NCBI GenBank assembly: GCA_028715885.1
Contig: JAQUQX010000008.1
Coordinates: forward strand, 1 to 54,674
Length of the DNA: 54,674 nucleotides
DNA from: Candidatus Methanoperedens sp.
GTDB taxonomy: Archaea; Halobacteriota; Methanosarcinia; Methanosarcinales; Methanoperedenaceae
Reading direction: 5' to 3'
Part shown: positions 1 through 54,674 of the stretch, one piece after another
How positions within the stretch are numbered: the first letter of the stretch is position 1
How the letters are laid out: each line of letters opens with the position of its first letter
Made by a program: the position numbers and the translations under genes
The notes under the pieces: model-generated
The model's input: the letters and a program-made list of their open reading frames with translations, nothing else
Database searches by the model: none
Told to the model about the DNA's origin: nothing

Positions 1-36
1 AAACCATTTTAACCTTCCGAATAAAATTAACATCTA

Positions 37-1206
37 ATGGCAATCGACCCAATCTGCAAAAAAATCATAGACGAAACAACACCATTCAAATCCATTTACA
101 AAAACAAAGAATACTATTTCTGCTCCGAAGACTGCAAGAAAAAGTTCGACGAGCTTGACAAAAGCGTAATCCACGTGCGCCGCTCCTTAAAGGACAAAGA
201 GAGAATCTCCTTCGGAAAACTCAAGCGCGAAATCATCGAACCCGGCATTTGCACGCTCTGCGGCGCCTGTGTCGCAAGCTGCGAAGTGCTGGAAGTGGTA
301 AACGGCAAGCCAGCCCTCAAAGGACCCTGTACCGCCTGCGGCGTGTGCTACAACCAGTGTCCCCGCACCATAACCACGGAATCAAGCCTTATCGGGAGCG
401 TGCGTGACGTCTTCACCGCAAAGAGCTTGCTTCCCGAGGTGAAAGGACAGGACGGCGGCGTTGTGACCTCTATGCTCCTCTACGGGCTGGAAGAAGGACT
501 AATCGACAGCGCCGTGGTGACCGTGAAAAGCGAGGAGGAGCCCTGGAAACCCGTACCAATAGTGGCGCAGACGCGGGAAGATATACTGCGCTCCGCAGGC
601 TCGATATACGTGCATTCGCTGACCATGGAATCGCTCATGAGCGCCATAAAAAAAGGTTCGCGCTCCATAGGTTTTGTGGGTCCTTCCTGCAATATAGATG
701 CTGTGTACAAGATGCAGAATTCACCATATGGTCTATTGCACATGTTCATGAGGGCGAACATACTGAAGCTCGGTCTTTTCTGCATGGACACGTTTTACTA
801 CGAAGGGTTGAAAAACTTCCTTGAATCAAAAGGCATTATCATCTCCTCAGTGAAAGAAATGAAAATCCGTAAAGGGAAATTCTTTGTGACTGATGAATCG
901 GAGCACGTATTTCCATTAAGCGACATAGATGCGCTCCGCAACGGCTCATGCACCGTCTGCACGGATTTGACGGCAGAGAAGGCAGACCTTTCCTTCGGCG
1001 GCGTGGGGTCAAAGGAAGGCTATACTACTGTGCTGGCTCGAACAGGACTCGGTCTTGAGCTATTCCAGGATGCTGCTGACAGGGGTTATATCAAATTAGA
1101 GCCGCTTGAAAGAAAAGGTCTTGAAAAAGTGTTGCACCAGGCTAAAGCCAAGAAAGTGCAGATGTATATGATAAAGAAAAGAATTGAAACGGGGAAAGGT
1201 ATATGA
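37..1206 (+). CDS. YHS domain-ferredoxin-FrhB fusion, F420-type oxidoreductase subunit
   Basis: 389 aa. Residues 1-40 form a YHS-type metal-binding module (DPICKK near the N-terminus, then YYFCSEDCKKKF). Residues about 70-115 carry two ferredoxin cysteine clusters (CTLCGACVASC and CTACGVCYNQCP). The rest matches the FrhB/FdhB/FpoF family of F420-binding Fe-S flavoproteins, which pass electrons between F420H2 and Fe-S centres; the GFVGPSCNIDA segment is typical. FrhB-family members are usually about 280-350 aa without a YHS domain, so the fusion is uncommon. No hydrogenase or Fpo partner is adjacent, so the electron partner is unknown. The YHS domain may bind a metal or sense redox state; this is inference. 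Family call firm, physiological role open. Confidence 0.85.
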   Translation: MAIDPICKKIIDETTPFKSIYKNKEYYFCSEDCKKKFDELDKSVIHVRRSLKDKERISFGKLKREIIEPGICTLCGACVASCEVLEVVNGKPALKGPCTACGVCYNQCPRTITTESSLIGSVRDVFTAKSLLPEVKGQDGGVVTSMLLYGLEEGLIDSAVVTVKSEEEPWKPVPIVAQTREDILRSAGSIYVHSLTMESLMSAIKKGSRSIGFVGPSCNIDAVYKMQNSPYGLLHMFMRANILKLGLFCMDTFYYEGLKNFLESKGIIISSVKEMKIRKGKFFVTDESEHVFPLSDIDALRNGSCTVCTDLTAEKADLSFGGVGSKEGYTTVLARTGLGLELFQDAADRGYIKLEPLERKGLEKVLHQAKAKKVQMYMIKKRIETGKGI

Positions 1207-1258
1207 ATAAACGGAATTATTGTGGAGTCACACAATTTCACTGGAGGATATAGATTAC

Positions 1259-1435
1259 ATGGGAAAAACAGGCACAACAAAATGGGGCAGGGTTAAAGGC
1301 AGAAAGGGAAATGTAATAATGGTCCCTGAAGCTGAACTCAGCCACAAGCGCCCCGGACCTGCGCAGAGATATACGTCATCCGGCTCAAAACGCAGGAAGA
1401 TAGCGCGCTCGCCTAAGGCTCTCGTTAAGGCGTAA
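1259..1435 (+). CDS. Small basic conserved protein (DUF5350-like)
   Basis: 58 aa, strongly basic, with [10 protein letters not shown] at the N-terminus and a lysine/arginine-rich tail ([18 protein letters not shown]). The start at 1259 is set by a GGAGG site at 1243-1247, 11 nt upstream. A longer reading from 1220 has no ribosome site and is unlikely. The protein resembles a short family found in methanogens (DUF5350, from memory). Charge and size suggest nucleic-acid or ribosome binding, which is only inference. It follows the FrhB-like gene closely and may be cotranscribed. Confidence 0.75.
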
Positions 1436-1488
1436 TTTCTTAGTTTAGATGGACTGCCTCTGGCGTCTATCTATCCTTGGTTTCTGGC

Positions 1489-2382
1489 ATGATGTTAGAA
1501 CCAATTCAATTCCTTTTCAGTGGAAACATCAACATATATCTACAGAGTCTTGGAAATTCCTCCGTGGATATGTTTTTTAAAACCATATCTGATATTTTCA
1601 GCGAGCCTGCGTATATCCTGCTTACCTCCCTAATCTTCTGGTGCTTTAGCAAGAAAACAGGCATAAGAGCAATGTATGTAATCCTTTTTTCGGCACTCAT
1701 GGCAATTTATGCAAAAAACCTGTTCAGTATGCCAAGACCGCCCGAGGAGCTTCATAAAATCCGGGAGAACGGATTCGGATTCCCCAGCGGTCATGCGCTT
1801 GTATCGTCCGGGTTCTGGGGATATATGGGATTCGGAACTAAGAATACGCGGCTTATCATCGCTGGCGCCATTGCAATTATATCAGTTTCCCTGTCGCGAA
1901 TTTATCTGGGCGTCCACTACGCTGGCGATGTTCTGGGGGGAATAATATTCGGGCTTTCAGCGGCATTAATTTTCTTTAAAATTGAGCCCGTCGTAACCAA
2001 TAAACTGGAAAAACTAAACCGCATTTCAAGGTATCTTGTTGCTGTGTTATTCCCTGTGGTACTGGTAGCAATAGCGCTCATGCAGAATAATTTTTTGAAA
2101 GAGCAGGCAGAGATAGGACTTGTGATGGCTGGTATTGGCGCCGGATACCTTCTTGAGGAGGAGCGCATCGGATTTACGGATGCTAAGAACAATAAGCAGA
2201 GGATTAGCAGGGCGTTAACCGGGATAGCGGTACTGGGAATAACTTATCTGGTTTCAAGCCTGTTGTTTTTAATAAACCCAACGTTGATATTTTTAAAGTA
2301 TGCCGCACTTGGATTTGCCGCCACTTTTATTGCCCCGTGGATAATTACAAAAACTGAAATTCGGTTTTATCCAGAACAATAA
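1489..2382 (+). CDS. PAP2-superfamily membrane phosphatase
   Basis: About 297 aa integral membrane protein with the three phosphatidic-acid phosphatase motifs: KNLFSMPRP, PSGH, and SRIYLGVHYAGD, which carries the catalytic histidine. Members hydrolyse lipid phosphates or undecaprenyl/polyprenyl pyrophosphate at the membrane surface. Several hydrophobic helices follow the catalytic part (after about residue 170), giving a longer C-terminal membrane region than minimal PAP2 proteins. The start is ambiguous: a TTG at 1477 and ATGs at 1489 and 1492 are in frame with no clear ribosome site; ATG 1489 is used. Substrate not identifiable from sequence. Confidence 0.85.
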   Translation: MMLEPIQFLFSGNINIYLQSLGNSSVDMFFKTISDIFSEPAYILLTSLIFWCFSKKTGIRAMYVILFSALMAIYAKNLFSMPRPPEELHKIRENGFGFPSGHALVSSGFWGYMGFGTKNTRLIIAGAIAIISVSLSRIYLGVHYAGDVLGGIIFGLSAALIFFKIEPVVTNKLEKLNRISRYLVAVLFPVVLVAIALMQNNFLKEQAEIGLVMAGIGAGYLLEEERIGFTDAKNNKQRISRALTGIAVLGITYLVSSLLFLINPTLIFLKYAALGFAATFIAPWIITKTEIRFYPEQ

Positions 2383-2473
2383 AATCGCTTTTAATGAAAA
2401 ATAGTTATTGAAAACGACACGTTATTAATCTCATATGACAGAATCACAAATATTTTATTGAGGAGAAATGCAT

Positions 2474-3136
2474 ATGGAAAAAATTACATTCAGGACAAAA
2501 GACGGGGTTACAATCACTGGTAATTATTTCAAACCGCAAAAAGAACATTCGCCTGCTTTTCTTCTGCTCCACATGATGCCCTCGACCAAAGAGAGCTGGA
2601 ACGCGTTTGCTTCCCATCTCCAGAAACAGGGTTTTGCTGTTCTTGCAATCGATTTGCGTGGACACGGCGAGAGCACCGACAAAAACGGTAAAAAAATAGA
2701 CTACAAGGAATTCAAGGATGCTGAACACAGGGGCTCCATGAACGATATCGCCTCTGCAAAGGATTTCCTGGCAAAACAAAAAGACATTGATATCTCAAGG
2801 ATTGCAATTGCAGGCGCCAGCATAGGGGCGAACCTTGCTCTGCGGCAGGCATCGGTGGATAATGATGTAAGCCTACTTCTACTTTTATCTGCCGGCATTG
2901 ATTACAGGGGAATACAGGCGCTTCGGCTTGCAGCCATGTGTTCATGCCCTGTCTATATTCTTGCAAGCGAGGGGGATACCTATGCTGCAGAAAGCAGCAG
3001 GAAATTATATGATACTTTTCCCTGTGATAAAAGATTGAATGTAATAAAAGGGAAATCCCACGGCACTGATATGTTCCTTTCCGAGCCGGAGCTTATTGAT
3101 GAACTGCTTGTATGGGTTGTTAAGAGACTGAAGTAA
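2474..3136 (+). CDS. Alpha/beta hydrolase (dienelactone hydrolase-like)
   Basis: About 220 aa, single alpha/beta-hydrolase domain. The nucleophile elbow is GASIG, the oxyanion region is LLHMMPSTKESW, a DLRGHGES segment follows, and the late EGD and GKSHGTD segments supply the probable acid and histidine. Two ATGs are in frame (2468 and 2474). The purine-rich site at 2460-2465 is only 2 nt from the first but 8 nt from the second, so 2474 is chosen. No signal peptide, so cytoplasmic. Substrate unknown; could be an esterase or acyl-peptide/lipid hydrolase. Confidence 0.82.
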   Translation: MEKITFRTKDGVTITGNYFKPQKEHSPAFLLLHMMPSTKESWNAFASHLQKQGFAVLAIDLRGHGESTDKNGKKIDYKEFKDAEHRGSMNDIASAKDFLAKQKDIDISRIAIAGASIGANLALRQASVDNDVSLLLLLSAGIDYRGIQALRLAAMCSCPVYILASEGDTYAAESSRKLYDTFPCDKRLNVIKGKSHGTDMFLSEPELIDELLVWVVKRLK

Positions 3137-3199
3137 TCCCTGCGTGTTATTTTATTCTTACCAAAAATCATTTCTATTATTATGACAATATCAATAAAG

Positions 3200-3208
3200 T
3201 TATAAATA
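3200..3208 (+). promoter_or_regulatory. TATA box upstream of minD-like gene
   Basis: TTATAAATA in an AT-rich gap, 77 nt before the minD-like ATG. It fits the archaeal TATA consensus and predicts a leader of roughly 50 nt containing the AGGGAG ribosome site. Confidence 0.45.
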
Positions 3209-3284
3209 TCTAATGAGTACTATCAGGTAAAATATGTGCCAAAAATGCATGCTTTGGTAATAATATATGGTCAAAGGGAGAGAC

Positions 3285-4064
3285 ATGACAGTTCAGGTAT
3301 ATACAATCGCCTCAGGAAAAGGCGGAACAGGAAAAACCACCACAACATTGAACCTCGGCACCTCACTGGCAATGCTCGGGAAAAAAACAATTATCATCGA
3401 TGCTGATTTAGGTATGGCAAATCTTGGGATTTTACTGGGGCTTGAACAAAGTAAGATAACACTGCATGAAGTATTAAGCGGCGAGGCTGAAGTAAAAGAT
3501 GCAATATATGACGGTCCTTATGGTCTTAAGGTAGTACCCAGCGGGTTATCCCTAAAAGGATTCCAGAAATCCAATCCAGATAAATTAAAACAGGTTATTT
3601 CCGCTCTTACAGACGGCATGGACTATATATTAATAGACGCTCCAGCCGGCATAAGTAGAGACAGTATAATCCCGCTTGCAGTTGCTGACAGGGTTCTTCT
3701 CGTGGTTAATCCCGAGCTTTCCTCGCTGGCAGACGCATTGAAAATAAAAACATTGACCGAACTGGTTGGCAAGACCGTTGACGGCGCCATCCTGAACCGC
3801 ACCGAAAATGAGAAAACTGAAATCAACAGCGGTAAAGTCAAAGAACTGTTAGGCATGGATGTCATTGAGATGATACCTGAGGATGCAAATGTAAGGCGCG
3901 CTGCAGCATTCAAAACACCAGTTGTTATAAGGACACCGAAATCTCCGGCTTCAATTGCCTTTAAAAAGCTTGCGGCAAAGATAGCAGGCGAGAAGTTTGT
4001 GGAACCTGAGGTGAAAAAGGAAAGTTTTGTTGAACGCATTGTCAGGGCTTTCCGGAGGAAATAA
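3285..4064 (+). CDS. MinD/ParA-family ATPase
   Basis: About 259 aa. The deviant Walker A motif GKGGTGKTTTT lies at residues 9-20, switch I/II are DADLGMAN and DAPAGISRDS, and the C-terminus is a basic amphipathic tail (VERIVRAFRRK) like the membrane-targeting helix of MinD. It probably cycles on the cytoplasmic membrane in an ATP-dependent way. The start is ATG 3285 with AGGGAG at 3275-3280; an upstream in-frame ATG at 3267 has no such site. It stands just upstream of a secretion ATPase and its membrane platform, so a TadZ-like role in positioning the pilus or archaellum machinery is plausible. That link is inference from context. Confidence 0.88.
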   Translation: MTVQVYTIASGKGGTGKTTTTLNLGTSLAMLGKKTIIIDADLGMANLGILLGLEQSKITLHEVLSGEAEVKDAIYDGPYGLKVVPSGLSLKGFQKSNPDKLKQVISALTDGMDYILIDAPAGISRDSIIPLAVADRVLLVVNPELSSLADALKIKTLTELVGKTVDGAILNRTENEKTEINSGKVKELLGMDVIEMIPEDANVRRAAAFKTPVVIRTPKSPASIAFKKLAAKIAGEKFVEPEVKKESFVERIVRAFRRK

Positions 4065-4234
4065 CATAAACATAGTAAAGATAGTTTTAATAATAATATT
4101 GTATATTATTGCATATTTCATTGGTTTTGCTTTGTTTGATAATTGCCAGAATAAAGCAATTGTGAATAAAAACCCAATTAACTAAGATATACATTTTACA
4201 GTCAGAGGATATAGAAACGAAATAAGATACAGAT

Positions 4235-6418
4235 ATGGATGAAATACGCGAAAAAGTGCGTGGATTCTTAATTGAATTTGCAAACCCGGATGAGAAGGAT
4301 ATTGAGAAATTTGTAAGCAATATAGCAGATGAAAATCCTTCTCTTGAAATAGGGATTTTCAAGAAGAATCTGGTCAAGCTGGTCAAACAGGCCAAAGAAA
4401 TAACTACTTATGAAAAAGAGCTCACCTCTTTAGATAAGACATCACCGGATTATAACGAGATTGATGCCGTTTTAACAGAGGCTAAAGACGGGCAGGACAA
4501 TCTGGAAGACATTTCCGAGGAATTGAAAATTACAAAAAGACTTTTATCAGAGGCTTTAGAGAAATCAACAGATGAACAGGCTGTTACCGAGCGCCTAGGA
4601 CACGAAGAACGTATTGAAAAAGAGGAGAAAGCAGCAAAAAAACCAAGGAAAAGAAAAGAGGAAAAAATAGAGACACTGCCTCCTGAAGTAGAAGGTCTGA
4701 TTCAGCATCTTGAAACCGATACTACACGCGATCTCATAAAAGAGCAGATGACTCCAGAAAAACATGAAAAATTCGAAAAACTTGAAGAAAAGTTACTGTC
4801 TGATGTTGAAACTGGCATAAAAAAGCTTAAAGGTACTCCATCTGGAGAACGGGAATCCCTGGCTGGACGGCTCAAATCCTATTTCACGAAAGAAACTGAA
4901 GAAATAGAAGCATACCAACCGGCATTGCACGGTACTCTTGTCACTTTTGAAGGTATAGCAGGGTATGATGAAGTCGAACGCTACTGGGTAGATGAACCGT
5001 ATGCCTTTGTGGTTATACTCTTCAATGCTGAAAAGAACTCGTATCTGTATTATGTTTCTGAACCAAAACTTTCAGATTTTGAGGATTTATTACTGAGAGA
5101 AATCAAAGACAGGCTTAAGGATGTCCTTCTTTTTGAAGAAATAAAGAGCGACGACGATAAAGATAAAATACTTACTGCAAAAGTCAAAAAGCTGGTAAAA
5201 GATTATGCGATTGATTTAAGCACGATAACTCTTGAAAAAATATTTTATTATACACGGAGAGATTTCATAAAATACGGTAAGATCAATCCGCTAATGCACG
5301 ATAACACGATAGAAGATATATCTTCCAACGGATATAATATCCCCATATACTTATATCATAAGAAATATACAAATATGCCCACAAATGTCTATTTTAATGA
5401 AAACGAACTGGATTCATATGTAATAAGGCTTGCACAGCGCTGCGGTAAGCATATATCGGTGGCAGAACCGATGGTAGACGCCACCATGCCCGATGGTTCT
5501 CGTATCCAGATGACGCTCGGCAAGGAAGTAACGACACATGGAGCCACGTTTACCATCAGGAAGTTCAGCGATGTCCCGATAACACCAATAGACCTGATTA
5601 ATTGGAATACTTTCTCAGCAGAAGAAATGGCATATCTCTGGCTTTGCATAGAAAACAATAAGAGCTTGATTTTCGCCGGAGGGACTGCATCAGGCAAGAC
5701 TTCGTCCCTTAATGCGGTATCCCTGTTCATACCATGGCAGGCAAAGATAATCACCCTGGAAGATACGAGGGAATTGAAGCTGCCGCATCCCAACTGGATT
5801 CCCGGCATAACCAGGGACTCTTTCACTGCCGATGGAAGGGGTAGCATCGATATGTACGACCTGCTGAGGGCGGCACTGCGGCAGAGACCTGAATATTTAT
5901 TAGTTGGTGAGGTCAGGGGCAAGGAAGCGCTCACGCTATTCCAGGCAATGAGCACAGGTCACACTACGTTTTCGACCATGCATGCCGATTCGGTATCCGG
6001 CGCCATACACCGTCTTGAGAACCCGCCAATCAGCGTGCCGAGAACAATGATACAGGCGCTTAATATTATCAGCATCCAGTCCCAGACCTATGTGAAGGGA
6101 AAAAGAGCACGCCGCAATATGAAACTCGTAGAGATTACCGATATAGACCCCACAACAAGGAATATACGGACAAATGATATATTCGCATGGGATGCTTTGA
6201 CCGACAAATTCCACCGAGTGGGAGAGTCAAAGGCTATGAATGATTTAATGATAAGACGTGGCTGGAGCAATTCTGATTTGAAAAAAGAATTAGTGAACAG
6301 GCAGAAAATACTCGAGTTCATGGTAAATAACAAAATAACCGATTTTAATGCGATTTCTACCATCATTCATGATTATCAGGTAAGTCCTGAAAAAATTCTC
6401 AAGAAGTTGAACGTCTGA
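4235..6418 (+). CDS. Type II/IV secretion (Tad/archaellum-like) ATPase with coiled-coil N-terminus
   Basis: 727 aa. Residues 1-230 are charged and helical (many E/K, likely coiled coil). Residues about 230-450 form the N-terminal domain of GspE/TadA ATPases, and 450-650 form the motor: Walker A GGTASGKTSS near residue 485, Asp box TLEDTRELKLPH, Walker B LLVGEVRG, and His box TMHADS. The hexamer powers assembly of type IV pilus-like filaments or secretion. The typical archaeal homolog is about 500-600 aa, so the acidic N-terminal extension is long. It forms an operon with the following TadC/GspF-like gene (gap of a few nt) and follows a MinD ATPase. No pilin or archaellin gene lies nearby. Confidence 0.9.
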   Translation: MDEIREKVRGFLIEFANPDEKDIEKFVSNIADENPSLEIGIFKKNLVKLVKQAKEITTYEKELTSLDKTSPDYNEIDAVLTEAKDGQDNLEDISEELKITKRLLSEALEKSTDEQAVTERLGHEERIEKEEKAAKKPRKRKEEKIETLPPEVEGLIQHLETDTTRDLIKEQMTPEKHEKFEKLEEKLLSDVETGIKKLKGTPSGERESLAGRLKSYFTKETEEIEAYQPALHGTLVTFEGIAGYDEVERYWVDEPYAFVVILFNAEKNSYLYYVSEPKLSDFEDLLLREIKDRLKDVLLFEEIKSDDDKDKILTAKVKKLVKDYAIDLSTITLEKIFYYTRRDFIKYGKINPLMHDNTIEDISSNGYNIPIYLYHKKYTNMPTNVYFNENELDSYVIRLAQRCGKHISVAEPMVDATMPDGSRIQMTLGKEVTTHGATFTIRKFSDVPITPIDLINWNTFSAEEMAYLWLCIENNKSLIFAGGTASGKTSSLNAVSLFIPWQAKIITLEDTRELKLPHPNWIPGITRDSFTADGRGSIDMYDLLRAALRQRPEYLLVGEVRGKEALTLFQAMSTGHTTFSTMHADSVSGAIHRLENPPISVPRTMIQALNIISIQSQTYVKGKRARRNMKLVEITDIDPTTRNIRTNDIFAWDALTDKFHRVGESKAMNDLMIRRGWSNSDLKKELVNRQKILEFMVNNKITDFNAISTIIHDYQVSPEKILKKLNV

Positions 6419-6429
6419 GGATGTGGGCA

Positions 6430-8379
6430 ATGGCAAAAATCGAATTTTATTTCCAAAAATTAAAGACACTGCCATTTGTCCTTCTCGGCAACGACATGAA
6501 AGCGCGCAAAGACCAGTTCCATGACCTTCGGATAGCGATGAGACAGGCGCGTATCCCCATGTCCTATGAAATGTATCTGTCAAATGCTGTATTTTACTCT
6601 GCACTTGCCGGTATCGTGGGAGCATTCTTGGGCATGTTACTTGCTTACATAGTTGTTTCTGTTGTTGGGCTTCCCGAACAAATAACGCATCTTAAATTCA
6701 CCACTTCAACTGCCTGGATGCTCAAATATAGATCAATATCAATCTCCTTATTCATCGTGTCATTTCTTAGCGTACTACTGGGCGGTATAACTTACATGCT
6801 ATTTCTTGTCTATCCGGGTTTCATTGCCGGTGAAAGGAAAGGTTCTATAGACAAGAACTTACCCTATGCCGTAACCTTCATGTATGCATTGAGCCGGGGA
6901 GGCATGAACGTGATTGAAATATTACGCTCACTCAGCAAATGCACTGATACGTATGGTGAAGTGGCACGAGAAGTGGATGTCGTTATACGGGATATGGATT
7001 ATTTCGGAAATGACTTAAGAACTGCACTTCACAGCATATGCGAGATCACGCCGTCTGAGAATTTCAGGGACCTTATGTACAACCTTCTGACAGTCATCGA
7101 CAGCGGAGGGAATATTTCAGTCTATTTCCGGGACAAATCCGAACAATACCTCAACAAAGCCAGGGTAGAGCAGAAAGGCTTCCTTGAAACACTGGGATTG
7201 ATAGCTGAATCCTACGTCACCGCATTCGTGGCAGGACCGCTGTTCATTATAATTCTCGGGGTGATGATGTCGGTAATGGGTTCAGCCAGTGAATTAATGA
7301 TTTATGCGATTATATATGCGGTAATACCGATTGGTTCCATGATGTTCGTTGTAATGGTGGATATTATTACCCCGGGGGCTACCGGTGAGGCACCGCTTTT
7401 GCCCACCCAGGCTTATGTCGGTAAAATATCTGTACCGGAAACTTCGGAAAAGGCCACATTTGTTAAATTTATCAAATCAAGAGACACTATAAAAATAAAA
7501 GAGATGCTTCACGACCCTTTAAAGCCCATGAAGGAGAAGCCATACTACTCTTTGATAGTTACTGTGCCGATTGCTCTTATCTATCTTATAATTTCAATTT
7601 CCAGTGCAATGAAAGCACCAAACTTTATAGACTTCATAGATGATAGAATAGTTTTTACGGCGTTTATTGTTATGATTCCCCTCATGATTTTCCATGAATA
7701 TAAGAAAGGAAAAGAGGACAGGATACAGTCCCAGATGCCTGATTTCTTAAAAAAACTTGCCAGTACCAATGAAACTGGTATGACTCTTCGCGACTCAATA
7801 AAATTGATGACTCATTCTGATATCGGATTGAGCAAAGAGATTAAGAAAATCTGGAATGATATTGACTGGGGACTTACTATCAATGAGGCGCTCGTGCGTT
7901 TCGCAAACAGGGTCAGGACGCATATCGTGGCGCGTTCTATCACTTTATTGACAAAAGCCAATGAATCCAGCGGCGATATAGGGGAAGTGCTGAATGTGGC
8001 GGCAAGGGATGTTTCCGCAGAACAGGAATTAAGGACTGAACGTAAGATAAATATGTTTATTTACGTTGTAATTATATATATATCGTTCCTCGTTTTCATA
8101 GGTATAATTTACATAATATCTACAACGTTTCTTGAAGAGATGGTGAAAGCCGGTGAAAAGGTTTCGGGCAGCAGCGGTGCAGGTGTGGTTCCTCTCAGTC
8201 TAAACCGGGAGAAACTTGGAATGTATAACCGCATATTTTTCCACGGCGCCCTGATACAGGGATTTTCCTCTGGCTTGATTGCAGGTGTGATGGGAGAAGG
8301 AAGTGTTCTATCTGGACTGAAACATTCCGTTTTAATGATTACTATCGGTTATCTTCTATTCACACTGTTCGTAGTTTGA
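6430..8379 (+). CDS. Type II secretion F / TadC-like membrane platform protein
   Basis: About 649 aa with two GspF-type domains: one around residues 145-300 (PYAVTFMYALSRGGMNVIEI and GNISVYFRDKSEQYL) and one around 430-560 (MPDFLKKLASTNETGM and RSITLLTKANESSGDIGE), each followed by membrane helices. It is the inner-membrane platform partner of the upstream ATPase. An ATG at 6421 is possible, but the GAGG at 6417-6420 abuts it; it is 9 nt from ATG 6430, which is preferred. The tandem-domain form is the usual archaeal one. The filament or substrate exported cannot be told from this window. Confidence 0.88.
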   Translation: MAKIEFYFQKLKTLPFVLLGNDMKARKDQFHDLRIAMRQARIPMSYEMYLSNAVFYSALAGIVGAFLGMLLAYIVVSVVGLPEQITHLKFTTSTAWMLKYRSISISLFIVSFLSVLLGGITYMLFLVYPGFIAGERKGSIDKNLPYAVTFMYALSRGGMNVIEILRSLSKCTDTYGEVAREVDVVIRDMDYFGNDLRTALHSICEITPSENFRDLMYNLLTVIDSGGNISVYFRDKSEQYLNKARVEQKGFLETLGLIAESYVTAFVAGPLFIIILGVMMSVMGSASELMIYAIIYAVIPIGSMMFVVMVDIITPGATGEAPLLPTQAYVGKISVPETSEKATFVKFIKSRDTIKIKEMLHDPLKPMKEKPYYSLIVTVPIALIYLIISISSAMKAPNFIDFIDDRIVFTAFIVMIPLMIFHEYKKGKEDRIQSQMPDFLKKLASTNETGMTLRDSIKLMTHSDIGLSKEIKKIWNDIDWGLTINEALVRFANRVRTHIVARSITLLTKANESSGDIGEVLNVAARDVSAEQELRTERKINMFIYVVIIYISFLVFIGIIYIISTTFLEEMVKAGEKVSGSSGAGVVPLSLNREKLGMYNRIFFHGALIQGFSSGLIAGVMGEGSVLSGLKHSVLMITIGYLLFTLFVV

Positions 8380-8431
8380 CATATAGAAAGAATAAGCCAC
8401 TATAGTTCTCTATTTATCATGAGGCATAACA

Positions 8432-10357
8432 TTGGAATTTAAACTTGTATCAGGATTTGAGCCAAAAGGAGACCAGGTAAAAGCGATTGAAAAACTTATA
8501 TCCGGTGTGGAACTGGGAATGAAGCACCAGACCCTGCTTGGCGTTACAGGTTCGGGTAAGACCTTTACTGTTGCAAATGTTATAAAAAATGTACAGAAAC
8601 CAACGCTTGTTATTTCCCATAACAAAACCCTTGCTGCGCAGTTATATTCCGAGTTCCGTGCATTTTTCCCTGAAAACGCTGTGGAATATTTTGTCAGCTA
8701 TTATGATTACTACCAGCCTGAAGCGTATATCCCGCAGACAGATACGTATATCGAAAAAGACGCATCTATTAATGAAGAGATAAACAGGATGCGACTTTCA
8801 GCCACGAGGTCGCTGTTCGAGCGCAGGGATGTGATTGTTGTCGCAAGCGTTTCTTGCATATACGGCATCGGGTCGCCGCAGGAATGGCAGGAAATGTCGC
8901 TCCTGCTTAAAAAAGGCGCGATAGCGGAACGCAGGGATATACTTTCACGTCTTGTGGACATGCAGTATGAACGCAATGACCTTGATTTCAGTGCAGGTAA
9001 ATTCAGGGCGCGCGGCGATACTATAGAGGTATTCCCTTCATATGCTTCAAGCGGCGTCAGGATAGAACTTTTCGGTGATGAAATCGAGCGGATATCCGAA
9101 TTTGACATCCTTACCGGGAAAAACATCCGGGAAAGCGAGGCTTCGGTGATATATCCGGCAAAGCATTTTGTGATGCCGCAGGAGAAAATCGAAGCGGCTA
9201 TCGGGTCGATAGAAGAGGAACTTAAGGACAGGCTTCGTGAATTAAAATCCATGGGGAAAATACTCGAAGCCGCACGCCTTGAGCAGCGCACGAAGTTCGA
9301 CATCGAGATGATGCACGAGATAGGGTACTGCCAGGGAATAGAGAACTACAGCCGCCACATGGACGGGAGAAGAGCGGGTGAGCCGCCGTACTCGCTTCTG
9401 GATTATTTCCCCAAAGATTATCTCGTTGTTATCGATGAATCACATGTTACGCTTCCGCAGTTGCGGGGAATGCACGCAGGCGACCATGCAAGAAAGGAAT
9501 CGCTTGTGGATTACGGGTTCAGGATGCCTTCTGCGTACGACAACCGTCCCCTGACATTTGATGAATTCAATGCACGGGTGAACCAGGTATTGTACGTTTC
9601 AGCCACGCCTGCCGAATATGAACTCGCCCGCAGCGCGCAGGTGGTGGAGCAGATTATCCGTCCCACGGGGCTTGTGGACCCCGAAATTGTGGTGAAACCT
9701 GTGGCAGGGCAGATAGATGACCTGATGGCTGAGATACATGCAAAGACTGCGAAAAAACACAGGGTGCTTGTCACCACGCTTACAAAAAGGATGGCTGAAG
9801 ACCTGACTGAATATCTTATCAGTGCAGGTATTAAGGCGCGGTATATGCATTCCGAAATCGAAACGCTTGAGCGCATCGAGATAATACGGGGGCTGCGCCT
9901 CGGGGAGTTCGATGTGCTTGTGGGTATTAATCTATTGCGGGAAGGGCTTGACCTGCCCGAAGTTGCGCTGGTTGCGGTTCTGGATGCAGACAAGGAAGGT
10001 TTCTTGCGCTCCGACCGCTCGCTGTTGCAGACAATCGGAAGGACGTCCAGGAATATCGAGGGCAGGGTTGTGATGTATGCTGACAGGATAACAGGTTCGA
10101 TGCAAAGGGCGATTGATGAGACAAACAGGCGGAGGGAGATGCAGGTACAATACAATAAGGAGCATAATATCACGCCGCAGACCATCAGGAAGGCTGTTGA
10201 GCCAAGGGCTGTTGCTGAGGCTGCGCCGCCGAACGAGGAAATTTTCAATTACATCGTGGAACTTGAGGCAGAGATGCACAGGGCTGCGAAGAACCTTGAG
10301 TTTGAGAAAGCGGCGATGATAAGGGACAGGATTGCGAAGTTGAGGAAGGAAATTTGA
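8432..10357 (+). CDS. uvrB: Excinuclease ABC subunit B
   Basis: 641 aa, near the usual UvrB length. Motifs in order: N-terminal [14 protein letters not shown], Walker A GVTGSGKT, the damage-probing beta-hairpin [21 protein letters not shown], helicase motifs ([39 protein letters not shown]), and a C-terminal UVR motif that binds UvrC. It is the damage-verifying helicase of nucleotide excision repair. The start is TTG 8432 with GAGG at 8421-8424; no in-frame ATG fits. UvrA and UvrC are not in this window. UvrABC is a bacterial-type pathway present in some mesophilic archaea, so an old transfer is likely. Confidence 0.97.
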
Positions 10358-10374
10358 AGCCTCAGTATCAGTAA

Positions 10375-10743
10375 TCACTTGACGTATTCCACATTCTTTA
10401 CATCTTCAAATGCATTATCACCTGTGAGGAATCGGATTTTCATTCTATTTGCAATTGTGTATCCAAGTGCATCCACATAGCTCAGCGCCTTCTTTTTTTT
10501 CTTCATTTTTAACCTGAACTTCATGGCGTCTTTGATGTCCTTATCAGTAAACTCCGTTGAATATCCGATAGTTTCATAATAGTATTTCTCAGCCGCTGCT
10601 TCTCCATAATCCCTAAGCAAATGATAATAAATTTCCATCAGATTCAGGCGGGTTGTAACAACTTCGGAACCAAGGTATTTCAAATAATTCTTATTCCCGA
10701 AAAATATTTCAAACAGGGCATAGGTATCGAAGAAATATTTCAT
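10375..10743 (-). CDS. PIN-domain toxin (VapC-like)
   Basis: About 122 aa PIN domain. Acidic residues appear in FFDTYALFE (N-terminal Asp), NLMEIYY, SYVDALGY and FLTGDNAF, the spacing expected for a Mg2+-dependent RNase of the VapC type. ATG 10743 overlaps the antitoxin stop in an ATGA junction, which fixes the start; an in-frame ATG at 10752 would overlap more. Paired with the AbrB-type gene just upstream, it forms a type II toxin-antitoxin module. RNA target unknown. Confidence 0.8.
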   Translation of the reverse strand: MKYFFDTYALFEIFFGNKNYLKYLGSEVVTTRLNLMEIYYHLLRDYGEAAAEKYYYETIGYSTEFTDKDIKDAMKFRLKMKKKKKALSYVDALGYTIANRMKIRFLTGDNAFEDVKNVEYVK

Positions 10744-10952
10744 TCTTCCCATCCTTCTCTTATCTCGTCCTTGATCTTCTGTGTTGAAATCTTTCGGCTT
10801 AATGTTCCGAATAATTTCTTAAGAGACTCGGTTTTCTTTTTGATTTCAATCTCGATAATCTCGTTTTCGGCAATCTTTTTATTCCGAATGATATTGACTG
10901 GCAGCGTAATTCCAAGGCTGTTGCCCCATTTTTTTATTTTGACATAAACCAT
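10740..10952 (-). CDS. AbrB/MazE-type antitoxin
   Basis: 70 aa. The N-terminal swapped-hairpin AbrB fold is shown by WGNSLGITLPVNII followed by ENEIIEIEI. The C-terminal half (SLKKLFGTLSR, then an acidic helix) would wrap the toxin. It precedes the PIN toxin with a 4-nt ATGA overlap, the usual antitoxin-first order. The operon is probably autorepressed through this DNA-binding domain. Confidence 0.78.
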   Translation of the reverse strand: MVYVKIKKWGNSLGITLPVNIIRNKKIAENEIIEIEIKKKTESLKKLFGTLSRKISTQKIKDEIREGWEE

Positions 10953-11168
10953 TGTTTTAGTTATACAATTAGTTATACTTATATCTATCGCAATCCGGTC
11001 TTTAAAGCTGCATCAAAAATAAATGGTTGCATAGCCCATCTCATACAAAAACGCCCCTGTGTGCAGCATTTTAGCAATTACACATAGGTTGATATACAGA
11101 AATGACTTATCCTGCTGTTCACCGAATACCAGCTTCATCGAAACTCATAATAATCATAAAGGCAACGG

Positions 11169-11203
11169 TTATATAATATAATGATTGATAGTGAATTTAG
11201 GAG
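11169..11203 (+). promoter_or_regulatory. TATA box and ribosome site for a small ORF
   Basis: TTATATAATATA at 11169-11180 is followed by AGGAG at 11199-11203, 6 nt before ATG 11210. The spacing is right for an archaeal promoter with a short leader. Confidence 0.45.
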
Positions 11204-11209
11204 ATTCTA

Positions 11210-11425
11210 ATGAAAATAAAATCCGTGTCAGGCTGTGCCATCGGTAAAGGCTTGTTTGCCTCATTTGCCGGGTACGAGCAAACTGACACATTGCCTCTGC
11301 GTCTTGTGACCGAGTGCAAGCAAAAACTGACAAAATATTGCAGTATAGACATATGCCCGAGATTCAGAAGCGGGCTTTCCGGTTCGCACAGGATATCCTG
11401 GAGAAATGACGGCGCAAGGGCTTGA
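11210..11425 (+). CDS. Small hypothetical protein, possibly truncated
   Basis: 71 aa with good TATA and AGGAG signals. I recognise no family. It contains four cysteines (about residues 9, 36, 44 and 49), a neutral N-terminal half (GKGLFASFAGYE) and a basic tail rich in R/S/G that looks like out-of-frame sequence. It may be a gene whose 3' part was lost by frameshift; the 136 bp after it contain no continuing ORF. Confidence 0.35.
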   Translation: MKIKSVSGCAIGKGLFASFAGYEQTDTLPLRLVTECKQKLTKYCSIDICPRFRSGLSGSHRISWRNDGARA

Positions 11426-11561
11426 TATCCTGTTAACCACGTCTGGATTTTGAACCTGCTGCGAAGTTAACTCTTGTCTTCAATATACCGATTACGTCAA
11501 TGAAATGTAATGATATTTTTTTATAGAATCATACCCTTTCTGTTGCACAGGTGCAATAACA

Positions 11562-11855
11562 ATGGACGCTTCAAAAATAAAGCAGGGTATCCATAAATCC
11601 AAAGGCGGGCTTATCAGGTCATTCGTGACCATAGAAAACGGCGCAATCAAAGATATTGACGTTTCAGGAGATTTTTTTTTGTTTCCCGAAGAGGCTTTCT
11701 TCAAAATAATCAAGGAATTAAAAGGAATTCCGGCAAAACGTGGAAAAATACAGGAAATTATTGAGAAAACATACGAAAAAGAGAACATCCAGTCGCCGGG
11801 AACCGAGCCTTGCGATTTCACAGAATCCATAATGAAAGCGCTGGAGGATACATGA
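11562..11855 (+). CDS. lplB: Lipoate-protein ligase accessory subunit
   Basis: 97 aa, equivalent to the C-terminal domain of bacterial LplA made as a separate protein, as in Thermoplasma. KSKGGLIRSFVTIENG and GDFFLFPEEA match the accessory fold. In split ligases this subunit is needed for activation of lipoate to lipoyl-AMP. Its stop overlaps the lplA start (ATGA), so the two are translationally coupled. Confidence 0.8.
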   Translation: MDASKIKQGIHKSKGGLIRSFVTIENGAIKDIDVSGDFFLFPEEAFFKIIKELKGIPAKRGKIQEIIEKTYEKENIQSPGTEPCDFTESIMKALEDT

Positions 11856-12622
11856 ACAGATGGCGCTTCATTGACTTCGGGCTGGTGGATATACGCGATA
11901 TGATGGCAATGGATGAAGCCATATTGAAAGGGGATGAGGGCAACACATTCTTTTTCTGGACACCGAAAAAATCCATAATCCTCGGGTATTTCCAGAAGGC
12001 TGAGGTGGAACTGAACCTCGCAAACTGCAAGGAATATACAATCACGCGCCGTATAAGCGGAGGCGGTATAGCGTTCTCGGACGACTTGGGAAGACAGATT
12101 AATTACGGCGTCGTGGGAACAATAGACAACGACCTGTTCCCGCTTGACATCATCGGCTCATACAAACAGATATGCGGAGTCCTCATAGACACGCTCATCC
12201 ATTACGGTCTGAACGCGGCGTTCCGTCCCATAAACGATGTTGTTGTGACCCCGTATTTAAATACGGGGACTAAGGGTGCCAGGAAAATCTCAGGCAACGC
12301 CCAGACGCGATGGGAAGGTAAACTGCTCCAGAACGGGACGTTGCTGCTTGATTTTGATATTGAGGAGATGCTTCGGATTTCAAATATACCGAGAGAAAAA
12401 TTCCTTGATAAAAAGATAGCGTCAATCAGGGAAGGACTTACATGGCTTGACCGCGAACTCGGGGAACAGCGGGATATGGAAGAGGTAAAGGGTATCATGA
12501 AGAGAAAATTCGAGGAAAGATTCAATGTCAGGTTAAAAACAGGAAAACTAAGCGAAAAAGAGACGGCTCTTACAAACAGTCTTTTGCCAAAGTATTATTC
12601 TCCTGAGTGGGTATTTCGCTGA
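11852..12622 (+). CDS. lplA: Lipoate-protein ligase catalytic subunit, with inserted TPYLNTGT peptide
   Basis: 256 aa. Catalytic motifs: the RRISGGGIAFSDDLG loop that holds the lipoyl-adenylate, INYGVV, and the KISGNAQTR segment with the lysine that contacts the adenylate. It attaches lipoate to lysines of H-protein, E2 subunits or lipoate-binding proteins. ATG 11852 in the ATGA junction with lplB is the start. Residues 133-140 (TPYLNTGT) are encoded by a 24-nt palindromic block also found in two unrelated genes of this window. It lies between NDVVV and GARKISG, a short hairpin loop in normal homologs, next to the active site. Activity with this insert is untested. Confidence 0.88.
   Translation: MNRWRFIDFGLVDIRDMMAMDEAILKGDEGNTFFFWTPKKSIILGYFQKAEVELNLANCKEYTITRRISGGGIAFSDDLGRQINYGVVGTIDNDLFPLDIIGSYKQICGVLIDTLIHYGLNAAFRPINDVVVTPYLNTGTKGARKISGNAQTRWEGKLLQNGTLLLDFDIEEMLRISNIPREKFLDKKIASIREGLTWLDRELGEQRDMEEVKGIMKRKFEERFNVRLKTGKLSEKETALTNSLLPKYYSPEWVFR
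12248..12276 (+). repeat. In-frame palindromic element, copy 1 (in lplA)
   Basis: ACC, then the perfect palindrome CCCCGTATTTAAATACGGGG (12249-12268), then ACTAAGGG. All 29 nt are identical to the helicase copy at 25285-25313 read on the coding strand; the first 24 are identical to the copy at 28113-28136. Read in frame as TPYLNTGT. In mRNA it would form an 8-bp hairpin with a UUAA loop. Confidence 0.93.
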
Positions 12623-13656
12623 TGGATTACGATGTAATTGTCGCAGGTGCAGGACCTGCCGGGACTACCACAGCAGCAGAAGTAGCGCAGGCTGGATACC
12701 GGGTGCTTGTACTTGAAAAAAATTCCACATGCAGGTCGCCGTGCGCAGGATACGTAAGCCGCACAATAAATTTTGAATTACCGGAAAACTGCACTATCCA
12801 GTCAAAAATCACGAAAATGCGCACGTATTTTCCAGATTTATCGTCTCATGATTTCCAGCTCAATGGATTCGTGGTGGATAGACCGTCTTTTGATATGGCT
12901 CTTGCAATGAAGGCAATAGAATCCGGCGCCGAAATCCGGTGGAACTCGCCTCTAATCGACAAAATCCCCGGAGGTGCCAGTTTTCGGGGAGGAGCTGCTT
13001 CCGGAAAAGTGATTGTCGGCGCAGACGGCGTTTTTTCAAAAGTTGCATCGTTATCGGGGCTTGAGAGGCAAAAAGTTGCTGTTTGCTCCCAGTATCATAT
13101 GACCGGAATCAGGATTTTATCGCAAATTTCAGAGATTTTTTTTAATTCAGATTATGCGCCGGGGGGATATGTATGGATTTACCCGACCGGGAAATCGTCT
13201 GCAAAAATAGGTATGGGAACAACAGGAACAGGCTCCCCCCGCCGGTATTTAGATGCCTTTATCAAAGATTCCGGTGTCGCAGACAGAGTTGGCGGCATCA
13301 AAACAGAATACATCACAGGCGCCCTGCCCGTAGGCGGGCTTCGTGAAAAGCTGGTATTTGACAATGTTCTTCTGGTTGGCGACAGCGCGGGGATGGCTGA
13401 CCCGATAACGGGCGCAGGCATAAACAATGCGATGATTGCGGGCGAGGTCGCTGGGAGGACAATAATAGAAGCGCTTGAAAATGAGGATATGGCAATGCTT
13501 TCGCAATATGAAACAAGAATGAGAAAGCTGTTCGGCAGGACAATGGAAAGAGCGCTTGAAAAAAGAAAAAGGCTGGATGCCTGTGTCACTAATGAGTTGT
13601 TACAGGAACATCTTCCTGAGTTGTGGGTGGCGTTCAGGCAGTACTGGGAAAACTGA
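12622..13656 (+). CDS. FAD-dependent geranylgeranyl reductase-family protein
   Basis: About 344 aa. N-terminal dinucleotide-binding GAGPAGTTTAAEVAQAGYRV with a following acidic residue (VLEK), then CAGYVSR, GADGVFSKVA, and the late FAD site LLVGDSAGMADPITGAGINNA. Relatives saturate isoprenoid chains of archaeal lipids or prenyl quinones. The family is usually about 380-450 aa, so this is a short member and may act on a different substrate. ATG 12622 overlaps the lplA stop (TGATG), so it belongs to the lplB-lplA operon. The functional link between lipoate ligation and this enzyme is unclear. Confidence 0.8.
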   Translation: MDYDVIVAGAGPAGTTTAAEVAQAGYRVLVLEKNSTCRSPCAGYVSRTINFELPENCTIQSKITKMRTYFPDLSSHDFQLNGFVVDRPSFDMALAMKAIESGAEIRWNSPLIDKIPGGASFRGGAASGKVIVGADGVFSKVASLSGLERQKVAVCSQYHMTGIRILSQISEIFFNSDYAPGGYVWIYPTGKSSAKIGMGTTGTGSPRRYLDAFIKDSGVADRVGGIKTEYITGALPVGGLREKLVFDNVLLVGDSAGMADPITGAGINNAMIAGEVAGRTIIEALENEDMAMLSQYETRMRKLFGRTMERALEKRKRLDACVTNELLQEHLPELWVAFRQYWEN

Positions 13657-14020
13657 TGCAGACTACTTATTTGAGCTATCTACATGTGATCAGTCTCAAA
13701 TTAACACCGAAATAATACAAACTGCGCGACAGGAAGTCACATCATAAATCACCCTGTGCTACCCCTATCCGTTTGGGGGTAATCATCCTGATTCTTTCAG
13801 GCAGCTATTGCAGGAGTAATTCTCTTCGTCTATTTGCTTTTGAGCAAAAAGACAAAAAAAGAAGCTAATGAAGCAACAGGGAAGATAAAATAGGTTATTA
13901 TACCGGGCAGCAGGAATATGTTGAGGAATGGACTTAATACATTTTAACTAATTTTATAAGTTTTAAAACCAAACCTATTTAAGTAAGTTGCAGTCTAATC
14001 CAGACACTCCTGAGGAGACG
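13657..14020 (+). other. Gene-poor stretch with hairpin, decayed membrane-anchor fragment and topA promoter
   Basis: A hairpin TACCCC...GGGGTA at 13760-13781 may terminate the lplB-lplA operon. From 13795 to 13893 an open frame without start codon encodes a hydrophobic segment followed by lysines (AIAGVILFVYLLLSKKTKK), resembling a broken C-terminal membrane anchor. TTTTATAAG near 13952 is a possible TATA box for topA. Confidence 0.4.
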
Positions 14021-16069
14021 ATGCATCTAATCATAACAGAAAAGCATGACACTGCAAAGAGAATAGCGGCTATACTATCTGAAAAAAAGCCGATCAAAGA
14101 GAGAATCAGCGGTGTCGATACTTATCAATTCGACGGCAAGACAGTAATAGGTCTTTCGGGACATATTGTGGAAGTTGATTTTCCAAAAGAATATAATAAC
14201 TGGCAGAAAACGGATTTAAAAGACCTGGTACAAGCCGAGGTGCTGACAGCGCCCACTCATGCCAATATTGTCACTGCGATCCGGAAACTCGGAAAAGAAG
14301 CGGAACATCTCACCATAGCCACAGACTACGACCGGGAAGGAGAATTAATAGGCGTTGAAGCGCTGAACGTGGTAAAAAAAGTGAATCCCGGGATTTCTGC
14401 CGACCGCGTGCATTACAGCACCATAACTCCTGCGGAGATACAAAAAGCCTTTTCATCTCCAACAAAAATCGATTTTAATCTTGCGGCAGCCGGGGAATCG
14501 CGGCAGGTCATCGACTTGATATGGGGAGCAGTCCTTACCCGCTTCGTCTCATTAAGCTCCGGAAGGCTCGGGGATAAGTTCCTTTCTGTGGGCAGGGTGC
14601 AGTCGCCCACTCTTGCCATACTGGTAAACCGTGAAAAAGAGCGGGAAGCGTTCGTGCCTGTGCCTTACTGGGAACTTTTTGCGACGCTTGTCAATGGCGG
14701 GGAATTTGAAGCCCAGCACAAAAAAGGGCGATTTTTGGATAAAGCCGAGGCTGAAGGTATTCAGGCAAAACTCGGAAAAACAGGCACGGTACAAAGTATT
14801 GTTCTTGGAAAAAGAAACGAAAAACCGCCCACGCCATTCAATACTACGGAATTCCTCAGGGCTGCAAGCGCTATTGGGGTTTCGGCAGCAAATGCCATGA
14901 GAATCGCAGAGCATCTCTACGTCAACGGGTTTATCTCATACCCTCGTACGGATAACACCGTTTATCCGGAAACCCTTGATACCAAAAGCATTATTTCATC
15001 ATTTTTAAGCACGGAGTTCAGCGAGTACGCCAGTAAGCTGTTATCAGGGAGACTTACGCCTACAAAGGGCAAGAAGGAGACCACAGACCATCCTCCAATA
15101 CATCCTGCCACGCCTGCTAAAAGAAGTGAACTCAAGGAGGATGAATGGAAAATTTATGAACTGGTGGTAAGGCGGTTTTTTGCTACGTTTGCTGGCGAGA
15201 CGTTGTGGGAGACCATGGCTGTGACAGTAGATATAAGCGGCGAGGAGTTCGGAGCTAACGGCGCCAGGCTGGTGGAGCCGGGATGGAGATGGTATTATTC
15301 CTACAATGTTCCTGAGGACAGGATATTGCCCGCGCTCAAAGAAGAGCAACTCCTGAACGTTAAAGAAGTAAATCTTGTTGGAAAGGAAACGCAGCCCCCT
15401 TCAAGATACGGGCAGGGACACCTGATAAAAATAATGGAAGACCTCGGGCTCGGGACCAAATCCACGCGACATGAAATAATATCCAAACTCTATTCGAGGG
15501 CGTATGTGCACGGGAATCCATTGCAGCCAACTAGGACAGCGTACGCGGTAATAGAAGCGCTTGAAAAATACGCAAACACCATCACTAAACCTGACATGAC
15601 AGCCAGGTTGGAAAAGGATATGGATGAAATATCAGAGGGCAGGATTACAGAAGATTTCGTAATTAAAGAGTCAAGAGACATGCTCGGGGAGGTATTCAAA
15701 GACCTGTCCCGTAATAAAGAGCTAATAAGTGAGTCCCTCAGGAACGGGTTATATGAAGACCGCATTATAGGGACATGCCAGAAATGCTCGTCCGACCTGA
15801 TAATCCGAAAATCAAAAAAAGGCTCACGGTTTATCGGCTGCTCAGCGTATCCGAAATGCGATTTTACCCTGCCTTTGCCCAAAAGCGGTCAGATTGTTGT
15901 CACTGATAAGCAGTGCAAGGAACACGGGCTTTATTTTATCAAGATACTGAACAAAGGGAAACGCCCGTGGGAAATCGGGTGCCCGCATTGTAATTTCATC
16001 GACTGGCAGAAGAAAGTTGAAGAGGAGAAGAAAGCTGCCGGAAATTTCACGAAAAGTGAAAAAAAGTAA
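14021..16069 (+). CDS. topA: DNA topoisomerase I (type IA)
   Basis: 682 aa. Toprim domain (IITEKHDTAKRIA, then ATDYDREGELIG), the active-site tyrosine in FISYPRTDN near residue 310, and two C-terminal zinc ribbons (CQKCSSDL...CSAYPKC and CKEHG...CPHC). It relaxes negative supercoils in the archaeal way. ATG 14021 with GAGGAG at 14012-14017 is the start; an in-frame TTG at 13988 would add an unlikely tail. Monocistronic by spacing. Confidence 0.95.
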   Translation: MHLIITEKHDTAKRIAAILSEKKPIKERISGVDTYQFDGKTVIGLSGHIVEVDFPKEYNNWQKTDLKDLVQAEVLTAPTHANIVTAIRKLGKEAEHLTIATDYDREGELIGVEALNVVKKVNPGISADRVHYSTITPAEIQKAFSSPTKIDFNLAAAGESRQVIDLIWGAVLTRFVSLSSGRLGDKFLSVGRVQSPTLAILVNREKEREAFVPVPYWELFATLVNGGEFEAQHKKGRFLDKAEAEGIQAKLGKTGTVQSIVLGKRNEKPPTPFNTTEFLRAASAIGVSAANAMRIAEHLYVNGFISYPRTDNTVYPETLDTKSIISSFLSTEFSEYASKLLSGRLTPTKGKKETTDHPPIHPATPAKRSELKEDEWKIYELVVRRFFATFAGETLWETMAVTVDISGEEFGANGARLVEPGWRWYYSYNVPEDRILPALKEEQLLNVKEVNLVGKETQPPSRYGQGHLIKIMEDLGLGTKSTRHEIISKLYSRAYVHGNPLQPTRTAYAVIEALEKYANTITKPDMTARLEKDMDEISEGRITEDFVIKESRDMLGEVFKDLSRNKELISESLRNGLYEDRIIGTCQKCSSDLIIRKSKKGSRFIGCSAYPKCDFTLPLPKSGQIVVTDKQCKEHGLYFIKILNKGKRPWEIGCPHCNFIDWQKKVEEEKKAAGNFTKSEKK

Positions 16070-16128
16070 CTTTAATGATTGGATTCTCATTATATTTATG
16101 ATACATAAATAACAGTATAAGTCACAAA

Positions 16129-16593
16129 ATGGGATTATTTGAATTATTCGTATCTTATGGCATATTGGGACTTTTTCTCACAGGTCTTATTTCATCCATC
16201 ATCCCGATACCCACCGAACCGGTAGTTTTCACGTTACTTGACATAGGAAAAAAACCCGAAATAATATTAATAACACTGGTAATTGGATCGATATTGGGCG
16301 CATTCCTTGGTTATCTTGTAGGAATATACGGGCTTAGAAAAATAGTCCGGTTCCATAGCATGCAAAAAGAACGGCAGGTACAGCTGCACTTTCGTAAATA
16401 TGGCACACTTTACCTTCTGGTTTCCCCCTGGATTCCTCTTGTGGGAGATCTCGCCCCCATGATAGCTGGAAGAGAAAACTATGATTTAAAAAAGTTCCTG
16501 ATTGTTATTTCAGCCGCAAAGACAATAAAAAGCATCGGAATCGTATATCTGTCGATAAAAGCGATTGAGTGGTGGACCGTGTTTGTAAAATAG
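16129..16593 (+). CDS. Small VTT/DedA-like membrane protein
   Basis: 154 aa, about four membrane helices. The re-entrant region SIIPIPTEPVVFTLL, GAFLGYLVG and the SPWIPLVGDLAPMIAG segment match the VTT (SNARE-associated, YqaA/DedA) family, linked to lipid scrambling and membrane homeostasis. It stands opposite a second VTT protein on the other strand. Exact function unknown. Confidence 0.75.
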   Translation: MGLFELFVSYGILGLFLTGLISSIIPIPTEPVVFTLLDIGKKPEIILITLVIGSILGAFLGYLVGIYGLRKIVRFHSMQKERQVQLHFRKYGTLYLLVSPWIPLVGDLAPMIAGRENYDLKKFLIVISAAKTIKSIGIVYLSIKAIEWWTVFVK

Positions 16594-16638
16594 ATGCGTA
16601 ATAAAGAGACATTGAAACCTGCCAGACAGCAGTATAAA

Positions 16639-17160
16639 TCACAAATAGTTTATTGAAAATTCCCCCATGTAAGCTAATATAATATACCTGATGGTCCTGC
16701 CAACTATGCACGGCGCTATAAATCTCCAGACTTTTATTCCAAGATTTCCTGCGGCTAAACCTGCAATGTCAAATAACGGATTTGGAATAAATGCCAGTAT
16801 CCCGATTGCCAGCAAATCATTTTTCTTTATCCAGTTTTTATATTTAGCATATTTTTCACTATCCTGTACTATATGGGAAATACCCTGTCCGGCGATATAT
16901 CCAGTTATTTCCCCAAGCCCGGAGCCGATTCCTGCTGCAAGCCCTACTATGTAAGGATTTAATATCCTGCCCATACTGACTACAAAAACCCATGAGGGGG
17001 CAGGTATAAATAACGTAGCGGCACTTAGTAAAGAAATTATAAAAACTCCTAAATAGTCCAGAGCAGAGAAATGTTTCAAATAGCTGCTCGCAAACAGGAC
17101 TACCATTGCAATTAGAATTGAAAAAACAATTTGTATAATACCTTTTGTTTTTTCTTGCAT
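16639..17160 (-). CDS. VTT/DedA-like membrane protein
   Basis: About 173 aa with five hydrophobic segments and VTT signatures (FIPAPSWVFVVSMGRILNP, GSGLGEITGYIAGQG, FIPNPLFDIAGLAAGNLG). An ATG at 17205 would add 15 residues, but the palindromic TATA box centred at 17222 predicts a minus-strand transcript start near 17197, inside that extension; ATG 17160 is therefore preferred. Likely lipid transport or membrane maintenance. Confidence 0.75.
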   Translation of the reverse strand: MQEKTKGIIQIVFSILIAMVVLFASSYLKHFSALDYLGVFIISLLSAATLFIPAPSWVFVVSMGRILNPYIVGLAAGIGSGLGEITGYIAGQGISHIVQDSEKYAKYKNWIKKNDLLAIGILAFIPNPLFDIAGLAAGNLGIKVWRFIAPCIVGRTIRYIILAYMGEFSINYL

Positions 17161-17217
17161 GCATGCAAAAGAGATTTTCGGTGATATAAGCGTTACATAA
17201 ACCATTTACGAATGTTA

Positions 17218-17227
17218 TTTATATAAA
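17218..17227. promoter_or_regulatory. Palindromic TATA box shared by divergent genes
   Basis: TTTATATAAA lies in the 42-87 bp gap between the minus-strand VTT gene and the plus-strand DUF373 gene. Its centre is 26 nt from ATG 17248, exactly the archaeal TATA-to-start distance, so the DUF373 transcript is probably leaderless. Confidence 0.6.
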
Positions 17228-17247
17228 CATGAAGATAACAGATTATA

Positions 17248-18342
17248 ATGCAGACAATTATTATATGTATCGACAGGGATAATGACCTGGGGGAGAAAGC
17301 TGGCGTCGCAAGCCCCATAATCGGGCGTGCTGCAAACATCGACGCTGCTGTCAAACTTGCATCATGCGACCCTGAGGATTCGGATATAAACACTATTTTC
17401 GGCGGGATTAACGTATATGATAAATTAACCGCTGAAAAAAATGACGTTGAGATAGTCTCAATCGCGGGGGATAAGAAAGTGGGCATTCATTCTGATAAGA
17501 AAATATCAGAGGAGCTTGACAGGATACTGGCTCAATTAAAGCCTGAGAGGGCTATACTCGTTTCGGACGGCGCTGAAGACGAATCCGTACTTCCCATCAT
17601 ACAGTCCAGGATAAAAGTAGATGCAGTCCAGAGGATAATCGTGAAACAGCATGAGAATCTGGAAAGCACATATTATATAATAAAAAAGGCTTTTAACGAC
17701 CCCAAAATCTCTCACACATTTTTCGTGCCTATAGGTCTTGTATTCCTGATATATGCCATCTCATTGTATTTTGACCGTCCCGGCGTTGCGGTTATGGCGA
17801 TAACGGCTGCAATCGGGGTTTACATGCTCTTTCGCGGCACAGGTGTTGATGATGCTGTTGACGGGTTCATGGCGTCTATGATGAATGCTCTTCATGGGGG
17901 AAAAATTACGTTTGTGATGTATCTCGCAGCGATAATACTGTCAATTATTGGAACAATACAGGGCGGGATTGAACTATGGAATTATTACAATCAGGAGATA
18001 CTGGTTGGATACCTTATCCTTTTTACGGGGTATATAAATGCCTCCGTATGGTGGTATGTCCTCGCCGGCGTTTTAATTAATACCGGAAAAATAATCGACC
18101 TGCACCTGGCAAAAGAAAAAATCGGAAAGAACTGGTCGCATCCCTTCTTTGTGATTGCAGGAGGCATTTTGTTCTGGGCGGGCAGCACATACATCCTTGT
18201 CATAAGCCAAGCATTGGTCGGATATCCTTTAATAGATAACGGGCGCCAGTTTTTAATCGGAAGCGTGACAGGTGCGGTTCTAATAGCAGTTTTGGGGGCA
18301 TGGGTTTCCGCAAAGTCAACCAGAAAGAGAACTTACAAATAA
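17248..18342 (+). CDS. DUF373 family membrane protein
   Basis: 364 aa. The N-terminal 150 residues are a soluble alpha/beta domain beginning IIICIDRDNDLGEKAG with conserved ASPIIGR and SDGAEDE. Residues about 155-360 hold six to seven hydrophobic helices. This architecture defines the archaeal DUF373 family, function unknown. Leaderless start inferred from the TATA spacing. Cytoplasmic membrane protein. Confidence 0.85.
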   Translation: MQTIIICIDRDNDLGEKAGVASPIIGRAANIDAAVKLASCDPEDSDINTIFGGINVYDKLTAEKNDVEIVSIAGDKKVGIHSDKKISEELDRILAQLKPERAILVSDGAEDESVLPIIQSRIKVDAVQRIIVKQHENLESTYYIIKKAFNDPKISHTFFVPIGLVFLIYAISLYFDRPGVAVMAITAAIGVYMLFRGTGVDDAVDGFMASMMNALHGGKITFVMYLAAIILSIIGTIQGGIELWNYYNQEILVGYLILFTGYINASVWWYVLAGVLINTGKIIDLHLAKEKIGKNWSHPFFVIAGGILFWAGSTYILVISQALVGYPLIDNGRQFLIGSVTGAVLIAVLGAWVSAKSTRKRTYK

Positions 18343-18360
18343 ACACAATGCAAACTAAAA

Positions 18361-19104
18361 CTAATCGCAGTTGTGTCTTTCCACGGCTTCGTCGAGCGTC
18401 AATTCCCCTTTCGCGACAGCCCTGGCAAGCATGCGTGGAATGGTAGAGCGTCCGTTTGAGTACTCGCGGCTGTGTTCCTGGATTACCCTGACCTCGCCAA
18501 AAGAAGGCTCTATAAACTGTTTTCCCACATTTTTTCCAGGTATTTTTGCAATGTTTATCGCAGCGATAATATCGGATATTACCTTACCGTGCACGCCTTT
18601 CCCCAGATGGGGCGTTGTTCCTGTTTCGTCCACCATTTCCACATGAAGTCCCAGGTCGAGGATTCCGTTTATAAGCTGGGAACGGATGAGCCTTGCACCA
18701 TGTCCTATCCTGACAATGAGTTTTTTATCCGAATATTCCCGCATTAGCCGTTTTATCAGGGGACATACATCGCCCACGGAAACATGGTGAACCGATATTG
18801 TTTTATTGTTCCCGAGCACAGCCATTCCCGGATATTTTCCAGGGTCTATTCCGATTATCACTTCATCAAAATCCGCTCCTGATATTAAAGAAACAGCTTT
18901 GTCGAGTGTTGCCTGCGGTCTGCCATCTGCGATTATCACTTTGTCGCGACTAAAATCGATGGTTTGGGCTTCACGTTCGGTAGTAATGATTACGCCGACA
19001 TGCGCAGGGACAGACTGGACCGGACTTAAAACCAGTATGTCGAGTCTGCGGGAACGCACCTCTTCGATAATCGGATGGTATGCTGAGAAGTCGTCTGTGA
19101 CCAA
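18361..19104 (-). CDS. Archaeal RNase H-fold protein of unknown function
   Basis: 247 aa. The central VIIGIDPGKYPGMAVLG is the first strand of an RNase H/RuvC-like fold with its catalytic-type Asp; later IVRIGHGARLIRSQLI and MVDETGTTPHLGKGVHGKVISDIIAAINIA fit the same fold. It could be a nuclease or resolvase-like enzyme; substrate not known. The start is odd: the only standard codon is TTG 19104, yet in-frame codons just upstream (Tyr-Lys-Lys-Ile-Ala) look like a normal first strand after AAAGG, so an AUA start at 19110 is possible. Confidence 0.65.
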   Translation of the reverse strand: MVTDDFSAYHPIIEEVRSRRLDILVLSPVQSVPAHVGVIITTEREAQTIDFSRDKVIIADGRPQATLDKAVSLISGADFDEVIIGIDPGKYPGMAVLGNNKTISVHHVSVGDVCPLIKRLMREYSDKKLIVRIGHGARLIRSQLINGILDLGLHVEMVDETGTTPHLGKGVHGKVISDIIAAINIAKIPGKNVGKQFIEPSFGEVRVIQEHSREYSNGRSTIPRMLARAVAKGELTLDEAVERHNCD

Positions 19105-19312
19105 GGCTATTTTCTTATACCTTTAAAGCCCTCCATGTAGTATTTTCTGAATTGCAATTGTATTAGATATTATATTTATGGTATATTACCTTGACGCTGC
19201 AATAGTTAATCCCCTTAACAGCCAATTCACAGCTCAGAGATGGCTTATAAGGCATCAATTGAGAAAAGTTGAGAACTCAACAGGCTGCAAACCATAATTG
19301 CCAACGGCACCA

Positions 19313-19320
19313 TATAAATA
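19313..19320 (+). promoter_or_regulatory. TATA box for PUA/PAPS-reductase gene
   Basis: TATAAATA followed by a pyrimidine-rich stretch; ATG lies 26 nt beyond its end. No ribosome site is seen, consistent with a very short or absent leader. Confidence 0.6.
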
Positions 19321-19345
19321 CCCCCTCCACCTTAACTGAAGAACC

Positions 19346-21223
19346 ATGCCCTACTACCTCGGCGAACTCCTGTTATACTGGTGTCCATCCTGCAACCTTC
19401 CCATACTGGGGAAAACCTGCGCCTGCGGAGCAGCCACAAAGAAAATCGACATAACCCCGCCGGGCGACATCAGACCTGCTTTCCAGTATGACATAGACCT
19501 CATCAACAGGACGACTGAGAAACAGTTCGGCATAAAACTCATCCCTGAGGGGAGGCTCGTGGTGCTCAACAAGGCGCCGTATGAGGACAGGATGGACGAG
19601 GTGGTATTCGACAGCACCGTTATGGGTTCGCTTCGCTTTGAGCTTGAGAAGATGGGGTGGGTATTCATACCGAGGCTTGAGGGGGCGCGGAGGCTGGCTG
19701 AGGGCAGGAAATGGATAATCGTGGATAAAGGCGCTGTGGATTTTATCATAAAAGGCGCTTCTGTGCTTGCACCCGGGGTGAACGATGTTGATACCGGTAT
19801 TGTGGAGGAGGACGAGGTCGTTGTACTGACGCCTGAGAAGGAGGTAATCGCAACAGGCAGGGCGCGGATGAGCGCAGCTAGGATGCTCACACATGAAAAG
19901 GGCATGGCAGTGAAAACGCGCTGGAACGGAAACCCGCAAGTTGTAGAGCAGACCGCCCCCGCACAAAAGAGGACATGGGATGACGCTGTGCAGGCGAATA
20001 TGCATATATTGAAAAAGTTGGAAGAAAAGGCGCACAGTTTCATAAAAAACGTAGCAGAAACCACAGGCAGACCTGTCACTGTTTCATACTCTGGCGGGAA
20101 AGACAGCCTTACCACGCTCCTTCTTGTGCGTGATGCCGTGCCGGAGTTCGATATTCTTTTTGCAGATACGGGACTTGAGTTCAAAGAAACCGTAGATAAT
20201 GTAAAACAGACAGCAGAAGAGCTTAATTTACCTTTGATGATACACTCGTCAGGCGATTCATTCTGGCAGTCCATCGATAATTTCGGACCGCCCACAGTGG
20301 AAGCAAGATGGTGCTGCAAGGTCTGCAAGCTAGGGGCTATAACGCAGGTCATCGAGAACAATTACGAGAACGAGTGCCTGACTTTTGTGGGGCAGCGGAA
20401 GTACGAGAGTGAGATTCGAGCCAACAGCGAGCATATATGGAAAAATCCCTCTGTAGGAAACCAGATAGCAGCCACCCCTATACAAAACTGGACGGCGCTT
20501 CACGTATGGTTATATCTTTTCTGGAAAAAAGCAAAATATAACCCACTTTATGAGCAGGGATTTGACAGGATAGGGTGCTGGCTTTGCCCTTCTGCAAGCA
20601 TGGCGGATTTTTCGAGGCTATCAGAAATTCATCCCGAATTGATCGAAAAGCTTGAAAAATACCTCAGGGAATACGCTGCACGAAATGGGCTGCCGCAGGA
20701 ATGGGTAACATACGGCTTCTGGCGATGGCAGGTTCTTCCAAAGTCAATAAGGATGATTGCCGAGAAAAAGGGTATAAACCTGGTTCCCATATGCGAGAAA
20801 AAACCTGTCAATTTTACTATGACTGTGGGATACCGTCCCTGCAAAGCCGGCGGGGTAACAGCCGAAGGCAGTTTCGGAACGCCGTTGAATCTTCCTCTTA
20901 TTGAAGGAACGGGTTTTTTGGGGATAATAGGAGAAACAAATTCTATTGACGGCGTTATTATCGCACAGCGAGGAGAAAATAATGTCCATGTTTATGCAAG
21001 CGGCACGGTAGTGGCAAGGGGCGGCAATGAGAATGAGGCAAGGCAATTAATCGGGCTTGCTGAAAAGACGCTGCGGCGCGCGATATCATGTACAGGCTGC
21101 GGTGTGTGTGTCGGGCAGTGCCCTGAGCGGGCTATCAGCGTGAACGGCAAGGCGCGAATAGATGGGATTTGCAACCACTGCGAGAAATGCACATGGTCAT
21201 GCCCTGTGGTGAAATTTGAGTGA
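19346..21223 (+). CDS. PUA - PAPS reductase-like - ferredoxin fusion protein
   Basis: 625 aa. Residues 1-35 form a zinc ribbon (CPSC...CAC). Residues about 60-200 match a PUA-like RNA-binding domain ending GMAVKTRW. Residues about 225-450 are an adenylyl-sulfate/ATP-pyrophosphatase domain with the PP-loop VSYSGGKDSLTT, then RWCCKVCKLG and GCWLCPS. The C-terminus has two 4Fe-4S clusters (CTGCGVCVGQCP, CNHCEKCTWSCP). Such archaeal proteins are annotated as PAPS reductase family, but PUA plus Fe-S suggests tRNA thiolation or another RNA or sulfur transfer instead. That is inference. Start at ATG 19346 after a TATA box. Confidence 0.8.
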   Translation: MPYYLGELLLYWCPSCNLPILGKTCACGAATKKIDITPPGDIRPAFQYDIDLINRTTEKQFGIKLIPEGRLVVLNKAPYEDRMDEVVFDSTVMGSLRFELEKMGWVFIPRLEGARRLAEGRKWIIVDKGAVDFIIKGASVLAPGVNDVDTGIVEEDEVVVLTPEKEVIATGRARMSAARMLTHEKGMAVKTRWNGNPQVVEQTAPAQKRTWDDAVQANMHILKKLEEKAHSFIKNVAETTGRPVTVSYSGGKDSLTTLLLVRDAVPEFDILFADTGLEFKETVDNVKQTAEELNLPLMIHSSGDSFWQSIDNFGPPTVEARWCCKVCKLGAITQVIENNYENECLTFVGQRKYESEIRANSEHIWKNPSVGNQIAATPIQNWTALHVWLYLFWKKAKYNPLYEQGFDRIGCWLCPSASMADFSRLSEIHPELIEKLEKYLREYAARNGLPQEWVTYGFWRWQVLPKSIRMIAEKKGINLVPICEKKPVNFTMTVGYRPCKAGGVTAEGSFGTPLNLPLIEGTGFLGIIGETNSIDGVIIAQRGENNVHVYASGTVVARGGNENEARQLIGLAEKTLRRAISCTGCGVCVGQCPERAISVNGKARIDGICNHCEKCTWSCPVVKFE

Positions 21224-21256
21224 TGCTTAGCTTTCGCGTATTCCAACGCGGGGGGC

Positions 21257-21342
21257 GCGGTTTGAGAGGTTGGGGTTAGTGAGGATTGATGACGTTAGCG
21301 GGGATGAGGTTGTGGCTATTTTACGCACATCGGCGCATAAGG
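21257..21342 (+). pseudogene. Decayed 3' end of a gltX-like gene, copy 1
   Basis: Translates in one frame as FERLGLVRIDDVSGDEVV and then loses one base relative to copy 2 at 22441-22521. The pattern resembles the last residues of archaeal glutamyl-tRNA synthetase. About 80% identical by eye over 70 bp to copy 2. No intact gltX is attached. Confidence 0.45.
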
Positions 21343-21494
21343 GCAGTTTATATACGTTTGAAGCATTAGTGCTTATTAAGCGTATTGTATGCAAACTTCT
21401 TTTTGTGTATGCGCAAAGCTAACACATTTTATAAGAACTGTCCTGAAAAAAGATTAAAGGTGCATATCAGTTCGAATTACCGGAGGAATAAAGA

Positions 21495-21674
21495 ATGATA
21501 AAAATAGATATACCATCTGAGTGTTCAACTATAGATGAACATTTGGCTCATTTGTGGAATATAACAGATGGAGTAATCAGGGGGTCTATAACTGATGTCG
21601 GGTATAATGAATGGGACCTGGAGGGTAAAGATTTATTAAAGCACCCTGGATTTGATATTAAAATCGATGCATGA
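21495..21674 (+). CDS. Small acidic hypothetical protein
   Basis: 59 aa, starting MIKIDIPSEC and ending GFDIKIDA. GGAGG at 21482-21486 lies 8 nt before ATG 21495, a strong ribosome site. Rich in D/E/I with a WNITDGVIRGSITD centre. No family recognised. It lies between the two gltX-like remnants, beside a toxin-antitoxin remnant. Confidence 0.5.
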   Translation: MIKIDIPSECSTIDEHLAHLWNITDGVIRGSITDVGYNEWDLEGKDLLKHPGFDIKIDA

Positions 21675-21807
21675 TGATTGCTGCAAAAAGTGACGTGTAA
21701 AGTACAGCATATTATTTTTTGTTTTCTGCCCTTCTCAAATGTCAACAGCGCAATGGTTTTAACAGGCGTCTCGTATTGACTCAAAGTATTTATACACATA
21801 AGTAAAT

Positions 21808-22026
21808 ATGAAAAGTGATATGTCTGAAACTGTTTTCAATCACCAGATACTGAATGAACTGGCTTTTTTGAAAGAAAAGATTCTCAAAATTGAAATGGAG
21901 GTCGGTGAAATAAACGACGATATCCATCAGGTTAGACCCGAATATCTTGGAAAACTTGAGTCTATCAAAAAAGAGGGGACTATTTCCAGCGCAGAATTTG
22001 AAAAGAAGTTTGGTAAACGAATTTGA
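21808..22026 (+). CDS. RelB-like antitoxin
   Basis: 72 aa, helical and charged (LAFLKEKILKIEMEVGEINDDIHQVRPEYLGKLE), with a short C-terminal toxin-binding tail. This form accompanies RelE/ParE toxins in archaea. GTATTTATAC upstream may be the TATA box; no ribosome site is seen. The stop at 22024-22026 is immediately followed, in the same frame, by the RelE coding sequence. Confidence 0.6.
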   Translation: MKSDMSETVFNHQILNELAFLKEKILKIEMEVGEINDDIHQVRPEYLGKLESIKKEGTISSAEFEKKFGKRI

Positions 22027-22296
22027 GAATATTCTTACGAAGTCAGCAAGCGGCTGGAACGGGAACTGGATAAACTCCGGAAGAAGAATAAAAAACGATT
22101 TGAGATTATTTTGAAAAAGATGAGTGAAATCTTAGATAATCCTCATCATTTCAAACCTCTGCAACATGAAATGAAAGGCTTGCAGAGAGTCCATATCGAT
22201 AAATCGTTTGTTCTGGTTTATGAGATAATCGAGACAGATAATAAAGTGATTTTTTTGGACTTTGACCACCACGATAAAATATACAAGAGAAGGTAA
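22027..22296 (+). pseudogene. RelE/YoeB-like toxin lacking a start codon
   Basis: About 89 codons of a RelE-family RNase, directly in frame after the antitoxin TGA: YSYEVSKRLERELDKL, then NPHHFKPLQHEMKGLQRVHIDKSFVLVYEI and FLDFDHHDKIY. The C-terminal residues typical of ribosome-dependent toxins are intact. No ATG, GTG or TTG precedes YSYEV; the first usable codon is TTG 22111, which would remove 28 residues. Either the toxin is disabled or it is made by stop readthrough or reinitiation. Confidence 0.65.
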
Positions 22297-22668
22297 TTAT
22301 GCTGGATTGTGGGGATTAAGAGAATATTGGAGAGATGGCGAACAGCTTTTGCGTGAGGGGCGCGCATCGCCCACCGGGTACCGCCTGATGGTGAACATAC
22401 TGGCGCGGGTGAGCGCGGGAGCGAGAAGGAGCCGGATAGGGTGGCGCAGTTCGAGAGGTTCGGGTTCGTGAGGATTGATGGCGTGAGCGGGGATGGGGTT
22501 GTTGCGTATTTTACGCACAGGTGAAAGGATTAATAGCCATTGTACGGCGATTACCCTGATAATTTATTTTTTAGTAAATAAAGTCCAAAAACCTATGTGA
22601 AATAAAAAATTAGATGCATATTTTGAAATTTTAATAATCCTGTTGGCATCTCGATGAACATTTTGCAG
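22297..22668. other. Intergenic stretch with second gltX-like remnant
   Basis: The first 225 bp are GC-rich and contain the second gltX-like 3' fragment; the last 150 bp are AT-rich with no gene or clear signal seen. Confidence 0.4.
22441..22524 (+). pseudogene. gltX-like 3' end fragment, copy 2
   Basis: In frame it reads VAQFERFGFVRIDGVSGD and then VVAYFTHR followed by TGA, the ending expected of an archaeal glutamyl-tRNA synthetase. The upstream frame remains open for some 20 codons (EKEPDR before it). It is the better-preserved member of the pair and lies in the same orientation as copy 1. Confidence 0.5.
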
Positions 22669-23559
22669 TTAATTTAATTCTTTCCAAAGAATATATACCT
22701 TTTTGTAGAAACTTAAAATAATATATGATGAAAACAATAATATCCAAACTATAGTCCAAACTAAATCCCCTTTTTTAAATTCAATTAAAGCTATAATGGC
22801 TGAATAAATCCACATAAATATTACTAAAACTATTTGTTTTTTATTGAATTTCGGTACGTTTACCCGTTGATTGATTTGAGATAGAAATTTTTTTACTTTA
22901 TCCCAATTTATATGAATGAATTGTGAAAAATATTTTTTAAAATTGAAATATAAAACTCCACACCAAAATATTAAAACTATTGATAAAAATATTACTCCAA
23001 ATATCGGTGATAATAAATATATTATTGGCCAAAAATCCAATGAGATAAATTTTATAGACGTTAAGAAAACCATTATCGCACCTATGGTAAAAAAAATCGC
23101 CCCTAGTGAAAATAATATAAAAGGAATCCCCTTTCCAAATAGTTCAGTTATTTTATATTTTTTTAATATTATAAACCTATGATATTTATGTAATATCTGT
23201 TTATTAGGGTCTATACAAAATTGAATAATTTTTAATATAAAAAATGTGAATAATACAAATAGCAAATAATATATTAAAATAAGTATGATTCCGAAGTATA
23301 GATTAAACATGAGTGAAGGACCAAGTGGATCTAGAGATTTTAAATAGTTCAGCCACGCAGTTACATCAATTATTGGGGTTAAATAATCCGATAATTTTAG
23401 AAAAACATAACCTAAAGCACCTGATAAAAAAAGAATCTCAATGCTTTTAATGTCATCATTTAATTCTTTAATTTTCCATGAGTGAAAAAGAAATGCTAGA
23501 TATAATATAACTGTCCAAAACAACAATCCTTCTGTTATTGGGTTGGGTTCTGGCATCAT
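22669..23559 (-). CDS. Polytopic membrane protein, unknown, AT-rich
   Basis: 296 aa with about seven hydrophobic segments and a short lysine-rich stretch near residue 125. No motif recognised. Base composition is much more AT-rich than its neighbours and codons are A/T-ending, which suggests recent acquisition. A TATA-like run at 23573-23587 is 15-28 nt upstream of ATG 23559/23556, so translation is probably leaderless. Confidence 0.6.
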   Translation of the reverse strand: MMPEPNPITEGLLFWTVILYLAFLFHSWKIKELNDDIKSIEILFLSGALGYVFLKLSDYLTPIIDVTAWLNYLKSLDPLGPSLMFNLYFGIILILIYYLLFVLFTFFILKIIQFCIDPNKQILHKYHRFIILKKYKITELFGKGIPFILFSLGAIFFTIGAIMVFLTSIKFISLDFWPIIYLLSPIFGVIFLSIVLIFWCGVLYFNFKKYFSQFIHINWDKVKKFLSQINQRVNVPKFNKKQIVLVIFMWIYSAIIALIEFKKGDLVWTIVWILLFSSYIILSFYKKVYILWKELN

Positions 23560-23572
23560 TGTACCATGACGG

Positions 23573-23587
23573 TTTATATATATTTAA
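23573..23587 (-). promoter_or_regulatory. TATA region of the AT-rich membrane gene
   Basis: TTTATATATATTTAA, centred about 21-24 nt upstream of the tandem ATGs at 23559 and 23556 on the minus strand, fits a leaderless archaeal promoter. Confidence 0.5.
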
Positions 23588-23612
23588 GCATATAGGCGTT
23601 AGCAGGGATATA

Positions 23613-26081
23613 TCAACTCCCCTCCATCCTCTCCCTCAGCCCCCTCGCCTTCTCACCCAGCTCCTTCTTCCCATAGCTCCCCGCAATCAACTCCACAGCC
23701 TCAAGTGCCCTCGCAGCCCCGTCGAGGTAGCCCAGAACATCCCCGGCATACGCATAAATCCCGTACTGCTTCGTAAGCTCAGCGATAATCCCCTCAGGCG
23801 ATAATCCCTCTGCGCATAGCTCTATCACCCTTGCCGAGAACTTTTTCTCGGCGCAGCCGCAGTACGGAGAATCCCTGCATGTGCATGTCATGAACTCCCG
23901 CGCAAATTCAAGCATGGTTCGGCGCAGGTTCTCTTTGAGCTTTGAAATGCCGTCGGCGGAGAGAACTATATCCATACCTGCGCCGAAAACCCTTGTGGGA
24001 ATATCGGTTCCAAGTGCGTCCGACAACTGAGAGGCATATTTGAAATACACGGCGTCAAGGGTTTCAAGCTCAGTGACAATATCCAGAGGCTTGCGTCCTT
24101 CAAGTACAGCGTTCTTTATCAGGAAGGTCTGCTCCACGGATAGGAAATGAGAAGCCACGATACTTCCAAGTTTTGTAGGGGAGATATCGTTTTTCTCGAC
24201 AAACCCGTACTCCCTGAGTTTATCCAGCAAATAATTAATATCTCCCTCGCCGAGCAGCAGACCATTTATCTTCTTAACGTCGGGGAGCTTGCGCGCAATC
24301 ACGATATTGGAAAGCGTCTCTTCAAGCATTTCATCCTCCCCGTAGTCCACGCCGAAATGCTCGAGTTCGCCTCTCAGCAGTTTGAAAGCGATTTCATCCT
24401 CTGAATCCCCTTTCCCGAATCTCCTCTCGGGGTCAGCCAGAAGCACCACCACGCCGCGGTCATGGTAATCCGGTCTTCCCGCGCGCCCCAGCATCTGCTG
24501 GAACTCGCGCACGGTCAGCCATTCGATGCCCATGGCGAGGGACTCAAAGATTACCTGCGATGCTGGGAAATCCACGCCTGCCGCAAGCGCCGCCGTTGTC
24601 ACCACCACGGGCAGCTCTCCTTTCCCGAATTTCTCTTCCACTTTCTTCCGCTCGGTATAGGAAAGTCCTGCGTGGTAGGGCAGCGCTTTAATCAAAAGCC
24701 CATCCGCCAGCACATGACAGTTCCGGCGCGAATTTGTAAAAACAATGGTCTGCCCCCTGAAACCTTTTGAGGAGCTTTTGTTGTATTCCTGCCCCGCAAG
24801 CCGCTCAATCAATCGCTTCTTCTCGTATTCAGGCGCAAAAATGAGATGTCGCTCTATCGGAACCGGGCGCTCCTCGAATTCGATTAATGCGGCGCCCAGT
24901 TTTTCAGCAAGCCACTGCGGTTTTCCCACGGTAGCCGAGAGATAAATGAACTGCGCATCCGGCGCAATGAATTTCAGGCGCGCAATCAAGCCGTCAAGCC
25001 TGTGTCCCCGTTCTTTGTCCTCAAGCATGTGCACCTCGTCAATAACTACCGTCCCTATGTTGCCAAGCGATTTCGCATTGCCTGACCTGATGACGAAATC
25101 GATGCCTTCGTAAGTCCCAACGATTATGTCCGATGAAAGCGAGGTTCGCACGCCTTTTGTGCCTTTTACTATCCTGCTGGTTCCGACCCGCAATGAAGTT
25201 GTTGCAACCGAAGAGTAACGTTTGTTGAATTGTTCATATTTCTGGTTCGCAAGCGCCACAAGAGGAACAAGGAATAACATCTTCCCCTTAGTCCCCGTAT
25301 TTAAATACGGGGTTTTAAGTATGTTCTGGATGCCAGCAAGTTCCCCTACCAGCGTTTTTCCGGTAGCTGTAGCCGAAACGATCAACTGGTTTTTCCCCTC
25401 GAGTAGTCCTGCCTCCACTGAAAGCGCCTGCACCGGCATCAGTTCTTCAAGCTGGCTAAGAAGTATCTTTTTCAGTTCGGAGGGCACAGGCAGGTCTTTT
25501 ACTTTTATCGAGCGCTCAACCCTGCTGGCTTCTATCGTATCGAACCTTGTCAATCCCGAATCCAGTTTTTCCGGACTGAGCATCGCCAGCACCCTGTCGA
25601 GATTTTTTGTTTTCAGGAGAATCTGGATGAGCCTTTCCCTGCCGTGTCTGCCTATCTTGTGCGTGGATGCTTCCCGCATGAGTTCTTTTTTGGCGCACTC
25701 TTCGCATACCAGTTCATTGCGGAAACGGATAGAATTGCTATCGACAGTGGTGTACCTGCCAGCAAGGAGGCACAGGCGGCATGTGTTTGTATATCCATAG
25801 TCCAGTTGATATGCAGCCAGGAGCTCCTTGAATCCGGCTTCAGATTCCTCATTCCCCTCTGCGATAAGTATCTTGTCGGCAAGGCGCAGGAGTTCTATGA
25901 GTTCCTCCGGCGCCCTTAATTCCTCTTTCTCGCCCTGCCTTATCCTGAATCTGCCGGCGCGCGCGCCTTTCGGCGTCCTTTTTAACGTCAGGATTCCATA
26001 AAATACAGGCTCTTTTGCATTATCTTTAATTGGCAAAACTGCGAGCTTTGAATCCTGCGGGTGTATGATTACAGAAAGCAT
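23613..26081 (-). CDS. Hel308/Ski2-like SF2 helicase with zinc-binding N-terminus and inserted TPYLNTGT peptide
   Basis: 822 aa. Residues 1-200 form an archaeal accessory domain (DUF5814-like) with a CRLC...CEEC zinc site. The helicase core has Walker A SATATGKT, DEVH box VVIDEVHMLEDKERG, LSATVGKPQWLA, and motif VI GRAGRPDYHDRG. The C-terminal part has a cysteine cluster (CTCRDSPYCGC). Probably an ATP-dependent 3'-5' nucleic-acid unwinding enzyme in repair or RNA processing. Residues 257-264 (TPYLNTGT) come from the palindromic block and sit between NILK and GKMLFLVPLVAL, a loop after the first helicase strand. Confidence 0.85.
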   Translation of the reverse strand: MLSVIIHPQDSKLAVLPIKDNAKEPVFYGILTLKRTPKGARAGRFRIRQGEKEELRAPEELIELLRLADKILIAEGNEESEAGFKELLAAYQLDYGYTNTCRLCLLAGRYTTVDSNSIRFRNELVCEECAKKELMREASTHKIGRHGRERLIQILLKTKNLDRVLAMLSPEKLDSGLTRFDTIEASRVERSIKVKDLPVPSELKKILLSQLEELMPVQALSVEAGLLEGKNQLIVSATATGKTLVGELAGIQNILKTPYLNTGTKGKMLFLVPLVALANQKYEQFNKRYSSVATTSLRVGTSRIVKGTKGVRTSLSSDIIVGTYEGIDFVIRSGNAKSLGNIGTVVIDEVHMLEDKERGHRLDGLIARLKFIAPDAQFIYLSATVGKPQWLAEKLGAALIEFEERPVPIERHLIFAPEYEKKRLIERLAGQEYNKSSSKGFRGQTIVFTNSRRNCHVLADGLLIKALPYHAGLSYTERKKVEEKFGKGELPVVVTTAALAAGVDFPASQVIFESLAMGIEWLTVREFQQMLGRAGRPDYHDRGVVVLLADPERRFGKGDSEDEIAFKLLRGELEHFGVDYGEDEMLEETLSNIVIARKLPDVKKINGLLLGEGDINYLLDKLREYGFVEKNDISPTKLGSIVASHFLSVEQTFLIKNAVLEGRKPLDIVTELETLDAVYFKYASQLSDALGTDIPTRVFGAGMDIVLSADGISKLKENLRRTMLEFAREFMTCTCRDSPYCGCAEKKFSARVIELCAEGLSPEGIIAELTKQYGIYAYAGDVLGYLDGAARALEAVELIAGSYGKKELGEKARGLRERMEGS
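25285..25313 (-). repeat. In-frame palindromic element, copy 2 (in SF2 helicase)
   Basis: The palindrome occupies 25293-25312. On the coding (minus) strand the 29 nt from ACC to AAGGG are identical to the lplA copy, and the reading frame is also the same (TPYLNTGTKG). Confidence 0.93.
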
Positions 26082-26162
26082 TTGCGTTTACAATAAACCT
26101 TATATTATTAATACTTCCCAGCGTATAAAGAAGTCGAATCCATGAAGCACAGGAGTTTGATT

Positions 26163-27122
26163 ATGGACAAATTGGCGATTATCACAAGGAATACGGAAGA
26201 GATAGTAACAAAAGAAGAACTTGAAACGCTGGTTTACTCAAAACAGCAGCCTTCGGCTTACGTTGGATACGAGCCCAGCGGGAAAATCCACATGGGTCAT
26301 GTGCTCACCGTGAACAAGCTCCTTGACCTCCAGCAGGCGGGATTTAAAATAACCGTGCTGCTTGCGGATGTCCATGCGTATCTCAATGAAAAGGGAACCA
26401 TGGATGAAGTGAGAAAAATCGCCGACTACAACAAGAGATGCTTTATCGCGCTCGGTCTTGACGAGAAAAATACAAATTTCGTTCTTGGCTCATCGTACCA
26501 GTTAGAGCCAAAATACATGCTGGATGTGCTGAAACTGGCGCGCAGCACCACGCTTAACAGGGCGAGGCGCAGCATGGACGAGGTGAGCAGGGACGCCGAG
26601 AACCCCAAGGTATCGCAGATGATTTACCCCCTCATGCAGGCGCTGGATATTGCACATCTTGGCGTTGACGTTGCTGTGGGAGGCATCGACCAGCGAAAGA
26701 TACACATGCTGGCGCGGGAGGGTTTGCCTGAACTCGGATACGGGGCGCCCGTGTGCATCCATACGCCCATCCTTCTCGGTCTTGACGGTAAGAAAATGTC
26801 ATCGAGCAAGGGGAATTACATATCAGTGGATGACACGCCTGAGGATATAAAAAAGAAGTTGAAAGGGGCGTTCTGCACTGAGGGCGAGGTGAAGGATAAT
26901 CCTGTTCTTTGCCTTTTCAAATTCCACATCATGCCGCGCTATCCTGAAATAACCATCAAGCGCCCCGAAAAATACGGCGGAGACCTGCATTACAATAGCT
27001 ACGAGGCGCTTGAATCCGATTTTGCCGCAAAAGCGCTTCATCCCATGGATTTAAAGGCTGCTGCGGCTGAATATATGAACGGGATACTTGAGCCTGTGAG
27101 GAAATTGATGGTGGAGAAATGA
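26163..27122 (+). CDS. tyrS: Tyrosyl-tRNA synthetase
   Basis: 319 aa, archaeal-size TyrRS. Class I signatures: HMGH in YEPSGKIHMGHVLT and the KMSSS loop (KKMSSSKGN). Tyrosine pocket residues are in YEPSG and QALDIAHLGVDVAVGGIDQRK. ATG 26163 with AGGAG at 26151-26155 is chosen over the upstream ATG 26142, which has no site. Its stop overlaps the next gene (ATGA). Confidence 0.95.
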   Translation: MDKLAIITRNTEEIVTKEELETLVYSKQQPSAYVGYEPSGKIHMGHVLTVNKLLDLQQAGFKITVLLADVHAYLNEKGTMDEVRKIADYNKRCFIALGLDEKNTNFVLGSSYQLEPKYMLDVLKLARSTTLNRARRSMDEVSRDAENPKVSQMIYPLMQALDIAHLGVDVAVGGIDQRKIHMLAREGLPELGYGAPVCIHTPILLGLDGKKMSSSKGNYISVDDTPEDIKKKLKGAFCTEGEVKDNPVLCLFKFHIMPRYPEITIKRPEKYGGDLHYNSYEALESDFAAKALHPMDLKAAAAEYMNGILEPVRKLMVEK

Positions 27123-27409
27123 TTACGCATATAGTTCTTTTTAAATTGAAAGACCGAAGCCGGGGGAGTGTTGAAAAAGCGAAGGATGTCCTGCTTGGAA
27201 TGAAAGGCAGTATTCCACAGCTTCGCCATCTGGAGGTCGGGAGCGACGTGCTTCATTCCCAGCGTTCGTTTGACATCGCCCTTGTTACGAAATTCGATTC
27301 GCTGGAAGACCTTGATGCGTATCAAAAACATCCTGTGCATGTTGAAGTGGCGAAATACATGACATCGGTGAGAAAATATTCGGTGTCTGTGGATTATGAG
27401 TCGGAATAG
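27119..27409 (+). CDS. Dabb (stress-responsive alpha/beta barrel) protein
   Basis: 96 aa ferredoxin-like dimer of the Dabb family: N-terminal ITHIVLFKLKD, LEVGSDVLHSQRSFDIALVTKFDSLEDLDAYQKHPVH. Members bind small hydrophobic ligands or act as cyclases; no substrate can be assigned. Coupled to tyrS by an ATGA overlap. Confidence 0.85.
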   Translation: MITHIVLFKLKDRSRGSVEKAKDVLLGMKGSIPQLRHLEVGSDVLHSQRSFDIALVTKFDSLEDLDAYQKHPVHVEVAKYMTSVRKYSVSVDYESE

Positions 27410-27506
27410 TAACGACATCTGCGGTTTATAATTTCTATATATTAAAAAATTTACAGAATTTTTTCGATGAAAGTTTATATGCTTTAATACCGTTATCCTC
27501 GCTGTG

Positions 27507-28865
27507 ATGCCAGTTACTAAAACAAAAGCGCTTATAATCGCAGGCACAGGCAGCGGCGTGGGAAAGACCACAGTTGCAATGGGACTGATGACAACGCTGT
27601 GCAAAAAATACAAAGTCCAGCCTTTCAAGGTCGGACCGGACTTCATCGACCCCACCTACCACACACGCATCTGCGGGCGCCCTTCCCGGAATCTTGACAG
27701 TTTCATCATGGGTGAGCGGGGAGTGCTTGAAACCTTCGCGCGCGCTTCGCAGGGCGCTGATATTTGCATAATAGAAGGGGTGATGGGTCTTTTTGACGGT
27801 CTGGACAATACCGAAGTTGCAAGCACCGCCCATGTTGCAAAGATTCTTAATATACCGGTGATACTCGTTATCAATACGCACGGCGCATCGCGAAGCATTG
27901 CTGCAATCGTTAAAGGTTTTAGCGAATTCGACAGCGTCAATATAGCAGGAATCATTCTCAATAACGCGGGCAGCGACAGGCATGTTGGACTCATAAAGGA
28001 TTCACTGAAAAGCGCCGGTATCAAAATTCCCGTTATAGGAGCGCTCCCCAAAAATCCGGAACTGTCAATCCCGTCGCGTCATCTCGGGCTTCACATGGCA
28101 GGTGAAACGAATACCCCGTATTTAAATACGGGGACTGGGAAGCTATCGGATTTTATTGAAAACCATATCGATACAGAATCAGTAAAAACAATAGCCAGTA
28201 ATTTTACCGCGCCTGATGTGGAGTTGGATGAACCGCTGGAAAGATTCGATGTCAAAATAGGGATTGCTTATGACAGTGCATTCTGTTTCTATTATGAGGA
28301 TTCATTTGATGAACTCAGGAGGTCGGGAGCAGAGCTAATTTTTTTCAGCCCGATGACTGACAGGCTGCCGCTTGTGGGGGGGATATATATTGGTGGAGGA
28401 TATCCTGAACTCTTTGCAAAGGAACTTTCCGCCTCCCAGACGCGCCATGAGATAAAAAAAGCCGCAGAAGACGGAATGCCCATATACGGAGAATGCGGCG
28501 CGCTTTTGTATCTGAATGAAAGCCTCAGGACAGACAGGACTTATAAAATGGCAGGCATCCTTCCTGCAAGTTCGAGAATGACTGACAGGATTGCAGCGCT
28601 CGGTTATACCGAGGCGTTGGCGGTTGCAGACTCGCCTGTTGCGAAGAAGGGGAAGGTGATCAAGGGACATGAGTTCCATTATTCAGTAACGGAATGCGAT
28701 AAAGACGCGCGTTTTGTCTATAAATTGAGGCGCGGAAAAGGGATAACCGAGTGCAAAGACGGTCTCATGGAGCATAATACAATGGCAGGCTACATGCATA
28801 CCCATCCTGCATCTGTTTCCTTTGGTGAGTTTTTGCGCTGCTGCAGTAAATACAGCACACGATAG
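27507..28865 (+). CDS. cfbB: Cobyrinate / Ni-sirohydrochlorin a,c-diamide synthase, with inserted TPYLNTGT peptide
   Basis: 452 aa. N-terminal dethiobiotin-synthetase-like ATPase (GTGSGVGKTTVAMG; VGPDFIDPTYH; EGVMGLFDGLD) and C-terminal class I glutaminase domain with the nucleophile in YGECGALLYL and a late histidine in GHEFHYS. It amidates a and c acetate groups of a tetrapyrrole using glutamine and ATP, either for F430 (CfbB) or cobamide (CbiA); sequence alone does not separate the two. ATG 27507 is preferred to GTG 27504. Residues 203-210 (TPYLNTGT) are the third palindromic insertion, in the linker between HLGLHMAGE and KLSDFIENHID that joins the two domains. Confidence 0.88.
   Translation: MPVTKTKALIIAGTGSGVGKTTVAMGLMTTLCKKYKVQPFKVGPDFIDPTYHTRICGRPSRNLDSFIMGERGVLETFARASQGADICIIEGVMGLFDGLDNTEVASTAHVAKILNIPVILVINTHGASRSIAAIVKGFSEFDSVNIAGIILNNAGSDRHVGLIKDSLKSAGIKIPVIGALPKNPELSIPSRHLGLHMAGETNTPYLNTGTGKLSDFIENHIDTESVKTIASNFTAPDVELDEPLERFDVKIGIAYDSAFCFYYEDSFDELRRSGAELIFFSPMTDRLPLVGGIYIGGGYPELFAKELSASQTRHEIKKAAEDGMPIYGECGALLYLNESLRTDRTYKMAGILPASSRMTDRIAALGYTEALAVADSPVAKKGKVIKGHEFHYSVTECDKDARFVYKLRRGKGITECKDGLMEHNTMAGYMHTHPASVSFGEFLRCCSKYSTR
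28113..28136 (+). repeat. In-frame palindromic element, copy 3 (in cfbB)
   Basis: Palindrome at 28114-28133 within a 24-nt block identical to copies 1 and 2. After ACT this copy reads GGGAAG, lacking the AAG seen in the other two, so 24 nt (8 codons) is the minimal shared unit. Confidence 0.93.
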
Positions 28866-28974
28866 GCTGCTCAGTGGACAATTGTATTTTAATGATAATT
28901 TAGTATCCCATTTGGGAGAAAAATTTTCATTAAACGGAAAGACATAAATACTCTCCTAAATCAAACCATTAATT

Positions 28975-30288
28975 ATGACTGAAATCAAATCTGCATGTAG
29001 CGAAACCATTTCTCAATTTCACCCGCTTATTTCTATTCCCGAAAACGCAAAATATAACCTTGTTTGCACTGTATGCAACGGCGTTTATTTCGACGACCGC
29101 TTAAAATGCACATCGGATAACAGCCTGCTCCGGACAAATTACAGGAATAAAAGGCTTATACTAAAAAATGTCCCAGGAATGGGGAGATTCCACGACTGGT
29201 TGCCCATAAACGAGATAATAACCTCGGATTCCGGCCCGGTTACTTACAAAAGTACTGAACTTGCGTCCGAACTTGGATTAAAGAACTTATACATAAGTTT
29301 CAATGGATATTGGCCTGAAAAAGGGGCATTCATAAAAACATGCAGTTTCAAGGAGCTTGAAGCCTTCCCCACCCTGCAGAAGTTCAAGAATTCAGGAAAA
29401 ACCCTCGTCCTTGCGTCGGCGGGTAACACAGCGCGCGCTTTTGCCCATGTGTCTGCAATGACAGGTGTGAAGGTGTATATCGTTGTGCCGGGCAGCGGAA
29501 TTTCAAGAATGTGGCTTCCCGAAGAGCAAACCGATTCGATTCGCCTTATACAGATGGGAAATAACTGTGATTACACCGATTCAATTCATCTTGCCGAGCG
29601 GCTTTCCGCCCTTCCCGGCATGCAGGCAGAAGGCGGCGCAAGAAACGTGGCGCGCAGGGACGGGATGGGAACCGTGATGCTGGACGCCTCTGTTTGTATG
29701 AAACGGATGCCTGACCACTATTTCCAGGCAATCGGAAGCGGAACTGGAGGAATTGCAGCATGGGAAGCAGCGCTGCGATTGCTGGAAGATGGAAGGTTCG
29801 GCATGAAACTTCCCAGACTTCACCTGTCGCAGAACCTGCCCTTTGTACCCATGTACAATGCATGGAATGCAGGCAGGCGGGATATCATGAAAGACATTGA
29901 TATGCCGGAGCCAAAGAAACTCATACATGAAATGTACGCCGATATACTATCCAACAGGGAGCCGCCATATTCCGTACCCGGAGGTGTGTACGATGCACTG
30001 CGTTCGACAAACGGGAGCATGTATGCGATATCCAACAGCGAAGCCAGGACAGCCGTGGAATTGTTTGAGCGGCTTGAAGGTATAGATATCTTCCCGCCCG
30101 CCGGCGTTGCAGTCGCGTCTTTAATACAGGCAGTGGAGTGCGGAACATTAAAAGAAGATGAACATATTATATTGAACATAACAGGCGGCGGGGTAAAGCG
30201 GGTTGAGGAGGATTATCATCTTTACAGGATAGAGCCATTCGCGCATGCCGAAACTGCAAATGTTCCACTTGAAGATATAATCGAATAA
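28975..30288 (+). CDS. Cysteate synthase (threonine synthase-like, PLP)
   Basis: 437 aa PLP enzyme. N-terminal zinc-ribbon-like CTVC segment, PLP lysine in GAFIKTCSFKELEA, phosphate loop ASAGNTARAF, and GSGTGGIAAWEAAL. It closely resembles the Methanosarcinales cysteate synthase that turns phosphoserine and sulfite into cysteate, the entry to coenzyme M. The immediate downstream ComDE fusion supports this over threonine synthase. CATAAATAC near 28943 may be the TATA box. Confidence 0.88.
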   Translation: MTEIKSACSETISQFHPLISIPENAKYNLVCTVCNGVYFDDRLKCTSDNSLLRTNYRNKRLILKNVPGMGRFHDWLPINEIITSDSGPVTYKSTELASELGLKNLYISFNGYWPEKGAFIKTCSFKELEAFPTLQKFKNSGKTLVLASAGNTARAFAHVSAMTGVKVYIVVPGSGISRMWLPEEQTDSIRLIQMGNNCDYTDSIHLAERLSALPGMQAEGGARNVARRDGMGTVMLDASVCMKRMPDHYFQAIGSGTGGIAAWEAALRLLEDGRFGMKLPRLHLSQNLPFVPMYNAWNAGRRDIMKDIDMPEPKKLIHEMYADILSNREPPYSVPGGVYDALRSTNGSMYAISNSEARTAVELFERLEGIDIFPPAGVAVASLIQAVECGTLKEDEHIILNITGGGVKRVEEDYHLYRIEPFAHAETANVPLEDIIE

Positions 30289-30349
30289 TACAATGCGAAG
30301 GAAAAAAATCTTTGCTGTCTTTGCGCGCCCTCTGCGGTGAGATAACCCG

Positions 30350-31465
30350 ATGAAAAGTCCTGAACTAAAGGTCGTTGAAATCCTCCAGAATAACCATATT
30401 GATATTGCCGCCACTTTGCCGTGCGACAGGATAAAATGCCTGTTGCCCCTGATAAGCAAAAATATTAAGACCATTCCCCTCACCCGCGAGGAGAACGGGG
30501 TTGGAATATGCGCGGGCGTGTTTCTCGGAGGCGGGCGACCTGTCATGGTCATCCAGAGTACGGGCATAGGCAACATGATAAATGCGCTCCTTTCACTCAA
30601 TCTCACCTATGGCATTCCCCTGCCGATACTGGCAAGCTGGCGTGGGGTTTACAAGGAATCAATAGAAGCGCAGTGGCATCTGGGCAAAAGGATGCCCGCT
30701 ATCCTCGGCGCAGCCGGCTTAAAGTTCACCATAATCGATTCGCAAAAGGACCTCGGTAAAATAGATGCAGCCATTAAGGATGCTTTCAATAACAATCATC
30801 CCCATGTAGTGCTGATTTCTCCTTCCGTGTGGGAAGGTTCGTCGTGCGAGGTTCCGGAAGTACAGGAGATACTCCCCAGGTTCTCTGAACTGAAGCTCAA
30901 CAGCGAGATAAGAAAACCTGTAATGACAAGATACGATGCTATAAAAACCGCAACCGGAATCGCTGGCGACGAGGAGATTCTAATCGCCAACCTCGGCATC
31001 CCTGCAAAGGAACTGTATGAAATAAAGGACAGGGAGCTTAATTTCTATATGCTGGGTTCGATGGGGCTGGCGTCATCTATCGGGCTTGGATTGGCGCTGG
31101 CACAGGAAAAACACGTGTATGTGATTGACGGCGACGGAAGCCTGCTCATGAACCCGAATGCGCTAATCGGGATTGGGGCATATAATCCGGATAATCTTAC
31201 TGTTATTGCAATGGACAACGGGACATACGGCTCCACAGGAAACCAGGAGACTGCCACATGCAGCCAGATAGACCTTGAATTCCTGGCAAAGGCGAGCGGA
31301 ATTAAAGACACCGTGAAAGTTCATACTGAAGCTGAATTAAAGGATGCCTTGCTTCGAAAAGCCGGGTTTATTCATGCTATCGTGAAACCTGCAAATGCCA
31401 GATGCGGTGAAATTGCCCTGTCCGCGAATGATATTAAAAAAAGATTCATGGGAGCAATCAGATAA
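30350..31465 (+). CDS. comDE: Sulfopyruvate decarboxylase, ComD-ComE fusion
   Basis: 371 aa. Residues 1-165 match the alpha subunit (LTREENGVGICAG with the TPP-activating Glu; STGIGNMINAL). Residues 185-371 match the beta subunit, with the TPP-Mg motif GDGSLLMN...MDNGTYGSTGNQ. It converts sulfopyruvate to sulfoacetaldehyde in coenzyme M synthesis and follows cysteate synthase. The fused single chain is the Methanosarcinales form. GGTGA at 30336-30340 is 9 nt before ATG 30350. Confidence 0.92.
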   Translation: MKSPELKVVEILQNNHIDIAATLPCDRIKCLLPLISKNIKTIPLTREENGVGICAGVFLGGGRPVMVIQSTGIGNMINALLSLNLTYGIPLPILASWRGVYKESIEAQWHLGKRMPAILGAAGLKFTIIDSQKDLGKIDAAIKDAFNNNHPHVVLISPSVWEGSSCEVPEVQEILPRFSELKLNSEIRKPVMTRYDAIKTATGIAGDEEILIANLGIPAKELYEIKDRELNFYMLGSMGLASSIGLGLALAQEKHVYVIDGDGSLLMNPNALIGIGAYNPDNLTVIAMDNGTYGSTGNQETATCSQIDLEFLAKASGIKDTVKVHTEAELKDALLRKAGFIHAIVKPANARCGEIALSANDIKKRFMGAIR

Positions 31466-31474
31466 TTAAAAGAA

Positions 31475-31547
31475 GATAAGCGGGAAGGGGAGTGGGTGGT
31501 ATCGTTGAAAAAATGAACCCGCTTATCTCGTTCGTCGTTTAACGAAC
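31475..31547. terminator. Inverted repeats between convergent genes
   Basis: GATAAGCGGG at 31475-31484 pairs with CCCGCTTATC at 31518-31527, and GTTCGT at 31530-31535 pairs with ACGAAC at 31542-31547. The position between comDE (+) and thrB (-) suggests a bidirectional terminator. Confidence 0.45.
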
Positions 31548-31625
31548 ATGCATATATTGACAGGCTTTGTTTAAATAGTTATCGTTCTAAAATTTCAAAA
31601 CATGTAATCCGGTTAAATTGTAGAA

Positions 31626-32519
31626 TTACTCAACAATCTCAATCCCTTTCCCGATTGTGGTTATGAACGCTTCGCTCCTGATGCGGCTCCCTGAAAATGC
31701 CTGTGTCATGGCTTTTGCGATCCTGTTTCTTTCATACATCCTGCAAACCGCGATCATGGTCGGTCCGGAACCGCTTATCGTTACACCCGCCGCGCCGGCT
31801 GCAAGTGCGCTTTTTTTTACCTGCGCATACCCTTTGATAAGTTTTGAGCGGACGTTCTCTATAACCCTGTTTTCCATGCTTTCTCCTATGAGTCTTATAT
31901 CGCTTCTCATCATGCCCACGACCATGGACGCCGCATTTCCCGTATTGAAAGAAATATCAGCAAGCGAGAGCTTTTTTGGCAGGATGGCGCGGGCTGTACG
32001 CGTGCTCACGATTATATCGGGATGAACCGCCACAATCCCGATATTCTCCGGCATTAGAGAAATTATTTTATCATTATGGACAATCACAAAGCCCCCGTAT
32101 ATAGCAGGCGCGACGTTATCTGCGTGGGCTGCGCCCGAAGCTCCCTTTTCTCCCTGCGCCGCTATTTTCACAAGTTCCTCCATAGATAAACCAAGGTCAT
32201 ATAATTCATTCAGCGCATAAGCAACCCCGGCAGCAGGCGCGGCACTGCTTCCAAGACCGCTTGAGAGAGGGATGTTCCTGTGTATTGTGAGCTTAACGGG
32301 CTTTTTAAGAATTGAGGCAACAATACCTGCTGTATTTTTTTTTGGGTCTGTTGGCACGTATTGCGAGCTCCTTCCGGTTACTACTATTTCCGTTTTATCG
32401 CTTTTTTCGACTTCTATTATGTCAAACGGGGTTTCCAGTGCTATGCCGAATACATCAAAGCCTGCGCCGAGGTTTGCAGACGTGGCAGGAACCCTGACCT
32501 TCAGGTAATCCATTCCCAT
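31626..32519 (-). CDS. thrB: Homoserine kinase
   Basis: 297 aa GHMP kinase: N-terminal VPATSANLGAGFDVFGIAL, ATP motif PLSSGLGSSAA, C-terminal GVTISGSGPTMIAV. It phosphorylates homoserine in threonine synthesis. Start ATG 32519 overlaps the upstream stop (TAATG); an in-frame ATG at 32513 is an alternative. Confidence 0.92.
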   Translation of the reverse strand: MGMDYLKVRVPATSANLGAGFDVFGIALETPFDIIEVEKSDKTEIVVTGRSSQYVPTDPKKNTAGIVASILKKPVKLTIHRNIPLSSGLGSSAAPAAGVAYALNELYDLGLSMEELVKIAAQGEKGASGAAHADNVAPAIYGGFVIVHNDKIISLMPENIGIVAVHPDIIVSTRTARAILPKKLSLADISFNTGNAASMVVGMMRSDIRLIGESMENRVIENVRSKLIKGYAQVKKSALAAGAAGVTISGSGPTMIAVCRMYERNRIAKAMTQAFSGSRIRSEAFITTIGKGIEIVE

Positions 32520-33001
32520 TATCTCTTATAACCTATTGTACGGAGAAAAGAGCTTCTTTCTTCTTTATCCCTTGCTCCCTCAATGCCCTTCGGTTTTTCG
32601 CCGTCTATTACGCCAAGTATCCCCCTGCCCTGCTGTGTTTCTGCTATGACGACCTCAACAGGATTGGCGGTGGCGCAGAAGATATTGCAGACTTCCTGCA
32701 CGTTTTTTACCGCGTTCAGGACGTTTATTGGATAGGCGTTTCTCATGAATACCAGGAAGGTGTGACCGCAACCGATAGTGAGTGCATTATCCTCTGCCGC
32801 TTTGATAAGCTCATCATCGTTTCCTTCGCTCCTGATGAGGCATTTTCCCGAGGCTTCGCAGAATGCAAGCCCAAATTTAATGCCAGACGCAGAGGTTATA
32901 AGGGCTTCATATAAATCCTCGGCGCTTTTGATGAAGTGCGTCTGCCCGAGGATGAGGTTTGTATCGTGTGGTGAAGTGATTTTCACGGTTTTTAATTCCA
33001 T
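32519..33001 (-). CDS. Adenosine-specific kinase family protein (DUF355)
   Basis: 160 aa. Conserved DTNLILGQTHFIKSAEDLYEAL, FGLAFCEASGKCLIRSEGND, and GCGHTFLVFMRNAYPINVLNAVK are hallmarks of the archaeal/thermophile adenosine-specific kinase family. Coupled to thrB by a 1-nt overlap. The biological substrate remains uncertain. Confidence 0.88.
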   Translation of the reverse strand: MELKTVKITSPHDTNLILGQTHFIKSAEDLYEALITSASGIKFGLAFCEASGKCLIRSEGNDDELIKAAEDNALTIGCGHTFLVFMRNAYPINVLNAVKNVQEVCNIFCATANPVEVVIAETQQGRGILGVIDGEKPKGIEGARDKEERSSFLRTIGYKR

Positions 33002-33063
33002 AGGTTCCTCCCGGTGTTATTATTGGTTTATTGGTATTTATATGCAACGAGATACTGTATTTT

Positions 33064-33495
33064 TTATTCCATAACTTCCACAGGTGTCTTGACAGTTATA
33101 TTTATTTTATAATCAGATGGATTCCATGTAATAAGCGCGGCACTGTGAAGTTCGGCATGCGCACCAATCATGAAATCTGGAAGTATGCGTTTTAATGATT
33201 TCCTGTTCCTAACAAGGTGTTTTGCATAAAGCTCCCCGGCACGCTTTGCTATTTTTGAGGAAGTATATTTCACCTCAATATTATTTACAGCCAGGAATCG
33301 CTGTAGTCGCTTCTCTTCAATTGCCGGATCTTGTGATAAATAAACCCCTGTATAAAGTTCAGCATATACCACATCTGCAATATGAAGTTCGTGCCCTGAA
33401 TTCTTAACCCATGCAAAAAAATTATCTGTATCTTCTGAAAATTTATCCCCTCTGAAATGGCTTATGATAACATTTGTATCCAATGAATAGTTCAT
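33064..33495 (-). CDS. PIN-domain toxin (VapC-like)
   Basis: 143 aa. SLDTNVIISHFRGD (first Asp), VVYAELYTGV (Glu), ILPDFMIGAHAELHSAALITWNPSDY (later acidic residues) define a VapC-type RNase. ATG 33495 sits in an ATGA overlap with the antitoxin stop, ruling out the longer start at 33513. Confidence 0.85.
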   Translation of the reverse strand: MNYSLDTNVIISHFRGDKFSEDTDNFFAWVKNSGHELHIADVVYAELYTGVYLSQDPAIEEKRLQRFLAVNNIEVKYTSSKIAKRAGELYAKHLVRNRKSLKRILPDFMIGAHAELHSAALITWNPSDYKINITVKTPVEVME

Positions 33496-33737
33496 AATTT
33501 TCCGCGCATCCAATTTACTATTTCAACTGCATCATCCAGTTCCTTAAATACCGGATGTTTGCGCCATGCTCCTCTTGTTTCTTTCATGACTTTCTCCCAG
33601 TTTTCGTCAATTTTTTCCGCAGTGATTTTTCCATGCTTATACGAAATTTCTAAGAAGTCTCCCACACTAATCTTTGCCTTTTTACGTATTTCTCCAGGTA
33701 TCGTAATTTGATGTCTTCGTGCCACTTTTGTTTTCAT
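33492..33737 (-). CDS. AbrB-type antitoxin (VapB-like)
   Basis: 81 aa. N-terminal RRHQITIPGEIRKKAKISVGDFLEI is a clear AbrB/SpoVT domain; the C-terminal helix would bind the PIN toxin. Likely autorepressor of the pair. Confidence 0.85.
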   Translation of the reverse strand: MKTKVARRHQITIPGEIRKKAKISVGDFLEISYKHGKITAEKIDENWEKVMKETRGAWRKHPVFKELDDAVEIVNWMRGKL

Positions 33738-33798
33738 ACTAAATCCTATTGGACTAATAGGAATATATATCTACTGCTCAAAGTGCTTTTTAATTTTT

Positions 33799-34758
33799 TC
33801 ATTTTGCCAGTTTCAAAATTCCTACCAGTACGCAAGCGCTTATTATATTAATCAGGTACTGCTCCCCTGTATATTGTCTCATAAAATAATAAACAAGAAC
33901 AAAGGCTGAAATCGATAATAGAATATACAGTTTCGAAGAACTATCAAAAAGGTTTATCAGTCTTATAAAAAGGTAGTTGCACACCAGAGCGAAAATAGAC
34001 AGTATCGGCAGTAATACCAAGAACATTACAACATATAGAAACAATATATGAACCCAGTTAAATAATATCCAGAAAATTCCTGTGAAAACCAGCACTGATA
34101 GCAATGTATACAGGGGGAATTTGTAAAATCTTTCTACCAATGACTGCAAGTCTCCCTGCATACCGGATTTGCTATCGATAGAACTCGGTTTTGCAGCCGA
34201 GAAAGAAAAAGTCAAAACCAACAGCAGAGCAATGTTTTCAATTTTTGAGTAATCGAGGTTTACCAGCCGCAGCCCGACAGTTTTTACGATAGAGGGAATT
34301 AAATCGAGATACAGGCTGGATATTATAGTAAGAGGCTCTAACGACCCAAAATCGTACCCAATATTCTCGAAATCAATGTAATGCAAATATCCCAGCAGCA
34401 TTGCCACGATGATGGGCGGCACAAACGCCGGCGCTGCGCTGATAAGCTGCGTACCCAGCCACTGGAAAAACCCGCTCCGTGTGCTGTAATGCGTAACATG
34501 CCCGCCGCTTGATGATACTTTGAACTCTTTTATCTTATTCAGCGTGAGGATGGCTGTAATTGCATGGCTGAGTTCATGGATGAACACGCCCCACCAGTTC
34601 ATGGCTCTGGATAAGTAGGGATGTTTGAATGAGATGTTGCCGAGACGGCGGCTGACTATGTTTATTGTGAGCGATTGGAGCGCGAGGATGGATAGGATTA
34701 CGAGGAGAAAGGAGAAGGGGATTGCGAAGAAATTTATAATTGGGTTAATGTCGGTCAT
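33799..34758 (-). CDS. M50-like membrane metallopeptidase
   Basis: 319 aa, multi-pass. The zinc motif is FIHELSHAITAI (HELSH) near residue 60 inside a hydrophobic segment, with an early SSSGGHVTHY strand as in site-2 proteases. A second zinc-ligand motif (NxxPxxxxDG type) is not obvious; the C-terminal 120 residues are hydrophobic. Probably intramembrane proteolysis or a degenerate relative. Confidence 0.65.
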   Translation of the reverse strand: MTDINPIINFFAIPFSFLLVILSILALQSLTINIVSRRLGNISFKHPYLSRAMNWWGVFIHELSHAITAILTLNKIKEFKVSSSGGHVTHYSTRSGFFQWLGTQLISAAPAFVPPIIVAMLLGYLHYIDFENIGYDFGSLEPLTIISSLYLDLIPSIVKTVGLRLVNLDYSKIENIALLLVLTFSFSAAKPSSIDSKSGMQGDLQSLVERFYKFPLYTLLSVLVFTGIFWILFNWVHILFLYVVMFLVLLPILSIFALVCNYLFIRLINLFDSSSKLYILLSISAFVLVYYFMRQYTGEQYLINIISACVLVGILKLAK

Positions 34759-34879
34759 TAGTGTAAATTAATCTGTTGGGATATTGAAATTAACTGTCTG
34801 TGAAGGAAAAATTCACCATTTTCTTGTACTTATCATCATAGTTCCATTTCTTGAGTATATTCCTTGATGCTGCCTATTT

Positions 34880-35332
34880 TTACCTTTTTGCATGAAGTAA
34901 ATTTCGTATCCTTTCAATAAATTCTTTTGCTGTTATTAAACCGCTTGCTGCCTCATCTTTTGTGGCAAAGAAAGTTATGCTGTACTGGTCATCGTGCCTT
35001 AGCTCTCTATAGTGGTCAAGAAGCTGAATCCATTTGCTCTCCAACAGCTTGTTCTTTACATATTTCTCTTCGAGATACCTGGCAATGCAATAATGGCTTT
35101 TCTCCCTGTAGCCATCGAAGTAAAGGAGTGATCTAGCCGAATGAAACATTGCAAGATAAGAAGATAAAACCGAAGAATTGAATGCTTCGCTTTTTAAATC
35201 TTTTTCAGCTTCTTCAAGCCATTTCATGCCAGCTTTTATACTGCCCTCTGCCTTTTCTTTTGATGGGGGAACGCTTCTGAGCAAGCCCTCTTTTACGCAG
35301 TTATCAAAGTTAAATTGTTTCAATTTCCTCAC
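34880..35332 (-). CDS. HEPN-domain toxin partner
   Basis: 150 aa all-helical HEPN domain: SSYLAMFHSARSLLYFDGYREKSHYCIARYLE and HYRELRHDDQYS, which holds the R-x-x-x-H type RNase motif. The GTG start at 35332 lies inside the 3' end of the MNT gene (23-nt overlap). HEPN/MNT pairs are toxin-antitoxin systems in which MNT modifies the HEPN RNase. Confidence 0.82.
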   Translation of the reverse strand: MRKLKQFNFDNCVKEGLLRSVPPSKEKAEGSIKAGMKWLEEAEKDLKSEAFNSSVLSSYLAMFHSARSLLYFDGYREKSHYCIARYLEEKYVKNKLLESKWIQLLDHYRELRHDDQYSITFFATKDEAASGLITAKEFIERIRNLLHAKR

Positions 35333-35852
35333 CGTATACGCTTATTGAGCCAAAAGCCAGAGAATGATAAAACACTGTGTCCTCTCTTTTTAATGTTTCT
35401 ATTTTTTCTTTTGTCAGATAAAGAGGTTTTATATTTCCATATTTTTTCTTTAATTCATTTGTGAGTTTTGCGAGATTTTCTTCGGCGGTCATGTTTATTA
35501 ATATCCATAAATCAATATCCGATTCTTCTGTATTGTTTCCTTTCACTAAACTGCCATACAGACCGGCGCCTCTTACAAATTTGAATTTTTTCAGCAGGCT
35601 TGCGTTGAAGCATGCGATGTTCAGGAATATTTTTATGGCTCTGGTTTGTGGTTTATCAATAACCATAAACTTTGTATCAAGTTTCTTTAAAACATTTTCT
35701 TTTACAAGCATGTCAAAAAACTTGGAGACCATAGCTTTGCTCAATCTCAACTCTTTCGCAACATCAACAACTCTCAGGTGATATGTTTTGTAAAGGATTA
35801 ATTTTAAGATTTTTATCCTTTCTTTTGTCGAAAGTAATTTATGAATGTTCAC
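35310..35852 (-). CDS. wHTH-MNT nucleotidyltransferase antitoxin
   Basis: 180 aa. Residues 1-60 form a winged helix (VVDVAKELRLSKAMVSKFFDMLVKENVL); residues 95-180 are a minimal nucleotidyltransferase (GLYGSLVKGNNTEESDIDLWI: GS and DxD motifs). The HTH fusion suggests direct autoregulation, matching the three 22-bp repeats over its start. Confidence 0.85.
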   Translation of the reverse strand: MNIHKLLSTKERIKILKLILYKTYHLRVVDVAKELRLSKAMVSKFFDMLVKENVLKKLDTKFMVIDKPQTRAIKIFLNIACFNASLLKKFKFVRGAGLYGSLVKGNNTEESDIDLWILINMTAEENLAKLTNELKKKYGNIKPLYLTKEKIETLKREDTVFYHSLAFGSISVYGEEIETI

Positions 35853-35907
35853 AATTTAGAAACATATCGTTCACGATTTATAAACTTTTCGTTCACGAAT
35901 TGTGAAC
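35847..35907. promoter_or_regulatory. Three 22-bp direct repeats over the MNT start: probable operator
   Basis: GTTCAC recurs at 35847, 35869 and 35891, exactly 22 bp apart, each followed by an A/T-rich stretch; the third is a palindrome, GTTCACGAATTGTGAAC. The phase of two helical turns suits cooperative binding on one DNA face. The array covers the MNT start codon and the end of the HicB-like gene. Confidence 0.75.
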
Positions 35908-36103
35908 ATTGCGCGTATATCAGCCTGCCATTGGGTTTTGGGATTTCCCTTCCAAGCTCCATAGCAGTTTCTATCCATTCTTTTATTACACTGAGTGTAT
36001 TTTTTATCGCTTCTTCGTACGTCCTGCCATCCGCCATGCAACCCGGAAGTTCCAGCACTTCAGCAATATAGGCGTCGTCATCTTCACTCCAATATACGAC
36101 CAT
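35849..36103 (-). CDS. HicB-like antitoxin without HicA
   Basis: 84 aa. YWSEDDDAYIAEVLELPGCMADG and TYEEAIKNTLSVIKEWIETAMELGREIPKP match HicB. The last 20 residues are unusual because they are encoded by the 22-bp repeat array. No HicA gene lies on either side; the next upstream gene is a cysteine-cluster protein. Its stop overlaps the MNT start by 4 nt. Confidence 0.8.
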   Translation of the reverse strand: MVVYWSEDDDAYIAEVLELPGCMADGRTYEEAIKNTLSVIKEWIETAMELGREIPKPNGRLIYAQCSQFVNEKFINRERYVSKL

Positions 36104-36112
36104 TTCGTATTT

Positions 36113-36802
36113 TCATGCCTTTTCCTTTGGCTTTTTAACTTCTCGATATAACGATGCGTTTTTGGTCCTGCTTAGATGCTTATCGAACAGTATTATTAAA
36201 CGGTCAGAAATTGTCATCTCTTCTAATAATCTCCCTTGCGGAAAATTAACAATTCCATGTAACTCTTCAGAGAATTCTCTTGTCGACTTACCCCAAGCCT
36301 CAACTTTTTGCTGAACCTCTAAGGGGATTTTAATATTGTGTTGGGTTCGATACTCATTATAGAATAATATCACATCGTTTTCGATTTCTTTACCCATTGG
36401 GCATAAACAAAGATTAACCATTTGTGTTTTTAATGAAAAAGGATATAATGAACAAACAAATGGTTTCTTATCGTGGATTCCACACTTCATATCTCTTAAA
36501 AAACCACATGGCGCCTTTAAGACATCCATAGTGCAGTTCTCATCCAACATATCTAAAAATTTCGGGCCTACAATCTTCATGTAAGTCAGTAATTCATCCT
36601 CTAATAACACAGGGGTGCAATACCTGCAACAATCAAGGCAGCGTTTGCATTCATAATGAGATAAAATATTTTTTAGAACAATAGCAATATCCTTTTCTCG
36701 CTTCTCTTCTATCCTCAAAGATATTGCAAGAAATCCTTTCAAATCCTCTTGACTAAATGACTCGAATATCCGCATCGCTTTTTGGTTTAATTTTTCGGTC
36801 AT
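36113..36802 (-). CDS. YkgJ-type cysteine-cluster protein
   Basis: 229 aa. Residues about 52-120 hold CKRCLDCCRYC, CTM, APCGFL, CGIHDKKPFVCSLYPF, the pattern of the YkgJ zinc/Fe-binding family. The N- and C-terminal helical regions are not recognised. Function unknown; possible metal chaperone or modification factor. Confidence 0.75.
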   Translation of the reverse strand: MTEKLNQKAMRIFESFSQEDLKGFLAISLRIEEKREKDIAIVLKNILSHYECKRCLDCCRYCTPVLLEDELLTYMKIVGPKFLDMLDENCTMDVLKAPCGFLRDMKCGIHDKKPFVCSLYPFSLKTQMVNLCLCPMGKEIENDVILFYNEYRTQHNIKIPLEVQQKVEAWGKSTREFSEELHGIVNFPQGRLLEEMTISDRLIILFDKHLSRTKNASLYREVKKPKEKA

Positions 36803-36828
36803 TTCACCACTTCATGCCATCTCGACGT

Positions 36829-37755
36829 TCATATCACAAACCCCGTCTCGCTCTTCGGCAGCGCCTTAATCAAAATAAAATTCCTCATCTTCGAAGGCAA
36901 AACCCGCGCCACCTCCTTCATCGTAACCCCCTCCACAAATTTAATATTCTCAATCTGCTCATGGTACTCCTCATACGGTAGCTTCACCCGTGCGCCATTC
37001 ATCTGAAGCGCGATAGGCAGGGGATGCAGGCTGTTGATAATATCAGGTATCTGCTCCTCAATCTCCTTCTTGATGCGCGGCGGCGCAACCGATGGCGGGT
37101 CTTTTGCTAATTCCACCCGCACATTATCCAGCACCTTGCCTATCACTTCCGCAAGCTTATCCAGCGTCCGGAGTTCCTCTGAATGGCGCATATGGTGCAG
37201 GATTCTTCCGAAATTACCAACATACGCAGTGGCATTCGGAACATCCTCTGTTTTCAGTTCAGGCGCGCCTGTGACCACTATGGGTATCTCAATCCCTTCG
37301 TAAAGCCTCTTTGACTTCTCGATGATACAGTGTTCGTAATTCCCGAGAATAAACACAGCAAGGTCATGCTCATTAATCAGGTCGCGCTCGTAGGCTGTAA
37401 TCTGGCATATCCTTTTTCCCACACCCCGAGCCAGCCCGACCATATTGGTCTTGGCGCCGTGCTGCCTGAGGAATTCAGCCACATCGCAATCAAGATGGGG
37501 GAGATGGTGATATGCAAGCGTAGGCGCCACTGTCGCTATCTCTGTCCCTGTAAGCGGCGCCCTCGTAAGCTTTCCGAGAAGTTCCTTTGCCTTAGCCTCC
37601 ACTACCGGCATATCGTTTATCGGGACAAGCATCAAAAGAACAACCTCGGTCTGCATCACATTCTTCTGGAGTATGTAACCGCCAAGGTCTTCCACCAGTT
37701 CCACTAAATGATTGTGTTTATACACGCCGCCCACATATTTTACAGGTTCAAGCAT
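36829..37755 (-). CDS. Methanogenesis marker protein 7
   Basis: 308 aa. Recognised by overall sequence (EPVKYVGGVYKHNHLVELVEDLGGY; GNYEHCIIEK) and by position as last gene of the A2-MMP operon. MMP7 is found only in organisms with methyl-coenzyme M reductase and is linked to the MCR activation machinery. ATG 37755 with GGAGG 7 nt upstream is preferred over 37779; it overlaps MMP17 by 8 nt. Confidence 0.88.
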   Translation of the reverse strand: MLEPVKYVGGVYKHNHLVELVEDLGGYILQKNVMQTEVVLLMLVPINDMPVVEAKAKELLGKLTRAPLTGTEIATVAPTLAYHHLPHLDCDVAEFLRQHGAKTNMVGLARGVGKRICQITAYERDLINEHDLAVFILGNYEHCIIEKSKRLYEGIEIPIVVTGAPELKTEDVPNATAYVGNFGRILHHMRHSEELRTLDKLAEVIGKVLDNVRVELAKDPPSVAPPRIKKEIEEQIPDIINSLHPLPIALQMNGARVKLPYEEYHEQIENIKFVEGVTMKEVARVLPSKMRNFILIKALPKSETGFVI

Positions 37756-38362
37756 TTTCTTCCTCCCCTGAATTTTCAAACCGCATTGATTCCAGCATGT
37801 CCTTTGCTTTCGCTATCCACTCTGGCTTAAGCGTATCCTCCGAAGCCACAAAAAGAACATGCGAGGTCGAAAGCTCATGCTTACGAACCCTGAATCCTTC
37901 AGGGATAATGCGCAGCGCGATAGCATCAATAAGCCTGTCAAGCACTTCCTGCTGCGGCTCATCAATTACAAGCTCGTTCAGGGCATCAACTTCCTTTACA
38001 GGGTCGGTTTTTACGATAATGACTTTTCTATCAGGCTGTTCGATATTCTCCTTGCCGTACCTTTCCCAGAGTTTATTGAGCAATTTCACCGCATATGTTT
38101 CTCTCTGCAATTCTATCTTCACTTCTTCCTTGCCTATAACGAAATCCACTTTGGCAAAGTCCTTGACTTTAACAGACGGCGTGCCAAGGCGCAAAATGGC
38201 AGTAAATATAAAAACGGGCTGTACAGGGTCAACAAAAACTTTCAATCTCCCTATTACCCTGTTCAGGGAGAGGTCCGCCAGTGTATCCTGTATCAATATA
38301 CGAGTTGACTTTGCTCCAACAGTATCAGGCGACTCTACCACAAAAGTTTCAAGCTGTTCCAT
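37748..38362 (-). CDS. Methanogenesis marker protein 17
   Basis: 204 aa, starting METVES-like (MEQLETFVVESPDTVGA), alpha/beta with a charged C-terminal tail. Restricted to MCR-containing archaea; thought to be part of the MCR activation complex. Lies 6 nt after MMP15. Confidence 0.87.
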   Translation of the reverse strand: MEQLETFVVESPDTVGAKSTRILIQDTLADLSLNRVIGRLKVFVDPVQPVFIFTAILRLGTPSVKVKDFAKVDFVIGKEEVKIELQRETYAVKLLNKLWERYGKENIEQPDRKVIIVKTDPVKEVDALNELVIDEPQQEVLDRLIDAIALRIIPEGFRVRKHELSTSHVLFVASEDTLKPEWIAKAKDMLESMRFENSGEEENA

Positions 38363-38368
38363 TTACCC

Positions 38369-39610
38369 TCACTTTGAAATGAACCCGGATACCAGCAAGG
38401 CTGCGCCAACGGCTCCTATGTACTGCGCATTTTCGGGAACGATGACCTTCACTTTAAGCAATTCCTCCATTGCTTTTGGTAATCCTTCGATAAGGGCTGT
38501 GCCGCCGCACATTATTACAGGTTCTTTAACATCAATCTCCTGAAGCTGCTGCTCGAATAACTGTTCCGCAACGCTGTGGCACGCGGCTGCTGCAACGTCC
38601 TCAGGGGCGCTTCCCGCAGCCAGTGAATTAACAAGCGACTGTATCCCGAATACGATGCAGTAGCTGTTCATTTTAACATTCGAAGCCTTTCCTTTCACTG
38701 CAAGGGCGCCAAGCTCGGTTATGCTCACGCCAAGTCTTTTTGCCGTCATTTCAAGGAACCTGCCCGATGCGCCTGCGCAGATGCCTCCCATCGTGAACAT
38801 GCCCGGGATACCGTCTATGACCGATATCGCCTTGTTATCCATGCCGCCTATATCAAGAACTGTAGCCGTTCCTTTTTGTTTGTCCGCAAGATAGACCGCG
38901 CCTTTTGAGTTTACCGTGATTTCCTCCTGCACGAGGTCTGCCTTGAAATGCTCCCCTATAAGGAAACGACCGTACCCGGTAGTCCCCAGAGCCTGGATTT
39001 CGCTGCGTGCTACACCTGCTTCTTTCAATGCATTGGTGTAAGCTTCCTCGGCGCTCTCAATCACCTTAATAGTGGGCACCCACCCTTTCCCGATTATTTT
39101 GTTGTCTTTCATGACCACGGCTTTTGTAGTCGTGGAGCCTGAGTCTATACCTGCGGTCAGACCGCTCTGTTTTTCTCTCGCAAGGAGACTCTTTCGCCGC
39201 GCTGTTGTGGTGAGCGCTTCCATCCTCGTAAGGAGCGTTCCCGCAGTTGTTCGTTCGGTGAATGAATAGCTTATTACCGGAATGCCTGCTTTTTCATGGA
39301 TATACCTGCGTATCTCGCTCCTGACAATCGCAGCTTCCGCGCACCGGAAACACGTTGCAACGAAAACCGCATCAACATGCACCCTGCCTGTGACTATGGA
39401 CTTTGCCCGCGCCATCATGAGTTTCAGGTCGGGGCTGGCTACTTTTAGCCCGAATTCTTCTTCAATCGCTTCAATGTCCGCAATATCCACTTCAGGATAG
39501 ACCATCACTGCGTTGACCTGCTTCACAGCGGATTCGATTTCTTTCTGTATCCCGCTGTACTCCACGCCGCATGAAAGCTCTGCTATTCGTACAGGGTTCT
39601 CGGTGCTCAT
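38369..39610 (-). CDS. Methanogenesis marker protein 15 (BadF/HgdC-type ATPase)
   Basis: 413 aa. ASKHA ATPase of the 2-hydroxyacyl-CoA dehydratase activator type: phosphate-1 [14 protein letters not shown], phosphate-2 [11 protein letters not shown], adenosine GGTALIEGL. Family activators carry a 4Fe-4S cluster; here [10 protein letters not shown] and nearby cysteines may be its ligands. Presumably drives low-potential electrons to MCR's Ni centre using ATP; consistent with the family but inferred. Overlaps MMP5 by 4 nt. Confidence 0.9.
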
Positions 39611-40056
39611 TTCTTTCCCTCCGCAGTAAGGTTTTTCAGGAATTGTGAGATTTTATATACGAATTCCTTTGCTTCATCCTCTGTTGCTGGATAATCCAAT
39701 TCCAGCAGCGGGATTTTTTTTGCCCGTATCAGGAAATTCACCAGTTCATTGGTCCTTGCGCATCCCATGCAGCCAAACGAAACAACAGGGTCGCGCACTA
39801 TTATGGCTGCCTCAGCATTCGAAATAAGCGGGTCAAACAACGACATGCGTCCCCTCACGCCGGAAGGCACTTCCACGGCTGCATATTTCAATCCCAGTTT
39901 CGGGTCTTCGGGCGTGATGTTCATTGGCGGGGAGTCGAGGCTCTGCGTCCTTACTTTTTTTCCGACTTCCTGCATTACAGCCAGCGGCTCATGACCAAAA
40001 CGTTCAACCAGATCCGAAAGGATAAGACTGTTTGTAGGGTAAATAAAAACCTTCAT
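39607..40056 (-). CDS. Methanogenesis marker protein 5
   Basis: 149 aa with [13 protein letters not shown] (CxxC) and an alpha/beta fold. MCR-restricted family in the same operon. Function unknown; the cysteines could bind Fe-S. ATGA overlaps at both ends. Confidence 0.85.
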
Positions 40057-40481
40057 TGTGTTACCTCTGATTCTTTTATTATTTCTTTAAGCTTTTCCAC
40101 ATCAAGTTTTCTCTTGTGCGGCTTTTGCACGGGAATTTCACCTTTATCCAGTGCCCGGAGTGCAGATGCGATATGTGGCAATATTTTATTCTCGGTTTCA
40201 AGAGCATGGAATCCCGGTCTTGCTCCCCCGCGCCTGGTTGCCCTGCACCTGTATGGTTCACCGGGTGAAAAACCACGCTCTTTTATGAAAATGCCGTATG
40301 GGTCCATTTTACGAATACTGCCTAGGAGCGCATCCACAATTGCCCGTTCCCCTGATACCATAACCCCAAAACATGTTTCCTTAATCATCACGTCCGCATT
40401 TGATTCATAAAGTTTGATAACCACGTCGCTGGGCAGGACTTTTGCAGAATTGATTACGACCATTTTTGTTATGGTGTCCAT
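40053..40481 (-). CDS. Methanogenesis marker protein 6
   Basis: 142 aa from ATG 40481, which overlaps the MMP3 stop (TGATG); a longer frame to 40571 would overlap MMP3 and is unlikely. Sequence KMVVINSAKVLPSDVVIKLYE and CRATRRGGARPGFHALE match the MMP6 family. Confidence 0.86.
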   Translation of the reverse strand: MDTITKMVVINSAKVLPSDVVIKLYESNADVMIKETCFGVMVSGERAIVDALLGSIRKMDPYGIFIKERGFSPGEPYRCRATRRGGARPGFHALETENKILPHIASALRALDKGEIPVQKPHKRKLDVEKLKEIIKESEVTQ

Positions 40482-41998
40482 CAAAAAACCTCTCTTATAT
40501 AAACAATATCCCCGGCTTTTATTCCTTTCAAGCGCTGCGGTTCGATGACCTTTCCTATGATATTGGTGCATTCGAATTTCTCTCCTGTCGGACCGTATCT
40601 TTCGTCATCGGTAAGCTTGACGCCTATCATGCCGTATCGTTTTGCAGCCTGGTTGGTTACCCCGATTTCCCCGGCATTGATTTTTGCCCTGGGGACATTC
40701 TCGGGATTTAGCTCTTTATAAGCTTCAGCTTCTTTTTCAGACCTGAAAAGATATGTGTTTTCATACGTGTAGAACACAGGCAGTGGACCAAGAGGTCTGT
40801 CTTTCAGGCGCAGTGAATGCCTGAAAAAATCAAGCGTTATTGGCGCAAGGTCGTCATAAAAGCGCACATCGATTATTTTATCAGAGCGCACGCCAAGACC
40901 GCTCATACCTCCTTCCTGTATGATTCCAATTGTGGTATCCGGCTCCTGCTCGACTATAATCGCATCGTCTCCAGTGTATCCTTGCTTCTCTAATTTCAAC
41001 CCGCGGTCATTTAGCATTTTTTCAGCTTCAGCAAAACCCATTCCCAGAATCATTACCCGCCGGGGATTGGACAGGACGGAAAGTTTGCAACCTGCTGGAG
41101 CTATCTTGATAAGTTCGATTCCCTGTGATACATGCCCTACAACGCTGTGAACCGCGCTCGATGTCCGGTCATCTTTATAGATATACACGCGCCCGTTTCC
41201 AATCCCGTCTGTGCGGACTGCTACTGCGCCTTCAGAACGCGCGTCCCAGTGTTCATACGGACAGCCTTCCCCTTTAAGGGCATCATCAGAAATGAATGAG
41301 TTTGAGAATGTACCCACCATGAATATTTTCCTTCGGATAAGCGCCAGGAAATGCTCCGCACCTTCCGGGGCTTCATTTACCAGGTCAACTTTAAAGTATG
41401 TAAAAATCCTCATCCCGTCTTCAAGTCTGGTATTCAAATCCGTGGTGGAAATCTTATCCAGAAGTGTTTCCCATTTTATGACGGGTTCAATTTTCATTAA
41501 GGAATCTCCCTGTTTTAGGTTTGCAATGGTGTTCTTGCCGCTTATGACTCTTGCAATAACCGCATCTTTGGGGCTGCCGTAATCCGAAATATGTTTATCT
41601 TTTGCAAACATGAGGTATGTATTTTTTGAATCATACCCCCCAGTCCCGAGAAAAACGTCATACCGATTATATTTTTGTTCAGCTCTCTGCGGGATGGCAT
41701 CTGTTTCAACAGGACCAAATGCAATAACGTCCCTTGTCTCCCAGTGTGCATTTGTATTAAAAAAGAGATGATTGAATTCATTCCAAAGAGCTGAATCGCC
41801 AAGCAGTTCAATCCTGAACTCGCCCTTTGCGGTTAATATCTTAAATTCGGGCGTTGCTTCTTCCTTTTTCGCGCCGGTTTTTAAGATGCCGATTGTTGTG
41901 CCCTGGATATAGAAGGCTCCTGCAAGTTCTATTGCTTCTTCCAGGCTTGCGTCGTCTTTTAAATCCAGTTTTTGCCCATTAATCTCTATTGAAATCAC
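40481..41998 (-). CDS. Methanogenesis marker protein 3
   Basis: 505 aa. N-terminal ubiquitin-like strand (MISIEINGQKLDLKDDASLEEAI), then FLGTGGYDSKNTYLMFAKDKHISDYG and GLGVRSDKIIDVRFYDDLAP. MMP3 occurs only with MCR and is associated with the activation complex. Second gene of the operon after atwA. Confidence 0.9.
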   Translation of the reverse strand: MISIEINGQKLDLKDDASLEEAIELAGAFYIQGTTIGILKTGAKKEEATPEFKILTAKGEFRIELLGDSALWNEFNHLFFNTNAHWETRDVIAFGPVETDAIPQRAEQKYNRYDVFLGTGGYDSKNTYLMFAKDKHISDYGSPKDAVIARVISGKNTIANLKQGDSLMKIEPVIKWETLLDKISTTDLNTRLEDGMRIFTYFKVDLVNEAPEGAEHFLALIRRKIFMVGTFSNSFISDDALKGEGCPYEHWDARSEGAVAVRTDGIGNGRVYIYKDDRTSSAVHSVVGHVSQGIELIKIAPAGCKLSVLSNPRRVMILGMGFAEAEKMLNDRGLKLEKQGYTGDDAIIVEQEPDTTIGIIQEGGMSGLGVRSDKIIDVRFYDDLAPITLDFFRHSLRLKDRPLGPLPVFYTYENTYLFRSEKEAEAYKELNPENVPRAKINAGEIGVTNQAAKRYGMIGVKLTDDERYGPTGEKFECTNIIGKVIEPQRLKGIKAGDIVYIREVF

Positions 41999-42060
41999 AT
42001 AACCTCCATGAGTTCACAGGGGCGCACGAATATGCGTTATCAGCCTTCATCAGCGGTTCT

Positions 42061-43689
42061 TTATTTCAATTCTTTAACAATTCCTTCAAGAGCTTCTTCC
42101 CGCTCTTTCTCGGAAAGTTTTGATAAAACTGCATCAGTTTCCCCTATATCTACAATCTTGCCAAGACGCATCAATGCAGCCCTATCGCACACCTGCGCCA
42201 CAAAATCCATATCATGCGATACTATGACAAACGTCTCACCCAGTTCTTTCCTTGCATGCAAGATCGACCTTGAAACTTCTATTTTCGTAACCGGGTCCAT
42301 TGTTCCTGTGGGTTCATCAAAAACAAGTATCCTTGGTTCTTTGATTAATACCTGAGCCATTGCCACCCTGTGTCTTTCTCCCTCGCTTAATTCATCAGGC
42401 ATTTTTGTAAGGATTTCTTTTGCTTTTTTCTCTGTGAAACCTGCCGTCATCAATGTATGGATCGCTTTTCTCTCGCCCAGTTCAAAAGGTAAATCAAGAC
42501 CGATGGACTCTGTCAGGTTATTAATAACGTTCCTGTGGGGATACAGGCTGTATTCCTGGTGAAGCACGCCTATATATTTGGTGGCGCGCCCTTTCTTGTC
42601 AGGACCAAGCTGTGTCAGATCTATCCACTCATCCCCGATTCTTACATCAATCGAACCTGAAGTCGGTTTCAGCAGCCCTGAAATAATCTTGGATGTTGTG
42701 GTTTTACCTGCACCGCTGACCCCGATTACGCCGAATATTTCGCCTTCTTTCACATCGAAACTGACCTCATTGACAGCCCTGACGATGCCCCTGTCCAGGG
42801 AGAAATAGGTCATGTGCAAATCATGCGCGCGTATAATAGGTTGTCCTATTTTCACTTCTTCATGCTCGCCTAACTCGCCCACTTCTTCCATAAATAATGC
42901 CGCAATCTCATGCGGGTCGCCAATTTTTATAATCTTTCCTTCATCGAGCCATAGCGCGCGATGGGAAAGCTCCTCGATAACTTTGGGCCAATGAGATGTG
43001 ATAACAAGGGACATATTATAATTCTTAGTCGCATTTAAAATAGTCTCATGAACCATTTCCGCAGTTTTGGGGTCAAGAGTGCCTGTGGGTTCGTCTGCCA
43101 ATAAAAGGATGGGATTTTTTACAAGCTGCCTTGCAAGGACTACGCGCTGTTTTTCACCGCCTGAGAGTTCTCTTGCAATATGCATCATCCTGTTGGAAAG
43201 ATTCACCTGGTCCAATAAATCCGCTGCCTTATGGATTGCGTTAGGACCCAGTTCATCTATCTCCTGTAGCGCGTTCATGACATTCACAATAACCCGCTCG
43301 TCGCCGTATAATGCAAACGTTCTTTGCAGCATGATGGCAATCCTTCTTGTTATGTCCCTTCTAAGCGGGTCATGGATTGGCAATTTTACGAAATCCGCGT
43401 CCACTTTCTCAAAAGACTCCTTGCATTTCGGACATGCAGTTCCTACCTTGCTTGGACGATCGATGTACCCGCATCCATTGCACCTGGCAAGATGATAAAT
43501 TACGCTTCCTGCCATATCATCAAAAGCTTCTACACCTCTCAATACATGCATGAGAATGGATTTTCCCGCGCTGCTCTTTCCTAATATCCCAATTATTTCT
43601 CCTTCTTTGATTTCAAGGTTAATATCCTTAAGAACATCAATTCCATCAAAGCCAACACGAAGGTTTTTTATTTCGATAAACAGCGTCAT
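42061..43689 (-). CDS. atwA: Methyl-coenzyme M reductase activation component A2 (double ABC ATPase)
   Basis: 542 aa with two ABC cassettes: first Walker A GKSSAGKS, a zinc-type insert CNGCG...CPKC, signature LSGGEKQRVVLAR, Walker B LLADEPTGTLD; second Walker A GVSGAGKT, signature LSEGERHRVAMAQ, Walker B LVFDEPTGTMD. A2 supplies ATP to the reductive activation of MCR. It heads the operon with the six MMP genes. Confidence 0.95.
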   Translation of the reverse strand: MTLFIEIKNLRVGFDGIDVLKDINLEIKEGEIIGILGKSSAGKSILMHVLRGVEAFDDMAGSVIYHLARCNGCGYIDRPSKVGTACPKCKESFEKVDADFVKLPIHDPLRRDITRRIAIMLQRTFALYGDERVIVNVMNALQEIDELGPNAIHKAADLLDQVNLSNRMMHIARELSGGEKQRVVLARQLVKNPILLLADEPTGTLDPKTAEMVHETILNATKNYNMSLVITSHWPKVIEELSHRALWLDEGKIIKIGDPHEIAALFMEEVGELGEHEEVKIGQPIIRAHDLHMTYFSLDRGIVRAVNEVSFDVKEGEIFGVIGVSGAGKTTTSKIISGLLKPTSGSIDVRIGDEWIDLTQLGPDKKGRATKYIGVLHQEYSLYPHRNVINNLTESIGLDLPFELGERKAIHTLMTAGFTEKKAKEILTKMPDELSEGERHRVAMAQVLIKEPRILVFDEPTGTMDPVTKIEVSRSILHARKELGETFVIVSHDMDFVAQVCDRAALMRLGKIVDIGETDAVLSKLSEKEREEALEGIVKELK

Positions 43690-43959
43690 GTTTTATTCTC
43701 CTGGGTTAATTGTGTAAATTATTAATCCGATTTATTATAAATTTTTGCATTTTTTCGCAATTGCTACGATTATTATTTCTGACGTTTAGATACGCAGCAA
43801 TTTATAAATTTAACTATAGCTGCGGCGATTTAGAATGGCTCAGGCAGTACATAAATATAACGATAATACATTACAGTATTAACTAAATAAAAAAGTGCTA
43901 ATAATCGCCAAACAAATTCTTTATATTCTTTCTGTCTATTACAGGCATGAGGAATAATA

Positions 43960-44811
43960 TTGAATATTATTGGCGGTCCTGCTTCACAATTGCTTACGGG
44001 AAGAGTTTCAGATGCATTGAAATCCAATCTAATGATAAGTGAATTTAAGAGATTTCCTGATGGAGAGTCATACATACGCATCCTTGATGATTTTGCCGGG
44101 GATAACGTTACGATAATCCAAAGCATAGTGAACGATTCTGATTTTATTGTGTTGCTACAATTAATAGATGCATGCAACGAGGCTGCCAAACTCAATGTAG
44201 TCATTCCTTACATGGGTTATGCACGACAGGATAAACAGTTCAAGAAGGGAGAACCCATAAGTGCCCGCGTGATCGCAAAGGCGATAGAGGCGGATTGTGT
44301 TTTTACAGTTAATATCCATGACGAGAGCATTCTCGGTTATTTCGACGCAAAGGCGGTTAATCTTGATGCTACCCCGATGATAGGGAAATACATAAAAAAT
44401 ATGAAATTCAAAGACCCGCTTATCGTCGCTCCGGACGACGGCGCTATCAGCCTTGCCCGAAATGCATCCGAGAATCTTGGTATCGATTATGATTTCCTTG
44501 AAAAAACGCGCTTAAGCGGAGAGGAAGTGAGCATCCATCCTAAAAATATTGCGGTTAAAGGACGTGATGTTATAATTATCGATGATATTATTTCAACCGG
44601 GGGAACGATGGCGGAAACCATATCCTTGCTTAAAAAGCAGGGGGCTCACGAAGTGTTTGCAGCCTGTGTGCATCCTGTTTTTTCAAACAATGCCATCCTG
44701 AAATTATTCAAAGCCGGAGTGAAGGCAATCATTGCCACAGATACCATAGATAAAGGAGTAAGTGTTGTAAGTGTGGCTCCCGTGATTGCATCTGTGCTAC
44801 AGGATATTTAA
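43960..44811 (+). CDS. prs: Ribose-phosphate pyrophosphokinase
   Basis: 283 aa. Motifs FPDGESYIRI, GYARQDKQFKKGEPISARV, and the PRPP loop IIDDIISTGGTMAETI. Makes PRPP for nucleotides and H4MPT side chains. TTG start at 43960 with GAGG at 43949-43952, 7 nt upstream; no ATG fits. Confidence 0.94.
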   Translation: MNIIGGPASQLLTGRVSDALKSNLMISEFKRFPDGESYIRILDDFAGDNVTIIQSIVNDSDFIVLLQLIDACNEAAKLNVVIPYMGYARQDKQFKKGEPISARVIAKAIEADCVFTVNIHDESILGYFDAKAVNLDATPMIGKYIKNMKFKDPLIVAPDDGAISLARNASENLGIDYDFLEKTRLSGEEVSIHPKNIAVKGRDVIIIDDIISTGGTMAETISLLKKQGAHEVFAACVHPVFSNNAILKLFKAGVKAIIATDTIDKGVSVVSVAPVIASVLQDI

Positions 44812-44882
44812 AAATCGCTCTGGCGTCGAAATCTCAGATAATTTTATCTATGATGAATTCGTATTGATTAAAGGTGATACTC

Positions 44883-44957
44883 ATGGGCGGAGTAATCGGT
44901 CCAGCAGAAATAGAGAAAATCAGGAAGAACCGCGAAAAGAAGAAGAAAAGCCAGTAA
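44883..44957 (+). CDS. 24-aa basic peptide with strong ribosome site
   Basis: Reads MGGVIGPAEIEKIRKNREKK and four more residues. GGTGAT at 44873-44878 is a perfect match to the anti-Shine-Dalgarno tail, 4 nt before ATG. Helical and lysine-rich. T-runs at 44988-45019 follow. Too small for standard gene callers. No family recognised. Confidence 0.5.
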   Translation: MGGVIGPAEIEKIRKNREKKKKSQ

Positions 44958-44987
44958 GTATAAATTCACAGCAAACTTACACAGATG

Positions 44988-45019
44988 AAAAGTTTTTTTT
45001 ATTGTTTTTTTTTAATTTC
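44988..45019 (+). terminator. T-rich terminator
   Basis: Two runs of T (8 and 9 bases) with no strong hairpin, after the 24-aa ORF; archaeal terminators are often simple T-runs. Confidence 0.4.
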
Positions 45020-45030
45020 AACTAGATGTG

Positions 45031-45366
45031 ATGCGTTTGGATGCACCTAAAAAAAAGAAGGAATTTAAACTCACCGCCTTAAATACCGACAATAACATCG
45101 TGGAAATTATAGTCCATGAATGCCTGCATTGCAGGGAACTCATTCCCAAGGTGGAAAACTGTTCCAAGTGCGGTGCACCTTATACACATCTTGATACAGT
45201 GGAGAATTTTAAGACTGGGTACTTACATTACATTTACGAATGCAGTTGCCCTCCTCTGGAAAGAAAAGCCCAGAAAATACTTAAAATTACCGAAGTCGTT
45301 GATGAGAGCAGGATAAATATACGGAAAAATCTTGCAGACGATTTCTTAAAATCCGGCGGATATTGA
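45031..45366 (+). CDS. Small zinc-ribbon protein
   Basis: 111 aa. Lysine-rich start, then CLHC...CSKC and a CSC further on: probable zinc ribbon. Start at ATG 45031 rather than GTG 45028. Function unknown. Confidence 0.65.
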   Translation: MRLDAPKKKKEFKLTALNTDNNIVEIIVHECLHCRELIPKVENCSKCGAPYTHLDTVENFKTGYLHYIYECSCPPLERKAQKILKITEVVDESRINIRKNLADDFLKSGGY

Positions 45367-45421
45367 AAAATCTATAGCAGACAAACCGGTATCTGAGAGA
45401 AAAAAACAGCAGAACGATAAT

Positions 45422-46087
45422 TTAACGTTCTAAATGCTCTTGCAGATGTTTGTCATTGAATTTAACATAAGACTCTGCCTGGAAAGTCTGGTAAAATGAT
45501 TCTATATCCCACCTGCCAAACTCAAATTTTCCCAGGAACTTGCTGGCATCAAGCACTATCCATTTACCTTTGTCGTTGAATTCAACCCATGCATGGTGCC
45601 GCCTTTCCCCATTGAGGCTAACATAACCCATACTGACCACTACCTCATCCTCTGTGTAACCATCCGCCCTCAAAAGAGCAGCCAGCAAATCAGCATGCCC
45701 GAGGCAGTCCCCCTGCCTGCTCTCCAGCACTTCTGTGGCAGTTCTCCGCGTGTCATATTTTTCAGAATATTCGATTTTATTCCTGACAAAAAGATAAATC
45801 TCTTCCTTTCCTCTCAGGGATGAGGCAAGTTCTTTAATCCTGGGATCTCCGGCATCTATCATCAACGGCGCATACTTAAATACAGGGTCAGGAACCTCTG
45901 CATTAAGTATATCTGCCTCATGGATAACCTTCGTAAACTGTTCTGAAATTTTCACTACCTGTTCTTCGTTTCGCATATTTTCAAAAAACAGGAAACCTGA
46001 AACTGCTATGAGTATTAGAATAATTGAACTGAAACCTAAAAACTGCCTGCTATAGGCTACTTTGACGTTATTTATTACGTTTTTCAT
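45422..46087 (-). CDS. Transglutaminase-like protein, membrane-anchored
   Basis: 221 aa. Hydrophobic helix at residues 14-31, then extracellular domain with RQGDCLGHADLLAALLRADGY (Cys), RRHHAWVEF (His) and IVLDAS (Asp), the transglutaminase/cysteine protease triad. Probably cell-surface protein processing. The PVFKYA stretch at residues 63-68 is discussed under rejected items. Confidence 0.8.
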   Translation of the reverse strand: MKNVINNVKVAYSRQFLGFSSIILILIAVSGFLFFENMRNEEQVVKISEQFTKVIHEADILNAEVPDPVFKYAPLMIDAGDPRIKELASSLRGKEEIYLFVRNKIEYSEKYDTRRTATEVLESRQGDCLGHADLLAALLRADGYTEDEVVVSMGYVSLNGERRHHAWVEFNDKGKWIVLDASKFLGKFEFGRWDIESFYQTFQAESYVKFNDKHLQEHLER

Positions 46088-46337
46088 AATTCGTGGTTTG
46101 CATTACAAATTAGCGTATCTCTTTTAGTATTATTAATATCTTTCTATAAGTGTCATGATAATGATGATGTACTTACCAAAGCCTTCCAAAAACCGTTTGT
46201 AACTTTAGTTATCACCTCTGAAAAGTTTCGTACGCAAGATGTATATATTTCGTGTATCTATATGCCTATGTTTATGGCTCAGAAAGAAACTGAACCCCAA
46301 AGCTCAAAATGCGGATATTATTAAAGGAGGGAAAAAG

Positions 46338-47363
46338 ATGAAAATTAACACAAGCCTCGTTATTTTCTTGGTAATGGTTTTATTGACCGCAGGCATGGCA
46401 TTAGAACATAGCAGATTAGCAATTATCCCGTTTATCATTGCTATCATAGCAGGGATAACTTTAATCTCAAAAGAAAATGATGAGGAGCCAAAAATTAAAA
46501 AAGTGACCATTATTAACAATGATAAAGGAAACGTAAGTATAGGCGGGCTCGTTGTAGTTGTACTCTTTGTACTATTTATTATTGTAATGGCAGTCCTTCT
46601 TGGAAGCTACCGTATTGAAACCGGAACGGGAGCAATAATAACTGAAGTAAACGGAAACAAGGTTCCAATGACAGAAATCGGATGGCATACAAGAACTCCT
46701 TTGCTTACTGATGTTGAAAAATACAGCGTTGTAAATAATAACATATATTTCCCGGCGGATTATTTAGAACTTGAAAATAAGTTTAAAGGAGATAGTCAGG
46801 CAGGAGCAATTGGATTTGATATTAAAACCACTGACGATAAGGTAGTTGATACAGGCGCTGTAATGGCTTTTGAAATTGTGGATTTGATACAATTCGGAGT
46901 TAAAAATACGCATCCACAGGAGCAGTTACAAAAAGCGTATGACAGTCTGGTCTTTAATTATCTCCAGTCTCAGTCCTCTGATAAGATTACGACTCAAATT
47001 ACTTCTATTAATGCCGAATTGTATCAGAAGTTAAAAGAGTCAAAGATTGAAGAGCAATTCGGAATTAAGGTAAACTCTGTATCCTTGCTGAGACCGACAT
47101 TTACCAAGATTGCTCTGGATGCTCTTGCGGAAAAACAGGCTATACAGGCAAAATCCGAAGGTGAATTAAATGCGGCTAAGAACCGGGCAGAAGCAATAGA
47201 AACTATTGCAAAAGCACAAAAGAGCCAGGCGGACATTTTGAAGAATGTTCCCCAGGAACAGCTCGATTTCAATGCAAAATTAGCATTATATGATACACTG
47301 AAAGGAAGTCCGAACGTCATCTGGGTAATCCCGACAGGGCAGCCTGTGGTTTTATCCAAATAA
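46338..47363 (+). CDS. SPFH/prohibitin-like membrane protein
   Basis: 341 aa. Two N-terminal hydrophobic helices, a third near residues 70-95, SPFH core (GAIITEVNGNKVPMTEIGWHTRTPL) and a C-terminal coiled coil rich in A/E/K. Forms membrane scaffolds. AGGAGG at 46325-46330 fixes ATG 46338, 7 nt downstream; the longer frame from 46239 is not needed. Confidence 0.85.
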   Translation: MKINTSLVIFLVMVLLTAGMALEHSRLAIIPFIIAIIAGITLISKENDEEPKIKKVTIINNDKGNVSIGGLVVVVLFVLFIIVMAVLLGSYRIETGTGAIITEVNGNKVPMTEIGWHTRTPLLTDVEKYSVVNNNIYFPADYLELENKFKGDSQAGAIGFDIKTTDDKVVDTGAVMAFEIVDLIQFGVKNTHPQEQLQKAYDSLVFNYLQSQSSDKITTQITSINAELYQKLKESKIEEQFGIKVNSVSLLRPTFTKIALDALAEKQAIQAKSEGELNAAKNRAEAIETIAKAQKSQADILKNVPQEQLDFNAKLALYDTLKGSPNVIWVIPTGQPVVLSK

Positions 47364-47382
47364 TCTTTTTTTTTCGATTTTT
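47364..47382 (+). terminator. T-run terminator
   Basis: TCTTTTTTTTT immediately after the SPFH stop, between convergent genes. Confidence 0.45.
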
Positions 47383-47422
47383 GCACATCCTCTTTATTCC
47401 TGATACGCATCGCTCAACTATC

Positions 47423-49372
47423 TCATTCCCTCTCCTTCACAAGCACCTCAACAACCGATGGGTCAGCCAGCGTTGTAATATCCCCGAGGTCATGGATTGC
47501 TCCTGACGCTATTTTACGCAGTATCCGCCTCATGATTTTACCTGAGCGGGTCTTGGGTAGCGCCTCTGCAAACTGCAGCTTATCGGGTTTTGCAATCGGA
47601 CCTATATTGTTCCTGACATGAGTTATGAGTTCTGCCTTAAGCCCGTCACTTTTTGCCACGCCTTCCTTAAGCGAGACAAAAGCATAGATGGCTTCGCCTT
47701 TTATATCATGGGGATAACCCACCACGGCTGCTTCCGACACAGAAGGATGCGATACGAGAGAGCTTTCGATTTCAGCGGTCCCAAGCCTGTGCCCCGAAAC
47801 CTTTAACACATCGTCTATCCTGCCCATTATCCAGAAATACCCATCATCGTCTTTCCTGGCGCTGTCCCCAGTCTGGTACAACCCCGGAAATTGCGTGAAA
47901 TACGTATCCTTAAACCGTTTAGGGTTGCCGTAAACCGTTCGCATCATGCCTGGCCATGGTTTTTTAATCACAAGCTCTCCTCCCTCATTGACGCTTGCTT
48001 CTGTCCCGTCAGGCTTTACAACTGCGGGCTCAATGCCCGGAAAAGGGAATGTCGCAGAACCGGGCTTAAGAGGCGTGGCTCCGGGAAGCGGTGTAATCAG
48101 GATGCCGCCGGTCTCTGTCTGCCACCATGTATCGACTACCGGACAGCGCCTGTTCCCGATAACATTATAATACCACATCCACGCCTCCGGATTTATGGGT
48201 TCGCCTACAGTGCCGAGGAGGCGGAGGCTTGAGAGGTCTCTTCCTTTCGGCCACTCATCGCCGCTTCTTTCCATAGCCCTGATAGCGGTTGGGGCGGTAT
48301 AGAAAATCGTGACCTTATATTTTTCCACCAGTTCCCAGAACCTGTCGGGTTTTGGATAATTGGGAACACCTTCGAACATCAGCTCCGTTGCCCCGGCTGC
48401 AAGAGGTCCGTAAACAGAATAGCTGTGACCGGTAATCCAGCCTATGTCAGCTGTGCACCAGAATAAATCCTCATCACGATAATCAAAAATCCACTTGAAA
48501 GTAAGCATGGTGTACAACAGGTACCCTGCCGTGGTATGCAGCACGCCTTTTGGCTTGCCTGTGCTTCCACTTGTGTAGAGGATAAAAAGCGGGTCTTCGG
48601 CGTCCATTACCTCGGGATCGCATTTCCCGGAGGCTGTTGCCATCTCTTCGTGCCACCAGAAATCCCTTCCTTCTTTCAGGTTCACATTTGTGCCGGCATG
48701 GTTATAAACGATAGTGGTTTCAACACTATTAGTAAGCGCCCTGTCAACGCTTTCTTTCAGGGGCACCAGCTTACCGCCCCGCAAACCCGCATCGGCTGTT
48801 ATTACCATCTTACATGCGCTGTCATTAATACGGTCGCGCAGCGCATCCGCGCTGAATCCTGCAAAGACCACGTTGTGAATAGCCCCGATCCTGGCACATG
48901 CAAGCATGGATATCGCCAGTTGCGGTATCATGGGGAGATATATCGCCACCCTGTCACCCTTTTTGATTCCTTTCTTTTTCAGGACATTGGCGAATTTGCA
49001 GACCTCGGTATGTAATTGCTTGTAAGTGTAGCTTGCAGTTTTTCCAGTATCGCCCTCCCACATGATGGCAATCCTGTTACCGCGCAAAGAAAGATGCCTG
49101 TCGAGGCAGTTGTAAGACGCATTCAACTTTCCCCCCTCAAACCATCTGCATACAACGTTTTCAGGCTCCCAGGAATACACCCTGTCCCACTTTTTAAACC
49201 ATGCCAGTTCTTCCGCTTTTTGCGCCCAGAACGCAGCAGGGTCGCCGATGGATTCCTCATATATCTTTTTGTATTCATTGAAACTTTTAATATACGCTTT
49301 TTTGCTGAATTCCGATGGCGGATTAAATATCCGTTTTTCCTCAAGTAAGGATTCGATAGTGTTTTCAGTCAT
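47423..49372 (-). CDS. acs: Acetyl-CoA synthetase (AMP-forming)
   Basis: 649 aa, full-length. AMP-binding [43 protein letters not shown], and the acetylatable lysine in [10 protein letters not shown]. Activates acetate to acetyl-CoA for carbon assimilation or energy metabolism. Cytoplasmic. Confidence 0.95.
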
Positions 49373-49687
49373 ACCGCTTAAACTCCATAGCTTAATTTAT
49401 TGTTACCATTAAAATAGATTGTCCCGTCGCTGCAGCTTTTTTAATCATATTATATACATTTATTTAACTTAAAAACTGTAAATAACTGTTTTTATCATTT
49501 TAATTTTTATTTTTTTGTTTTTTATTGAATATAAAATCAATAATTATCTAAGTATTTAAGCCAGCATGAAAATTGAACATATTTAATCTATAAATACTAT
49601 CAAAATTGAATAGATTATTAAAATATGTGTTTTAAGTGTATATTTTTTGATTTTAACATTAACTGACTATTATTTCAACTGAAAAGC

Positions 49688-49734
49688 TTATATATAATGA
49701 CTTACATCTATTCACATATCGTTCACAACGATAT
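49688..49734 (+). promoter_or_regulatory. TATA box and operator palindrome
   Basis: TTATATATAA at 49688-49697 predicts transcription start near 49718. The 19-bp palindrome ATATCGTT-CAC-AACGATAT at 49716-49734 lies right on that point, the classic place for an archaeal repressor to block RNA polymerase. Confidence 0.65.
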
Positions 49735-49748
49735 TTCACCACGAAGGA

Positions 49749-49817
49749 GACATCGGAGGGGAATCCGGATGTCGCGCTGTCCGCCTCGAGCGGCGGGCAG
49801 CCTCCAATTTTTTGAGG
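49749..49817 (+). ncRNA. Structured GC-rich leader that can sequester the ribosome site
   Basis: Stem 1: GACATCGGA (49749-49757) with TCC(G)GATGTC (49764-49773). Stem 2: CTGTCCGCC (49777-49785) with GGCGGGCAG (49792-49800), one G-T pair. Stem 3: CCTC (49801-49804) with GAGG (49814-49817), which is the ribosome site 4 nt before ATG 49822. GGAGG at 49755-49759 could compete for CCTCC. This looks like a riboregulator or attenuator; ligand unknown. Confidence 0.5.
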
Positions 49818-49821
49818 AATT

Positions 49822-50343
49822 ATGAAAATACGACTTGACATCGAAGGAAAAAATGAAGGGAGCATGTATTATAAAGGACCTGGCTGCGCCGAACTGGCAG
49901 TTACCTATCTTAATTCAATCGAAGCAGACGAAGTGCAGGTACGCCTTGATAACGATGACGGTAACAGGGCGGATGCGGAGTTCTCAGGGGAATTCCCGAT
50001 TTTATCTGCAACCAAATTTATAATGTCGGCTGCAAAAAGCAAAATAAAACAGCCAGAAACATCGTTTTCAACAAGTATTGATGAAACCCAGCCCCTTACA
50101 TTGAAAGAGCGGCTGGAGATGTTCCTGCGGTTCGAATATCCCAGGATATGGTTCTCATCCCTTGACGTAAAACGGCAATATGAGGCTGTGTACGGTAAAA
50201 TCAGCCTGAGTACAGTATCTACATATCTGGCAAGAATGTACAGGGACAATATACTTGAGCGAAAAGGCAACCGTATCCAGAGAGAATACCGGTTTAAAGA
50301 TGAAATGTCTATTATAAATATGGAACATGCGTCTGTAAAATGA
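49822..50343 (+). CDS. wHTH regulatory protein, unknown
   Basis: 173 aa. N-terminal beta-rich half (KIRLDIEGKNEGSMYYKGPG...EFSGEFPILSATKFI) and C-terminal winged helix (FSSLDVKRQYEAVYGKISLSTVSTYLARMYRDNILERKGNRIQREY). Likely DNA-binding; may be its own repressor at 49716-49734. GAGG at 49814 gives the start. Confidence 0.65.
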   Translation: MKIRLDIEGKNEGSMYYKGPGCAELAVTYLNSIEADEVQVRLDNDDGNRADAEFSGEFPILSATKFIMSAAKSKIKQPETSFSTSIDETQPLTLKERLEMFLRFEYPRIWFSSLDVKRQYEAVYGKISLSTVSTYLARMYRDNILERKGNRIQREYRFKDEMSIINMEHASVK

Positions 50344-50688
50344 TAAGCGGGTTGATGAGCCGACCCTTTTGTGAAGGGTTTACAGCACCCTCGCAACACT
50401 TACTTCGTGCTGACTTCGCTGTAAATTGCGCTCCATGCGCTTTCTTATAGCACCCCGGAGGGAGAAATCCCAGTCAAGCCACTTCCTTTCAGACCTTGTA
50501 CGGTCACAGGGCATTCACGCCCGGGAAACTTGGTATTATATTCCCAAATGTGGTTTTTCTGCCGATTCCTTGCTAGCTCATCGTAGCGTGCACCCTACCT
50601 GCAAAATACAGATAAGGTAAATCATAATATTAGTTTATCATGATTAATAGTTTTCGATAACAAAATTGATAAAAAATATGGTAACAGA
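50344..50688. other. Hairpin-rich non-coding stretch, possible IS200/IS605 remnant or ncRNA
   Basis: Six nested or consecutive stems: ACCCTT/AAGGGT (50363-50379), TTTACAGC/GCTGTAAA (50379-50425), GCGC/GCGC (50428-50440), GACC/GGTC (50492-50505), GGGC/GCCC (50509-50522), GGGAA/TTCCC (50523-50545). TTGAT at 50352-50356 precedes the first hairpin, as at IS200/IS605 ends. Minus-strand frames look like short conserved spurious ORFs. No intact transposase. Confidence 0.45.
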
Positions 50689-50934
50689 TTACAGGGTTTC
50701 GAGCTTGAACAGCACATTCAAACCCTGAAGAGTCATCTGGACTTTATCCCCAAAACGAAGGATTTCGTCAACATCCACATTCTTTCCCCATTCATAAACG
50801 TAATCATGAGTCCCCTGCATGGGCTTGAATCCCAGCGACATGAGACGGCGGTTGATCTCAGACGGCTTCTCTCCTTCACTGTTAAACCACAGGATTAGAT
50901 AGCTTTTCTTCATAGCATCACTTATTATTGTCAT
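50689..50934 (-). CDS. Small conserved archaeal protein, unknown
   Basis: 81 aa (or 74 from ATG 50913). Beta-alpha-beta pattern: KKSYLILWFNSEGEKPSEINRRLMSLGFKP...DYVYEW. No known motif; could be a small ferredoxin-like fold. Precise start uncertain. Confidence 0.5.
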   Translation of the reverse strand: MTIISDAMKKSYLILWFNSEGEKPSEINRRLMSLGFKPMQGTHDYVYEWGKNVDVDEILRFGDKVQMTLQGLNVLFKLETL

Positions 50935-50951
50935 GTTTTATATGTTTTTGG

Positions 50952-51203
50952 TCATTCTTCGCATCCGAGTTCAGCCAGTATGTTTCTGGCTATATCAAGA
51001 GATTCTTCTTTACTCTTAGCTTTTATAAGCATCCTGCCGCTCGGGTACATTGAAACTTCCACCCCTTTGTAATTTAGCAGTAATATGTGTTTTGTAGCAA
51101 CCCTGGTGTTGAAGCTCAGGCTTGCGCCGATTAAATCAATTTTAATATTGGTGCTAACTTCAAATGCTGTCCTGCCCGAACACAGTCTTACCGAAATTGC
51201 CAT
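50952..51203 (-). CDS. Small beta-rich protein with TBP-like half repeat
   Basis: 83 aa. VEVSMYPSGRMLIKAKSKEESLDIARNILAEL resembles one half of a TATA-binding protein repeat (strand-strand-helix) but is too short to be TBP. Function unknown. Confidence 0.5.
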   Translation of the reverse strand: MAISVRLCSGRTAFEVSTNIKIDLIGASLSFNTRVATKHILLLNYKGVEVSMYPSGRMLIKAKSKEESLDIARNILAELGCEE

Positions 51204-51264
51204 ACTTTTTCAGTGAGATGCAAAGGAAATATATAAGCATGCGTACAAACTCAATGAAAATAAT

Positions 51265-51789
51265 ATGTTGCGGATACGAAACGTTTTATGTTTATTTTTA
51301 TCTTTGTTCTTTTTGATATTGATAGGGTCGGCTGGCGGCGATACCTTATTGAATGGAACCGCTGTCTATCTTGCTACCGGGGATTCCTATGGACTATACC
51401 AGGGGTATGTTCTCGATGTGAAAAGCGTTAGCAACGACGGTTCGGTCTGGCTTCAGTTGACGGAAAATGATCGGATTGTAAAAAGTGATATCGTGGTTGA
51501 TAAAGGTTATTTCATATATAACAAAACCAACAGGACAATACTGTCGGTTAAAGTTGATAATATATATTCGGGTTCTCCCGAACAAAACCTTGTATCGCTT
51601 TATATCCACCAGTTCACCGACCCTGATATGCCCATGCCTGATATAACAGAAATAATACCTGACACTACCCGCAATCCAGGCAACAATAACTCATCTGTTC
51701 GAATATATACTCCGGAAGAGCCTTTAATCTGGGTATTTGGAATTGTTTTCATTCTAATTCTTTTTTATGTCCTGCGTAAATTATGGTGA
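51265..51789 (+). CDS. Secreted/anchored surface protein, S-layer-like
   Basis: 174 aa. Signal peptide 1-22 (LCLFLSLFFLILIGSAGG), beta-rich domain with YLATGDSYGLYQGYVLDVKSVSNDGSVWLQL and N-glycosylation sequons, C-terminal membrane helix (WVFGIVFILILFYVLRKLW). Resembles a single S-layer-type domain of Methanosarcinales. Anchored outside the cell. Confidence 0.65.
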   Translation: MLRIRNVLCLFLSLFFLILIGSAGGDTLLNGTAVYLATGDSYGLYQGYVLDVKSVSNDGSVWLQLTENDRIVKSDIVVDKGYFIYNKTNRTILSVKVDNIYSGSPEQNLVSLYIHQFTDPDMPMPDITEIIPDTTRNPGNNNSSVRIYTPEEPLIWVFGIVFILILFYVLRKLW

Positions 51790-51793
51790 ATCA

Positions 51794-52840
51794 ATGAAAA
51801 TTCTTAAAAAAGAACTCAGATTCAATGAAGGCGAGATTTCACTTACCTCGGAATCCTTGGACGACCTCTGGCATTTGAAATATATCCTTGAGCCCGGGGA
51901 CATTGTATATTCCTTCACCAAAAGGAGAATAGAAGGTGCAACAGACAAATTAAGACCTGAAAAAGCTGATAAAAAGACTGTCCGCCTCGGGATAACGGTC
52001 GAGAAAGTGGAGTTCCATAAATTCTCAAACCGCCTGCGCATACACGGGACTATCGTGGACGGGATTGACACCGGGGCATACCACACGCTGAATATCGAAG
52101 AGGGGACAGACCTTTCGATAATAAAGAACTGGAAAAACGACCAGCTTGAACGTATAAAGGAAGCCCAGATTGCATCACTGCGCCCGAAAGTGATAATCGC
52201 CACGATAGAAGAGGGTGAGGCGTCCATAGGAGTGGTGAGGCAGTTCGGGGTTGAAGAGTCCTCGTCACTCCGTCAGTCGCTCGGGAAAGGCGAGGGCAAC
52301 AGGCGAAACGAGTTTTTTGGAGAACTGGCATCGCAGTTGAAATGGGCTTCTGAAAAAGTGGATGCCGTGATACTTGCAGGTCCGGGATTCACGAAAGAGG
52401 ATTTTCTTGAGTTTATACGGACCAGAGAGCCCGACCTTTCGAAAAAAATAGTGCTTGAAGATACCGCATCCATCGGTGTTTCGGGTTTCCAGGAAGTGCT
52501 GCGCCGGGGGGCAGTTGACAGGATAATGCAGGAATCCAGGATAGGCAGGGAGGCACAGCTCATCGAAGAACTGATAAAGGAGATTTCAATAAACGGAAAA
52601 GCGGCTTACGGGATGGAGGATGTAAGGAATGCAGAAAGCCTCGGGGCGATCGAGACCCTGTTGATTGCAGATGAATTGCTGCGCACCGAACGCGAGGGTG
52701 GCTCTATAGATGAATTTTTGAAGGATGTGGAACACGCCCAGGGAAAAATTGTGGTATTCAGCACGGAATTTGAACCTGGGAAGAGACTGGAATCACTGGG
52801 CGGTATTGCGGCGCTTCTGCGATTCAGGGTGGCTCCATGA
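51794..52840 (+). CDS. pelA: mRNA surveillance protein pelota
   Basis: 348 aa, Dom34/pelota: Sm-like N-domain (ILKKELRFNEGEISLTSES; GDIVYSFTKRRIEG), central and C-terminal eRF1-like domains (VILAGPGFTKEDF; GAIETLLIADELL). Rescues stalled ribosomes. ATG 51794 is chosen; longer start at 51767 overlaps the previous gene. Stop overlaps the DUF434 gene. Confidence 0.94.
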   Translation: MKILKKELRFNEGEISLTSESLDDLWHLKYILEPGDIVYSFTKRRIEGATDKLRPEKADKKTVRLGITVEKVEFHKFSNRLRIHGTIVDGIDTGAYHTLNIEEGTDLSIIKNWKNDQLERIKEAQIASLRPKVIIATIEEGEASIGVVRQFGVEESSSLRQSLGKGEGNRRNEFFGELASQLKWASEKVDAVILAGPGFTKEDFLEFIRTREPDLSKKIVLEDTASIGVSGFQEVLRRGAVDRIMQESRIGREAQLIEELIKEISINGKAAYGMEDVRNAESLGAIETLLIADELLRTEREGGSIDEFLKDVEHAQGKIVVFSTEFEPGKRLESLGGIAALLRFRVAP

Positions 52841-53505
52841 GCATTGGGAATGCGGCTTCGGACATACGATACCTTCTTGACAGGGATTATCCGCAGACGG
52901 GCGCCGTGGGGTTTGTGTGCAATCATTACAGGCTTGATGATGAATCAAGGCGCTTTCTTTCAAGGACTGTGTTGGCAAAAGCTGTTTGCGAAAAGCGGCA
53001 TGCGAAATTCTTGTCATGTGATAAGATAAAGGGGAGCAAAATTATGATAGACGGATACAATATCATCATCGGGATGGAGAGCATTATTGAGAAAAAAGCA
53101 TACCTCTGCGATGACGGGGTGATAAGGGACATCAGGGGCGTATTCAGGAATTTCAGGGCGGCAAAAAACACAGAAAATGCGATTGAATTGATATGCCGGT
53201 TTTTAAAAGAAAAGAAACCCGCTGAAATATGTTTTCTATTAGATTCACAGATTAGCAAAAGCGGAGCGCTTGCAAAGGAGCTGCGGGAAAAAATGAGTTA
53301 TTACGGGTTAAAAGGAGATGCAAGAACCTCAAAACACGTAGATTATGATTTGAAGAAATCAAAAGACGTTGTTGCTACAAGCGATGGCGTGATAATCGAT
53401 GCGGCAGAAATGGTTGTGAATTTTCTCGCCTGCCTTGTATCCGGATTCCCGCATCTCGGAACCGGTGTTTCAGATATGAGTGATTTTACAGGTAAGAAAG
53501 CATGA
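52837..53505 (+). CDS. DUF434 family protein
   Basis: 222 aa. N-terminal DIRYLLDRDYPQTGAVGFVCNHYRL and middle MIDGYNIIIGMESII...CDDGVIRDIRG define this archaeal/bacterial family of unknown function, possibly a PIN-like nuclease fold. Coupled to pelota by ATGA overlap; a role in RNA quality control is a guess. Confidence 0.82.
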   Translation: MSIGNAASDIRYLLDRDYPQTGAVGFVCNHYRLDDESRRFLSRTVLAKAVCEKRHAKFLSCDKIKGSKIMIDGYNIIIGMESIIEKKAYLCDDGVIRDIRGVFRNFRAAKNTENAIELICRFLKEKKPAEICFLLDSQISKSGALAKELREKMSYYGLKGDARTSKHVDYDLKKSKDVVATSDGVIIDAAEMVVNFLACLVSGFPHLGTGVSDMSDFTGKKA

Positions 53506-54371
53506 AAAAAATAGGCATAGCGGTAACAGACCCTGAAGACTGGACTGGCATTTCTCTTTGCAATTCCGTAGCGCAATTTGGAATGCAGCCTTTAAAATTC
53601 AGCTTCAGCGGTGCGACTTCGGATATCTCATCGGGTAAACTGTATGCGGGAAAAATCGATTTGACTGCACTTGATGCGGTTATTGTCCGGGACCTTGGAC
53701 CTGCGACACGCAATGATGTCTCGTTCAGGTTCGATATACTCTGCCAGCTAAGAGAGCTTGGAATCGTAGTTATCAATTCACCGGAATCTATAGCAAAAGC
53801 GGCAAACAAGTACGTCTCAAGCTATTTGTTCCAGAGAAACGGGATACCAACACCAAAAACAGTGGTAACCAACAATCTTAATGAAGCACTGGATGCATTG
53901 GCTTCATTCGGGCGCGCCGTGGTAAAGCCCGTGTTCGGATATAAGGGCATCGGCGTTGAGTGCGTAAAAAACGATGACGGCGGAGTAAAAAAACTCGAAA
54001 GGCTTCTGGAAAAAAACAGCCTGCTCTACATGCAGGAATTCATACCCAATCCCGGAAGAGACATACGGATATTCGTGGTGAGTAACGAAGTGGCGGGTTC
54101 GATATACAGGAACGCGCCTGCCGGAAGATGGATAAACAACCTGAGCCAGGGCGGGAGCGCAAAACCCTGCGTATTAACGGAAGAGCAGGAGAGGCTGGGT
54201 TTGAAAGCTGCGCAGGTTATCGGCACGACTTATGCGGGCGTTGATATTATCGAGGGGGACAGGGATTATGTCATCGAGATTAACGGAACGCCATCGGGGA
54301 AGGGAATATTTGATGCATGCGGGTTGGATGTCACGAGAAGGATTGTGGAATATTTGGAAGGGGTGGTATGA
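53502..54371 (+). CDS. mptN: RimK-like ATP-grasp ligase (MptN-like)
   Basis: 289 aa ATP-grasp: VVKPVFGYKGIGVECV, MQEFIPNPGRDIRIFVV, GGSAKPC, YVIEINGTPSGKGI. Matches the family that adds glutamate to tetrahydromethanopterin to form tetrahydrosarcinapterin, fitting a Methanosarcinales host; other RimK ligases cannot be ruled out. ATGA overlap with DUF434. Confidence 0.75.
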   Translation: MKKIGIAVTDPEDWTGISLCNSVAQFGMQPLKFSFSGATSDISSGKLYAGKIDLTALDAVIVRDLGPATRNDVSFRFDILCQLRELGIVVINSPESIAKAANKYVSSYLFQRNGIPTPKTVVTNNLNEALDALASFGRAVVKPVFGYKGIGVECVKNDDGGVKKLERLLEKNSLLYMQEFIPNPGRDIRIFVVSNEVAGSIYRNAPAGRWINNLSQGGSAKPCVLTEEQERLGLKAAQVIGTTYAGVDIIEGDRDYVIEINGTPSGKGIFDACGLDVTRRIVEYLEGVV

Positions 54372-54410
54372 TTGGCAGTTACAGGACAGCCATGCTGACG
54401 AGTCTATCAG

Positions 54411-54674
54411 CTACATTCTGTCTTCTTCATCCCGCAGTCCTTCCAGGATATTTCCAATTGATTTAGTGCCAAGTGCGCCGTACATGTTCTTCTTATGCCG
54501 AAGTGTCTCTTCAAGCCTTTCCAATATCCCATCATAAAATCCGCACCACTCATCGAATTCACATCCTGAGTTCCACGGCATGCCAGCCCTGAAATCCTTC
54601 ACGATGTCGTAGTATTCCCGAGGATACCATGGCGCTTTGAAATCAAACTGGTCAAAGTCGCCCCAGTCCTCAAG
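54411..54674 (-). CDS. Partial hypothetical protein running off the right edge
   Basis: The open frame continues from the stop at 54411 to the window end (at least 87 residues; start not seen). Aromatic and acidic: FDFKAPWYPREYYDIV, then GALGTKSIGNILEGLRDEEDRM. No family recognised. Confidence 0.5.
   Translation of the reverse strand, partial: LEDWGDFDQFDFKAPWYPREYYDIVKDFRAGMPWNSGCEFDEWCGFYDGILERLEETLRHKKNMYGALGTKSIGNILEGLRDEEDRM

Follow-up and report, generated by a model that had tools for sequence, protein, structure and literature searches.

A very short palindromic insert in the coding frame of conserved genes of Candidatus Methanoperedens

Palindromic repeats that form part of protein-coding genes are known mainly from Rickettsia and Wolbachia, plus one old archaeal report. 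The elements of these bacteria (RPEs and WPEs) are dispersed, many of them sit in frame in conserved protein genes, and each family contributes one peptide, which is tolerated in unstructured segments (PMC10969869, PMC2229807, PMC2996958). For the archaeon M. jannaschii, palindromic repeats within protein genes that are left unbroken have also been described (as cited in PMC2229807, PMC2996958). Similarly small and palindromic are the GTAG- and CGTC-tagged REPs, of 20-40 bp, which are present in many copies, some of them intragenic (PMC3733652).

We have analysed a window of 54,674 nucleotides from Candidatus Methanoperedens sp. (assembly GCA_028715885.1, contig JAQUQX010000008.1) in which the palindrome CCCCGTATTTAAATACGGGG occurs three times, against 0.01 copies expected from shuffled sequences. 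We believe that this feature is very probably an inserted and translated short palindromic repeat of the mobile type. No movement was observed.

One of the copies lies in the gene of a Ski2/Hel308-type DEAD helicase with DUF5814 (822 aa; 23613-26081, minus strand), where the 24-nt core AA-CCCCGTATTTAAATACGGGG-AC occupies positions 25291-25314 of the minus strand (palindrome at 25293-25312) and adds TPYLNTG to the protein. The original prediction drew attention to 29 nucleotides identical to a stretch of the lipoate-protein ligase A gene (lplA), and this identity is real. The coding strand of the helicase reads ...CTTAAA-ACCCCGTATTTAAATACGGGGACTAAGGG-GAAG... and that of lplA ...GTTGTG-ACCCCGTATTTAAATACGGGGACTAAGGG-TGCC..., and both direct comparison and BLAST of the helicase copy (25285-25313, minus strand) against its own genome gave 100% identity over 29 nt (lplA match at 12248-12276). 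The insert is missing in 24 orthologues of the helicase, the gene being otherwise collinear, with a net gain of 21 nt. The protein reads ..GIQNILK-TPYLNTGT-KGKMLFL.. here and ..GIQNILN-KKGKMLFL.. in the orthologues, and removal of the 24 nt leaves ILN-KGK, one codon fewer than the orthologous ILNKKGK. The closest relative of this helicase comes from Candidatus Methanoperedens isolate nzgw23, with 90% identity in the best-matching segment. An AlphaFold2 model of moderate quality (mean pLDDT 69) places the insert in a coil between helix 242-255, which follows the Walker A motif, and strand 267-272, with insert residues 258-263 below pLDDT 50; the alignment with the solved relative 7ujb has a gap at the same position. 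The insert had been expected in the loop after the first helicase strand. It does lie in a coil, but one helix later, after the Walker A helix.

Insert-free orthologues were found for 13 host genes, i.e., the helicase and 12 more (family names from Pfam), and every net gain was a multiple of 3. In lplA (11810-12622, plus strand) the core, GA-palindrome-AC, covers 12247-12270 of the plus strand and is absent from 5 of the 6 orthologues (net gain 27 nt). The gene for a cobyrinate a,c-diamide synthase of the CobB/CbiA type (27504-28865, plus strand) has the core TA-palindrome-AC at 28112-28135 of the plus strand (palindrome 28114-28133), which is absent from all 4 orthologues (15 nt); a search for a solved structural relative of CobB found none. 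The remaining gains were 24 nt (ribonucleotide reductase), 18 nt (HdrA-like protein), 27 nt (phosphoglucomutase family), 39 nt (inositol monophosphatase), 42 nt (FtsJ), 12-18 nt (HisF), 6-9 nt (HGD-D), 21 nt each for an amine oxidase and an antiporter-type subunit, and 33 nt (24 in genome G022) for a gene with no Pfam match. Gains other than 24 nt require that a few host codons were lost or gained besides the insertion. In one relative (G005) the element adjoins the FtsJ gene instead of lying inside it. The ribonucleotide reductase gene (L033:1676-4969, contig C9 of the same genome as the window, G000) also contains a LAGLIDADG intein, with the 24-nt element ca. 30 residues downstream, so that two different insertions are tolerated in a single gene.

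Flank alignment and a filled/empty pair define the minimal unit as a 24-nt core, GA-CCCCGTATTTAAATACGGGG-A(C/T). Among 17 gene-oriented copies, the 5' flank has A at -1 in all 17, G at -2 in 13 and A at -3 in 15, while the 3' flank has A at +1 and T at +3 in all 17 and A at +4 in 13. The consensus AA-GA..A(C/T)-TAA is common to three genomes (G000 and two relatives). The cleanest filled/empty pair is provided by G022, with AGGATAAA[GACCCCGTATTTAAATACAGGGAT]TAACGA, against AGGATAAATAACGA in G009, G005 and G041 (L179 vs. L180-L182). Here 24 nt have been inserted between A and T without duplication and, since TAA is already in the empty site, it has to be pre-existing target context. The net gain in ribonucleotide reductase, relative to its insert-free orthologues, is also exactly 24 nt. 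The insertion point is A^T within AA^TAA-like sites. Alignment of the copies had been proposed as the way to define the ends and any target-site duplication, and it gave GA and A(C/T) as ends and no duplication, the evidence being direct at the G022 locus and consistent at others.

These data also bear on the model originally put forward, a larger directional unit including ACTAAGGG on one side. The direction is confirmed, because the ends differ (GA vs. AC or AT) and A stands opposite A at the palindrome edge, which makes the two strands unlike. A shared flank restricted to one side of the palindrome is seen in the helicase and lplA pair but not in the family, in which both sides are shared (17 copies), and the unit indeed exceeds the palindrome, but only by 2 nt on each side. 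Within ACTAAGGG, AC is the end of the element, whereas TAA belongs to the target. The TAAGGG shared with lplA (25285-25290, minus strand) would then be target TAA plus a GGG that most likely represents host K-G codons, judging by the matching codons in the orthologues, or, less probably, what is left of an outer arm, TAAGGGGAC. A larger unit does describe part of the family correctly. TAAGGGGAC directly follows the core in five copies (L024, L026, L032, L043 and L045), a 45-nt composite, GACTCCGTATAA-[24 nt]-TAAGGGGAC, is found in the inositol monophosphatase of two species (G000 and G044, with slightly different outer arms), and a composite form with the TAAGGGGAC arm is also present in FtsJ. 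However, most copies in the three genomes share nothing past TAA, and with TAA already in the empty site of the clean pair and the helicase GGG coinciding with host codons we consider the larger unit an unlikely account of the element.

The forward element has a single fully open frame, KTPYLNTGTK (K-TPYLNTG-T/I-K); a stop codon within the palindrome closes the second, and another, at GAC/GAT-TAA just after it, the third. Because of these stops, insertions inside genes would be retained nearly always in the open frame, and in loops that tolerate them. Of the 14 internal in-gene copies of G000, 12 are forward and in the TPYLNTG frame. One is reversed and reads PVFKYG (antiporter subunit), and another is forward in the third frame (Eco57I-type methylase), which only the flank ATTTC keeps open. 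Three further copies lie at the C-terminus, and another two close to the N-terminus of proteins whose start is not certain. The same peptide appears also in other genes of the relatives. One gene common to G042 and G022 (L211:705 and L214:710) has the palindrome without the usual ends and in the FPVFKYGV frame. To judge from frame and length, in-gene copies would be translated rather than removed, lengthening the protein by about eight residues. The element forms a stable hairpin (z about -3.5), and a strong hairpin in the mRNA of conserved enzymes could also bring to mind an intervening sequence cut from the RNA or skipped in translation (an archaeal intron or bypassing element). But a removed sequence would need neither a frame nor a length rule, and here forward in-gene copies are almost restricted to the open frame and the net lengths are all multiples of 3, so we reject this explanation as extremely improbable. 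No Rfam match at the gathering threshold was found across the whole window.

The palindrome is abundant in its own genome, where we counted 47 dispersed copies (up to 3 mismatches allowed), whereas the reversed control gave 0. Together with the insert-free orthologues, this supports the original view of the palindrome as an insertion belonging to a dispersed repeat. Two copies 227 bp apart with the same flanks and an N run nearby (L036:2495 and 2722) are probably a tandem duplication or the product of an assembly gap. Most sampled Methanoperedens genomes carry the element, from 0 to 44 copies across the genus and from 0 to 27 in the relatives of G000, and a sister genus has 1 copy. None was found in any of the sampled genomes from other families of the order, nor in 294 genomes from elsewhere in the phylum, so that, among the archaeal genomes covered, only members of the family Methanoperedenaceae have the palindrome. 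The exact palindrome had no match in the IMG/VR viral contigs. An assembly artefact is ruled out by the presence of the element in independent genomes of several projects, where some of the copies occupy orthologous positions.

For many G000 copies an orthologous one exists in another species, which indicates that many are old. At shared in-gene sites located through homology of the genes, 157 of 160 palindrome positions are unchanged, compared with an identity of about 70-90% in the flanks. These figures come from eight comparisons, all against G000 and hence not independent, and part of the conservation is ascertainment, since a pattern search was used to find the copies in relatives. Perfect palindromes make up 64 of 95 copies, and none of the 19 gene-associated copies is damaged, vs. 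13 of the 27 others (Fisher p 0.0002). Paired changes that preserve the palindrome are above expectation (11 double changes vs. 1.8 expected at pair 6), mainly via the GCAT subfamily (CCCCGCATTTAAATGCGGGG), in which both arms have changed together (11 of 95 copies in three genomes). Members of this subfamily are found at L058:2545, L134, L135 and L137, and an amine-oxidase gene copy is common to G000, G042 and G005. Such upkeep, and a core (TTTAAATA) that resembles the archaeal TATA box, would suit a palindrome kept by selection as a functional DNA or RNA site, whatever its origin (the target of a dimeric regulator or nucleoid protein, or an mRNA hairpin). However, the copies are in loops of unrelated enzymes with no common pathway or gene position, the copy number varies from nil to dozens within one genus, and intergenic copies decay. 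Besides, mutation that perfects palindromes, or the spread of the GCAT subfamily, could produce paired changes as well, and the conservation is in part ascertainment. A functional site is, to our mind, not a likely explanation.

The inserts of lplA and inositol monophosphatase are found in G000 and G044 only, while the sisters of these two genomes lack them, as judged against a tree in which one branch has a support of only 50. The same codons are occupied at these patchy sites (window:12249, L131, L043 and L156). A simple model in which the element is inserted and then inherited is therefore insufficient without losses, re-insertion or gene transfer, all of them possible. One could also imagine that the element is more than DNA that the host tolerates, and that a host-encoded system recognising hairpins or palindromes inserts, perfects and sometimes removes it at recurrent codons, with copying at the DNA level keeping the palindrome constant as its flanks diverge. 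We regard this as decidedly speculative and improbable; if true, one and the same loop of eight residues would come and go repeatedly in core enzymes of the genus.

As to how the repeat moves, one candidate would be a single-strand transposase that recognises hairpins and acts in trans (HUH/Y1, of the IS200-REP type). The Y1 transposase of IS200/IS605 elements inserts them 3' of a fixed short target, with no duplication. Action of this kind would explain the perfect hairpin, the lack of duplication and the TTA target on the other strand; these last two traits are observed at the element sites, the link with an enzyme would be a proposal, and we consider the mechanism tentative and rather improbable. 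No enzyme tied to the element was identified. Y1 transposase genes are present in 29 of the 31 genus genomes, the count of the Y1 family does not correlate with the number of elements (Spearman -0.21, p 0.25), and at only one of the Y1 loci examined is the element near the gene (upstream of G044:C98). A related possibility is that the element derives, in miniature form, from the IS200-like (Y1) elements of the same genomes, whose right-end hairpin, CCCCGTCCTTAAGTACGGGG, is similar. The best IS copy (L244) resembles the palindrome at about 16-17 of 20 positions, related hairpins (CCCCGTCCTTAAGTACGGGG and variants) come after several IS200-like Y1 genes (L244:1011-1030, L243:1444-1456, L242, L236, L238 and L240), and the absence of target duplication fits. 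Yet there is the lack of correlation in copy numbers, genomes with 25-27 elements (G022 and G042) have only broken copies or fragments of that Y1 subfamily, and the IS left-end flanks, judged by eye, resemble ..TTTGAAT and not TTA, so this derivation is doubtful.

Taken as an inserted, translated repeat, the Methanoperedens element is comparable to RPEs and WPEs in being a dispersed palindrome that lies in frame in unrelated conserved genes, and with 14 internal in-gene copies and 13 genes with insert-free orthologues it belongs among the protein-coding palindromic repeats. Unlike the RPEs proper of Rickettsia (about 105-150 bp, with long imperfect hairpins), it has a 24-nt core (8 codons) or 45-nt composite, a near-perfect palindrome and an archaeal host family, the Methanoperedenaceae. 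The coding palindromes of M. jannaschii, compared by description, are alike in archaeal host and in-gene insertion. In a 2005 study, the elements of that archaeon reportedly average about 100 bp, with few of them coding. The size and copy number are those of REPs, but there is no GTAG or CGTC at either end (AA-GA and A(C/T)-TAA instead) and no transposase gene flanked by the element among the Y1 loci examined; CGTC REPs likewise come without a dedicated transposase (PMC3733652). With MITEs it shares the condition of a small non-autonomous dispersed repeat, but not target-site duplication (L179 vs. L180-L182) nor recognisable terminal repeats of an autonomous partner, and its strict frame and length rule separates it from archaeal introns and bypassing elements. 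A search of the open-access literature for palindromic elements in Methanoperedens returned nothing. The element represents a new archaeal family of a kind already known; what is new about it is the sequence, the shortness of the unit, the host and an insertion site that is defined (AA^TAA). The host is an environmentally important methane-oxidising archaeon, and the core enzymes with in-frame inserts include ribonucleotide reductase, FtsJ, HisF, LplA and an HdrA-like protein. With a clear insertion site and many filled/empty gene pairs across species, direct comparison can now address the old question raised by the palindromic repeats, namely whether inserts of this sort benefit the protein, are neutral or are selfish.

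Follow-up and report, generated by a model that had tools for sequence, protein, structure and literature searches.

To our knowledge, archaeal trans-acting sRNAs with known targets are few. The sRNA162 of Methanosarcina mazei is trans-encoded and pairs with the MM2441 mRNA; according to the published excerpt, an unpaired stretch binds this transcription-factor mRNA at the translation start region, probably lowering translation (PMC3510493). From the same species, sRNA154 and sRNA41 use loop-borne or anti-RBS sequences to pair at mRNA translation start regions (PMC5867862, in excerpt). In L7Ae autoregulation, an RNA motif by the Shine-Dalgarno (SD) sequence of an archaeal 5′ UTR gives translational control (PMC5539422, in excerpt).

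The leader described here is predicted to meet a trans-encoded sRNA in the same order as sRNA162. As for sRNA162, an unpaired stretch complementary to the target start region was found, partly by construction of the search. The sRNA may have a transcription unit of its own: a TATA box occurs at constant spacing in families f5 and f3, the f3 RNA being a riboflavin-gene leader, and a promoter and a T-run occur in the genome studied here (G000). The target of sRNA162, however, is an ArsR-family gene inside an operon and not a 5′-leader hairpin loop, and its homologues are given, in the excerpted text, for two close relatives only, whereas the present pair spans several families (PMC3510493). In contrast to the system presented here, sRNA154 and sRNA41 have several targets, in nitrogen or acetyl-CoA metabolism, and the excerpted text describes no conserved hairpin landing site for them (PMC5867862). 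The L7Ae motif is a protein-read k-turn, according to the excerpt (PMC5539422), whereas the present loop is complementary to another transcript. Our searches of the open-licence literature returned no description of the leader, the downstream protein or the sRNA.

The window, i.e., the whole stretch of DNA that was analysed (54,674 nucleotides), is contig C8 of a Methanoperedens-like genome. The gene behind the leader encodes a winged-helix (wHTH) protein (Table 1) with no match in Pfam or NCBIfam. Structure prediction gave two N-terminal β-β-α units (pLDDT 93 when modelled alone) and a C-terminal winged helix. In the fold search, the winged helix resembled the DNA-binding domains of PadR, Fur and RosR, which are generic relatives only, and the N-terminal unit had no clear relative (best Z of 5.5, to p19, below the trusted level). 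The gene is single-copy. It was detected in 95 of 119 relatives by sequence search and in 171 of 237 class genomes by profile search, with no match in the 30 g19 genomes and in four from g20, two genera of family f5. No viral relative of the protein was found; a viral pattern scan matched at least 120 stretches, which we took as chance given the short pattern. We also observed that f5 homologues, e.g., L070 2024-2998, have long proline/glutamine-rich linkers joining the N-terminal unit to the winged helix. Two genes past the wHTH gene, an 83-aa protein (window 50952-51203, minus strand) showed weak, below-cutoff similarity to TBP (E 0.022).

Table 1. Features of the leader, the downstream gene and the candidate sRNA. 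Positions are those of the window unless a contig is named.
Feature	Position	Strand	Basis or remark
Conserved inverted repeat TTTCAACTGAAA, overlapping the BRE; possible DNA operator	49673..49684	+	
TATA box	49688..49696	+	TA-ATA columns 1.00 identical, 30 leaders
Three direct TTCAC repeats (49711, 49722, 49735) across the predicted transcription start	49711..49739	+	
19-bp palindrome of the preliminary description	49716..49734	.	Not conserved
Hairpin 1, invariant loop GGAGGGG (49755-49761)	49749..49773	+	Covariation
Predicted sRNA-binding site CATCGGAGGGGA	49751-49762		Within hairpin 1; complementary RNA in own genome
Hairpin 2, sequence-variable stem	49776..49801	+	Covariation
Pyrimidine tract CCTCC, can pair with hairpin 1 loop or GAGG	49801..49805	+	
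Shine-Dalgarno GAGG	49814..49817	+	Sequence, leader alignment
Gene, 173-aa protein	49822..50343	+	Two β-β-α units (1-75) and winged helix (about 90-160)
Candidate sRNA	G000:C22 (L376) 19153-19092	minus	Promoter, loop, terminator

The alignment of 30 distinct f1 leaders, including that of the window, kept one order of elements: the TTTCAAYTGAAA-TATA promoter, GTTCAC near the predicted start, hairpin 1, hairpin 2, the CUCC tract and GAGG. A structured leader with an archaeal promoter and a winged-helix gene behind it, as outlined in the preliminary description, was borne out. Hairpins 1 and 2, the two GC-rich hairpins noted there, are real RNA structures. Together, 99.4% of their 504 cells were paired across the 30 leaders, and 8 of the 18 pairs had changes on both sides. 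Such changes affected 30 cells, compared with 9.4 in shuffles, none of which (0/500) reached 30, and the pairing was destroyed when the partners were slid. The compensatory changes that had been suggested as a check in homologous leaders therefore exist for both hairpins. In hairpin 2, the stem varied freely, with changes on both sides in seven of ten pairs and 100% of cells paired. The hairpin 1 core was 96% identical, whereas identity was only 36% in the stretch between the hairpins and 41% at fourfold-degenerate codon sites; TCGGAGGGG occurred in all 30 leaders. The structure and conservation of the leader are direct observations. The RNA fold of 49715-49850 had a z of -2.64, with 3 of 200 shuffles equally good.

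Two other roles for the f1 leader were tried and rejected. A leader peptide would begin at the hairpin 1 AUG, 50-60 nt upstream, from which open reading frames start; this AUG occurs in all three frames, is AUG-stop in 8 of 30 leaders, and neither frame nor peptides are kept. A transcription attenuator would need the T-run after hairpin 2, which is not kept in relatives: five or more T were counted by eye in 24 of 30 f1 leaders, and none were noticed in other families.

The promoter had been correctly recognised: the TATA box reads TTATATATA and is preceded by a purine-rich BRE. Upstream, TTTCAAYTGAAA, which overlaps the BRE, is kept in f1 leaders, and the TTTC and TGAAA columns of the inverted repeat listed in Table 1 had 0.87-1.00 identity in the 30 leaders. 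The 19-bp palindrome, once proposed as an operator, is present as a perfect 8-3-8 inverted repeat, ATATCGTT-CAC-AACGATAT, but it occurs in one genome only and is at chance level. Of 2000 Markov simulations of the 381-nt region, 31% contained one or more perfect inverted repeats whose arms were 8 nt long (spacer 0-10), and in the other 29 leaders, which lack the palindrome, the best arms are 3-6 nt. The conserved element in this region is GTTCAC, often as two or three direct TTCAC repeats, of which the middle GTTCAC is the most conserved. Transcriptional autoregulation via the TTCAC repeats or TTTCAAYTGAAA is possible.

The third hairpin, previously proposed to cover the ribosome site, fared less well. 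CCTC (49801-49804) and GAGG exist, but the conservation of the hairpin is unsupported and it shows no covariation: 81.7% of the CUC:GAG cells were paired, a value reached by 350 of 500 shuffles. Single-sequence folding predicted the SD to be paired, with differing partners, in all 27 scorable leaders (three of the 30 f1 leaders had no scorable SD). Hypothetically, the CUCC tract would fit the GGGG of the hairpin 1 loop better than GAGG. In this arrangement 96.4% of cells pair; we present it as a hypothesis because no changes on both sides were seen.

The G-rich loop contains GGAGG or GAGG, and it might act as a ribosome decoy or standby site that pairs with the 16S tail and holds the 30S subunit near the true start, with no trans RNA. 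The tail TGGATCACCTCCT was found in six of seven genomes searched, and its duplex with the loop (-10.4 kcal/mol) is more stable than that with the real GAGG (-5.6). We consider this reading very unlikely, as the tail calls for GAGGUG whereas the loops read GAGGGG. The invariant G pairs with a C of the sRNA, and the 16S tail has an A there, giving a mismatch. Moreover, the invariance of the loop is far above that of an ordinary SD site.

The element is not restricted to f1. In other families, too, this wHTH gene is preceded by loops of the form (T/G)GAGGGGA, frequently as tandem copies. Of 60 distant loci (f2, f3, f5 and genus g3 of f1), 59 had one or two same-loop hairpins before the gene, the exception, L246, being cut by a contig end; because the exact string GAGGGG served to find these hairpins, loop invariance is given by construction for each hairpin, though not for each locus. 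In 62 aligned distant hairpins (12 of 74, mostly first hairpins of f2, were left out), 87% of cells paired and 66 cells were changed on both sides, compared with 18.5 in shuffles, which is likely a lower bound because some second-copy hairpins were misaligned. With covariance model R1, built from the distant hairpins, 92 of the 237 class genomes gave a match at an E of 1e-4 or lower, including G204 (f7), counted by match alone, position aside. The gene was present by profile search in all 92. In G070, the match and a gene fragment lie on different contigs; in G042, one further copy occurs, on a contig of its own. Among f5 genomes with the gene that were outside model building, 30 of 32 had an R1 match on the same contig, and in the remaining two (G157, G184) the gene start lies beyond the contig end. 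In the window's own genome, the f1 model gave a meaningful score at this leader locus only, and a search of the 30 f1 genomes for ATCGGAGGGGN1-3TCC away from the locus returned five scattered matches, none recurrent in kind. Both f6 genomes kept GTTCAC and GAGGGGAUGGAU with no clear hairpin, and the element was lacking in the ten f7 loci read.

Some secondary R1 matches were rejected: at ordinary ribosome sites of ftsZ (L261) and of IS66-like transposases named by eye (L256, L257, L260, L262, L284), and inside coding regions (L276, L285, L291). One f5 genome (G060; L260 754-791) has about 35 copies of a transposase-bearing repeat, each with an identical strong ribosome site picked up by the hairpin model. 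We also compared N-terminal units with hairpins. The protein has two units and the leader one motif hairpin in f1 and f3, and one unit occurs with two hairpins in f2 and f5; the relation is suggestive, yet it is broken by g13, g3 and f6.

A compact, conserved and covarying leader RNA could also be read by a small molecule, as in a riboswitch, or by a protein other than the wHTH protein. This seems to us scarcely probable, since hairpins of 25 nt offer little room for a ligand pocket and essentially one gene has the element. At the gathering score, Rfam returned one tRNA only and no match in the window or in the sampled leader and sRNA loci. Such a reader would also leave the complementary RNA described below unexplained.

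The sequence UCCCCUCCGAUG, the complement of 49751-49762, has one intergenic site in 1.25 of the 2.09 Mb (60%) of the window's own genome. The site belongs to a candidate sRNA that comes after a gene read by eye as srp54. TTTATA lies 24 nt before GGGGCAGCGG, the hairpin, which has a 13-nt loop, CAUCCAUCCCCUC, is followed by UUUUUCUAUUUUUU, and the locus has a U-rich terminator (T-run). The 13 letters of this loop are also found in the f3 seed. The 12-nt perfect match to hairpin 1 gave a predicted duplex of -23.5 kcal/mol (opening costs of 6.2 and 5.5), and the loop-only pairing gave -15.5 (opening costs of 5.2 and 0.7). An intergenic 12-mer match alone is not rare, as 383 of 5000 shuffled hairpins also found one. 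The weight lies in the loop, the promoter, the terminator and the shared seed taken together. The f1 sRNA was seen in one genome only, and no compensatory change links it to the f1 loop. We also observed that an ftsZ-like ribosome site in one Methanoperedens genome (L261, about 1074-1112) reads CATCTGAGGGGATGAATATGG; nine of these letters complement the sRNA loop, and the site is a possible second target.

A second RNA was also found in f5 and f3. Weaker R1 matches included intergenic sites with GUUUGAGGGGAUGRAUGG. Of the 65 f5 genomes that have the gene, 53 contained the exact TTTGAGGGGATNNATGG once and the other 12 lacked the exact pattern; of the 46 without the gene, one had the site, which there reads GATACATGG. 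In f3, the TTTGAGGGGATNNATGG site occurred in 12 of 17 genomes, with one or two copies each: in nine of 13 with the gene and three of four without a detected gene. The co-occurrence of site and gene follows clades, and hence reflects few independent events. The f5 site sits between rtcB and a TGT_C2/PUA gene. The f3 site is just upstream of a RibD_C gene or lumazine synthase, both read opposite to the motif strand, and the f3 RNA antisense to the wHTH leader (L292-L303) is the 5′ leader of these riboflavin genes and not a free sRNA. A link to riboflavin supply is possible. No counterpart of the second RNA is known in f2. In genus g13 (L208 3954-3975, minus strand; L209 2542-2563), a short minus-strand hairpin with CCATTCATCCCCTCA and a T-run comes after an acetolactate-synthase-like gene, and it is probably this genus's version of the sRNA.

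On the antisense strand, the outer stem follows a TATA box at a distance of 22 nt in f5 and 23 nt in f3, in different genera and over variable sequence; in part of the rows the automatic spacing was wrong or absent (42-43, 70, 103, -35, none; 26 in L293), and those rows were read by eye. In consequence, the transcript carries the complement of the motif, CCAUYCAUCCCCUCAAA. This segment lies in a stretch that is unpaired in the consensus structures, within kept outer stems (the f5 alignment used 14 of 19 sRNAs; near-identical ones were left out). The complementary loci, the antisense-strand promoters and the co-occurrence with the gene are direct observations. In all 21 genome-matched cases, leader and second RNA can form 14-20 contiguous pairs, and in eight of them 20, beyond the 17-letter search pattern; 15 complementary letters are given by construction, as the f5 and f3 loci were found via the leader motif, and only the strand, the promoter, the extra pairs and the free letters are independent of the search. 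At the two free positions, leader and sRNA agree within each family: leader GA faces sRNA UC in f5, and leader GG faces sRNA CC in f3. Whole-RNA duplex energies overlapped the best shuffles and were left unused.

The same double-stranded letters thus occur in opposite orientation at both loci, and wHTH proteins usually bind DNA. One could argue that a DNA-binding protein recognises these letters as duplex DNA, at the wHTH gene in one orientation and at the second locus in the other. We regard such a DNA site as highly improbable, because stems that covary and change freely around a constant loop suit RNA and not DNA, and because the letters at the second locus fall in an unpaired RNA stretch.

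It is also conceivable that the wHTH protein, perhaps through its N-terminal β-β-α units, binds its own leader loop and blocks translation, as in the archaeal L7Ae/k-turn precedent (PMC5539422, in excerpt). Essentially a single locus in each genome has the element, genomes lacking the gene lack it too, and tandem units would suit a dimer. The UGA...GAU letters would allow the G.A and A.G pairs of an L7Ae k-turn or k-loop, and the closing C-G is lost in many rows (GAUA, GAUU). We find such autogenous control unlikely. The second RNA comes from the complementary strand and carries the complement, not the same hairpin. Moreover, the winged helix resembles DNA-binding domains and the N-terminal domain has no clear fold relative.

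Our preferred reading, which we hold to be reasonably probable, is that a trans-acting small RNA targets the leader and represses the wHTH regulator throughout the order. Hairpin 1, or the tandem hairpins in relatives, would present the G-rich loop (U/G)GAGGGGA, and the separately promoted second RNA would present the complementary CAUCCCCUC in an unpaired stretch. Pairing would begin loop to loop, may extend through the hairpin, and would lower translation of the wHTH protein. The bound sRNA might block the 30S site close downstream; alternatively, in f1, sequestering the loop may free the CUCC tract to cover GAGG. Pairing with CCCCUC would explain the invariance of GAGGGG. From these sequence data we infer joint expression of the two RNAs, their pairing in vivo and a repressive outcome, and likewise the role of the f3 RNA, itself part of riboflavin-gene leaders. 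Repression is favoured on two grounds: the pairing site lies a short way upstream of the SD, where a bound RNA could block the 30S subunit, and sRNA162 of M. mazei is proposed, in the excerpt, to act in this way (PMC3510493). What the preliminary description missed was that the loop is invariant, is spread over the order and occurs in tandem, and that a trans RNA is complementary to it. With this RNA, the mechanism would shift from an operator plus translational hairpin to an sRNA landing site.

More tentatively, at a confidence that stops short of probable, the sRNA and its hairpin-loop target may have been kept paired through the diversification of the order, which covers ANME-2-like methanotrophs and methylotrophic methanogens. 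The sRNA would have changed sites (after srp54, beside rtcB, inside riboflavin-gene leaders), with the seed and main target fixed. In f3, the leaders of two riboflavin genes would double as the sRNA, tying flavin supply to the regulator.

The archaeal trans sRNAs with known targets compared here are confined to one genus. If true, an order-wide pair would open archaeal sRNA targeting to comparative genomics, and the pair gives a test system in culturable methylotrophic methanogens. It also points to an uncharacterised single-copy regulator worth study in uncultured methane oxidisers.
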